Assembly (NCBI GenBank): GCA_005790505.1
Contig: SXUP01000038.1
Span: forward strand, 1 to 33,133
DNA length: 33,133 nt
Origin: Actinomycetota bacterium
Lineage (GTDB): Bacteria > Actinomycetota > Acidimicrobiia > Acidimicrobiales > Ilumatobacteraceae
Reading direction: 5' to 3'
Part shown: piece by piece, positions 1 through 33,133 of the stretch
How positions within the stretch are numbered: the first letter of the stretch is position 1
How the letters are laid out: each line of letters opens with the position of its first letter
The notes under the pieces: model-generated
Database searches by the model: none
The model's input: only the letters and a program-made list of their open reading frames with translations
What the model was told of the DNA's origin: nothing
Translations under genes and position numbers: made by a program

Positions 1-63
1 CACAGTCCACAAATCATCGACATCGGTTCCGATATCTGTATCAATGATGATGCGGTGTCTCAT
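1..63 (-). CDS. nucleoside hydrolase (IU-NH family), N-terminal fragment cut by the window edge
   Basis: Only the first 21 codons are present, read on the minus strand from an ATG at 63-61. They encode MRHRIIIDTDIGTDVDDLWT, which matches the start of inosine/uridine-preferring nucleoside hydrolases: a short beta strand followed by the DTDxGxDxDD aspartate cluster that binds the catalytic calcium. The family hydrolyses the N-glycosidic bond of ribonucleosides in the cytosol for nucleobase salvage. The ORF runs open to base 1, so it is truncated by the window and not broken. It lies 78 bases downstream of the acyl-CoA dehydrogenase on the same strand. I see no strong ribosome-binding site. The family call rests on this one motif, and substrate preference cannot be told. 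Confidence 0.72.
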   Translation of the reverse strand, partial: MRHRIIIDTDIGTDVDDLWTV

Positions 64-141
64 AACACATTCACAAGATTGTCTCGGGCCCCTCAAAATT
101 TTCTTAAATCTTTGACAGGATACCTCTGCATCGCAGCAGTT

Positions 142-1356
142 TTATTCGATGCGCAAGCCAGAGATTGCACGAGCAATCACCAGTTGCTGAATCTCTGAAG
201 TGCCTTCAAAGATGGTGTGAATCTTTGCATCACGGTGCCAGCGCTCGACTGGGTATTCGCGCGTGTAGCCATAGCCACCAAGAATCTGAATTGCATCTTC
301 GGTGACGCGTACTGCAGTTTCTGATGCGTAATACTTTGACATTGAGCCCTCGCCATTTTTGAATCCACCGTTTTTGGCGAGCCATGCCGCACGCCAAATA
401 AGCAACCGCGAGGCATCAATTTCAACTGCCATATTGGCGAGTTTAAAAGCAATGGCTTGATTCATGATGATGGCTTTTCCAAAGGCCTGACGCTCTTTGG
501 CATATTCAAGGGCGTACTCATAAGCGGCGCGCGCAACGCCAAGTGCTTGAGCACCAACCGCTGGTCTTGTTGCTTCAAAAGTTGCCATTGCTGGTTGTTT
601 GCCACCTGCATGCCCGCCTTCGCGAGCACGAGCCAATTTGGCATCAAGTTTTTCTCTACCGCCGAGCAAGCACGATCCTGGCACTCGAACATCTTCAAGA
701 ACAACCTCGGCGGTGTGTGACGCCTTGATGCCGTGCTTCTTGTACTTCTGCCCCATTGACAAACCTTTTGTATTTGGAGGCACAATAAATGATGCTTGTC
801 CCCGACTCTTTAGTTCGGGATCAACAGCAGCCACAACGACATGCACATCGGCTATACCACCATTAGTAATCCATGCTTTTGTTCCGTTGAGAACCCATTC
901 GTCGTTTGCTTGGTCATAGATTGCGCGCGTGCGCAGTGAACTGACATCGCTGCCCGCATCAGGTTCACTCACGCAAAACGCACCGAGTGCAATTTTTTCT
1001 GGCGTTCCGTAACATTGCGGTACCCACTCAATAATTTGCTCTTGGGTTCCGTTGCCCGCAATTCCGGCAGCGGCGAGACCAGATCCCATGATGGCCATCC
1101 CAATACCAGCATCGCCCCAGAACATTTCTTCGATTGCAACTGGCAGCGTGAGCCCTGTGGGATCCGCCATTCCGTTCATCAAAAAATCAATTCCGTATAA
1201 GCCAATTTTGGCTGCTTCTTGAACAATCGGAAATGGAAATTCTTCTCGCTCGTCCCATTCATGGGCGGCTGGTCGAATCACGTCGACAGCAAATTGGTGG
1301 ATCCAGTCTTTTATCTGGCTCTGATCATCATTGAGGTGCAGTGAAAACTCGGTCAT
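142..1356 (-). CDS. acyl-CoA dehydrogenase (FAD-dependent)
   Basis: 404 residues, normal for the family. The enzyme catalyses alpha,beta-dehydrogenation of an acyl-CoA thioester with FAD, passing electrons to electron-transfer flavoprotein. Visible signatures are the CVSEPDAGSD flavin/substrate segment near residue 128, WITNGG in the central beta domain, and a C-terminal helical domain with QILGGYGYTREYPVERWHRD followed by IFEGTSEIQ. The glutamate of that last motif (about residue 384) is at the position of the catalytic base in short- and medium-chain enzymes. An unusual Lys/Arg/Gly-rich insertion (about residues 235-255) sits before the helical domain. The ATG at 1356 is preceded by TAACTT and six bases, a leaderless promoter pattern, so the gene probably has its own transcript. 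Chain-length or amino-acid-derived substrate specificity is not deducible. Confidence 0.93.
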   Translation of the reverse strand: MTEFSLHLNDDQSQIKDWIHQFAVDVIRPAAHEWDEREEFPFPIVQEAAKIGLYGIDFLMNGMADPTGLTLPVAIEEMFWGDAGIGMAIMGSGLAAAGIAGNGTQEQIIEWVPQCYGTPEKIALGAFCVSEPDAGSDVSSLRTRAIYDQANDEWVLNGTKAWITNGGIADVHVVVAAVDPELKSRGQASFIVPPNTKGLSMGQKYKKHGIKASHTAEVVLEDVRVPGSCLLGGREKLDAKLARAREGGHAGGKQPAMATFEATRPAVGAQALGVARAAYEYALEYAKERQAFGKAIIMNQAIAFKLANMAVEIDASRLLIWRAAWLAKNGGFKNGEGSMSKYYASETAVRVTEDAIQILGGYGYTREYPVERWHRDAKIHTIFEGTSEIQQLVIARAISGLRIE

Positions 1357-1368
1357 CTCTCAAAGTTA
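1357..1368 (-). promoter_or_regulatory. leaderless -10 element (TAACTT, 6-base spacer) of the acyl-CoA dehydrogenase
   Basis: On the minus strand TAACTT (1368-1363) is followed by six bases and then the ATG. This fits the actinobacterial -10 consensus TAnnnT at the distance that puts the transcription start on the A of the start codon. The same arrangement recurs at several other genes in the window. No clear -35 is seen. Confidence 0.55.
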
Positions 1369-1401
1369 CCAGCGGGTAGGTTCCGAGCCAAGGCGTGCTA
1401 C

Positions 1402-2598
1402 TTAATCATGTTGCAAGTTGGTTGATTGAGGTTCCTTGGCAATTGCCCAAATCAGTACGCAGGCGACCGCGCTTAGTCCTGCCCCCGCAATATACGGAGC
1501 AGCAACGCCTACATAATCAAACATTGCACCAGCCATGATCGGACCCACAACGCGAGCAAATGCGCCGACACTTTGTTGATATCCCAATGCCTCGCCCGTG
1601 CGATTTGGCGGAGCAGCGTCAGCCACGAGAGCCGTGATTGATGGTGCTGCAATTCCTTGACCAAAAGCCAACAGAATCAACGACACGATTAATGTTGGCC
1701 ACACAGTAGATGCCCCAAGCGACAATAGACCGATTGCAATCACCCCGAGTCCGAACCACAACAAATTGATGGATCCCCAGCGTCGAGTAAGGACACCGAT
1801 TGCCCCACCTTGCACTGCGACGAGCATCAGTCCCACTAATAGAAAAACTGCCGCGGTGGAACCTTCGGTTAATTCGAAGCGTCGCTCACCAAACAGTGAA
1901 AAAGTTGTTTCAAAGCCGGCGAATGCCGTTATTGAAATAAACCCTGCAACTGCATAACGCGTCAGCAGTGGTGACCGCAGATATTTCGACGCTTTGACTT
2001 CATCGCGTGTGACCATCTTGTCTGCAAGAGGTTTCTTTGTTTCAGGCAGACGAATCATTGCAGCAATGGCATTTATTGCTGCAACTGCACCAGCAACATA
2101 AAAAGGAACATGTGGTCCACCAAAGGCCGCTAATCCTCCGACAGCAGGTCCAAGGACAAAGCCGACACCAAAGGCCGCGCCGAGCATGCCGAGCAGTTGC
2201 GCCCGACGTTCAGGCGGCGCAATGTCTGTAATTGCACTCTGAGCAACTGCGACACTTGCGCCCGACGCACCATCAATGATGCGACCCAAAAACAAAACCC
2301 AAAGTGCACCAGCAGCACCAGTGATGAAACTTCCAAGCGCAGTTCCAAGCAACGAAATGATAATGACTGGCTTGCGACCAATTCGATCCGATAAGCGACC
2401 AAGAATTGGAGCAAAAACCATCTGGGCAATAGAGAACGAGGCGAACATCAACCCGACATCTAGACCAGATGCCCCAAAGCGTTCTGCGTACCGTCCCAAA
2501 ATGGGGGCGACAATTCCAAAGCCCACAAGATCAAGAGCAACAGTTGTCCAAATTATCCAAAACCCCTGTGGCATTGGGGCGCGTTGTTCTTTAGCCAC
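1402..2598 (-). CDS. major facilitator superfamily transporter, DHA1/TetA-like exporter
   Basis: About 398 residues with twelve predicted membrane segments. Near residue 70 is the DHA1 motif A, GRLSDRIGRKP, in the loop between helices 2 and 3; a motif C-like GFVLGPAVGG lies in helix 5. These are features of proton-driven drug/metabolite antiporters of the TetA/Bmr type. The frame is open back to 2739, but that would overlap most of the C-terminal end of cysS. I prefer the GTG at 2598, which overlaps the cysS stop by eight bases (GTGGCTAA) and has a purine-rich AAGGAAGGAA stretch upstream; the ATG at 2574 is the alternative. It is probably co-transcribed with cysS. Substrate unknown. Confidence 0.85.
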   Translation of the reverse strand: MAKEQRAPMPQGFWIIWTTVALDLVGFGIVAPILGRYAERFGASGLDVGLMFASFSIAQMVFAPILGRLSDRIGRKPVIIISLLGTALGSFITGAAGALWVLFLGRIIDGASGASVAVAQSAITDIAPPERRAQLLGMLGAAFGVGFVLGPAVGGLAAFGGPHVPFYVAGAVAAINAIAAMIRLPETKKPLADKMVTRDEVKASKYLRSPLLTRYAVAGFISITAFAGFETTFSLFGERRFELTEGSTAAVFLLVGLMLVAVQGGAIGVLTRRWGSINLLWFGLGVIAIGLLSLGASTVWPTLIVSLILLAFGQGIAAPSITALVADAAPPNRTGEALGYQQSVGAFARVVGPIMAGAMFDYVGVAAPYIAGAGLSAVACVLIWAIAKEPQSTNLQHD

Positions 2599-3952
2599 GA
2601 CGGACGCGGGTTCCTTCCTTCGTGGTTTCCACCACATATCCAAGTGATTGCAGTTCATCTCGCAATGCGTCTGCAGTCGCGAAGTCTTTGGCGGTGCGGG
2701 CCGCATCAAGGGCAACCGCTTTCGCGCTGATCGCAGCATCTACATCATGTACCTCATTCAAAAACAAACCAAGTGCTGATGTCATCTCTAAAACAGCCGC
2801 ACGTAAAGACACAACTAATTCCGTCTTGTGTTCATCAATCGCAACGTTGGCCTGACGCACACTGTCAAAAATAAGTGCGGTTGCTGCTGGCGTATCTAGA
2901 TCATTATTCATTGCAGTTCGAAACTTTTCTAAAACTTGCTGATCTGGAGCACCGCCACCGTTTACCGCAGAACGCACTACAAACCCGTCAAGCCCCGACA
3001 ATGCACTTGCAGCTGCCTCGAGATTTTCCGAACCAACACGCACTGGAGACCGATAATGAGTCTGCAGAAGGAGCAAGCGATAAGTGCGGGCGTCGTACTG
3101 GTCAAGTAAGTCGAGGAGATTGCTGACATTGCCCACGCTCTTGGACATTTTTTCACCCTCAATGTCAACAACAAATCCATTGTGCATCCAGTGGCCGGCA
3201 AATTTTTTACCGAGGGCCACTGCTTGTGCTCGTTCGTTCTCGTGGTGCGGAAAACGCAAGTCGGCACCACCGCAATGTAAATCGAACCCTTCACCAAGCA
3301 GATCAAGACTCATCACAACACATTCGCTGTGCCATCCTGGTCGACCTTGCCCCCACGGAGATGGCCATGCGGGTTCTGCTGGTTTTGAAAATTTCCACAG
3401 CACGAAATCAGCAGGATGTTTTTTCTGCTCTGCGCCAAGAACTGTCCGATCTCCGCCACCAGCCAGCATGTCGTCAATATTTTGATGCGCCAGCAGTCCG
3501 TAATCTGGAACTTTTTGAATACTCAAATACACCCCATCATTGGTCACGTAGGCACAATCAGAGGCAATCAATTCTCCAATCATCTTCACCATCGAATCAA
3601 CATATTCAGTTGCATGCGGAACATCATTTGGACGTTGCACGCCGAGTTTGTCCATCGCGTCAAACCAGACATTCTCACACTTTGTCGCGATATCTCCCCA
3701 CGGCCGACTTTCTCGATTGGCTCGGTCAATGATTTTGTCGTCGATATCCGTGATATTTGAGACCAGTCGCACAGCTAGTCCTGTCCACTCTAAATATCGA
3801 CGCAAAATGTCGTACACCAATGTGGCGCGACCGTGCCCAATATGTGGTGGCCCATAAACAGTCGGCCCACACAAATAAATACTGACTGAACCATGGTCGC
3901 GCATCGCCAACTGGCGCACTTCTTGCGTGGCGGTGTCGTAGAGATGGAGCAC
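2591..3952 (-). CDS. cysS: cysteinyl-tRNA synthetase
   Basis: 453 residues, class Ia synthetase charging tRNA-Cys. Visible: Cys28 in YLCGPTVYG and PHIGHGRA (the HIGH motif) at the start of the Rossmann fold; GWHSECVVMS and HCGGADLRFPHHENE, which supply the remaining zinc ligands that discriminate cysteine; and EGEKMSKSVGN (KMSKS loop). A DALR-type anticodon-binding helical domain follows. Actinobacteria also carry MshC, a shorter paralogue that joins cysteine to GlcN-Ins in mycothiol synthesis. The presence of the full C-terminal domain and the 453-residue length favour CysS. The start is GTG at 3952, directly after a strong inverted repeat (3956-3977). The MFS gene overlaps its 3' end. Confidence 0.95.
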   Translation of the reverse strand: MLHLYDTATQEVRQLAMRDHGSVSIYLCGPTVYGPPHIGHGRATLVYDILRRYLEWTGLAVRLVSNITDIDDKIIDRANRESRPWGDIATKCENVWFDAMDKLGVQRPNDVPHATEYVDSMVKMIGELIASDCAYVTNDGVYLSIQKVPDYGLLAHQNIDDMLAGGGDRTVLGAEQKKHPADFVLWKFSKPAEPAWPSPWGQGRPGWHSECVVMSLDLLGEGFDLHCGGADLRFPHHENERAQAVALGKKFAGHWMHNGFVVDIEGEKMSKSVGNVSNLLDLLDQYDARTYRLLLLQTHYRSPVRVGSENLEAAASALSGLDGFVVRSAVNGGGAPDQQVLEKFRTAMNNDLDTPAATALIFDSVRQANVAIDEHKTELVVSLRAAVLEMTSALGLFLNEVHDVDAAISAKAVALDAARTAKDFATADALRDELQSLGYVVETTKEGTRVRRG

Positions 3953-3955
3953 GCC

Positions 3956-3977
3956 CGCAAGCCTACGGTGGCTTGCG
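3956..3977 (-). promoter_or_regulatory. inverted repeat immediately upstream of the cysS start
   Basis: CGCAAGCC, a six-base loop, then GGCTTGCG: a perfect 8-bp stem ending three bases before the GTG start of cysS. On the cysS mRNA it occupies the place where a ribosome-binding site would be, and no other Shine-Dalgarno sequence is seen. It could be a translation-controlling hairpin or a protein operator. The structure is visible; the function is a guess. Confidence 0.4.
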
Positions 3978-3993
3978 TCGCTACCCCTGCTTG

Positions 3994-4149
3994 CTAGGCC
4001 GCAACTTGTGCCAACGGGGCTTTCTTGGGAAGATCAACAACCATGACAGGTCGTCGTGATTGACGCTTCACCCCGATGAAACCAGCGGATGGGATGCTGA
4101 AGGCTCGTAAAGCCACGGAGACTCGTTGCAAAATTTTGTTGCTGTTCAC
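3994..4149 (-). CDS. possible small basic protein in the cysS leader region (doubtful)
   Basis: An open frame of about 51 residues, if started at the GTG at 4149, ends 41 bases upstream of cysS on the same strand. The C-terminal part is rich in Arg/Lys/Val/Ala and ends PKKAPLAQVAA. CACTAT followed by six bases precedes the GTG, a poor match to the leaderless pattern seen elsewhere. A longer version from a TTG at 4236 runs through AT-rich sequence that does not look coding. I recognise no family. It may be a real small ORF, a leader peptide or chance. The remainder of the 347-base gap 3953-4299 holds the cysS hairpin, an AT-rich stretch (about 4130-4215) and the valS promoter region. Confidence 0.25.
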   Translation of the reverse strand: MNSNKILQRVSVALRAFSIPSAGFIGVKRQSRRPVMVVDLPKKAPLAQVAA

Positions 4150-4284
4150 ATTTAGATAGTGACGCACGACCCTAAATTTGAGACGACAAATAGAGAAATA
4201 CTTATATATATCGAGGTGAAGGATTCGCAAACTCAAGCGTCTCCTGATGCTTATTTGGGCAGGTCACACCTTGGCGATGGCGCC

Positions 4285-4290
4285 TAGATT
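4285..4290 (+). promoter_or_regulatory. probable -10 element of valS
   Basis: TAGATT lies nine bases before the valS ATG, so transcription would begin within about three bases of the start codon, giving a very short or absent leader. No convincing -35 is seen and no T-box-like leader is present. Confidence 0.38.
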
Positions 4291-4299
4291 AGAGGTGTC

Positions 4300-6870
4300 A
4301 TGTCTACCGTCCCAGAAAAGCCCAATCTCGACAATATCGAGACCATCTGGCAAGAAATTTGGCAAAACAACAACACCTACGCCTTTGACCACAATGCCGT
4401 CCGCGCAGATGTTTTCTCGATTGATACACCTCCTCCGACGGTGAGTGGTTCGCTGCACATGGGGCACATTTTTTCCTACACCCACACGGATGCCATTGCC
4501 CGTTTCTGGCGGATGCGCGGCAAAGCAGTTTTTTATCCGATGGGATGGGATGACAACGGTCTGCCCACAGAAAGACGCGTTCAAAACTTTTTTGGGGTCA
4601 CCTGCGATCCGTCGGTGCAATATCAACCCGATCTGCAACCACCGTTTCGCGGGAATCCACCCAAAGATCACAAGCCAGTGCCCGTATCGCGGCCCAACTT
4701 CATTGAGTTGTGTGAAGAACTCACCGCCCAAGATGAAAAAGTCTTTGAAGATGTTTTTAAAAGACTTGGTTTGTCTATTGATTGGACCCTGCTCTACACC
4801 ACCATCGAAAACAGGTCACGACGTACTAGCCAGCGAGCCTTTTTGCGAAACCTCGCCCGTGGTGAGGCCTATGCACAAGAAGCACCCACATTGTGGGACG
4901 TTGATTTTAAAACTGCCGTTGCCCAAGCAGAACTAGAGGACCGCGATCGCCCCGGCGCGTTTCACACAATTGTCTTTCATCGCAGCGACGGCAACGGTGA
5001 CATCGTTATTGACACCACTCGACCAGAATTACTGGCCGCCTGTGTCGCAATTGTTGCCCACCCAGACGATGAACGCTACAAGCCACTGTTTGGCAGCACT
5101 GTGCGGACTCCGCTCTTTGATGTTGAAGTCCCTGTGCTCGCTCATCCATTGGCTCAGATTGACAAGGGCACCGGCATCGCGATGATTTGCACATTCGGTG
5201 ACCTCACAGATGTCATTTGGTGGCGCGAACTGCAACTGCCAATGCGTGCAATCATCGGGCGTGATGGTCGCATTTTGAGTGAACCGCCAGCAGCGATTTC
5301 ATCTGCGTCCGCCGTTAATGCCTACGGTCAAATTGCAGGCAAAAACACCAAGCAGGCCCAAGCCAAAATGGTGGAATTATTGCGCGCCTCCGGAGAAATG
5401 AGTGGTGAGCCCCGCCCCATCACACACCCTGTCAAGTTTTTTGAAAAAGGAGACCGCCCACTTGAAATTGTGACAAGTCGTCAGTGGTATATCCGCAACG
5501 GTGGAAGAGATCCCGATCTGCGCAACGCACTTTTAACTTGCGGTGACAATCTCATCTGGCACCCCGATCACATGCGTCATCGCTACAGCAATTGGGTTGA
5601 GGGCCTCAATGGTGACTGGCTAATAAGTCGGCAGCGTTATTTCGGGGTTCCAGTCCCTGTGTGGTACTCCCTTGACGCCAACGGCAATGTTCAACACGAG
5701 TCACCACTCGTTCCAGACGAATCCTTGCTACCTATTGATCCGAGCACGGACACACCAGTTGGATACACGCCTCAACAACGTGGCGAACCAAATGGCTTTA
5801 TCGGCGATCCCGATGTCATGGACACATGGGCAACATCATCAATGACACCCCAGATCGCTGGACGGTGGGAAGACGATAATGCGCTTTATTCCCACATTTT
5901 TCCGATGGACCTGCGGCCCCAAGGTCACGACATCATTCGAACATGGCTGTTTTCCACCGTTGTTCGCTCCCATTTTGAGTTCGGAATATTGCCCTGGAAA
6001 AATGTTTCACTCTCGGGCTGGATCCTTGATCCAGATCGCAAGAAAATGTCTAAATCCAAGGGCAATGTCGTGACACCTATTGATTTATTTGAGACCTACG
6101 GAAGTGACGCCGTGCGTTATTGGGCCGCAAGTGCTCGCCCCGGTGTCGACACCGCTTTTAGTGAAGATCAAATGAAAGTTGGACGCAAACTTGCCACAAA
6201 GTTGCTGAACGCCACAAAATTTGTTCTGAGTTTTGGTGATGTAGACGAAAGTGCAACGCCAACCGCCGAGATTGACATGGCAATGCTTGGGCGATTATCC
6301 GATGTCGTCACAGAGGCGACAACTGCGTTTGAACAATTTGACTACGCTCGCGCACTAGAGCGCTCGGAGGAGTTTTTTTGGTGGTTCTGCGATGACTATG
6401 TAGAGCTCGTAAAAATGCGGGCATACGGCAACCGCGGCGAAGATCAAGCAGCAAGTGCACGAGTCGCACTTCACCGTGCCCTCTCGACATTGCAACGCTT
6501 GTTTGCACCATTTATTCCCTTTGCCACTGAAGAAGTTTGGAATTGGTGGAATGACTCCTCTATTCACCTGGCGCCATGGCCCTCACCTCAAGAAGTGACG
6601 GCTGGCATTTTGGGCAATGTTGACGATTCGACGCTTTCTGTGGTTTGCGCCACAATTGCACTTGTGCGACGCGCAAAAACTGAGGCAAAAGTCAGCCAGC
6701 GGGCAGAAGTGCGCTCCCTCACTATCTCAGGTGACGCCAAAGTGCTGCAGGCAGTCAAAGCTGGACTCGGCGACATCGAAGACGCTGGATCGGTGAACTC
6801 ATGTGAATTCATTGAGATCTCTGGGGCAGAACTGACAACAAATGTTCAACTCGTTGTGCCCAATGCATGA
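4300..6870 (+). CDS. valS: valyl-tRNA synthetase
   Basis: 856 residues, class Ia synthetase charging tRNA-Val, with a CP1 editing domain. Visible: SGSLHMGH (HIGH motif, residues about 51-56), AIARFWRMRGK and YPMGWDDNGLPTERRVQ typical of ValS, the editing-domain TTRPE motif, GDWLISRQRYFGVPVPVW after it, MDTWATSSMTPQ, and KKMSKSKGN (KMSKS, about residue 582). The anticodon-binding domain follows. The wording around GWDDNGLPTE and the lack of a C-terminal coiled-coil arm resemble the archaeal/Rickettsia-type ValS rather than the longer E. coli type (from memory of the families, not a search). Transcribed divergently from cysS; the LCP gene follows after 43 bases. Confidence 0.95.
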   Translation: MSTVPEKPNLDNIETIWQEIWQNNNTYAFDHNAVRADVFSIDTPPPTVSGSLHMGHIFSYTHTDAIARFWRMRGKAVFYPMGWDDNGLPTERRVQNFFGVTCDPSVQYQPDLQPPFRGNPPKDHKPVPVSRPNFIELCEELTAQDEKVFEDVFKRLGLSIDWTLLYTTIENRSRRTSQRAFLRNLARGEAYAQEAPTLWDVDFKTAVAQAELEDRDRPGAFHTIVFHRSDGNGDIVIDTTRPELLAACVAIVAHPDDERYKPLFGSTVRTPLFDVEVPVLAHPLAQIDKGTGIAMICTFGDLTDVIWWRELQLPMRAIIGRDGRILSEPPAAISSASAVNAYGQIAGKNTKQAQAKMVELLRASGEMSGEPRPITHPVKFFEKGDRPLEIVTSRQWYIRNGGRDPDLRNALLTCGDNLIWHPDHMRHRYSNWVEGLNGDWLISRQRYFGVPVPVWYSLDANGNVQHESPLVPDESLLPIDPSTDTPVGYTPQQRGEPNGFIGDPDVMDTWATSSMTPQIAGRWEDDNALYSHIFPMDLRPQGHDIIRTWLFSTVVRSHFEFGILPWKNVSLSGWILDPDRKKMSKSKGNVVTPIDLFETYGSDAVRYWAASARPGVDTAFSEDQMKVGRKLATKLLNATKFVLSFGDVDESATPTAEIDMAMLGRLSDVVTEATTAFEQFDYARALERSEEFFWWFCDDYVELVKMRAYGNRGEDQAASARVALHRALSTLQRLFAPFIPFATEEVWNWWNDSSIHLAPWPSPQEVTAGILGNVDDSTLSVVCATIALVRRAKTEAKVSQRAEVRSLTISGDAKVLQAVKAGLGDIEDAGSVNSCEFIEISGAELTTNVQLVVPNA

Positions 6871-6892
6871 ACTAACACTTAAAACAGTCCCA

Positions 6893-6913
6893 CTGCTACT
6901 ACCGTGGTAGCAG
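6893..6913 (+). terminator. hairpin between valS and the LCP gene, abutting the LCP start codon
   Basis: CTGCTACTA and its complement TGGTAGCAG (one G-U pair) form a nine-pair stem with a three-base loop that ends exactly at the ATG of the LCP gene. No T-tract follows. It may be a U-less terminator for valS or a structure governing LCP translation. It also contains TACCGT eight bases before the ATG, a possible -10 element. Confidence 0.35.
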
Positions 6914-8206
6914 ATGTCTGAAGCAAATCCACACCGCACAAAGCGACAGAAGGTTCTTCTCGTTTTCAATATCGTTATTGCACTGAGTTGCATAATTGGT
7001 GGTTCTGGATTGCTATATGCCAACTATCGACTTAGTGATCGGCAAGTTGTCACCATTGACTCATCTAATGGTGACGACAAAAACGATGACTCTGGATCAA
7101 TTGCAAATGAATGGAACCTGCCACCGGGAGATCTGTCAGCACGCAATTATTTAATAACTGGAACCGATAGTCGTGCCTGCATCGATCCAAAATCTCCGTT
7201 TGCTGGGGGGTTTGGTGAAGGCAGCAACTTCGGTGAACGTAGCGATACCATCATGGTGATTCGTGTAAATCCTCTAGATGATCAAGCGATTATCCTTTCT
7301 TTCCCCCGTGACATGTGGGTAAAGATCTCCGGATCAACGCGCAAAAGTCGCATCAACTCGGCGTTCCAACGCAAGGATCCAAACAAACTGATACAAACGA
7401 TCAAAGACAACTTTGACATCAGCATTGACCACTATGTCAACATTGACTTCTGCACATTCAAAGATATTGTGGAAGCTGTTGGGGGCGTCAAAGTACCGTT
7501 TTTGTATCGCACACGAGACAAGAGCACGGGCCTCAATGTTCCGCAGCCGGGATGCTTCACATTCACTGGCGATCATGCTCTCGCTTATGTACGATCACGC
7601 AAGTACAGCTATTACGATGCAGTGAAGAAAAAATGGCGCACTGACGGACTCAGCGATTGGGGTCGCATCAGTAGACAACAGGATTTCACACAACGGATGG
7701 CCCAGAGAGCTCTGGAAAGGGGTCGCACAAACCCCCGGATTGCAACCCAAATGCTCAACACTGCCCTCAAAAATGTGATCACCGATGACAAACTCACGCC
7801 GATGAAACTTTTGCAATTGGCACAGGCAATGAAAAACTACGACCCGGCAACAATGGGGACATACACAATGCAGGCCATTGGCGCCCGAATTGGCAAGGAA
7901 AATGTGTTGCTGCCTGATCTTGACAATTCAAATATGAAAGATATTCTTTCAATTTTTCGTGGTCAGGCAAGTCTGAAAAAGGCTCCGCCGCCAGCTGACA
8001 CTGCTCTCACCACCGAAAGCACCGCGATGGGAACATCATTTGTTGTTCAAACATTGGGGGTGATGTCGGCAATCCACAAAATTCCATCAGTGGCAACGGT
8101 CATCACTTCACCAACCACTCCGACGCCTACCACCATTGTTCAAGAACTAAGTCCGACCCCCAACAAACGTGGAATCACACCACCATATGATCCGAGTTGT
8201 CACTAG
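6914..8206 (+). CDS. LytR-CpsA-Psr (LCP) family cell-wall glycopolymer ligase
   Basis: 430 residues. A short basic cytoplasmic N-terminus is followed by one membrane helix (about residues 13-35) and an extracellular LCP domain from about residue 75: NYLITGTDSRA, RSDTIMVIRVNP, ILSFPRDMWVKI, SRINSAF, YVNIDF and GDHALAYVRSR, including the Asp/Arg residues that hold the polyprenyl-pyrophosphate head group and magnesium. LCP proteins transfer glycopolymers (arabinogalactan, teichoic or capsular polymers) from lipid carriers to peptidoglycan. A Pro/Thr-rich tail with a final Cys closes the protein; I see no LytR_C domain. The ATG is preceded directly by the 6893-6913 hairpin. The polymer it attaches cannot be told. 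Confidence 0.88.
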   Translation: MSEANPHRTKRQKVLLVFNIVIALSCIIGGSGLLYANYRLSDRQVVTIDSSNGDDKNDDSGSIANEWNLPPGDLSARNYLITGTDSRACIDPKSPFAGGFGEGSNFGERSDTIMVIRVNPLDDQAIILSFPRDMWVKISGSTRKSRINSAFQRKDPNKLIQTIKDNFDISIDHYVNIDFCTFKDIVEAVGGVKVPFLYRTRDKSTGLNVPQPGCFTFTGDHALAYVRSRKYSYYDAVKKKWRTDGLSDWGRISRQQDFTQRMAQRALERGRTNPRIATQMLNTALKNVITDDKLTPMKLLQLAQAMKNYDPATMGTYTMQAIGARIGKENVLLPDLDNSNMKDILSIFRGQASLKKAPPPADTALTTESTAMGTSFVVQTLGVMSAIHKIPSVATVITSPTTPTPTTIVQELSPTPNKRGITPPYDPSCH

Positions 8207-8222
8207 CAACCGTCAAGTTTGC

Positions 8223-9224
8223 TCACTCCAAAACACGAGCCAATGCTTCGGGTATCTCTGATGGGCCGCTAATCAAAGTCAATCTTGCACCCACTGAACT
8301 AGCCAAGAGACGTGCTTCATCAGAATCTTGCTCAGGAGCAATTATGACTATCTCTTCCAGACTTTGCGCTGCTGCTATCACATCGCCTTCTACCGTGGAT
8401 CGACAGTCACTCAACAGCACCGCCACGCGTCGTCCTGCTCGTGAGCGTGATAACTGTTGACTTGCCACAATCAGCGCGCCCGTGAGGTCGGTCGTCCCAA
8501 AACCACGAAGCGTGAGCACATCGTTGACCACTGCATCGCTTGATTTTTCAATATCTTGTGATTTTGCAATCACCACATCCTTTCCAAAAGCCAAAACACT
8601 GTAATCACTCGGGGTTCGACACGCAATGGCAGCAGCGGCAATAGCCGCAGTTGCGAGTGGTTTGCCGCCCATTGATCCACTGCGATCAACCAACAAGCAC
8701 AGCGCAACACCAGGCTTTGTCCATCCGCGAACGCGCAGACTATTTGAGTCAGGGATAATTCCGTGTTGCAATTCATTTAAAGCATCAAGGCTCGCATCAA
8801 TATCAAGATCACCTGCATCTGGCTGATAAGGAAGCGTCGTCATGCGACCAACTCCGCGCGGCTTGGTCGGACCACTCCGACCCAGGTCAAGCATGAGTCG
8901 ACCAGCCAATCTTCGTGCAAGTTCTCTCAACTTGGGATCGGTTGCCGCAGTTAAATCAGCAATCATCCCAAGCATCTCATCTGGATTACTTTGCATTGCT
9001 TCGTCAACGGCGAGTTCATCAAGTACCCCAACTTCCGGCGAAACCTGAGCAAAATTTCGATGTCTGGCAAGTTCACGACGAGATGTCGTCTGTCGACCTG
9101 CTTTGGCGATCGCCTCATCGGCGGCTAGACCTTCTTTGCTTAGTGGGAGTTGATGGCCCCGCTCGGGGCTCCAACTTTTCCCACGGTATTTTCTCCGTCC
9201 ACCCGACCAAAAACGTCTTGCCAT
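8223..9224 (-). CDS. VWA-domain protein, partner of the MoxR-type ATPase
   Basis: About 333 residues from the ATG at 9224; an ATG at 9260 is also open. The N-terminus is very basic (MARRFWSGGRRKYRGKS), the middle is helical, and the C-terminal half is a von Willebrand factor A domain with the complete metal-ion-dependent adhesion site: DRSGSMGG, a Thr in GFGTTDLTGAL and LLSDCRST. MoxR-VWA pairs act as chaperones that remodel or insert metal/cofactor into target enzymes. The start overlaps the moxR 3' end by 85 bases, so the two are tightly coupled. It is the last gene of an operon led by the NDMA-type alcohol dehydrogenases and ends 16 bases from the convergent LCP gene. It also resembles CoxE/magnesium-chelatase-D-like proteins. 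Confidence 0.85.
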   Translation of the reverse strand: MARRFWSGGRRKYRGKSWSPERGHQLPLSKEGLAADEAIAKAGRQTTSRRELARHRNFAQVSPEVGVLDELAVDEAMQSNPDEMLGMIADLTAATDPKLRELARRLAGRLMLDLGRSGPTKPRGVGRMTTLPYQPDAGDLDIDASLDALNELQHGIIPDSNSLRVRGWTKPGVALCLLVDRSGSMGGKPLATAAIAAAAIACRTPSDYSVLAFGKDVVIAKSQDIEKSSDAVVNDVLTLRGFGTTDLTGALIVASQQLSRSRAGRRVAVLLSDCRSTVEGDVIAAAQSLEEIVIIAPEQDSDEARLLASSVGARLTLISGPSEIPEALARVLE

Positions 9225-10063
9225 ATTTCTGTCACGATTTCGTCGGATGTGCGATTGCAACCTTCTCGCACCCGAACACGCCCACTTAAGGCCACAAGAG
9301 CCGCGTCGAGTGAGACACTCGGTTGAGAGGCTTCTTGACCCCGCAATTCCGCCAAAGATTGTGCCACGAGCACCGTGTCGACTGCTCCACGCACAGATGA
9401 ACCGACCCGCAGATCAGAATGTGTTCGCGTACGGCGAACAACTTCAACAATGCCTTCAATCCAGGTTTCATTCAATTTTCCGCGAATCATATTGCGTTCT
9501 ACGATTTCTTTTTCTTCTGTCAAAATTTGATATCCCATTGAAACGCGACAAACGCGGTCGTACACGGCAGCAGAAATTCGGGCAGTACCAACGGCGTCAA
9601 ACGGGTTCATCGCCGCCACTAATCTAAATCCGCTTGATGCCGCAATACGACCCAAACGTGGCACATGGATTTCACCCTCACTCATAACAGTGATCAAAAC
9701 ATTGAGAGTTTCTTCGGGGATGCGATTGATTTCTTCGACATACAGCAATGATCCATCACGCAATGCCGTCACAAGTGGCCCATCAACAAACACCTCAGGG
9801 TCGTATCCTTGAGTCATTACTCGCGCTGGATCAAAGTGACCAACTAATCGAGCCGGAGTCAATTCGGCATTACCCTCTACAAATTCAAATCCAATGCCTA
9901 ATCCGCTGGCAACTGCCCGCAACACCGTGGACTTGCCTGTTCCGGGAGGACCCTCAAGCAATACATGTCGATCGGCGTCAAGTGCAGCCAAGACGAGTTC
10001 AAGTTCGCGTCGCCGACCTACAACTTGGTCACAGAGTTGATCCAGCAGTTGTCTACTAGCCAT
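9140..10063 (-). CDS. MoxR-family AAA+ ATPase
   Basis: 307 residues, the usual size for MoxR ATPases. Walker A is GPPGTGKST (about residues 38-46), Walker B is LLYVEEINRIPEE with the ENRxP-like MoxR signature, sensor 1 is FRLVAAMNPFDAVGT, and a C-terminal lid domain follows. MoxR proteins work in the cytosol with VWA partners, using ATP to mature or activate specific enzymes; the founding member supports methanol oxidation in Paracoccus. The ATG overlaps the end of the upstream alcohol dehydrogenase by eight bases (ATGGCTAG), and the downstream VWA gene overlaps its own end, which points to one co-translated unit. The client is inferred from context only. Confidence 0.92.
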   Translation of the reverse strand: MASRQLLDQLCDQVVGRRRELELVLAALDADRHVLLEGPPGTGKSTVLRAVASGLGIGFEFVEGNAELTPARLVGHFDPARVMTQGYDPEVFVDGPLVTALRDGSLLYVEEINRIPEETLNVLITVMSEGEIHVPRLGRIAASSGFRLVAAMNPFDAVGTARISAAVYDRVCRVSMGYQILTEEKEIVERNMIRGKLNETWIEGIVEVVRRTRTHSDLRVGSSVRGAVDTVLVAQSLAELRGQEASQPSVSLDAALVALSGRVRVREGCNRTSDEIVTEIWQDVFGRVDGENTVGKVGAPSGAINSH

Positions 10064-11207
10064 AAACGATTACGCCACGAAGATTCTCGCCGTCGCGCAT
10101 CGCTCGATATCCCTCGTTGATTTGGTCAAGACTGTAAGTCTTTGTGATTAGTTCGTCTAATTTGAGTTGGCCAGCACGGTACATATCAAGGAGTGCAGGA
10201 ATATCGGCCCGTGGGTTGAGGCTGCCAAAGATTGTCCCTTTTATTTCTTTGTTCCACATCGCAAGTTGGAAAAGGTTAATGCTGGCGGTGCTATCCATCA
10301 TTGGCGAGATTGCGGTAACAACGACCGTCCCGCCCTTTCCTGCGAGGGTCATTCCCGACTCCATCATTTCTCCGTGCAAAACACCAGGGGTCATGATGAC
10401 TCGGTCTGCCATTTGACCCCATGTCATTTCCATCACGGCGGGGATCGCTTCTTCCATTGAAGAAAATGTATGTGTTGCCCCAAATTCCATCGCCTTTTCG
10501 CGTTTCAATTCAACGGGGTCAATCGCAATAATTCGCGTTGCACCTGCCATGCGTGCACCCTGCACAGCATTCATGCCGATGCCCCCAATTCCGACTACAA
10601 CAACCGTGTCTCCAGCCTGTGTTCCGGCTCGACTGGTGGCCGAGCCCCATCCTGTTGCTACGCCACAAGACACCAGTGCAACACATTCAAAAGGAATATC
10701 TGGCTCTACCTTTATCACGGAGTCCTCGGCCACGCATGCGTATTCGCTGAATGTTCCCAACTTTGCCATCAAGGTGACGGGCTTGTCTCCACGCGCAAAG
10801 TGACGGTGTGTTCCGTCTGTAATCATTCCACCAATAAATGTCTGTGCTCCTGCATCACACAAGTTTTGGCGACCAGTGCTGCAGTACCGACAACGACCAC
10901 AACTTGGCACAAAGCTCGCAGATACGTGGTCTCCAACTTTGACGCTCGAGACCCCAGAACCAACCTCGATCACAACTCCAGCGCCCTCATGCCCCCCGAT
11001 AACTGGAAAAAAATCTTCTATTCCCATCAACGGCCATGCTTCTTTGGGTGGGACTAAATCACCTGTCACTAGATGTTCGTCGCTATGACAAAGACCCGCT
11101 GCTTTCCATTGCACCAAGACTTCTTTGGCCTTGGGGGAATGAACCTCAATCTCCTCGACGCTCCACTCTTGATTGAGGCCCCACAATATTGCTGCTTTTG
11201 ATTTCAT
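10056..11207 (-). CDS. NDMA-dependent-type zinc alcohol dehydrogenase (copy 2 of 2)
   Basis: 383 residues, medium-chain zinc dehydrogenase. Catalytic zinc ligands: Cys in GLCHSDEHL, His in GGHEG and Cys in LVSCGVATGWG. Structural zinc ligands: the four cysteines of CGRCRYCSTGRQNLC. The Rossmann glycine motif is GIGGIGMNAVQG. HSDEHLVTGD and the overall pattern match the family of alcohol dehydrogenases that hold NAD tightly and are found with mycofactocin genes; they need an external electron acceptor (NDMA in the assay) instead of exchanging NADH. Relative to its neighbour it has about twelve extra residues between HLVTGDL and VIGGHEG (VPPKEAWPLMGIEDFF). A good AAAGGA ribosome-binding site precedes the ATG, and moxR overlaps its 3' end. 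The alcohol substrate is unknown. Confidence 0.92.
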   Translation of the reverse strand: MKSKAAILWGLNQEWSVEEIEVHSPKAKEVLVQWKAAGLCHSDEHLVTGDLVPPKEAWPLMGIEDFFPVIGGHEGAGVVIEVGSGVSSVKVGDHVSASFVPSCGRCRYCSTGRQNLCDAGAQTFIGGMITDGTHRHFARGDKPVTLMAKLGTFSEYACVAEDSVIKVEPDIPFECVALVSCGVATGWGSATSRAGTQAGDTVVVVGIGGIGMNAVQGARMAGATRIIAIDPVELKREKAMEFGATHTFSSMEEAIPAVMEMTWGQMADRVIMTPGVLHGEMMESGMTLAGKGGTVVVTAISPMMDSTASINLFQLAMWNKEIKGTIFGSLNPRADIPALLDMYRAGQLKLDELITKTYSLDQINEGYRAMRDGENLRGVIVYG

Positions 11208-11257
11208 ATTTTTGTCCTTTTACTCAATACTTTTTTGAAATAAATTCTTCGCCACCG

Positions 11258-12370
11258 TCAGTCCAAAACTAAAACGCCACGAATATTCTTGCCATCTCGC
11301 ATTGCCTCGTAGCCGTCATTGACTCCTTCAAGTGGATACCGTTTAGTTATCAGTCCATCGAGATCAAGTTGACCTGCGCGGTACAAGCCAATCAATTTGG
11401 GAATATCAGAGCGGGGATTTCCAGAACCAAACAGAGAGCCCACAACTTGTTTTTCCATCAATGTGAGATCCAATAAGTTCATGGTCACACTCATCTCAAA
11501 TGCGGGATGAATGTTGGTGACAACAACCCGTCCACGCTTTGCCGCTAGCCCCATTGCTTCTGCCATAAGAGCACCATTTCCGATTCCCATGGTCATAATG
11601 ACTTTGTTGGCCATCGTTCCCCAAGTGATGTCTTGCAGCAAAGGCAATGCTTCAGCCATTGAAGCAGCAGTATGAGTCGCGCCGAGTTCCATAGCCTTTT
11701 CACGTTTGAATTCCACGGGATCAATCGCCACGATGCGTTTTGCACCCGCAAGTTTTGCCCCTTGAATTGCATTGGCGCCAATACCACCAATACCAACCAC
11801 CGCCACAGTGTCGCCGGGACGGGTTTCTGCCGCATAAACAGCACTTCCCCAACCTGTTACAACACCACATCCGAGTAAACATGCGCGATCAAGTGGAATA
11901 TCGTTATCAATCTTGATGCAGGATGCTTCGTTCACAACCGTGTGATTGGCAAATGTTCCAAGCAAGCACATCGTTCCTAGGTCTTGTCCTTGGGCATGAT
12001 GCCGCGATGTGCCGTCGGTGATTTGTCGACCCGTACCCATGAGTGCTCCGAGATCGCACAGGTTTTGGTGCCCGCGGGAACAACTAGCACATTTCCCACA
12101 CGAGGGGATAAATCCAAACACCACATGATCTCCAGCGGCAAGCCAACTCACGCCGGCTCCGACCTCTTGCACCACGCCTGCACCCTCATGGCCTCCGATG
12201 ATGGGTAGACCAAACGGCAAATCACCAGTCACTAAGTGTTCGTCGCTATGGCACATTCCCGACGCGGCAATTTTCACAAGCACTTCGCCCGGGCCTGGCG
12301 GGTCAAGTTCAATCTCCTCAACACTCCAAGGCTTATTGATTTCCCATAAAATTGCGGCCTTAGTTTTCAT
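11258..12370 (-). CDS. NDMA-dependent-type zinc alcohol dehydrogenase (copy 1 of 2)
   Basis: 370 residues. It has the same architecture as the adjacent copy: catalytic zinc residues in GMCHSDEHL, GGHEG and LLGCGVVTGWG, structural zinc CGKCASCSRGHQNLC, and nucleotide-binding GIGGIGANAIQG. It lacks the insertion before GGHEG and so represents the standard form. The two copies are clearly paralogous over their whole length, suggesting a tandem duplication followed by divergence. It is the first gene of the minus-strand operon, has GGGGGA seven or so bases before its ATG, and starts 141 bases from the divergent mycofactocin precursor gene. That makes it a likely mycofactocin-using enzyme (established family association; specific role inferred). 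Confidence 0.93.
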   Translation of the reverse strand: MKTKAAILWEINKPWSVEEIELDPPGPGEVLVKIAASGMCHSDEHLVTGDLPFGLPIIGGHEGAGVVQEVGAGVSWLAAGDHVVFGFIPSCGKCASCSRGHQNLCDLGALMGTGRQITDGTSRHHAQGQDLGTMCLLGTFANHTVVNEASCIKIDNDIPLDRACLLGCGVVTGWGSAVYAAETRPGDTVAVVGIGGIGANAIQGAKLAGAKRIVAIDPVEFKREKAMELGATHTAASMAEALPLLQDITWGTMANKVIMTMGIGNGALMAEAMGLAAKRGRVVVTNIHPAFEMSVTMNLLDLTLMEKQVVGSLFGSGNPRSDIPKLIGLYRAGQLDLDGLITKRYPLEGVNDGYEAMRDGKNIRGVLVLD

Positions 12371-12434
12371 TATTTCCCCCGATATTTGTTATTGCTGCTC
12401 GCTGACCATGCGCCAGAACAAGACCTTATCTAAA

Positions 12435-12445
12435 AATCAGTGATT
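12435..12445. promoter_or_regulatory. small palindrome in the adh/mftA divergent promoter region
   Basis: AATCA-G-TGATT lies midway in the 141-base gap between the alcohol dehydrogenase operon and mftA. Its position suits an operator shared by both transcripts. MftR, the TetR-type regulator often linked to these loci, is not encoded in the window. The half-sites are short, so chance is quite possible. Confidence 0.22.
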
Positions 12446-12511
12446 AGTTCTATTGGCACCACTTCTTGGCGTAGGCCCTTGGGCTGGGTGCGCATTTAGT
12501 ACGCTCAAGGT

Positions 12512-12658
12512 ATGCAAACCACCAATCCAACAGCCGACCCAACCCCCGAAACAGCCCCCCAGAAGTCCAAAGGCACAGATTCAACAACGATCCTTGCTCT
12601 TGAGGAGGAACTCTTGATTGAAGAGATTTCGATCGACGGTATGTGCGGCGTCTACTGA
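12512..12658 (+). CDS. mftA: mycofactocin precursor peptide MftA
   Basis: A 48-residue ORF ending ...EEISIDGMCGVY, the diagnostic C-terminus of the mycofactocin precursor. MftC acts on the final Val47-Tyr48 (oxidative decarboxylation of Tyr, then a carbon-carbon cross-link to Val), and MftE releases the Val-Tyr-derived core. Preceding it is the acidic LALEEELLIEE stretch that is typically recognised by MftB. The N-terminal third is an unremarkable Thr/Pro-rich leader (PTADPTPETAPQ). The ATG at 12512 has only AAGG close by; TAGTAC nine bases upstream may be a -10 element giving an almost leaderless mRNA. mftB follows after 19 bases. The gene is short enough to be missed by automatic annotation. 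Confidence 0.95.
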   Translation: MQTTNPTADPTPETAPQKSKGTDSTTILALEEELLIEEISIDGMCGVY

Positions 12659-12677
12659 AAAGTCTCTGCGCTTGACC

Positions 12678-12944
12678 ATGACTATCACCATCGACTCTGC
12701 GTGCGAACTAGACCCTCGAGTGTCGCTACGACCAGAGCCATTTGGTGCACTCGCCTACCACTACGGCAACAGAAGGCTTGTGTTTTTGCGTCATCCTGAT
12801 GTTGTATCGGTCGTGAAATCCCTAGGTGAACACGCGACAGTGCGTGAAGCTCTCATGGCCAACTCTGTTCTTGAAACACGGTGGCCTGCATTTGTTTCAG
12901 CAATTGATTCACTCTCTGCCTCGGAAATCATCCGTGTCCGTTAG
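12678..12944 (+). CDS. mftB: mycofactocin peptide chaperone MftB (RRE protein)
   Basis: 88 residues from the ATG at 12678; the frame is open from an upstream ATG at 12618, but that would run across the end of mftA. The text CELDPRVSLRPEPFGALAYH followed by YGNRRLVFLRHPDVVSVVKSL is characteristic of MftB, a small PqqD-like RiPP recognition element that binds MftA and delivers it to the radical SAM enzyme. It sits between mftA and mftC as expected, and its stop overlaps the mftC GTG start by 11 bases. No catalytic activity is expected. Confidence 0.93.
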   Translation: MTITIDSACELDPRVSLRPEPFGALAYHYGNRRLVFLRHPDVVSVVKSLGEHATVREALMANSVLETRWPAFVSAIDSLSASEIIRVR

Positions 12945-14064
12945 CCCTCTCATCGGCGAGCTCAAGCAAGGACTTGATGCCCCCATCTGCTTGACATGGG
13001 AACTTACTTATGCCTGCAACCTGTCATGCATTCACTGTCTTTCCAGTAGCGGACAACGCGACCCGGATGAATTGTCGACTGCACAAGCAAAAGCCGTGCT
13101 CGACGAGTTGCGCGATCTTCAGGTCTTCTACATCAACATCGGTGGTGGCGAGCCGATGATTCGCCGTGACTTTTTCGAGATTCTTGAACACGCAAGTAAA
13201 AATGGAATTGGTGTCAAGTTTTCAACCAACGGCGCTTTCATTGATTACGAAAAAGCACTTCGTCTTGCCGCCATGGATTACCTTGACATACAAATCAGTC
13301 TCGATGGCGTCGATTCAATCACTAACGATGCAGTACGAGGATTAGGGTCATATGACCTTGCACGACGGGCAATGGACAATCTTGCAGCAGCAAATTTTGG
13401 TCCGTTCAAGATCTCCGTTGTCATGACTCGTCACAATGTGTCACAGCTCGACCAATTTAAAGATCTTGCTGATTCATACGGTGCGCAACTGCGCATCACG
13501 CGGTTGCGCCCCGCTGGTCGTGGCGCCGATACATGGAACGATTTACATCCAACCAACGAGCAACAACGAGAAATCTACAACTGGCTGATGTCGCACGGCG
13601 ACAATGTCTTGACGGGTGATTCGTTTTTTCACCTCAATGCCCTTGGTCCTGCACTGCCCGGATTGAATATGTGCGGTGCTGGACGCGTTGTCTGCCTCAT
13701 TGACCCAATCGGTGATGTCTATGCATGCCCCTTCGTCATCCATGATGAGTTCAAGGCAGGAAGCGCCCTTGGTGTTGGTGGTTTCACAAAAGTTTGGCGC
13801 GAGTCTGCCCTATTTAAGGAACTTCGTGAACCACAAAGTGCTGGGGCGTGCGCATCATGTGGTTCATACGATGAATGCCAGGGCGGTTGCATGGCGGCAA
13901 AGTTTTTTACAGGTCTTCCGCTCGATGGACCTGATCCTGAGTGTGTCAAGGGACATGGTCAAGAATCTCTCCTTGCAGTCCCAATTTTGCTTACACCCCG
14001 ACCAACACCTGACCACAGCAAACCGACACTAATCAAGTTACAAAAGCCCGTCGTGAGAGTCTGA
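12934..14064 (+). CDS. mftC: mycofactocin radical SAM maturase MftC
   Basis: 376 residues from a GTG at 12934 with GGAAA just upstream; an in-frame ATG at 12826 would overlap most of mftB and is unlikely. The radical SAM motif is CxxxCxxC at residues 28, 32 and 35 (YACNLSCIHC), followed by GGGEPMIRRDF (the SAM-binding GGE). The C-terminal SPASM domain has many cysteines: MCGAGRVVCLIDPIGDVYAC, then CASCGSYDECQGGC and a last Cys near PDPEC, ligating two auxiliary iron-sulfur clusters. MftC decarboxylates the terminal Tyr of MftA and then cross-links it to Val. Its stop is separated by one base from the plsY-like ATG, so translation is probably coupled. Confidence 0.96.
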   Translation: MSVSPLIGELKQGLDAPICLTWELTYACNLSCIHCLSSSGQRDPDELSTAQAKAVLDELRDLQVFYINIGGGEPMIRRDFFEILEHASKNGIGVKFSTNGAFIDYEKALRLAAMDYLDIQISLDGVDSITNDAVRGLGSYDLARRAMDNLAAANFGPFKISVVMTRHNVSQLDQFKDLADSYGAQLRITRLRPAGRGADTWNDLHPTNEQQREIYNWLMSHGDNVLTGDSFFHLNALGPALPGLNMCGAGRVVCLIDPIGDVYACPFVIHDEFKAGSALGVGGFTKVWRESALFKELREPQSAGACASCGSYDECQGGCMAAKFFTGLPLDGPDPECVKGHGQESLLAVPILLTPRPTPDHSKPTLIKLQKPVVRV

Positions 14065-14065
14065 A

Positions 14066-14668
14066 ATGATTGCCACTTCAATCGCAGTTGTGCTGATGTT
14101 TTTGTTGTCGTATTTTATTGGCACATTTCCGAGCGCAATCATGGTGGCTAAAAGCAAAGGCCTTGACATCATGCACGTCGGCTCAGGCAATCCGGGCACC
14201 AGCAACATTGCGCGCGCCATGGGCTGGAAATATGGTGCTGCTGTTTTAATCATGGATGTGGGGAAGGGGTCAATAGCAACGGTTATCGGAATCTTTGTTT
14301 CTGATCGCGGTCTTGGCTATCTCTGCGGTGCAGCGGCAATTCTTGGGCACATGTTTCCACTACAACGCAAATTCAAAGGTGGGAAAGGAGTCGCAACAGG
14401 AGCAGGAATCATTTTTGTAATGCAATTCTTTGTCATGCTTCTTCTTCTCGTGATGTGGTTTGTGATGCTCAAACTGACGAAAAAGGCATCTATCGGCTCA
14501 ATAGTGCTCCTGCCTTTGCTTCCGGTTTTTCTTGCCGTCGCTGGCTCACCAGCCTGGGAGATCTGGACAACCATCGGACTCGGAGTCATCATCGAGATTC
14601 GCCACACCGCCAACATCAAACGATTGCTTTCCGGAAGCGAACCACCTCTTGGTGGAGTGGTGCCATAA
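14066..14668 (+). CDS. plsY: PlsY-like glycerol-3-phosphate acyltransferase inside the mycofactocin operon
   Basis: 200 residues, an integral membrane protein with about five helices. The three PlsY motifs are present: SGNPGTSNIARAMG, KGGKGVATGAG and RHTANIKRLLSGSE. PlsY transfers an acyl group from acyl-phosphate to glycerol-3-phosphate, the first step of phospholipid synthesis in most bacteria. It starts one base after the mftC stop (TGAAATG), so it is surely in the mft transcript. It stands where mftD, the flavin dehydrogenase, is usually found. It could be the cell's housekeeping PlsY captured by the operon or a dedicated paralogue; the sequence does not decide. Motif residues look intact. 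Confidence 0.88.
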   Translation: MIATSIAVVLMFLLSYFIGTFPSAIMVAKSKGLDIMHVGSGNPGTSNIARAMGWKYGAAVLIMDVGKGSIATVIGIFVSDRGLGYLCGAAAILGHMFPLQRKFKGGKGVATGAGIIFVMQFFVMLLLLVMWFVMLKLTKKASIGSIVLLPLLPVFLAVAGSPAWEIWTTIGLGVIIEIRHTANIKRLLSGSEPPLGGVVP

Positions 14669-14677
14669 TCGGCAAAT

Positions 14678-15304
14678 ATGCTTCCTTTTCTTGATACTTT
14701 TTTCACTTGGCTTGAAGAATTTTCTTCATCTCCATCTTTTTATCTGGTGATATTTAGCATCGCCATTGCTGACTCCGTAATCCCAATTGTGCCGAGTGAA
14801 ACAATGGTTATCATCGCTGGAGTTAGTGCCGGCAGTGGGCAACTCTTCTTGCCCCTTGTCATAATCGCTGCCGCAGGTGGAGCATTTATTGGTGACAACC
14901 TGAGCTACCTCATCGGTCGCTCGGCGTCGGCACGAATCACTCGATACTACGAGCGCAACGAAAAAGGCCGCAAGCGGCTGGCCTGGGCTCACGCTCAGGT
15001 TCGTGAGCGGGGTGGATCACTTTTGGTGACCGCTCGATTTATTCCGGGAGGTCGAACCATCGTCACCCTGTCTTGTGGCATTACTAATCAAGCTCATCGC
15101 TGGTTTGCCCAATGGGTGCTTTTTGCGGGCATCATTTGGGGAACTTACGCTTCCCTGCTTGGCTACGTGGGTGGTAAAACTTTTGGGGACAATCATACTT
15201 TGGCATTTTTAGTGGCCTTTGGAATCGCGCTTTCTGCAACGGTATTAATTGAAATTGTTCGCGCTGAGCGCAAGAGACGTTCAGGCAGTCCTAACCTGCA
15301 CTAA
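14678..15304 (+). CDS. DedA/SNARE-associated family membrane protein
   Basis: 208 residues with an N-terminal amphipathic segment, several membrane helices, and the DedA signatures GDNLSYLIGR and ARFIPGGRTIVTLSCG (the conserved F-x-PGxR element in the re-entrant region). DedA proteins move lipids or isoprenoid phosphates such as undecaprenyl phosphate across the membrane and affect proton-motive force and drug tolerance. It starts nine bases after plsY, and its TAA overlaps the mftE ATG (TAATG). The genomic position implies co-expression with mycofactocin maturation. A functional link, for example recycling a polyprenyl carrier for glycosylation, is speculation. Confidence 0.85.
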   Translation: MLPFLDTFFTWLEEFSSSPSFYLVIFSIAIADSVIPIVPSETMVIIAGVSAGSGQLFLPLVIIAAAGGAFIGDNLSYLIGRSASARITRYYERNEKGRKRLAWAHAQVRERGGSLLVTARFIPGGRTIVTLSCGITNQAHRWFAQWVLFAGIIWGTYASLLGYVGGKTFGDNHTLAFLVAFGIALSATVLIEIVRAERKRRSGSPNLH

Positions 15305-15972
15305 TGACGCTTGACGCGCGCCCGATACTCGTTGTTCCGATCGGCGCCTACGAACAACACGGAACGCACCTGCCTTTTGACACTGATACGCGCATCGCCA
15401 CCGCCATCACCCAACTTGCCCTCCTTCGTTGCCAATTAGATAATTTTGTCATTGCACCAGCACTACCAATCTCTGCTAGCGACGAACACAGAGGGTTCAG
15501 TGGCACCTTGAGCGCCGGGACTCAGGCCACAAAGGAATTTTTAATCGCCATTTGTCGATCTGCTGAATGGAGTCGTGGTGTTGTCTTGGTCAACGGTCAT
15601 GGTGGCAATGCAGACGCACTCCAGTCCGTGCACTACGCACTTGACCACGAACAAATCACCCATGCCATCTGGTCTGTCACCGGATCAGCAATAACCGACA
15701 CACACGCGGGACATTTTGAGACGTCAATCATGCTGCATCTTTTTCCTGAGCTGGTGCAGATTGATACTGCAGTAGTCGGCAATACCACCGCACTCGATCA
15801 AATTATGCCCACCATGCGGGAGAATGGTCTGCGCGCTGTCTCTACCACGGGCGTACTTGGCGACCCCACTACTGCGACTGCCGCTGATGGTTGCCTGCTC
15901 GTGGAACAAAATGTTGTGTCACTTACTCAAGTTCTGTTGCAATGCTCGTCTGCATGGAGTGCTGCTTCGTGA
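15304..15972 (+). CDS. mftE: mycofactocin peptidase MftE (creatininase family)
   Basis: 222 residues. The creatininase fold shows its metal ligands: Glu17, His19 and Asp28 in GAYEQHGTHLPFDTDT, the histidine of VNGHGGN, and the glutamate of AGHFETSIML. MftE cleaves the MftC-modified MftA to free the Val-Tyr-derived dipeptide (AHDP), which becomes the cofactor core. Length and motifs are normal for the family. Its ATG overlaps the dedA stop by one base, and its TGA overlaps the mftF GTG (GTGA), so it lies inside one co-translated string. Confidence 0.93.
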   Translation: MTLDARPILVVPIGAYEQHGTHLPFDTDTRIATAITQLALLRCQLDNFVIAPALPISASDEHRGFSGTLSAGTQATKEFLIAICRSAEWSRGVVLVNGHGGNADALQSVHYALDHEQITHAIWSVTGSAITDTHAGHFETSIMLHLFPELVQIDTAVVGNTTALDQIMPTMRENGLRAVSTTGVLGDPTTATAADGCLLVEQNVVSLTQVLLQCSSAWSAAS

Positions 15973-17339
15973 CGATTGCTTGGCGCATTGATTCTTCGTG
16001 GTACCGCAACGGAGACGGTCATGTAGTTTTTGGCGGTTCACCATTGCGCGCATTTAAACTTTCAGATGCTGGTGTTGCCATTGCAACTGCTCTTGAACAA
16101 TCAAAGCCACTCGGCGCAGGTCACGAACAACTCACCGACAGGCTTGTTCAAGCGGGGGCGCTGCACCCGAGCCTGTCCGATGCAGTATCTCCGCATGAGA
16201 TAACAGTAATTATTCCGGCGTACGTTTGTAATCCTGAGGATTTGCCCACCCTGCAGACACTCATCACGCAGTTTCAAAATCACCCCGTGATTGTTGTCGA
16301 CGACGCATCTCCCATCGAGGTCACCGCTACGGGCATCACGCTGTTGCGACACCCGACCAATAGAGGTCCTGCTGCTGCTCGCAATACAGCACTTCAGCAA
16401 GTGTCCAGTCAATTCATTGCCTTCGTCGACCTAGACACATCAATAACCAGCGAGAATCTTTGCATTCTTGCTTCGCATTTTAAAGACGGGAAAGTTGGAA
16501 TTGTGACACCCCGAATCACTTCGCGTGCTTCTCCTTCAATTATCGGTCGCTACGAGGTCGCCCGATCACCACTCGATATGGGTCTCAAGCCAGCCCTCGT
16601 GAAACCACTCACGCGAGTCTCTTTCGTCCCATCCGCAATCATGCTTGCCCGCACTGATGCAATTCGTCAATGCAATGGATTTAACGAAGATATGCGCTTT
16701 GGCGAGGATGTCGACCTTGTTTGGAGATTTGTCGATACTGGAGTCATGTGTCGGTATGAGCCAGAAATCATGGGGGTCCACACCGCCCGAACATCACTCC
16801 GTCAGTTTTTTAAGCAGCGCTTTAACTACGGTACGAGCGCAGCAGTGCTGGCCCACAGGCACGGCTCCTATGCCGCCCCGTTTGTCGCAAACATCTTCCT
16901 ATTTGGATTCTGGATTTGCTTGGCTTTCTGGTTACCACTCATGGCTGGATTGTTCTTGTTTGCCCAGATAATTTCTTCGTTCGTGGTGTTACTTCGTACT
17001 GGAGACAACCTTTTTCACGCTTGTGCAACTGTCATCACTGGCATTGTCAACTCAGCACGATTGTTTGCAGATGCGATGACGCGGGTTTGGCTTTTACCAG
17101 CACTTTTAATTTCAGTTTTTTATCCACAAATTTTATGGACTGTACTTCTGTCTTTTGTTCTTCCCGGATTATTTGAATGGTTCCGCTTTCACACACTAGA
17201 TCCGTTCACCTATGTTGCACTTCGCGCCATTGATAACTCTGCTTATTGCATCGGAGTAACTATCGGAACATTGAAACAGAAATCCTTGGCTGCGTTATCG
17301 CCAAAAATTACTGTCTGGCGGTCGCGGCGCGCAAAGTAA
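15969..17339 (+). CDS. mftF: mycofactocin glycosyltransferase MftF
   Basis: About 456 residues from the GTG at 15969, which overlaps the mftE stop (GTGA) and has GGAG nine bases upstream; an ATG at 15954 is the alternative. A short N-terminal MftF-specific region is followed by a GT-A family 2 domain: ITVIIPAY, VIVVDDASP, NRGPAAARNTAL, the DxD-like AFVDLDTSI and FGEDVDLVWR. Then come several hydrophobic helices (about residues 300-410). MftF adds glucose units to the premycofactocin core to form an oligosaccharide-bearing cofactor. It is the last gene of the mft operon; its final 32 bases overlap the convergent DUF4395 gene. Confidence 0.93.
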   Translation: MTIAWRIDSSWYRNGDGHVVFGGSPLRAFKLSDAGVAIATALEQSKPLGAGHEQLTDRLVQAGALHPSLSDAVSPHEITVIIPAYVCNPEDLPTLQTLITQFQNHPVIVVDDASPIEVTATGITLLRHPTNRGPAAARNTALQQVSSQFIAFVDLDTSITSENLCILASHFKDGKVGIVTPRITSRASPSIIGRYEVARSPLDMGLKPALVKPLTRVSFVPSAIMLARTDAIRQCNGFNEDMRFGEDVDLVWRFVDTGVMCRYEPEIMGVHTARTSLRQFFKQRFNYGTSAAVLAHRHGSYAAPFVANIFLFGFWICLAFWLPLMAGLFLFAQIISSFVVLLRTGDNLFHACATVITGIVNSARLFADAMTRVWLLPALLISVFYPQILWTVLLSFVLPGLFEWFRFHTLDPFTYVALRAIDNSAYCIGVTIGTLKQKSLAALSPKITVWRSRRAK

Positions 17340-17814
17340 TATCGTTGCACTCGGCACAAATAGATGCAGGAATAATTTTCCAAAGCATAAGTTGAGAAAA
17401 AATAAGACAACCCAAACAAACTCCAACGAAAGACTCCAGAGAAGCTGCCAGCGCAAGCAAGCCGATCGTGACCGTCGCAGCAAAATGTAAGTCAAAAAGC
17501 CACAGCACACTTGCGGTGAGCGAAAACAACATCCCGATGGTCTGTGCGAATCTTTTTGGCGGCCCCGGAACTAGACGCTGTGGCAACCCAAGTCGAGGCG
17601 TGATGAAATGGGTCGCAAGGCGACCAAGCGGGCTCAATCGTGGACCGGCCAACACTCGGGCAATAAATCCGTAGCTCAAGGGAAGCAGAATCCAGCCATT
17701 CTGAGTGACCACAAATGCCGCACTCATCAATACCACGCCCCCTGCCACTACTCGTGCAGAAACTTCATTAACGGGGTTTGGAAATGAAAACAAGGATGAA
17801 ATTTTCCCGGGCAT
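17308..17814 (-). CDS. DUF4395 membrane protein
   Basis: 168 residues with about four membrane helices, matching DUF4395 as I know it: NPVNEVSARVVAGGV near the N-terminus, NGWILLPLSYGFIARVLAGP, SPLGRLATHFITPRLG, and FVGVCLGCLIF with the conserved G-C pair near the end. Function of the family is unknown; relatives often sit near sulfurtransferase or thioredoxin genes, which are not present here. The start is well fixed: TAGCCT, six bases, then ATG on the minus strand. The 3' end overlaps mftF by 32 bases tail to tail. A hydrophilic tail after the last helix contains a further cysteine pair (SICAEC). Confidence 0.8.
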   Translation of the reverse strand: MPGKISSLFSFPNPVNEVSARVVAGGVVLMSAAFVVTQNGWILLPLSYGFIARVLAGPRLSPLGRLATHFITPRLGLPQRLVPGPPKRFAQTIGMLFSLTASVLWLFDLHFAATVTIGLLALAASLESFVGVCLGCLIFSQLMLWKIIPASICAECNDITLRAATARQ

Positions 17815-17826
17815 ATAGTTAGGCTA
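17815..17826 (-). promoter_or_regulatory. leaderless -10 element (TAGCCT) of the DUF4395 gene
   Basis: On the minus strand TAGCCT (17826-17821), six bases, then the ATG. This is back-to-back with the equivalent element of the divergent racemase-like gene. Confidence 0.55.
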
Positions 17827-17869
17827 AGTTTTTTTTCTCGACTAAACAACTCAACATTTGATTACGGGG

Positions 17870-17881
17870 TACCGTCTAAGT
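17870..17881 (+). promoter_or_regulatory. leaderless -10 element (TACCGT) of the racemase-like gene
   Basis: TACCGT at 17870-17875, six bases, then ATG at 17882. This selects 17882 over an in-frame ATG at 17858, because the latter would lie upstream of the presumed transcription start. Confidence 0.55.
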
Positions 17882-18838
17882 ATGACTTTGCGATTAATCG
17901 TGCATCAAGCCAACTGGAAGGAGCATTTGCGTGCTACGTCGCTTGATTTTGGCGGCTTAGTGCCGGTAGTCAAAGGTAACGGATACGGAATGCGACGATG
18001 GAACCTGATGCAGATGGTCGGCGAACTGTCGTCGGAGGTAGCCGTTGGCACGGTCTATGAGACTCACGACATTCCTGAAGGAATAACGGCGATTGTTCTG
18101 ACCCCGACCATGTCTGCCCCGCCCAAGACTATGCCTGTCTCTACCGTGCTGACCGTTGGTCGTCTTGAACATATTAAGGCCCTGTCGCACTTTAATTGGA
18201 CGGGAAATATCGTTATAAAACTGCGTTCATCAATGTTGCGATACGGCACGACTCAGGAGAACCTTGCAGATCTCTTGGCAGAAGCGAGAAATGCAAATCT
18301 AGAGATCGTCGGGTTTTCCATCCACCCACCACTTGACGGTGACATGCAACTGCATATCAAAGACATTGAAAATTGGCTTGAACACATCAGCTCGGCCCTG
18401 CCGGTTTATGTCAGCCATGTCAGCGCTTCCGCTGTTCGTCAGCTTCGAAGATATTATCCGCAACACGAATTTAGAATTCGACTCGGCACAGAGTTGTGGC
18501 TTGGCGATAAATCAATGATGAAACTGAGCGCTGATGTCCTTGACAGTCATGCTGTCAAATCATCGCAAGCAGTCGGCTATCGACAACAAAAAGTCAGTGG
18601 AATGGGTGAAATTGTCCTTGTTGGAGCAGGCAGTGCTCACGGAGTTTTCCCTCTAGACGACGGTCAAAGCCCATTTCATTATCAAAATCAACGAATTAAT
18701 CTTCATGAAGCGCCACACATGCACACGTCAATGCTGTTCATTGCGCGGGGTAGACCAGTGCCACCAATTGGTGAGTGGATTGATGTGCAGCGTCCTCTTA
18801 CGCAGGTTCAAATAGATGTTTTACAGTGGGCAAAATAA
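17882..18838 (+). CDS. alanine-racemase-like PLP-barrel protein, atypical C-terminal domain
   Basis: 318 residues, shorter than canonical alanine racemase (about 360-380). The PLP lysine motif is present as PVVKGNGYG (canonical VVKANAYG), followed by barrel features VAVGTVYE, KLRSSMLRYG, GFSIHPP and VSHVSASA and an FRIRLGTELWLG segment. In the C-terminal domain, where racemases have GYxDG with the second catalytic base Tyr, this protein reads VGAGSAHGVFP, with no Tyr at the equivalent place. It could be a racemase of different mechanism, an amino-acid decarboxylase-like enzyme or a PLP carrier. Similar short proteins occur in other actinobacteria, some near Fem-type peptidoglycan-bridge ligases as I recall. 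None is seen here. Confidence 0.72.
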   Translation: MTLRLIVHQANWKEHLRATSLDFGGLVPVVKGNGYGMRRWNLMQMVGELSSEVAVGTVYETHDIPEGITAIVLTPTMSAPPKTMPVSTVLTVGRLEHIKALSHFNWTGNIVIKLRSSMLRYGTTQENLADLLAEARNANLEIVGFSIHPPLDGDMQLHIKDIENWLEHISSALPVYVSHVSASAVRQLRRYYPQHEFRIRLGTELWLGDKSMMKLSADVLDSHAVKSSQAVGYRQQKVSGMGEIVLVGAGSAHGVFPLDDGQSPFHYQNQRINLHEAPHMHTSMLFIARGRPVPPIGEWIDVQRPLTQVQIDVLQWAK

Positions 18839-18862
18839 ACTGCGTCGTCAACCTCTGTCGTC

Positions 18863-19957
18863 ATGACTAGCACTCCCCGCCTCACGACACCTGACATTGC
18901 CCGCGCACTTGCACTCGGCGGAGTCGTCATCATGAATTATCATGCGTACCTCAATCATTCAGAGGCAACAACACCGATTTCACCATCCTTGTGGCAGGAA
19001 CTTTTCAATCCTGTCACTGGTTTTTTAACAGCAAGATTTGCAACACTATTTGTTTTTGTTGCCGGTGTGTCTTTATCATTACTGGCAGCAAGTTCCTCCC
19101 GTCGGCCAGATCAGATACAGATGGCTATTTTTCGACGAGGACTTTTTCTTCTTATCTTTGGGTGTTGTATCGAGTGGATCTGGCACGGGACAATCCTGTT
19201 TTACTACGGAGCATATTTTCTACTCGCGTCTTTTTTTATCCACTGCACGACACGCACACTCATCATCACGACAGTGCTTGCCATTGTTTTAGGCGCGGCA
19301 CTCGAGGCTTGGCGAGCGAGCGAGGCCCTCGGCGGACACGCCACAGCTTGGCTCGCCCCACGATCGATGGCATCACCCCGTAATTTTATGATTCGAGTAT
19401 TCATTTCCTATACCCATCCAGTTCTGCCCTGGTTTGCCTTTATTTGTCTGGGAATCATTCTGGGGAGGCATCTTGGCAGCATCACGGTTTGGCGTAGGCG
19501 GGTCGCCGGTATCTCGCTTCTCGTTGTCGGGTCCGCGTATCTCATCTCGCATTTAGTTCATCAATTCGTTGACTCATCAACACAGACGGGTGTCGCGATC
19601 CGCACACTTACGTCTACGAATCCGTTCTCCCGCGGAATTTTGTTCAGTGCCACGACCAGTGGTATCGCAATTTTTGTCTTTCTTGCAGTGTCAGCGTGGG
19701 CTGACTCGCAATCACTTGCTCAAGTACGAGTTATCCTGCAACGAATCGGTCAAACAACTTTGTCGATTTATGTTGCCCATGTTCTTTTTTTCAACGCAGT
19801 TGTCAATCGCGTTCACTGGGTGACGCCAACCGGTCTCGACACGGCACTAGTTCTGTCTGTGGTATTTCTTGCTCTTGCCACGACATTGTCGCTACTGCAC
19901 GTTCGTTTTATTGGGCAGGGTCCGATGGAGCGGATATATCGACTTATTGGCGGTTGA
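18863..19957 (+). CDS. polytopic membrane protein, DUF418/HGSNAT-like acyltransferase family
   Basis: 364 residues with about ten hydrophobic segments. The N-terminus DIARALALGGVVIMNYHAY matches the start of the DUF418/DUF1624 type of membrane acyltransferase-like proteins (R-x-ALDxxRGxA... followed by an N/H-bearing helix). The end FIGQGPMERIYRLIGG matches the conserved GPxExxxR of DUF418. Members are thought to transfer acyl groups to extracytoplasmic sugars or peptides, but few have a known role. The gene begins 24 bases after the racemase-like gene on the same strand and so may be co-transcribed. It ends overlapping the convergent ROK gene by 14 bases. Substrate unknown. Confidence 0.75.
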   Translation: MTSTPRLTTPDIARALALGGVVIMNYHAYLNHSEATTPISPSLWQELFNPVTGFLTARFATLFVFVAGVSLSLLAASSSRRPDQIQMAIFRRGLFLLIFGCCIEWIWHGTILFYYGAYFLLASFFIHCTTRTLIITTVLAIVLGAALEAWRASEALGGHATAWLAPRSMASPRNFMIRVFISYTHPVLPWFAFICLGIILGRHLGSITVWRRRVAGISLLVVGSAYLISHLVHQFVDSSTQTGVAIRTLTSTNPFSRGILFSATTSGIAIFVFLAVSAWADSQSLAQVRVILQRIGQTTLSIYVAHVLFFNAVVNRVHWVTPTGLDTALVLSVVFLALATTLSLLHVRFIGQGPMERIYRLIGG

Positions 19958-20834
19958 TACCGCGCCAACCAATTGCTGCTGCGCCGACTAGCCCACCTTC
20001 GCTTCCTAGTTGAACTGGAATAATTCGTGCCTTCGATGAAAAATCTAATTGACACAACTCATCCATTTTTTGTTGCGCCGAGGAGAAAAATACTGCGCCA
20101 AAACCCAGTGCAACTCCACCACCAACAACCACTAAATCAAGATCTAGCAAATTGCAGACCGAGGCGGCTGCCTGACCAACCAAACGACCAGTTCGTTGCA
20201 TCGTCTCATATGTCGGCTGCGTTGAAGATCGTCCCGTTATGGCCTGAATAGCAGTTCCAGATGCTTCTGCCTCAAGACAGCCTCGTCCACCACAAACGCA
20301 CCTGCGACCATTTGGCTCGACAACAATGTGCCCAATATGGCCCGCATTGCCACTGGCGCCAGATAGCAATTTTCCATTGAGCACGATTCCGCCACCAACA
20401 CCAGTGCTTACCACCATCGCCATGAAATTGTCACAACCCCGAGCCGCGCCCAGCCACCCTTCGGCAAGTGCAAGGGCTTTGGCATCGCCATCACCAAATA
20501 CTGGCAACCCACTTATTTCGACCAAATTACGACGCAATGGAAAATCAGTCCAAGCGGAAATATTTAGCGGTGATACCGAGACAACATCGCGATCTATTGG
20601 CCCTGCACTTCCAACTCCCAACACCACAGGAATGACTTTGTGGTGTTGGCGTGCGCGCGCAATCTGCTGCTTAACGACGGAACCAAGGGTTGCAAACAGG
20701 TCTCCAGCGGTGAGCAAGTGATTCACCACAAAAGTCTCGCGATCCAACAACTCGCCTTGTCGATTGACGATTCCTACTGAAATTTTTGTTCCACCAATAT
20801 CTATTCCAATTGCGACATCCATAGCACCGTCCAT
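19944..20834 (-). CDS. ROK-family sugar kinase (glucokinase-like)
   Basis: 296 residues. The N-terminal phosphate loop is IGIDIGGTKISVGIV (about residues 9-23), the catalytic Asp lies in VFGDGDAKALALAE, VSTGVGGGIVL follows, and the ROK zinc site is GHIGHIVVEPNGRRC with CVCGGRGCLEAEASG. No DNA-binding domain is present, so it is a kinase and not a repressor. ROK kinases phosphorylate glucose, mannose, N-acetylglucosamine or similar sugars with ATP; the typical Glu in E-x-GH is replaced here by the sequence GNAGHIGH. The ATG may be at 20834 or 20822. Divergent from ung once the latter's true start is taken into account. Confidence 0.9.
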   Translation of the reverse strand: MDGAMDVAIGIDIGGTKISVGIVNRQGELLDRETFVVNHLLTAGDLFATLGSVVKQQIARARQHHKVIPVVLGVGSAGPIDRDVVSVSPLNISAWTDFPLRRNLVEISGLPVFGDGDAKALALAEGWLGAARGCDNFMAMVVSTGVGGGIVLNGKLLSGASGNAGHIGHIVVEPNGRRCVCGGRGCLEAEASGTAIQAITGRSSTQPTYETMQRTGRLVGQAAASVCNLLDLDLVVVGGGVALGFGAVFFSSAQQKMDELCQLDFSSKARIIPVQLGSEGGLVGAAAIGWRGINRQ

Positions 20835-20874
20835 TATCGCACCAACCGCACGACTAAAACCAGAGTCACGGCTC

Positions 20875-20886
20875 TACATTGATGGA
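20875..20886 (+). promoter_or_regulatory. leaderless -10 element (TACATT) of ung
   Basis: TACATT at 20875-20880, six bases, then a GTG at 20887 in the ung frame. Starting there gives a protein of standard uracil-DNA-glycosylase length and removes a long overlap with the ROK gene. Confidence 0.55.
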
Positions 20887-21552
20887 GTGGATTTTGCCTG
20901 GGAAGAAATCTTGACCAAAGAACGTCAAAAGCCCTATTTTGTTGAACTCGAACGATTTGTCGCCCTTGAACGTCAAGAGTATGAAATCTATCCAACCGCG
21001 CAAAATGTCTTCGCCGCATTCGAGGCAACCCCCTTACACATCCTCAAGGTTGTCATCCTGGGGCAAGATCCGTATCACGAACCAAATCAAGCACACGGCC
21101 TGTGTTTTTCAGTTCCGATGAAGACAAAAATTCCACCATCACTACGCAATATTTTTGCGGAACTGCACACTGATATTGGGATCAACCCACCACGCCACGG
21201 CTGTCTCGCACACTGGGCCGAGCAAGGAGTTCTCATGCTTAATACCACGCTCACTGTGCGACGCGGTGAGGCCAAATCACATGTCAATCGCGGATGGGAA
21301 ACCTTCACGGACAACATCATTTCGTTTCTTTCCGCGCGCGGTACACCTGTGATATTTGTGCTGTGGGGGTCCCATGCACAAACAAAGCGAATCCTCATTG
21401 CGGAACCTCACCACACGATCATCGCATCCGCACACCCATCCCCATTGTCGGCATCTCGCGGCTTCTTTGGTAGCCGCCCATTCAGCAAGATTAATTCTGC
21501 ACTCCAATCAAACGGTGCCTCCGCCATTGATTGGCGACTACCAGCCGACTGA
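20887..21552 (+). CDS. ung: uracil-DNA glycosylase, family 1
   Basis: 221 residues from a GTG at 20887. Motif GQDPYH has the catalytic Asp at residue 61 (64 in E. coli), followed by NQAHGLCFSV with the uracil-stacking Phe. Next are VLMLNTTLTVRRGEAKSHVN with the uracil-binding Asn, FVLWGSHAQTK, and the leucine-loop motif HPSPLSASRGFFGSRPFSKIN. It excises uracil from DNA to start base excision repair. The frame is open to 20764, but the extension is low-complexity and antisense to the ROK gene. The GTG with its TACATT element gives the expected N-terminus (FAWEEILTKERQKPYFVEL). The SRPBCC gene follows after 47 bases with its own promoter. Confidence 0.95.
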   Translation: MDFAWEEILTKERQKPYFVELERFVALERQEYEIYPTAQNVFAAFEATPLHILKVVILGQDPYHEPNQAHGLCFSVPMKTKIPPSLRNIFAELHTDIGINPPRHGCLAHWAEQGVLMLNTTLTVRRGEAKSHVNRGWETFTDNIISFLSARGTPVIFVLWGSHAQTKRILIAEPHHTIIASAHPSPLSASRGFFGSRPFSKINSALQSNGASAIDWRLPAD

Positions 21553-21587
21553 GTCGTCCCCGTTCGTACTGCATACAGCCTGGCAAG

Positions 21588-21599
21588 TATTATTTTTTC
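21588..21599 (+). promoter_or_regulatory. leaderless -10 element (TATTAT) of the SRPBCC gene
   Basis: TATTAT at 21588-21593, six bases (TTTTTC), then GTG at 21600. This is the best -10 match in the window, and it supports the GTG over the upstream ATG at 21531, which lies inside ung. Confidence 0.58.
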
Positions 21600-21992
21600 G
21601 TGGGTTCAGTACGGCGAAGTCAACACATAAAGTGCTCACCAGATGAAGCATGGAAAATCATTGGTGATCCCTCTCGCCTTCATGAATGGTTTCCGATTGT
21701 GAGTTGTCGGGTTGAAGGAAACAAACGCTGGATTAGTTTGGCTAATGGCCTTGTTTTCGAAGAAGACATCGTCTTGATCGACAATTATTTGCGGCGATTC
21801 CAATACTCAATAGTGAATAATCCGATTGTTACTCAACATCTCGGCACCGTTGACGTCATCGATGACGGCCATGGTGAATGCATCGCCATCTACAGCACCG
21901 ATATGAAACCGAATGTTTTGGCCCTTGGTATCGGCGCGGCAGCACATAATGGTCTTTCAAAAGTAAAAAAAATTCTTGAAGGGACAAAATAA
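21600..21992 (+). CDS. SRPBCC/START-fold protein (polyketide cyclase/dehydrase-like)
   Basis: 130 residues from the GTG at 21600. The sequence CSPDEAWKIIGDPSRLHEWF is the classic beginning of SRPBCC (Bet v1/START) proteins, followed by an alternating beta pattern and a C-terminal helix (GIGAAAHNGLSKVKKIL). These small proteins bind hydrophobic ligands in a helix-grip cavity; catalytic activity varies and cannot be predicted. Its TAA directly abuts the sulfatase ATG, with AAGGGA serving as the sulfatase ribosome-binding site inside its end. The two are therefore a two-gene operon and may work on the same compound. Confidence 0.8.
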   Translation: MGSVRRSQHIKCSPDEAWKIIGDPSRLHEWFPIVSCRVEGNKRWISLANGLVFEEDIVLIDNYLRRFQYSIVNNPIVTQHLGTVDVIDDGHGECIAIYSTDMKPNVLALGIGAAAHNGLSKVKKILEGTK

Positions 21993-23561
21993 ATGGGTCG
22001 CCGAATTTTGTTTATCACGACTGATCAACAACGTTTTGATTCCTTGGGCTGTAACGGTGGGACCATTGCCCGTACTCCAAACATTGACGCGCTTGCTAAA
22101 AACGGAATCAACTACACCAGAGCGCATCCACAAAATGTGGTGTGCATGCCGTCACGAAGCACCATCATCACCGGCCAACACCCATCCACCCACGGCGTCT
22201 GGATGAACGGTGTCACACTTCCCGTTGATGCGCCGAGTATCGCTGCGACACTACGGAATGCTGGCTATAAAACCGCACTCGTTGGCAAGGCTCATTTTGA
22301 GCCACTGCTAGACCCATTTCAGATTTTTGCTGAGACACGGATGGCCGCGCAAAAAGTTTTCACTGAAATGCAAACTTCTGCTGACGGCACTCTCGCACCG
22401 CATCGCGGCTTTGACCACATGGAATTAGCGACACATGGTGGACAGGGAAGCGTTCACTATGCCCAATGGATTCGCGAAAACCATCCGGAGGCACTTGGTC
22501 AGTTCTTCATGGTCTTAGACCATGAACTAGAGGTCAGTGCGGTCGGTGGGGGCGATACGAATGCCCCTCAAGTAAAATTCAACGAGATTCAACGGGAGTG
22601 GTATCACACTGATTGGGTTGCAGACCGCACGATGGCGTGGCTTGATTCGCTTGGTGCTGATGATGATTGGTTCTGCTGGATGTCTTTTCCCGATCCACAT
22701 CACCCATGGGATCCACCCAAATCCGAACTAGGTCGCGTGAATTGGCGTGATCTTGACCTGCCACAGGGCTATCCAACAGACGCTGCAACTCGTGAAAGTA
22801 TTTTGGCTCAAAAATCATTGCATTGGAGTAAATGGTACGACGGATCATTTGTCTCCAACTATGAGGCACCCTTGCATTGGATTCCCGCGACGTTAACTGC
22901 CGATCAGGTACGCGAAGTCAACGCCATGGCGCACATCGAAAACGAACTAATTGACGAAGCAATCGGTCGTGTCTTGAAGATGATTGAATCAAGAGGTTGG
23001 ACATCGGACGTGGACATTATTTTCACCACAGACCATGGCGAGTTTCAAGGTGATTTTGGACTGCTTTTCAAGGGTCCGTACCATGTTGATTCACTGATGC
23101 GTCTGCCCATGATTTGGAAACCAGCTCCCTCGGCAAACGTAACTCCAGCAGTCGTCACTGCGCCCGTTGGACTGGTTTCATTAGCAGCCACATTTGCTTC
23201 CATTGCTGGGCTTCCAATACCCGAATATGTCGAGTCTCCCGCCCTTCCGCTCAACGATGCTGACGCCGCCAAACGTGGTTTTGAAAGTGTGCTGACTGAG
23301 TGGGACAGTGTTTTGTTTGGAAAAATCATTGGCAGCAGAACGATTCACCGTGATGGTTGGACGTGCACCCGAATGTTGCCTGGCACTTTGCACGACGGTA
23401 CCGAGGGTGAGTTATACAACCACGCCAATGATCCGCTGCAACATGTCAATCTCTGGAATGATTCTCAACACAGAGCAATCCGCGATGACTTACTGGCTGA
23501 CATGCAGAGCACAATGCCAGAACAAGTTTTGCCGTTGCGACCCGTTGATGCGCCGGTCTGA
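21993..23561 (+). CDS. arylsulfatase-type sulfatase (formylglycine motif)
   Basis: 522 residues, no signal peptide, so probably cytosolic. The N-terminal metal site is FITTDQQRFDSLG (Asp11, Gln12). Cys51 of CMPSRSTIITGQ fits the C-x-P-S-R sulfatase signature in which Cys becomes formylglycine. Further metal ligands are in FTTDHGEFQGDFG. The family hydrolyses sulfate esters or, in related members, phosphonates and phosphodiesters; DPHHPWDPP and similar active-site loops are retained. A formylglycine-generating enzyme is needed but is not in this window. It is translationally adjacent to the SRPBCC gene and meets aguA tail to tail with no gap. Natural substrate unknown. Confidence 0.9.
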   Translation: MGRRILFITTDQQRFDSLGCNGGTIARTPNIDALAKNGINYTRAHPQNVVCMPSRSTIITGQHPSTHGVWMNGVTLPVDAPSIAATLRNAGYKTALVGKAHFEPLLDPFQIFAETRMAAQKVFTEMQTSADGTLAPHRGFDHMELATHGGQGSVHYAQWIRENHPEALGQFFMVLDHELEVSAVGGGDTNAPQVKFNEIQREWYHTDWVADRTMAWLDSLGADDDWFCWMSFPDPHHPWDPPKSELGRVNWRDLDLPQGYPTDAATRESILAQKSLHWSKWYDGSFVSNYEAPLHWIPATLTADQVREVNAMAHIENELIDEAIGRVLKMIESRGWTSDVDIIFTTDHGEFQGDFGLLFKGPYHVDSLMRLPMIWKPAPSANVTPAVVTAPVGLVSLAATFASIAGLPIPEYVESPALPLNDADAAKRGFESVLTEWDSVLFGKIIGSRTIHRDGWTCTRMLPGTLHDGTEGELYNHANDPLQHVNLWNDSQHRAIRDDLLADMQSTMPEQVLPLRPVDAPV

Positions 23562-24578
23562 TTACAGGTGCGCTGGCACCTGCTGCGTGACACAATGAAT
23601 ACCACCGCCACCGAGTGCCAAGATTGCTCCCACATCAAGACCTACAACCTTGCGACCCAAAAATTGCTCACCAATTAGTTGCAACATGTCCGTGTCCGCA
23701 TCGTTACCACATGTCGGGACAAGAACAAATCCGTTCCCAACATAAAAATTAATGTACGGAACAACGAGTCGTTGACCATCAACCTCGGTAAAAGGCAAGA
23801 CCGGAATATCTACGACTCTTAATAGGTCACCTGTCGAGTTTCGGGAACTTTTCGCCACTTTGTGGTTGATGGCGAGACGAGACCAATCTTGCTCTGATTT
23901 GTCGTTACAGTTCTGCAATAGCAGTTGCCCAGATGGTGTGAACGCTGCAACATTGTCGACGTGTCCATCGGTGTCGTGATCAAGCACGAGACCATTTGGC
24001 AACCACACAACGGACTCCGCACCTAGTTCGTCGTGTAATTGTTGGGCGATTTGTCCCTGAGACAAATCTGGATTGCGATTTGGATGCAACAAACACTGCA
24101 TCGTAGTCACCAAAGTTCCATGACCATCTGAATTGATTGATCCGCCCTCAAGGACCATTGCTACTTGTCGCACTGGATCATCATTGTGTTCCGCCCACGC
24201 TGCAGCGACGCGAGCATCGTTGTCATGGGGAATGAACTTGTTGCCCCAACCATTGAACGCGAAATCAACCGCCACGCGTGTGTCATCAGCCGCATATACA
24301 TACGTTGGACCGGTATCTCGAAACCACGAATCATCAATGGGTAGTTCTAGAACCGTGATATTTGCACCTTCTACCGCTGCTGCGCGCTCAACATGTCGTG
24401 GGTCGGCAATAATCGTGACTGGCTCGAAGACAGAAATTGCTTGCGCAATTGCGGCGTGTGCTGCTTCTGCTTCTGCCTGACGATTTCTATACAAGCCATC
24501 ACGAGCAGGCCAGCACATCACTGTTCTTTCGTGAGTCGCAAACTCAGCTGGCATTAAACCTGTGAGCTGCGATGTCAC
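23562..24578 (-). CDS. aguA: agmatine deiminase
   Basis: 338 residues of the PPAD/agmatine deiminase fold. Active-site features are DSWFRDTGPTYV (substrate-binding Asp/Arg), EGGSINSDGHGT, DHDTDGHVDN with the catalytic His, and GGGGIHCVTQQVPA with the catalytic Cys near residue 329. It converts agmatine to N-carbamoylputrescine and ammonia. The GTG start overlaps the stop of the upstream amidase (GTGA), which carries out the next step. The pair therefore forms the two-step agmatine-to-putrescine route. An arginine decarboxylase to supply agmatine is not in the window, so exogenous agmatine may be the substrate. Confidence 0.93.
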   Translation of the reverse strand: MTSQLTGLMPAEFATHERTVMCWPARDGLYRNRQAEAEAAHAAIAQAISVFEPVTIIADPRHVERAAAVEGANITVLELPIDDSWFRDTGPTYVYAADDTRVAVDFAFNGWGNKFIPHDNDARVAAAWAEHNDDPVRQVAMVLEGGSINSDGHGTLVTTMQCLLHPNRNPDLSQGQIAQQLHDELGAESVVWLPNGLVLDHDTDGHVDNVAAFTPSGQLLLQNCNDKSEQDWSRLAINHKVAKSSRNSTGDLLRVVDIPVLPFTEVDGQRLVVPYINFYVGNGFVLVPTCGNDADTDMLQLIGEQFLGRKVVGLDVGAILALGGGGIHCVTQQVPAHL

Positions 24579-25447
24579 GCTGTCGTTGTTCCGTCAAGGG
24601 ACGTCACATTGCCGTATAAATCTGGGCGACGATCCCGAAAGAGACCCCACGAAGCCCGCAATGACTGCATTTCTTGGCGATCAAAAGATGCCACCAAAAC
24701 TGCCTCTTCATCCCTGCCAGCCACCGCCACTATCTGGCCCGTATTGTCAGCGATAAACGACGAACCATAAAAAGTGATGTCACAAGATTCCCCCACCTCA
24801 TGTCCGTATCGATTAGCCGCAACTATTGGCATCAGATTCGCTGCAGCATGACCTTGCATCACGCGCTGCCAATGGCCACTTGAGTCCCATGCAGGATTTT
24901 GCGGCTCGGTTCCGATTGCCGTTGGATACACCAATACTTCGGCACCCTGAAGAGCCATTGTCCTTGCAGCCTCGGGAAACCATTGATCCCAACAAATACC
25001 AACGCCAACTCGACCGTGAACCGTGTTCCAAACTTGAAAGCCAGTGTCGCCAGGGCTGAAGTAAAACTTTTCCGAATAGCCGGGGCCGTCTGGGATGTGA
25101 CTCTTTCGATAAATACCCAATACATCCCCTGTCGCATCGACCATAACAACGGTGTTGAAGTAGGAATTGTTTTGTCGCTCAAAAACACTTACTGGCAACG
25201 CCACCCGAAGTTCAGAGGCTAATTTTCTGAAATGCTCGACCGTGGGGTTTGCTGTTATTTCCCGCGCCCGACTGAAATTATCAGGTGAACGATCTTTGCA
25301 AAAGTACAAGCCTTCAAATAATTCTGGAATCACAACAACTTGCGCGCCGCGGCGAGCGGCTTGGCGGACAAGAGCATCGGCCACAAAGATGTTGTCGGCG
25401 ATGACATCAGTCATCTTCATTTGAATCGCGGCAACAGTGAGTGTCAC
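24575..25447 (-). CDS. aguB: N-carbamoylputrescine amidase
   Basis: 290 residues of the nitrilase superfamily, with the Glu-Lys-Cys triad visible: Glu42 in IPELFEGLYF, Lys in YRKSHIPDGPGY and Cys in VGICWDQWFPEAAR. The EGLYFC, KFYFSPGD and FYGSSFIAD segments are those of the plant/bacterial AguB type. It hydrolyses N-carbamoylputrescine to putrescine, CO2 and ammonia. The start is GTG at 25447 with AGGGT upstream, 20 bases after the GPx-like gene. The overlap with aguA fixes its pathway role better than sequence alone would. Confidence 0.93.
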   Translation of the reverse strand: MTLTVAAIQMKMTDVIADNIFVADALVRQAARRGAQVVVIPELFEGLYFCKDRSPDNFSRAREITANPTVEHFRKLASELRVALPVSVFERQNNSYFNTVVMVDATGDVLGIYRKSHIPDGPGYSEKFYFSPGDTGFQVWNTVHGRVGVGICWDQWFPEAARTMALQGAEVLVYPTAIGTEPQNPAWDSSGHWQRVMQGHAAANLMPIVAANRYGHEVGESCDITFYGSSFIADNTGQIVAVAGRDEEAVLVASFDRQEMQSLRASWGLFRDRRPDLYGNVTSLDGTTTA

Positions 25448-25467
25448 GCTGAAACCCTGAAATATTT

Positions 25468-25953
25468 TTAGGCTAAAGCAGATTCAATTGCTGAAATAAC
25501 TTCCGGAGCATCAGGGACCACCATCGGACCAAATCGCGCCAGTACATCACCATTGCGACCGACGAGAAATTTTTCAAAATTCCAACGAATATCGCCGTCA
25601 ACACCCTCTGCATCCGCTTTTTGGGTGAGTTCTGAATAGAGCGCATGTCGGGAATCACCATTGACATCAATTTTTTCTGACAACGGGAATGTGACACCGT
25701 ATGTCGACGAACAGAACTCTTCGATCTCTTTTGCCGTGCCAGGCTCTTGCCCCATGAATTGATTGCACGGTACGCCAACGACTGAAAAACCACGGCTGGC
25801 AAACTGTTCATGAATTTGCTCAAGAGCAGTGTATTGCGGGGTGAGGCCACACTTGCTTGCCACATTCACGACGAGAGTGACTTTGCCTTGCACAAGATTC
25901 AGAAGTGATGGGGTGCCTTGAAGAGAACCGATTGGAGTGCTGTAAATGTTCAT
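25468..25953 (-). CDS. glutathione-peroxidase-like thiol peroxidase
   Basis: 161 residues from the ATG at 25953. The catalytic tetrad region is visible: Cys35 in NVASKCGLTPQY (Cys, not selenocysteine), Gln in VPCNQFMGQEPG, Trp in IRWNFEKFLVG and Asn beside it. CNQF contains a second cysteine. Bacterial members of this type usually use thioredoxin or, in actinobacteria, mycothiol-linked systems to reduce hydroperoxides; which one applies here is unknown. An in-frame upstream start at 25971 would put the -10 element inside the gene. TACACT with seven bases before 25953 supports the shorter form. It heads the operon with aguB and aguA. Confidence 0.9.
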   Translation of the reverse strand: MNIYSTPIGSLQGTPSLLNLVQGKVTLVVNVASKCGLTPQYTALEQIHEQFASRGFSVVGVPCNQFMGQEPGTAKEIEEFCSSTYGVTFPLSEKIDVNGDSRHALYSELTQKADAEGVDGDIRWNFEKFLVGRNGDVLARFGPMVVPDAPEVISAIESALA

Positions 25954-25966
25954 GAAAACAAGTGTA
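25954..25966 (-). promoter_or_regulatory. leaderless -10 element (TACACT, 7-base spacer) of the GPx-like/aguBA operon
   Basis: Minus-strand TACACT (25966-25961), seven bases, then ATG at 25953. A very short leader or none is implied. The operon's next genes instead carry internal ribosome-binding or overlap signals. Confidence 0.5.
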
Positions 25967-26027
25967 AGCATCCTTTTTGTGTTTCCACGAGGCCAGGGCG
26001 AGCAGAACCTGGGGGTGGGTGACGGGC

Positions 26028-26039
26028 TACTGTTCTGTC
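26028..26039 (+). promoter_or_regulatory. leaderless -10 element (TACTGT) of the amidase gene
   Basis: TACTGT at 26028-26033, six bases, then ATG at 26040. This decides against the upstream in-frame ATG at 25977. Confidence 0.55.
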
Positions 26040-27395
26040 ATGCGTGATTTGATTGCTCGGGCTGTGAGGGCCGGAGAAATAGACCCTGTTTTGCTTGTTG
26101 AAGAATCTCTTCGGCGAATCGCTGCTGCCACCGATCTCAACGCGGTCGTCGACGTCTATGCAGACGACGCCCTGTCTGAGGCAACCACCCACTCAAGAAA
26201 GGGAGCCCTCGCTGGCTTGCCTGTTTTGGTTAAAGACATGGCTCGTGTCGCGGGTCGTCGCACCACGCTCGGGTCAAAACTATTTGCCGATGCTGAACCT
26301 GACGATGTTGATGACATCGTCGTGGCGCGTCTCAAGGCGGCAGGTGCAATAGTGATTGGGCGAACGAACAGCCCCGAGTTTGGTGCCGCCGCAGTAACGA
26401 CGAACTCTCTGCATGGCTCCACTCGAAATCCTTGGAATCCATTTTTTTCTCCTGGCGGATCTTCAGGTGGTTCCGCTGCAGCACTTGCGGCTGGACTTGT
26501 GCCACTTGCAACCACCTCTGACGGCGGAGGTAGCACTCGCATTCCTGCAGCCTTCTGTGGACTCGTTGGATACAAACCAACAATGGGAGCAATTGGTCGC
26601 AACGTTCTTCCTCGTTGGATTGGTTTTTCAACTCAAGGGAACTGCGGTGCGACCGTTGCCGATGTACTTCTTGAAGCATCGGTCACTTTGGGTGAGGCTC
26701 ACGGTGACTTCTTGTCGATACCGCGTGCTGGTGTCGAAATTGAACCACTCCGTCCCACAAAAGTTCTGGTCTGTCGTTCATTTCGTGATGATGTAGACGA
26801 CGATATTGAAGACGCATTTGAGCGCACGGTGTCAGTCATTCAAAAAAGTGGTATCACCGTTGAACGAGTTGATCCCCCTAGTGACAAATCAACGGGCTTA
26901 CATTGGTTTGTGATTTCTGCTGCCGAACTCGCGCAAAGTCTTCTCCATCTTCAAGACCGTTGGGGTGAGTGCGAAGATTATGTGCAGACTTCACTGAACT
27001 TTGGAAGAGATGTATCAGTAGCTCAATACATTGCGGCTCAGCGGGAGCGCCATGCGCTCTCGGCGCGCTTTGATTCGCTACTTTATGGAAATACTGTGAT
27101 GGTCACACCAACGTGTAACTCGCGATCGTGGCCTGCTGAGGGACCAATGGCCAACAGCGCCGGAAAAGTTTCAGGCGATAGTGGAATCGCAATGAACACT
27201 GCCGACCTCAACTTTACGGGTCATCCCGCAGTGAGCGTGCCAATGGGGCTCGACCAAAATGGTGTGCCGTGCGGAATACAAATCATCGCGCCGCGTTTTC
27301 GTGATGGTCTTGCGCTTGGACTCGCCCAAGTACTCGAAACGGAACAACCATGGCCATTAGTTGCTCAGCAATACAGACCTTTTGGGCTGTCTTGA
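26040..27395 (+). CDS. amidase-signature family hydrolase
   Basis: 451 residues from the ATG at 26040. The Ser-cisSer-Lys triad is at standard spacing: Lys65 in PVLVKDMA, Ser141 in SPGGSSGGSAAALAAG and Ser165 in SDGGGSTRIPAAFCGLVGYK. The C-terminal NTADLNFTGHPAVSVPMG is typical of the family. Amidase-signature enzymes hydrolyse diverse amides. It is not GatA by context, because no gatB/gatC neighbours exist. The gene is monocistronic with its own leaderless promoter and is divergent from the GPx/agu operon across 86 bases. Substrate unknown; arylamides or small aliphatic amides are possible. Confidence 0.9.
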   Translation: MRDLIARAVRAGEIDPVLLVEESLRRIAAATDLNAVVDVYADDALSEATTHSRKGALAGLPVLVKDMARVAGRRTTLGSKLFADAEPDDVDDIVVARLKAAGAIVIGRTNSPEFGAAAVTTNSLHGSTRNPWNPFFSPGGSSGGSAAALAAGLVPLATTSDGGGSTRIPAAFCGLVGYKPTMGAIGRNVLPRWIGFSTQGNCGATVADVLLEASVTLGEAHGDFLSIPRAGVEIEPLRPTKVLVCRSFRDDVDDDIEDAFERTVSVIQKSGITVERVDPPSDKSTGLHWFVISAAELAQSLLHLQDRWGECEDYVQTSLNFGRDVSVAQYIAAQRERHALSARFDSLLYGNTVMVTPTCNSRSWPAEGPMANSAGKVSGDSGIAMNTADLNFTGHPAVSVPMGLDQNGVPCGIQIIAPRFRDGLALGLAQVLETEQPWPLVAQQYRPFGLS

Positions 27396-27442
27396 GACGA
27401 CGTTTTCGCTAGCCTGACGGGGCAACACTGTCCCTCGCTGCC

Positions 27443-29422
27443 ATGAAACTTCGCTTCTCACTTTTTGTCTTGCTGATTTGCGCTTTGATCGTTAGCGCAC
27501 GCTCTGCCCGCGCTTCTGATGTAGTGCAACTAGGTTCTATTTCTGCGATGTCGGCTGGTGGCTCCCATTCTTGTCTTGTTCTTGACACCAAAGCACTCTG
27601 CACGGGTCTCAATAGTCAAGGTCAACTCGGAGACAACACAGTCATCGACTCGGGCACCTTTCGACCAAGTGCATTTGGTTCTGTCGCATCAATCTCAGCA
27701 CGGGCTAACAAAACGTGCGTTGTTCGTACCGACGCCACACTCTGGTGTATCGGCGAAACAACTGTCCTGACCCAAGTGCCACTCGTTGGTGTCATAAAGG
27801 TCGCTGTTGGACGAAACCATTCTTGTGCGATATTGACAAGTCTCACAGTGTGGTGTTGGGGATTAAACACGATGGGGCAGTTTGGTGATGGGACTCGTCT
27901 TGATTCGGTTGTGCCGGTGATGGCACGCACGGGATACATTGCAGATCTTGCAGTGGGAGACAATCACACCTGTGCTATTTCTCTCGATAATTTATTATGG
28001 TGTTGGGGCGCCAATGGCAACGGGCAACTTGGGGCAAAAAAAATCGTGCCACGTCTATTGCCGATGCAAGTTGCAGATGTCAAGGCGAGACAGGTATCTG
28101 CGGGGGCCGCATTTACCTGCGTAGTCAGGCCCAATCGAAAAGTGCAGTGTTGGGGTCGCAATCGTCATGCTCAGTTGGGCGTCGTCGCTGGCCGTTCGAC
28201 ATCTGTGCCCCAATACGTCAACATCGCATCCGTCGCACGTCTCTCATCTGGGGATGAATTCACGTGTGCGATAAAAAATGATTCAACTGTTTGGTGTTGG
28301 GGTCGCGACCAGTCAGGTCAACTAGGCGACAACAAAAACATTGCGCAATACAGGCCTGTGCAAGTTCTTGTCCCGCCAGATCTTGGGACAATATCTGCGC
28401 TCGCGACCGGGGCAACGCACGCATGTGTTGGCATGACAACCAAAGGCGCGCTTTGGTGTTGGGGCGCCAATGAGAGCGGCCAACTTGGTGATGCCAGCAG
28501 AACTATTCGTCGCTCTGGCACCGCAGTCCGCATTGATGGCGCAACTCACCCAGCGATTGGCACCCCAACCTTTGCTCGCATCCTTGCCGCCGGAGACATC
28601 TCGTGCTCCAGGGAAAAATATGCCACTTTTGATCATGGTGCCCTCGGCGCCCAATGTGGAGCAGAAGACACCGCTGCACTTGTACAACGACGCATCGAAA
28701 ATGCGGGGACTGTTCCTGATGCAGTTCTTGCGCTCGGTGATCTGCAATATGAATCCGGAGACTACGACAGTTATTTGACGATCTACGATCAGTCTTGGGG
28801 CTTATTCAAAGATCGCACCTACCCAGTGCGCGGAAATCATGAGTACATCACCCCGGGTGCAAATGGATATACCCAATATTTTCAAGAAATGTCACAGTCG
28901 TATTATTCGGCAGACCTGGGTCCATGGAAACTTCTCGTCGTTGATTCTTGGTGTCTTGGACATCTCTTTTATGGATGTAGTGCCATGAGTCATCAAACAA
29001 CTTGGCTAACAGAACAACTTGCTCTTGCTCGGGCTGCAGGAAAATGCGTAACAGTCGCCATGCATCACCCACCCTTTTCAAGTGGAAGCTTTGCCAGTAA
29101 GACGTCACTCGATCTTTGGGTCGCAATCGTGGAAGGTGGTGCCGATCTTTTGATTACGGGTCATGATCACATTTATGAACGATTCTCTCCCCTTGACGCG
29201 GTTGGAAATCCGTCTACAACCGGAACTCGACTCATCATCAACGGTCTCGGTGGTGCTCCAACCACTGGGCTCAAGACTCCCCTGGCTGGCAGTGAGTTTC
29301 GGTATAAGACCACTCACGGGATGTTGGAACTTGAATTCATCGAACGTGCCTATTCATGGAAACTAATAAGCGCACTCGACGACTCCATTATTGATGCAGG
29401 AACATCATCTTGCACCGCTTAG
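27443..29422 (+). CDS. secreted RCC1-repeat protein fused to a metallophosphoesterase
   Basis: 659 residues. A signal peptide (basic MKLR, hydrophobic core, cleavage near ARA, residues about 1-25) leads into seven RCC1-type repeats. The recurring unit is S-C-x-x...W-C-W-G-x-N-x-x-G-Q-L-G-D; the second unit is degenerate. This should form a seven-bladed propeller, with a Cys pair in most blades that may make disulfides. From about residue 382 is a calcineurin-like phosphoesterase: ILAAGDISC, VLALGDLQYESG, YPVRGNHEY, AMHHPPFSSG and GHDHIYERF, all metal-ligand motifs intact. It resembles secreted purple-acid-phosphatase-like enzymes. The repeats may bind a polymer or protein partner. Whether it acts on phosphate esters for phosphate scavenging is inference. 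The methyltransferase follows after 16 bases. Confidence 0.88.
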   Translation: MKLRFSLFVLLICALIVSARSARASDVVQLGSISAMSAGGSHSCLVLDTKALCTGLNSQGQLGDNTVIDSGTFRPSAFGSVASISARANKTCVVRTDATLWCIGETTVLTQVPLVGVIKVAVGRNHSCAILTSLTVWCWGLNTMGQFGDGTRLDSVVPVMARTGYIADLAVGDNHTCAISLDNLLWCWGANGNGQLGAKKIVPRLLPMQVADVKARQVSAGAAFTCVVRPNRKVQCWGRNRHAQLGVVAGRSTSVPQYVNIASVARLSSGDEFTCAIKNDSTVWCWGRDQSGQLGDNKNIAQYRPVQVLVPPDLGTISALATGATHACVGMTTKGALWCWGANESGQLGDASRTIRRSGTAVRIDGATHPAIGTPTFARILAAGDISCSREKYATFDHGALGAQCGAEDTAALVQRRIENAGTVPDAVLALGDLQYESGDYDSYLTIYDQSWGLFKDRTYPVRGNHEYITPGANGYTQYFQEMSQSYYSADLGPWKLLVVDSWCLGHLFYGCSAMSHQTTWLTEQLALARAAGKCVTVAMHHPPFSSGSFASKTSLDLWVAIVEGGADLLITGHDHIYERFSPLDAVGNPSTTGTRLIINGLGGAPTTGLKTPLAGSEFRYKTTHGMLELEFIERAYSWKLISALDDSIIDAGTSSCTA

Positions 29423-29438
29423 AAACAAGGAACTATCC

Positions 29439-30026
29439 ATGCCACGAACCCTCTTTGATGCACCGTACTACCAGAAATTTTACGCCGATGATCCTGTTCA
29501 TACAGCAGAAAAAATTCATCAAATTGCAAATGCCGTAGATTCGTTATGCGCTTGGTGGGATTTGCCGGTTCGCACCGTGCTTGACATCGGTGCAGGCCCA
29601 GGTCTGTGGCGTGATTGGTATCGCGCCCATAGGCCCGATGTGACGGTGCAATCAATCGACATCAGTGAGCATGCATGCAACGCCTTTGGTCATCAACAAA
29701 AAGATATAACCACATGGCATCCCAAAAAAAGCGTTGATCTTGTAATTTGCCACAGTGTGTTGCAGTACTTGTCCAATGCCGGGGTCGCCGCTGCAATCGA
29801 AAACATCTCTGTCGCCTGTCATGGTGTTTTGTATATTGAAGCACCGACTGCGGCAGACCTGAAGAATGTTGTCGACCCACTTGCCACTGATCTCAATATT
29901 TATCGGCGCACAGGCGCGTGGTATCGCAAACTCTTATCAGCGAATTTCCAACAAATCGGTGCGGGATTGTGGCTCAGTCGGCGTACGGGGCTCCCTTTAT
30001 ACGAACTAGAAAGGGCAGGTAAATAG
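29439..30026 (+). CDS. class I SAM-dependent methyltransferase
   Basis: 195 residues from the ATG at 29439, with AGGA nine bases upstream; an in-frame ATG at 29391 lies inside the previous gene. SAM-binding motif I is VLDIGAGPGLWRDW (about residues 46-59), motif II has SIDIS, and VDLVICHSVLQYL is the post-motif II strand and loop. The N-terminal MPRTLFDAPYYQKFYADDP resembles methyltransferases acting on small molecules or lipids, but the substrate is not apparent. It is probably in the transcript of the RCC1-phosphoesterase gene, and it ends three bases from the convergent quinone oxidoreductase. Confidence 0.82.
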   Translation: MPRTLFDAPYYQKFYADDPVHTAEKIHQIANAVDSLCAWWDLPVRTVLDIGAGPGLWRDWYRAHRPDVTVQSIDISEHACNAFGHQQKDITTWHPKKSVDLVICHSVLQYLSNAGVAAAIENISVACHGVLYIEAPTAADLKNVVDPLATDLNIYRRTGAWYRKLLSANFQQIGAGLWLSRRTGLPLYELERAGK

Positions 30027-30029
30027 CGC

Positions 30030-30998
30030 CTACGGAATCAGCACCACTTTGCCAGCAATACGACGTTCTTGAAGATCACGCATAGCCTGCACTGCGTCAT
30101 CAAGGGCATAGACAATCGGTTCCACTGGGTTTAATGTTCCGGCACCAATCGCGCCTAATACGTCGAGAATGAGTTGACGATTTTGATCTTGATGACGACT
30201 CACCCATGCTCCCCAGTCAACTCCCGTGACTCTGCGATTGCGTAGCAGCACTTGGTTAGCCGGTAACTGCCCAATACCTGCAACGAACCCGATCACGATG
30301 TAGTTACCGTCCTCGCCTAGTGCTCGTAGACAGGTTTCACCGAGTTCGCCGCCAACTGGATCGTACAGATAGTCCACGCCACCACCAGACAATTCTTTGG
30401 CACGTTCTTTTGTGTTTTCTGTTGACGTATTAATCGTTGCAAAAGCGCCGCGTGCAGATGCCAATTCAAGTTTTTCTGCTGATGATGCGGCTGCGATCAC
30501 CCGCACCCCCATTGAATGAGCGACATCAACGGCGGCAAGCCCGATTCCGCCCCCAGCACCCAGTACCAACATCGTGCGACCAGGCTCAAGGGGGACACGA
30601 ACGGTAAAAGCGAACCAGGCGGTCATATAACTCTGCATGAACGTCGCCGCTTGACCGTCCGACAACGAGTCAGGCAAAACCAAAACACGTTGCGCGTGAG
30701 TCACGACCTCAGAAGCGAATCCACCAACACCAACTGGAACAAAAACTCGATCACCGATTTTTAAATTTTGCACATCTAACGCAATTTCGCTGATCAAACC
30801 AACGATTTCACCCCCAGGAATAAAAGGTACAGGAGCCTTGATTTGATAACGCCCCTCACTCATCAATGAATCAACAAAATTGACACCACTTGCAGTCACT
30901 TGCACGCGCACTTGTCCACTTGCCAGTGCAACCGACGGAAGTTCTTTGATTGATCCTGTCTCTAGTGGACCAAGTTGCTCAAATACGAGGGCACGCAT
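30030..30998 (-). CDS. zinc-free NAD(P)H:quinone oxidoreductase, medium-chain family
   Basis: 322 residues of the QOR branch of medium-chain reductases. A GroES-like N-terminal domain (ASGVNFVDSLMSEGRY, PFIPGGEIVG) has no zinc-ligand cysteines. The Rossmann domain has LVLGAGGGIGLAAVDVA with AAASSAEKLELA and the DYLYDPVGGE motif. These enzymes reduce quinones or alkenals with NADPH, or act as crotonyl-CoA-type reductases. TAAAAC with six bases before the ATG at 30998 is a near match to the leaderless pattern. No operon partner on its strand. Confidence 0.9.
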   Translation of the reverse strand: MRALVFEQLGPLETGSIKELPSVALASGQVRVQVTASGVNFVDSLMSEGRYQIKAPVPFIPGGEIVGLISEIALDVQNLKIGDRVFVPVGVGGFASEVVTHAQRVLVLPDSLSDGQAATFMQSYMTAWFAFTVRVPLEPGRTMLVLGAGGGIGLAAVDVAHSMGVRVIAAASSAEKLELASARGAFATINTSTENTKERAKELSGGGVDYLYDPVGGELGETCLRALGEDGNYIVIGFVAGIGQLPANQVLLRNRRVTGVDWGAWVSRHQDQNRQLILDVLGAIGAGTLNPVEPIVYALDDAVQAMRDLQERRIAGKVVLIP

Positions 30999-31010
30999 AC
31001 CGAAGTTTTA
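30999..31010 (-). promoter_or_regulatory. possible leaderless -10 (TAAAAC) of the quinone oxidoreductase
   Basis: TAAAAC (31010-31005, minus strand) then six bases to the ATG. Only the last base departs from TAnnnT. Confidence 0.35.
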
Positions 31011-31155
31011 GTTTCCCACGACAAAGATTAGTTTGCAAAAATACTTCAATGCGCCGCTCATGACCGCCGAGGGGACCTTGTGATTATGCGTGTTCTAGCA
31101 CGGGCTGTACAACTTTTTTTCCCAGAAAGAGAGTCCTGAACGGAACACTCTTTTG

Positions 31156-31173
31156 GACGCGCCTGAGCGCGTC
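31156..31173 (-). terminator. hairpin downstream of the cold-shock gene
   Basis: GACGCGC, CTGA loop, GCGCGTC: a perfect GC-rich 7-bp stem, four bases beyond the csp stop. It lacks a T-tract on the minus strand, as many actinobacterial terminators do. A second stem, TCCGTC/GACGGA at 31174-31191, overlaps the csp stop. This is most likely a transcription end or mRNA-stabilising structure for the abundant csp message. Confidence 0.5.
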
Positions 31174-31177
31174 TCCG

Positions 31178-31378
31178 TCAGAGAGGACGGACGTTGTTTG
31201 CTTCGACGCCTTTGTGACCTTGACCGAGTTCGAACTCGACCTGCTGGCCAGCAACGAGAGACCTACGACCGGTGCCCTCAATATTGGAGAAGTGAACGAA
31301 GACATCGTCTCCGCCTTCTTGGGAAATGAATCCAAATCCCTTTTCGTCGTTGAAAAATTTTACGGTACCGGTTGGCAT
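31178..31378 (-). CDS. cold-shock protein, CspA family
   Basis: 66 residues, a complete cold-shock domain. [15 protein letters not shown] holds RNP1 and DVFVHFSNI holds RNP2, and the rest matches the actinobacterial CspA/CspB size. It binds single-stranded RNA or DNA as a chaperone; such genes are often constitutive in actinobacteria. An AGGAA ribosome-binding site lies ten bases before the ATG, with a TATACT -10 about 35 bases upstream. That gives a leader of about 28 bases, which contrasts with the leaderless genes around it. No long cold-shock-type 5' UTR is seen. Confidence 0.96.
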
Positions 31379-31412
31379 GACTAATTAATTCCTATCGTTT
31401 GGTTACAGCCTC

Positions 31413-31418
31413 AGTATA
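31413..31418 (-). promoter_or_regulatory. -10 element (TATACT) of the cold-shock gene
   Basis: A near-perfect TATACT on the minus strand places transcription start around 31406 with a short leader containing AGGAA. The -35 region (TTCTGC at 17 bp) is weak. Confidence 0.5.
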
Positions 31419-31539
31419 GGCGACTAAAACCGGAAGCAGAACCATCCGAATTACCCCTGTCTCAACCGCCCGTTGTTCCAATCGCTGTTGGTATCGTGAT
31501 GGCTTCGCGAATTTGCTGAGAGCCAGTCGGGAGAACACT

Positions 31540-32148
31540 ATGAACGATATGAGCACCGCACCAAGCACGACCCAGCCCGTGGTCAACCTTGAACAGGCCG
31601 AGCGAGCCGTGAGGGATCTGCTAGAGGCGTTGGGCCAAGACACATCCCGAGATGGCATTTTTGAGACCCCTGCGCGGGTCGCACGCATGTGGGCAGAACT
31701 ATTGCAGGGCTACCAAGAAAACCCAGCCGACCACCTTTGCCGAACATTTGAAATTGAGCACGATGAAATGGTTCTGGTGCGAGACATCAATTTCACGTCA
31801 ATGTGTGAACATCACCTCCTGCCTTTCACGGGTGTTGTGCACATCGCCTACCTTCCGGGCACAACAGGCAAATTCACAGGGCTCTCCAAGTTGGCACGAT
31901 TAGTAGAGGGCTACGCTCGCCGTCTACAAGTGCAAGAAAATTTCACGAGTCAAATAGCAGACGCGATGAACACAGTGCTCGAGCCTGTCGGCGTACTTGT
32001 GGTCGTTGAGGCAGAGCATATGTGCATGTCGATCCGCGGCGTGCGTAGCCCAGGCGCCAGAACAATCACAACCGCTGTGCGCGGCATCTATCGTGCGGAT
32101 TCAACTGCGCGGGCTGAAGTCATGTCATTTATCCGCGATCAAAAATAA
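31540..32148 (+). CDS. folE: GTP cyclohydrolase I
   Basis: 202 residues from the ATG at 31540, which has GGGAG seven bases upstream; an earlier in-frame ATG at 31513 has no such signal. Zinc and catalytic residues: Cys and His in [10 protein letters not shown], Cys in [10 protein letters not shown]. The family patterns [20 protein letters not shown] and [13 protein letters not shown] are complete. It converts GTP to 7,8-dihydroneopterin triphosphate, the first step of tetrahydrofolate synthesis. The other fol genes are not adjacent. The NUDIX gene begins 22 bases later with its own -10 element; a NUDIX enzyme that removes pyrophosphate from dihydroneopterin triphosphate is needed in the pathway, so a link is conceivable. 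Confidence 0.96.
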
Positions 32149-32158
32149 CTACAACTAC

Positions 32159-32170
32159 TAAAATATTGTT
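32159..32170 (+). promoter_or_regulatory. leaderless -10 element (TAAAAT) of the NUDIX gene
   Basis: TAAAAT at 32159-32164, six bases, then ATG at 32171, immediately after folE. Confidence 0.55.
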
Positions 32171-32710
32171 ATGGGATTCCCGCATCCCACTCCTGATCTG
32201 CCCGGTAAATGGCCCGTGCTTCGAGCCGAAGTCGCATCGGTTCAACTACCCGACCGAGAATCTGAGCAACTTTTACGACTTCTTGATTCTGATTCTTTGA
32301 CAAATCAAGAGCCTGCACACATCTGCGCGACTGCATGGGTGTTTAGTCAAAATCTCGAACAGATACTTCTGGTGCAGCACCCCACGTTGGGTTGGAGCAT
32401 GCCTGGCGGGCATCTGAACCGACACGAAACAAGCAGGAATGGTGCATTGCGAGAATTGCTTGAAGAAACCGGCCTAGATACTGCGACATTGCAAATAGTA
32501 GGTGACGCTCCTGCAATTATTCATCAACATCGCACTGTGGGAGAAATACCACACCAACATTGGAATATTGGCTGGCTCTGCATCGGTGACTCTGGAGTGC
32601 CGTTGGCGTCATCTCATAACGCTCAATGGTGGCTGATTGATGAGTTGCCGAGTGGTCCCGATGATCGAGTTGTTGGGATAACGAGACTTCGCAACCTTTT
32701 AGATTTGTAA
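32171..32710 (+). CDS. NUDIX hydrolase
   Basis: 179 residues. The Nudix box is complete: G-x5-E-x7-RELLEETGL, read from GHLNRHETSRNGALRELLEE, with the preceding GWSMPGG strand. An N-terminal helical extension of about 45 residues precedes the catalytic domain, and HQHWNIGWLCIG lies after it. It hydrolyses a nucleoside diphosphate linked to some group X. Candidate substrates include damaged nucleotides, NDP-sugars and, given folE next door, dihydroneopterin triphosphate. No specificity motif lets me choose. Confidence 0.9.
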   Translation: MGFPHPTPDLPGKWPVLRAEVASVQLPDRESEQLLRLLDSDSLTNQEPAHICATAWVFSQNLEQILLVQHPTLGWSMPGGHLNRHETSRNGALRELLEETGLDTATLQIVGDAPAIIHQHRTVGEIPHQHWNIGWLCIGDSGVPLASSHNAQWWLIDELPSGPDDRVVGITRLRNLLDL

Positions 32711-32884
32711 TCGCAAATTAATCAGTACCAAGATCAGAAAACACGGACTAGACACCCCTGACAGCAAGGTCACCAACTGACCCGTTGTTCTGATCGACCC
32801 GAGTAAGGTCCGACGCACAAAGTCCCAGTCTCTGTGGAGAAACTGGGACTTCAATGCGTGGCGAGAGTTTTTCAACTCACACCT
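32711..32884. other. non-coding spacer with small inverted repeats
   Basis: No coding sequence is credible between the NUDIX gene and the tRNA remnant. It contains GGTCA-ccaac-TGACC at 32768-32782 and the strong hairpin at 32820-32851. A minus-strand ORF crosses this region but is an artefact of the tRNA sequence. Confidence 0.6.
32820..32851 (-). terminator. strong hairpin, probable terminator of the original tRNA-Arg transcript
   Basis: AAGTCCCAGT and ACTGGGACTT form a perfect 10-bp stem with a 12-base loop, lying 33 bases past the encoded CCA end of the tRNA remnant. On the minus strand the stem ends in CTTTGT, a short U-run. It could also terminate the convergent NUDIX transcript. Confidence 0.5.
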
Positions 32885-32929
32885 TGGTGGCGGGGGCAGG
32901 ATTTGAACCTGCGACCGGCAGATTAGAAA
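32885..32929 (-). tRNA. 3' half of a tRNA-Arg(UCU) gene, truncated at the anticodon loop (likely att site)
   Basis: Read on the minus strand: anticodon loop TTTCTAA (anticodon UCU), 3' anticodon-stem strand TCTGC, five-base variable loop, a perfect T arm (GCAGG-TTCAAAT-CCTGC), the acceptor 3' strand CCCCGCC, discriminator A and encoded CCA. Upstream of the loop the sequence should pair as GCAGA, but it reads TGGAT, and no D arm or 5' acceptor strand follows. The gene is therefore cut between its anticodon loop and 5' half. This is the standard core used by tyrosine recombinases of integrative elements, and the half next to the chromosome is the left-over one. Confidence 0.75.
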
Positions 32930-33133
32930 ATCCATAAGCCCATCCCTGTAAAACCATGACATCAACGACAAATATTTGAGGCGCTTCTACGCCGAAAAAT
33001 CGGTGTCCAGGCCCCCTGAGATAGATCCACATCCAATCAGATAAGTAACCCCGTAAGAATGGGGTTGGGAGGATGGATACAACCGCTACCAGCCACAGAG
33101 TGCGCTTTCTTATCTGATCCGAGTGAAGTACGC
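32930..33133. mobile_element. putative end of an integrative element or island entering from the right
   Basis: From the broken tRNA to the window end there is no ORF of note. The stretch has several small inverted repeats: GGCG/CGCC (32980-32993), CCGA/TCGG (32992-33003), ACCCC/GGGGT (33048-33065) and a 10-bp pair ATCAGATAAG (33036-33045) with CTTATCTGAT (33109-33118). Such repeats are typical of recombinase arm-binding regions beside an att core. No integrase is visible, so the identity is inferred from the tRNA junction alone. Confidence 0.35.

Follow-up and report, generated by a model that had tools for sequence, protein, structure and literature searches.

The closest described systems to the locus reported here are the mycobacterial mftABCDEF cluster and the mycofactocin (mft) clusters of Saccharopolyspora. 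According to Haft (2011), mftD lies within the mft operon in most, though not all, species, and MftD is reported to be needed for redox-active mycofactocin in M. smegmatis (PMC7491314). antiSMASH 6.1.1 is described as having needed an mftD profile to call mycofactocin clusters (PMC11162802); the same article presents Saccharopolyspora clusters, obtained with BGCFlow, that are without mftD and carry a TIGR03997 gene, and cites other work for a methylated mycofactocin in S. erythraea. Its passages on these clusters make no mention of ETF or FixCX genes, of mutual exclusion or of MftD replacement. The MftG paper poses as a question how mycofactocin-linked electron transfer proceeds in genomes that are devoid of MftG (PMC11778925).

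Results

The window, that is, the whole stretch of 33,133 nucleotides analysed here, is contig C28 of its own genome, G000. Profile matches and coordinates confirmed the order mftA-mftB-mftC-plsY-dedA-mftE-mftF, with the tight gaps and overlaps that an initial annotation of this DNA had described. On the + strand, the precursor gene mftA (12512..12658; TIGR03969, 47.5 bits, cut-off 25), whose product has the C-terminus IDGMCGVY, is followed by mftB (12678..12944; TIGR03967, 88.8 bits, cut-off 33), the radical SAM maturase gene mftC (12934..14064; TIGR03962, 612.4 bits, cut-off 265), plsY (14066..14668), the VTT-family gene dedA (14678..15304), the peptidase gene mftE (15304..15972; TIGR03964, 228.5 bits, cut-off 172) and the glycosyltransferase gene mftF (15969..17339; TIGR03965, 316.1 bits, cut-off 280). 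The successive junctions from mftA to mftF are a 19-base gap, an 11-base overlap, gaps of 1 and 9 bases, and overlaps of 1 and 4 bases. PlsY scores 136.1 bits against TIGR00023, 1.1 under the cut-off of 137.2, in a match that spans residues 6-193 of 200. DedA passes the Pfam VTT_dom test (68.6 bits, cut-off 33.9), and the equivalog models that would make it an UptA leave it far under their cut-offs (46.3 versus 300 and 35.3 versus 250).

Both plsY and dedA are members of a string, LCP-plsY-dedA-alr, through which the mft genes run. Its left member (6914..8206, + strand) encodes an LCP (LytR-CpsA-Psr)-like product, and its right member (17858..18838, + strand) an alanine-racemase-like protein (Ala_racemase_N, 48.6 bits). 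The - strand carries genes for an NDMA-dependent, mycofactocin-linked alcohol dehydrogenase (11258..12370; TIGR03989, 556.8 bits, cut-off 440), a second zinc alcohol dehydrogenase 57% identical to it (10056..11207; ADH_N, ADH_zinc_N), a MoxR-type AAA ATPase (9140..10063; AAA_5, 94 bits), a VWA-domain protein adjoining these mft-associated dehydrogenases (8223..9260; VWA_2, 32.1 bits; VWA_CoxE, 27.4 bits) and a DUF4395 protein of a kind often placed between mftF and alr (17308..17814; 127.6 bits).

Gene order was compared across relatives, as the initial annotation had suggested. After mftC, plsY-dedA-mftE-mftF is found in six of the eight other sampled genomes of the genus (G217, G234, G249, G284, G295 and G306); in the other two (G261 and G273) dedA was not seen between plsY and mftE. 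Since the same order recurs in other assemblies, an assembly join is ruled out as its source.

A whole-genome profile search found no mftD match in the window, in line with the initial annotation, and mftD is not inside the window's mft operon. The search placed a full-length mftD, over the cut-off, on contig C7 (G000:C7:10730-11902; about 662 bits, cut-off 470.85), which rules out absence of the gene from the whole genome; with this copy present, a 260-bit paralogue on contig C20, under the cut-off, was rejected as MftD. Contig C7 is short (13,193 bases) and relatives carry the same mftD gene, which scores over the cut-off in 9/9 sampled genomes of the window's genus, g1; in a tree of MftD proteins, the window genome's copy groups with that of its congener G217 at a starred branch. 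All six mft biosynthetic genes score over their curated cut-offs within the genome. With mftD encoded elsewhere, this organism most likely follows the usual route to the cofactor. It had been proposed that mftD lies elsewhere, that another enzyme does its work or that the product differs: the first holds, and the other two are unneeded for this genome. The second, another enzyme, is nonetheless likely to apply to 48 of the 99 mftC-bearing genomes of the family.

In these relatives, the place of mftD is filled by two FadH/OYE flavoenzymes (OYE1 and OYE2), ETF alpha and beta, FixC and a FixX-like ferredoxin. The 99 mftC-bearing family genomes divide into 44 with mftD only, 48 with OYE2 only, seven with neither and none with both; 55 of them contain neither an mftD over the cut-off nor an mftD fragment, and no genome or locus was seen to hold mftD and OYE2 together. 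The window genome is of the mftD type, with no OYE2 (TIGR03997) match at E 1e-90. At four loci (L014, L217, L220 and L258), plsY and dedA are enclosed in the OYE1...etfB run, and genomes outside the family (G101, G091, G123 and G167) show the same run without these two genes. The earlier idea that plsY and dedA occupy mftD's place does not fit these loci, where the OYE/ETF genes hold the usual site of mftD and plsY and dedA merely lie in between. Further families of the order, and plasmids of Streptomyces, show the same swap of mftD and OYE module in the slot between mftC and mftE, and a related OYE/ETF module without mftD is carried by two haloarchaeal plasmids. The precursor core is identical in the two types, and the client dehydrogenase is equally similar across them. 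Where MftD is lacking, the putative function of the OYE/ETF module is most likely to make the redox-active cofactor.

Against solved structures, OYE2 scores best with reductases (6qkg, 248.8 bits; 2,4-dienoyl-CoA reductase 1ps9, 245.9 bits), and it matches histamine dehydrogenase (3k30, 214.8 bits) and trimethylamine dehydrogenase (1djn, 193.8 bits) over most of its length. When the catalytic residues of trimethylamine dehydrogenase were compared with OYE2, only the histidine lined up, so a trimethylamine-dehydrogenase-like assignment by residues is unsupported beyond the superfamily. A fold by itself would not separate an amine dehydrogenase from an ene-reductase. The ETF genes adjoin OYE2.

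ETF together with FixC and FixX typically delivers electrons to the quinone pool, and the module could instead re-oxidise mycofactocinol, the role of MftG, while another, unseen deaminase makes the cofactor or the amine form stays. Plasmid annotations fit such a role, with mftG annotated alongside mftD in Streptomyces NBC_00080 and Tsukamurella and unannotated in the OYE-type regions. However, MftG scores over the cut-off in just one of 121 family genomes (G207, of the OYE type) and is rare in both types, which rules out MftG loss as a correlate of the module within the family; the window genome gave no MftG (TIGR03970) match at E 1e-70. The module tracks the absence of mftD, not that of mftG. 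In some mftD-less genomes, such as the 99% complete G102, any lactate-dehydrogenase-type relative is marginal at most (best E 3.4e-6), and in M. smegmatis the loss of mftD is reported to abolish all redox-active forms (PMC7491314). We regard re-oxidation as an unlikely, if still serious, alternative to cofactor formation by the module.

That mftD and OYE2 exclude each other might also reflect inheritance along lineages instead of function, since the states cluster by genus. In a pair test, mftD and OYE2 were scored separately over 122 rows, with neither-rows kept and well-supported branches used. Ten independent pairs differ in mftD; among these, OYE2 is opposite in an average of 4.6 and unchanged in 5.4, with a median p of 0.06 (range 0.016-0.5). 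The family alone gives three pairs (median p 0.25), so that the phylogenetic sign test did not reach significance for the family pairs or on the 122-row tree. Against mere inheritance, OYE2 changes the same way as mftD in 0 pairs in both tests, and the best 122-row tree requires at least 18 changes of mftD and 20 of OYE2. Two genera (g5 and g135) and four families (f3, f13, f45 and f47) contain both states, several times in the one slot from mftC to mftE. Inheritance by lineage is thus an improbable source of the pattern. The 30 sampled MftD proteins of the family are split between two widely separated groups and two single rows, interspersed with those of other families, as expected of repeated acquisition. 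Together, these results suggest that mftD and the unrelated OYE/ETF module have displaced one another on several occasions. The trees alone cannot tell gain from loss, and it is gene-order parsimony that points to change from an OYE-type locus to the window order: with OYE1...etfB runs known both with and without plsY and dedA, loss is simpler than several separate insertions.

A search for a second plsY, as suggested initially, returned one match in the window genome; each of nine members of the genus likewise has one, and plsX is also single (323.3 bits, cut-off 243.4). PlsY is therefore probably a housekeeping acyltransferase, and we infer a housekeeping role for DedA as well. Three genomes with no mftC match (G205, G277 and G299) have LCP-plsY-dedA-alr without interposed mft genes; at loci L201, L204 and L206 of mftC-less genomes, an LCP-like gene (44-47% identity) lies immediately upstream of plsY and alr immediately 3' of dedA. 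The mft-less plsY loci compared come from one genus, g142 (three genomes, 95, 78 and 80% complete), the nine sampled genomes of the mft-less genus g137 lying outside this comparison. In 68 of the 99 mftC-bearing genomes of the family, plsY lies downstream of mftC and within 700 bases of it, and this linkage could mean some benefit in tying plsY to mft. LCP, plsY, dedA and alr are found in 0/39 mft loci outside the family, and in the mft loci of some relatives, L013, L015, L018 and L022 among them, no dedA was seen adjoining plsY. A pathway in which PlsY would acylate a lipid-bound precursor for MftF and DedA would flip or carry it, much as the initial annotation had hinted in having the pair replace mftD for a membrane-linked cofactor, draws on the tight operon overlaps and this family-wide linkage, and is made very improbable by the single plsY beside plsX, the string kept in three mftC-less genomes, and the restriction of the arrangement among mft loci.

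Discussion

We put at roughly 85% the joint explanation that the genes of a complete-looking mft locus are threaded through LCP-plsY-dedA-alr, that mftD is on another contig, and that the order is a remnant of an OYE/ETF locus. mftD would have moved out of the window locus, or never have belonged there. MftA would be modified by MftB and MftC and cut by MftE, the product would be oxidised by MftD, and MftF would then glycosylate it. PlsY most likely serves ordinary phospholipid synthesis together with PlsX, and DedA is probably an ordinary membrane protein. The window order would descend from an ancestral type mftABC-OYE1-plsY-OYE2-dedA-etfA-fixC-fixX-etfB-mftE-mftF, whose flavoenzyme and ETF genes would have been lost once mftD was acquired elsewhere.

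A broader reading, towards which we lean by a little, holds that there are two interchangeable mycofactocin maturation modules, mutually replaced several times, and that the window operon is the scar of one replacement. The FadH/OYE flavoenzymes with their own ETF, FixC and FixX would then constitute an ETF-linked premycofactocin synthase, possibly oxygen-independent, by which AHDP would be deaminated and electrons passed to the quinone pool. Such replacements would have affected several families within a single actinobacterial order, as well as Streptomyces, and the haloarchaeal plasmids would have the OYE/ETF form.

Taken by itself, the window has a mostly ordinary explanation, with mftD displaced and a string of housekeeping genes in the locus. 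What emerged alongside it carries more weight: MftD is needed in M. smegmatis, yet more than half of the mftC-bearing family genomes show neither an mftD over the cut-off nor a fragment of one. The OYE/ETF module is a clear candidate for its replacement, and the apparent repeated exchange of the two suggests a second, unrecognised route to the redox cofactor. Such a candidate would help to explain clusters misfiled by rule-based tools and offers a way into mycofactocin-linked electron transfer where a genome has no MftG.

The window genome shares with the mycobacterial mftABCDEF cluster the six biosynthetic genes, the precursor core and an NDMA-dependent dehydrogenase; it differs in that its mftD is outside the operon, mftC and mftE are separated by plsY and dedA, and no mftG was found in the genome. 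The trimethylamine and histamine dehydrogenases, FMN/4Fe-4S enzymes of the OYE type, resemble OYE2 over most of its length, and OYE2 stands beside ETF genes; by contrast, its best-scoring solved relatives are reductases, and of the catalytic residues of trimethylamine dehydrogenase the histidine alone aligns. While the window genome is itself of the mftD type, unlike the Saccharopolyspora clusters, its OYE-type relatives are like them in being without mftD and having FadH/OYE oxidoreductase 2, and the reported Saccharopolyspora precursor ends in IDGMCGVY, as does that of the window (PMC11162802).

Mycofactocin genes of the window and an mftD on another contig

The order mftA, mftB, mftC, plsY, dedA, mftE, mftF, as read in the initial annotation, is borne out by the gene positions, by gaps of 1-19 bases or short overlaps and by profile scores above the curated cut-offs for all five mft genes. 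The opposite strand upstream encodes a VWA protein, a MoxR ATPase and two alcohol dehydrogenases, of which the one nearer the mft genes is NDMA-dependent (TIGR03989, 556.8 bits, cut-off 440). The MoxR/VWA pair (8223-10063) adjoins mycofactocin-linked dehydrogenases; MoxR occurs in 34/61 and VWA in 32/61 family loci, and an annotated VWA/AAA pair is also found in the mft region of two haloarchaeal plasmids (L337 and L338). The pair may have a role in assembling or reactivating nicotinoproteins.

The window is one entire contig (C28, 33,133 bases) of a genome, G000, of 2.01 Mb in 66 contigs that is 97.4% complete. That mftD might lie elsewhere in this genome had been raised as an alternative, and this proved to be the case: a whole-genome profile search with the MftD model TIGR03966 returned one match over cut-off, at G000:C7:10736-11884 (662 bits versus 470.85). 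The gene is an intact 390-residue frame with both neighbours on the opposite strand (judged by eye, one flank is a peptide-transport-like gene set and the other an uncharacterised gene), and its product aligns over its full length with its Streptomyces, Tsukamurella and Mycolicibacterium counterparts. Contamination is an unlikely source, since mftD exceeds the cut-off in all nine sampled genomes of the window's genus (g1) and the MftD of G000 pairs in a tree with that of a congener, G217. A lactate-dehydrogenase-family paralogue of MftD at G000:C20:38651-39757 falls short of the TIGR03966 cut-off, at 260 bits; similar paralogues are common across the family.

plsY and dedA are residents of the locus

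The position of plsY and dedA in mftD's place had been taken, speculatively, to suggest a function in a membrane-linked cofactor, a reading that the analysis does not support. A whole-genome search for a second plsY found that TIGR00023 matches only the window's copy, and plsX likewise has one match, which makes a housekeeping role most likely for PlsY. LCP, plsY, dedA and alr form a string on one strand in three genomes of genus g142 (G205, G277 and G299), all without an mftC match, and 39 mft loci from outside the family yielded none of the four genes. The mft genes are thus threaded around a resident plsY and dedA, giving the frame of the window: LCP - VWA/MoxR/ADH/mftABC - plsY - dedA - mftE/mftF/DUF4395 - alr. 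mftC and plsY are linked across the family: among the plsY matches listed, all scoring at least 114 bits, plsY starts at most 700 bases downstream of mftC in 68 of the 99 mftC-bearing family genomes, and lies within 10 kb of mftC on the same strand in 82. Genera g137 and g142, which have small genomes and belong to the same family, lack an mftC match in all nine sampled genomes each, apparently through loss or absence of the whole system.

In several relatives, the gaps of this frame hold OYE/ETF/FixC genes. At one such locus, L014, the two FadH/OYE flavoenzymes OYE1 (TIGR03996, 642.3 bits, cut-off 627.9) and OYE2 (TIGR03997, 941.5 bits, cut-off 793.15) and a mycofactocin-associated ETF alpha (353.6 bits, cut-off 240) exceed their thresholds, while a FixC-like protein (PRK10015, 332.9 bits, cut-off 466) and ETF beta (176.3 bits, cut-off 200) fall under theirs. 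A pattern scan revealed a small ferredoxin-like (FixX-like) frame in 16 of 17 scanned OYE-type loci, adjoining fixC where checked. The full run, mftABC-OYE1-plsY-OYE2-dedA-etfA-fixC-etfB-(mftE)-mftF, is present in L217, L220 and L258, whereas many other genomes of the family have these genes distributed among two or three sites, and a second locus of G241 (L144) reads dedA-mftD-mftE-mftF. No mftE was seen between dedA and mftF in three loci of genus g135 (L216, L219 and L222), and a whole-genome search found MftE over cut-off in none of nine sampled g135 genomes, seven having relatives of 127-141 bits and two none; release of the core there may fall to another peptidase.

mftD and OYE2 do not co-occur in the genomes and loci sampled

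mftC exceeds its cut-off in 99 of 121 family genomes. mftD does so in 41, to which three split or contig-edge fragments (G301, G223 and G298) add up to 44, all with mftC; OYE2 does so in 44, or 50 once six contig-edge fragments are included on their score per position (G307, G218, G272, G266, G304 and G305), and two of these 50 (G240 and G201) have no mftC match. Among the 99 mftC-bearing genomes, 44 have mftD only, 48 OYE2 only, none both and seven neither (G208, G246, G250, G264, G283, G294 and G311; Fisher p 7e-21, in a test that ignores kinship). The 63 of these that are at least 90% complete divide into 31, 30, 0 and 2. Sub-cut-off TIGR03997 matches occur in 14 of the 44 mftD genomes, at 371-503 bits among the matches listed, about the OYE1 score range, and the listed ones lie on contigs other than mftC's or, in G134, more than 500 kb from it. 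Our claim of exclusion accordingly covers OYE2 and mft-linked OYE1 only.

The same division recurs outside the family. From the 69 genomes of the order whose mftC exceeds its cut-off we sampled 40 mft loci, which by tblastn have mftD only (15), full OYE2 only (6), both (0) or neither (19); OYE2 is partly in view in two of the last (G163 and G004), and at one mftD locus (G042, L325) a 32%-identical OYE relative starts about 4 kb from mftD. The mftC-mftE slot holds mftD in G061 versus OYE/ETF genes in G101 (family f3), and mftD in G124 versus OYE/ETF genes in G091 (f47); both states also occur within f45 (G179, G123) and f13 (G188, G163). In 12 plasmid records with mftC (21-25-kb stretches of the plasmids only, tblastn), mftD and OYE2 were never found together: six Streptomyces plasmids carry OYE1-OYE2-etfA-fixC-etfB immediately 3' of mftC, two haloarchaeal plasmids have an OYE2 relative (625-630 bits with TIGR03997, under the cut-off of 793.15) close to etfA and fixC, and mftD is carried by the other four (Streptomyces NBC_00080, Thermomicrobium, Tsukamurella and Mycolicibacterium). 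Some named loci are the same records as sampled genomes, and the two counts are not summed. Three loci titled Bifidobacterium breve (L017, L050 and L081) resemble those of Acidimicrobiia, and their titles look wrong.

We asked how far kinship bears on this pattern, with the state of rows outside the family taken from the locus only. In an MftC tree that combines 71 of the 99 family genomes with six other rows, 77 in all, mftD/OYE2 state must change at least 8 times, and a 116-row tree drawn from plasmids and from this and other families, leaving out neither-gene rows, needs 14 changes, five of them forced by well-supported branches. When the genes are scored separately and neither-gene rows are retained, the 122 rows (70 from the family, 40 from the order and 12 from plasmids) comprise 50 with mftD, 50 with OYE2, none with both and 22 with neither. 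Well-supported branches yield 10 independent pairs differing in mftD, in which OYE2 on average changes oppositely to mftD in 4.6, shows no difference in 5.4 (mostly, we think, loci only partly in view) and changes in the same sense in 0. The direction is consistent but falls short of formal significance (p 0.06 as the median, with a range of 0.016-0.5; family alone, 3 pairs, p 0.25). Among 30 sampled family MftDs, one group (g1, g6, g135) falls in a starred clade with one MftD from another family, those of g2 and g5 form a second group within another starred clade that includes other-family MftDs, and two rows stand alone, a scatter that fits repeated acquisition of mftD.

Both types probably make the same cofactor

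A precursor frame ending IDGMCGVY is present in 57/57 examined family loci (31 mftD type, 25 OYE type, 1 neither). The best dehydrogenase per locus has a median identity to the window's of 82.8% in the OYE type (20 loci) and 82.1% in the mftD type (19 loci, window included), counting only loci whose match exceeds 300 bits. The shared precursor end and equally similar dehydrogenases suggest that both types probably end in one redox-active cofactor, to which OYE types would need another route. M. smegmatis ΔmftD lost PMFT and MFT-n and accumulated AHDP forms (PMC7491314). The BGCFlow study describes 17 Saccharopolyspora clusters with TIGR03997 and without mftD, the absence being from the cluster, and cites work in which S. 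erythraea makes methylated mycofactocin (PMC11162802). The protein known to connect mycofactocin with respiration, MftG, exceeds its cut-off in only one of 121 family genomes; this scarcity touches mftD-type members too, where the cofactor would be re-oxidised without that link.

Comparison with known systems

Haft (2011) places TIGR03966 in most, not all, mycofactocin species (PMC3023750), and BGCFlow records mftD absence with TIGR03997 present in one genus (PMC11162802). In the part of the mycofactocin literature covered here, we found no statement of the mutual exclusion. The window's gene order is best read as a scar and is in itself only moderately interesting; what deserves following is the pattern of two modules to which it leads, mftD versus OYE/ETF.

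As etfAB and FixCX adjoin OYE2, the natural reading is that OYE2 would oxidise either AHDP or the reduced cofactor in an ETF-linked reaction, and AHDP better fits the exclusion with mftD. Across 38 aligned sequences, several near-identical, this FadH/OYE-type enzyme has four strictly conserved cysteines forming an apparent 4Fe-4S site (C342, C345, C349 and C361, L014 numbering). H169 is invariant and aligns with a histidine (His172) of trimethylamine dehydrogenase, and an invariant serine, S171, stands where ene-reductases have their general-acid tyrosine. Among the solved relatives of OYE2 are reductases and the ETF-using amine dehydrogenases.
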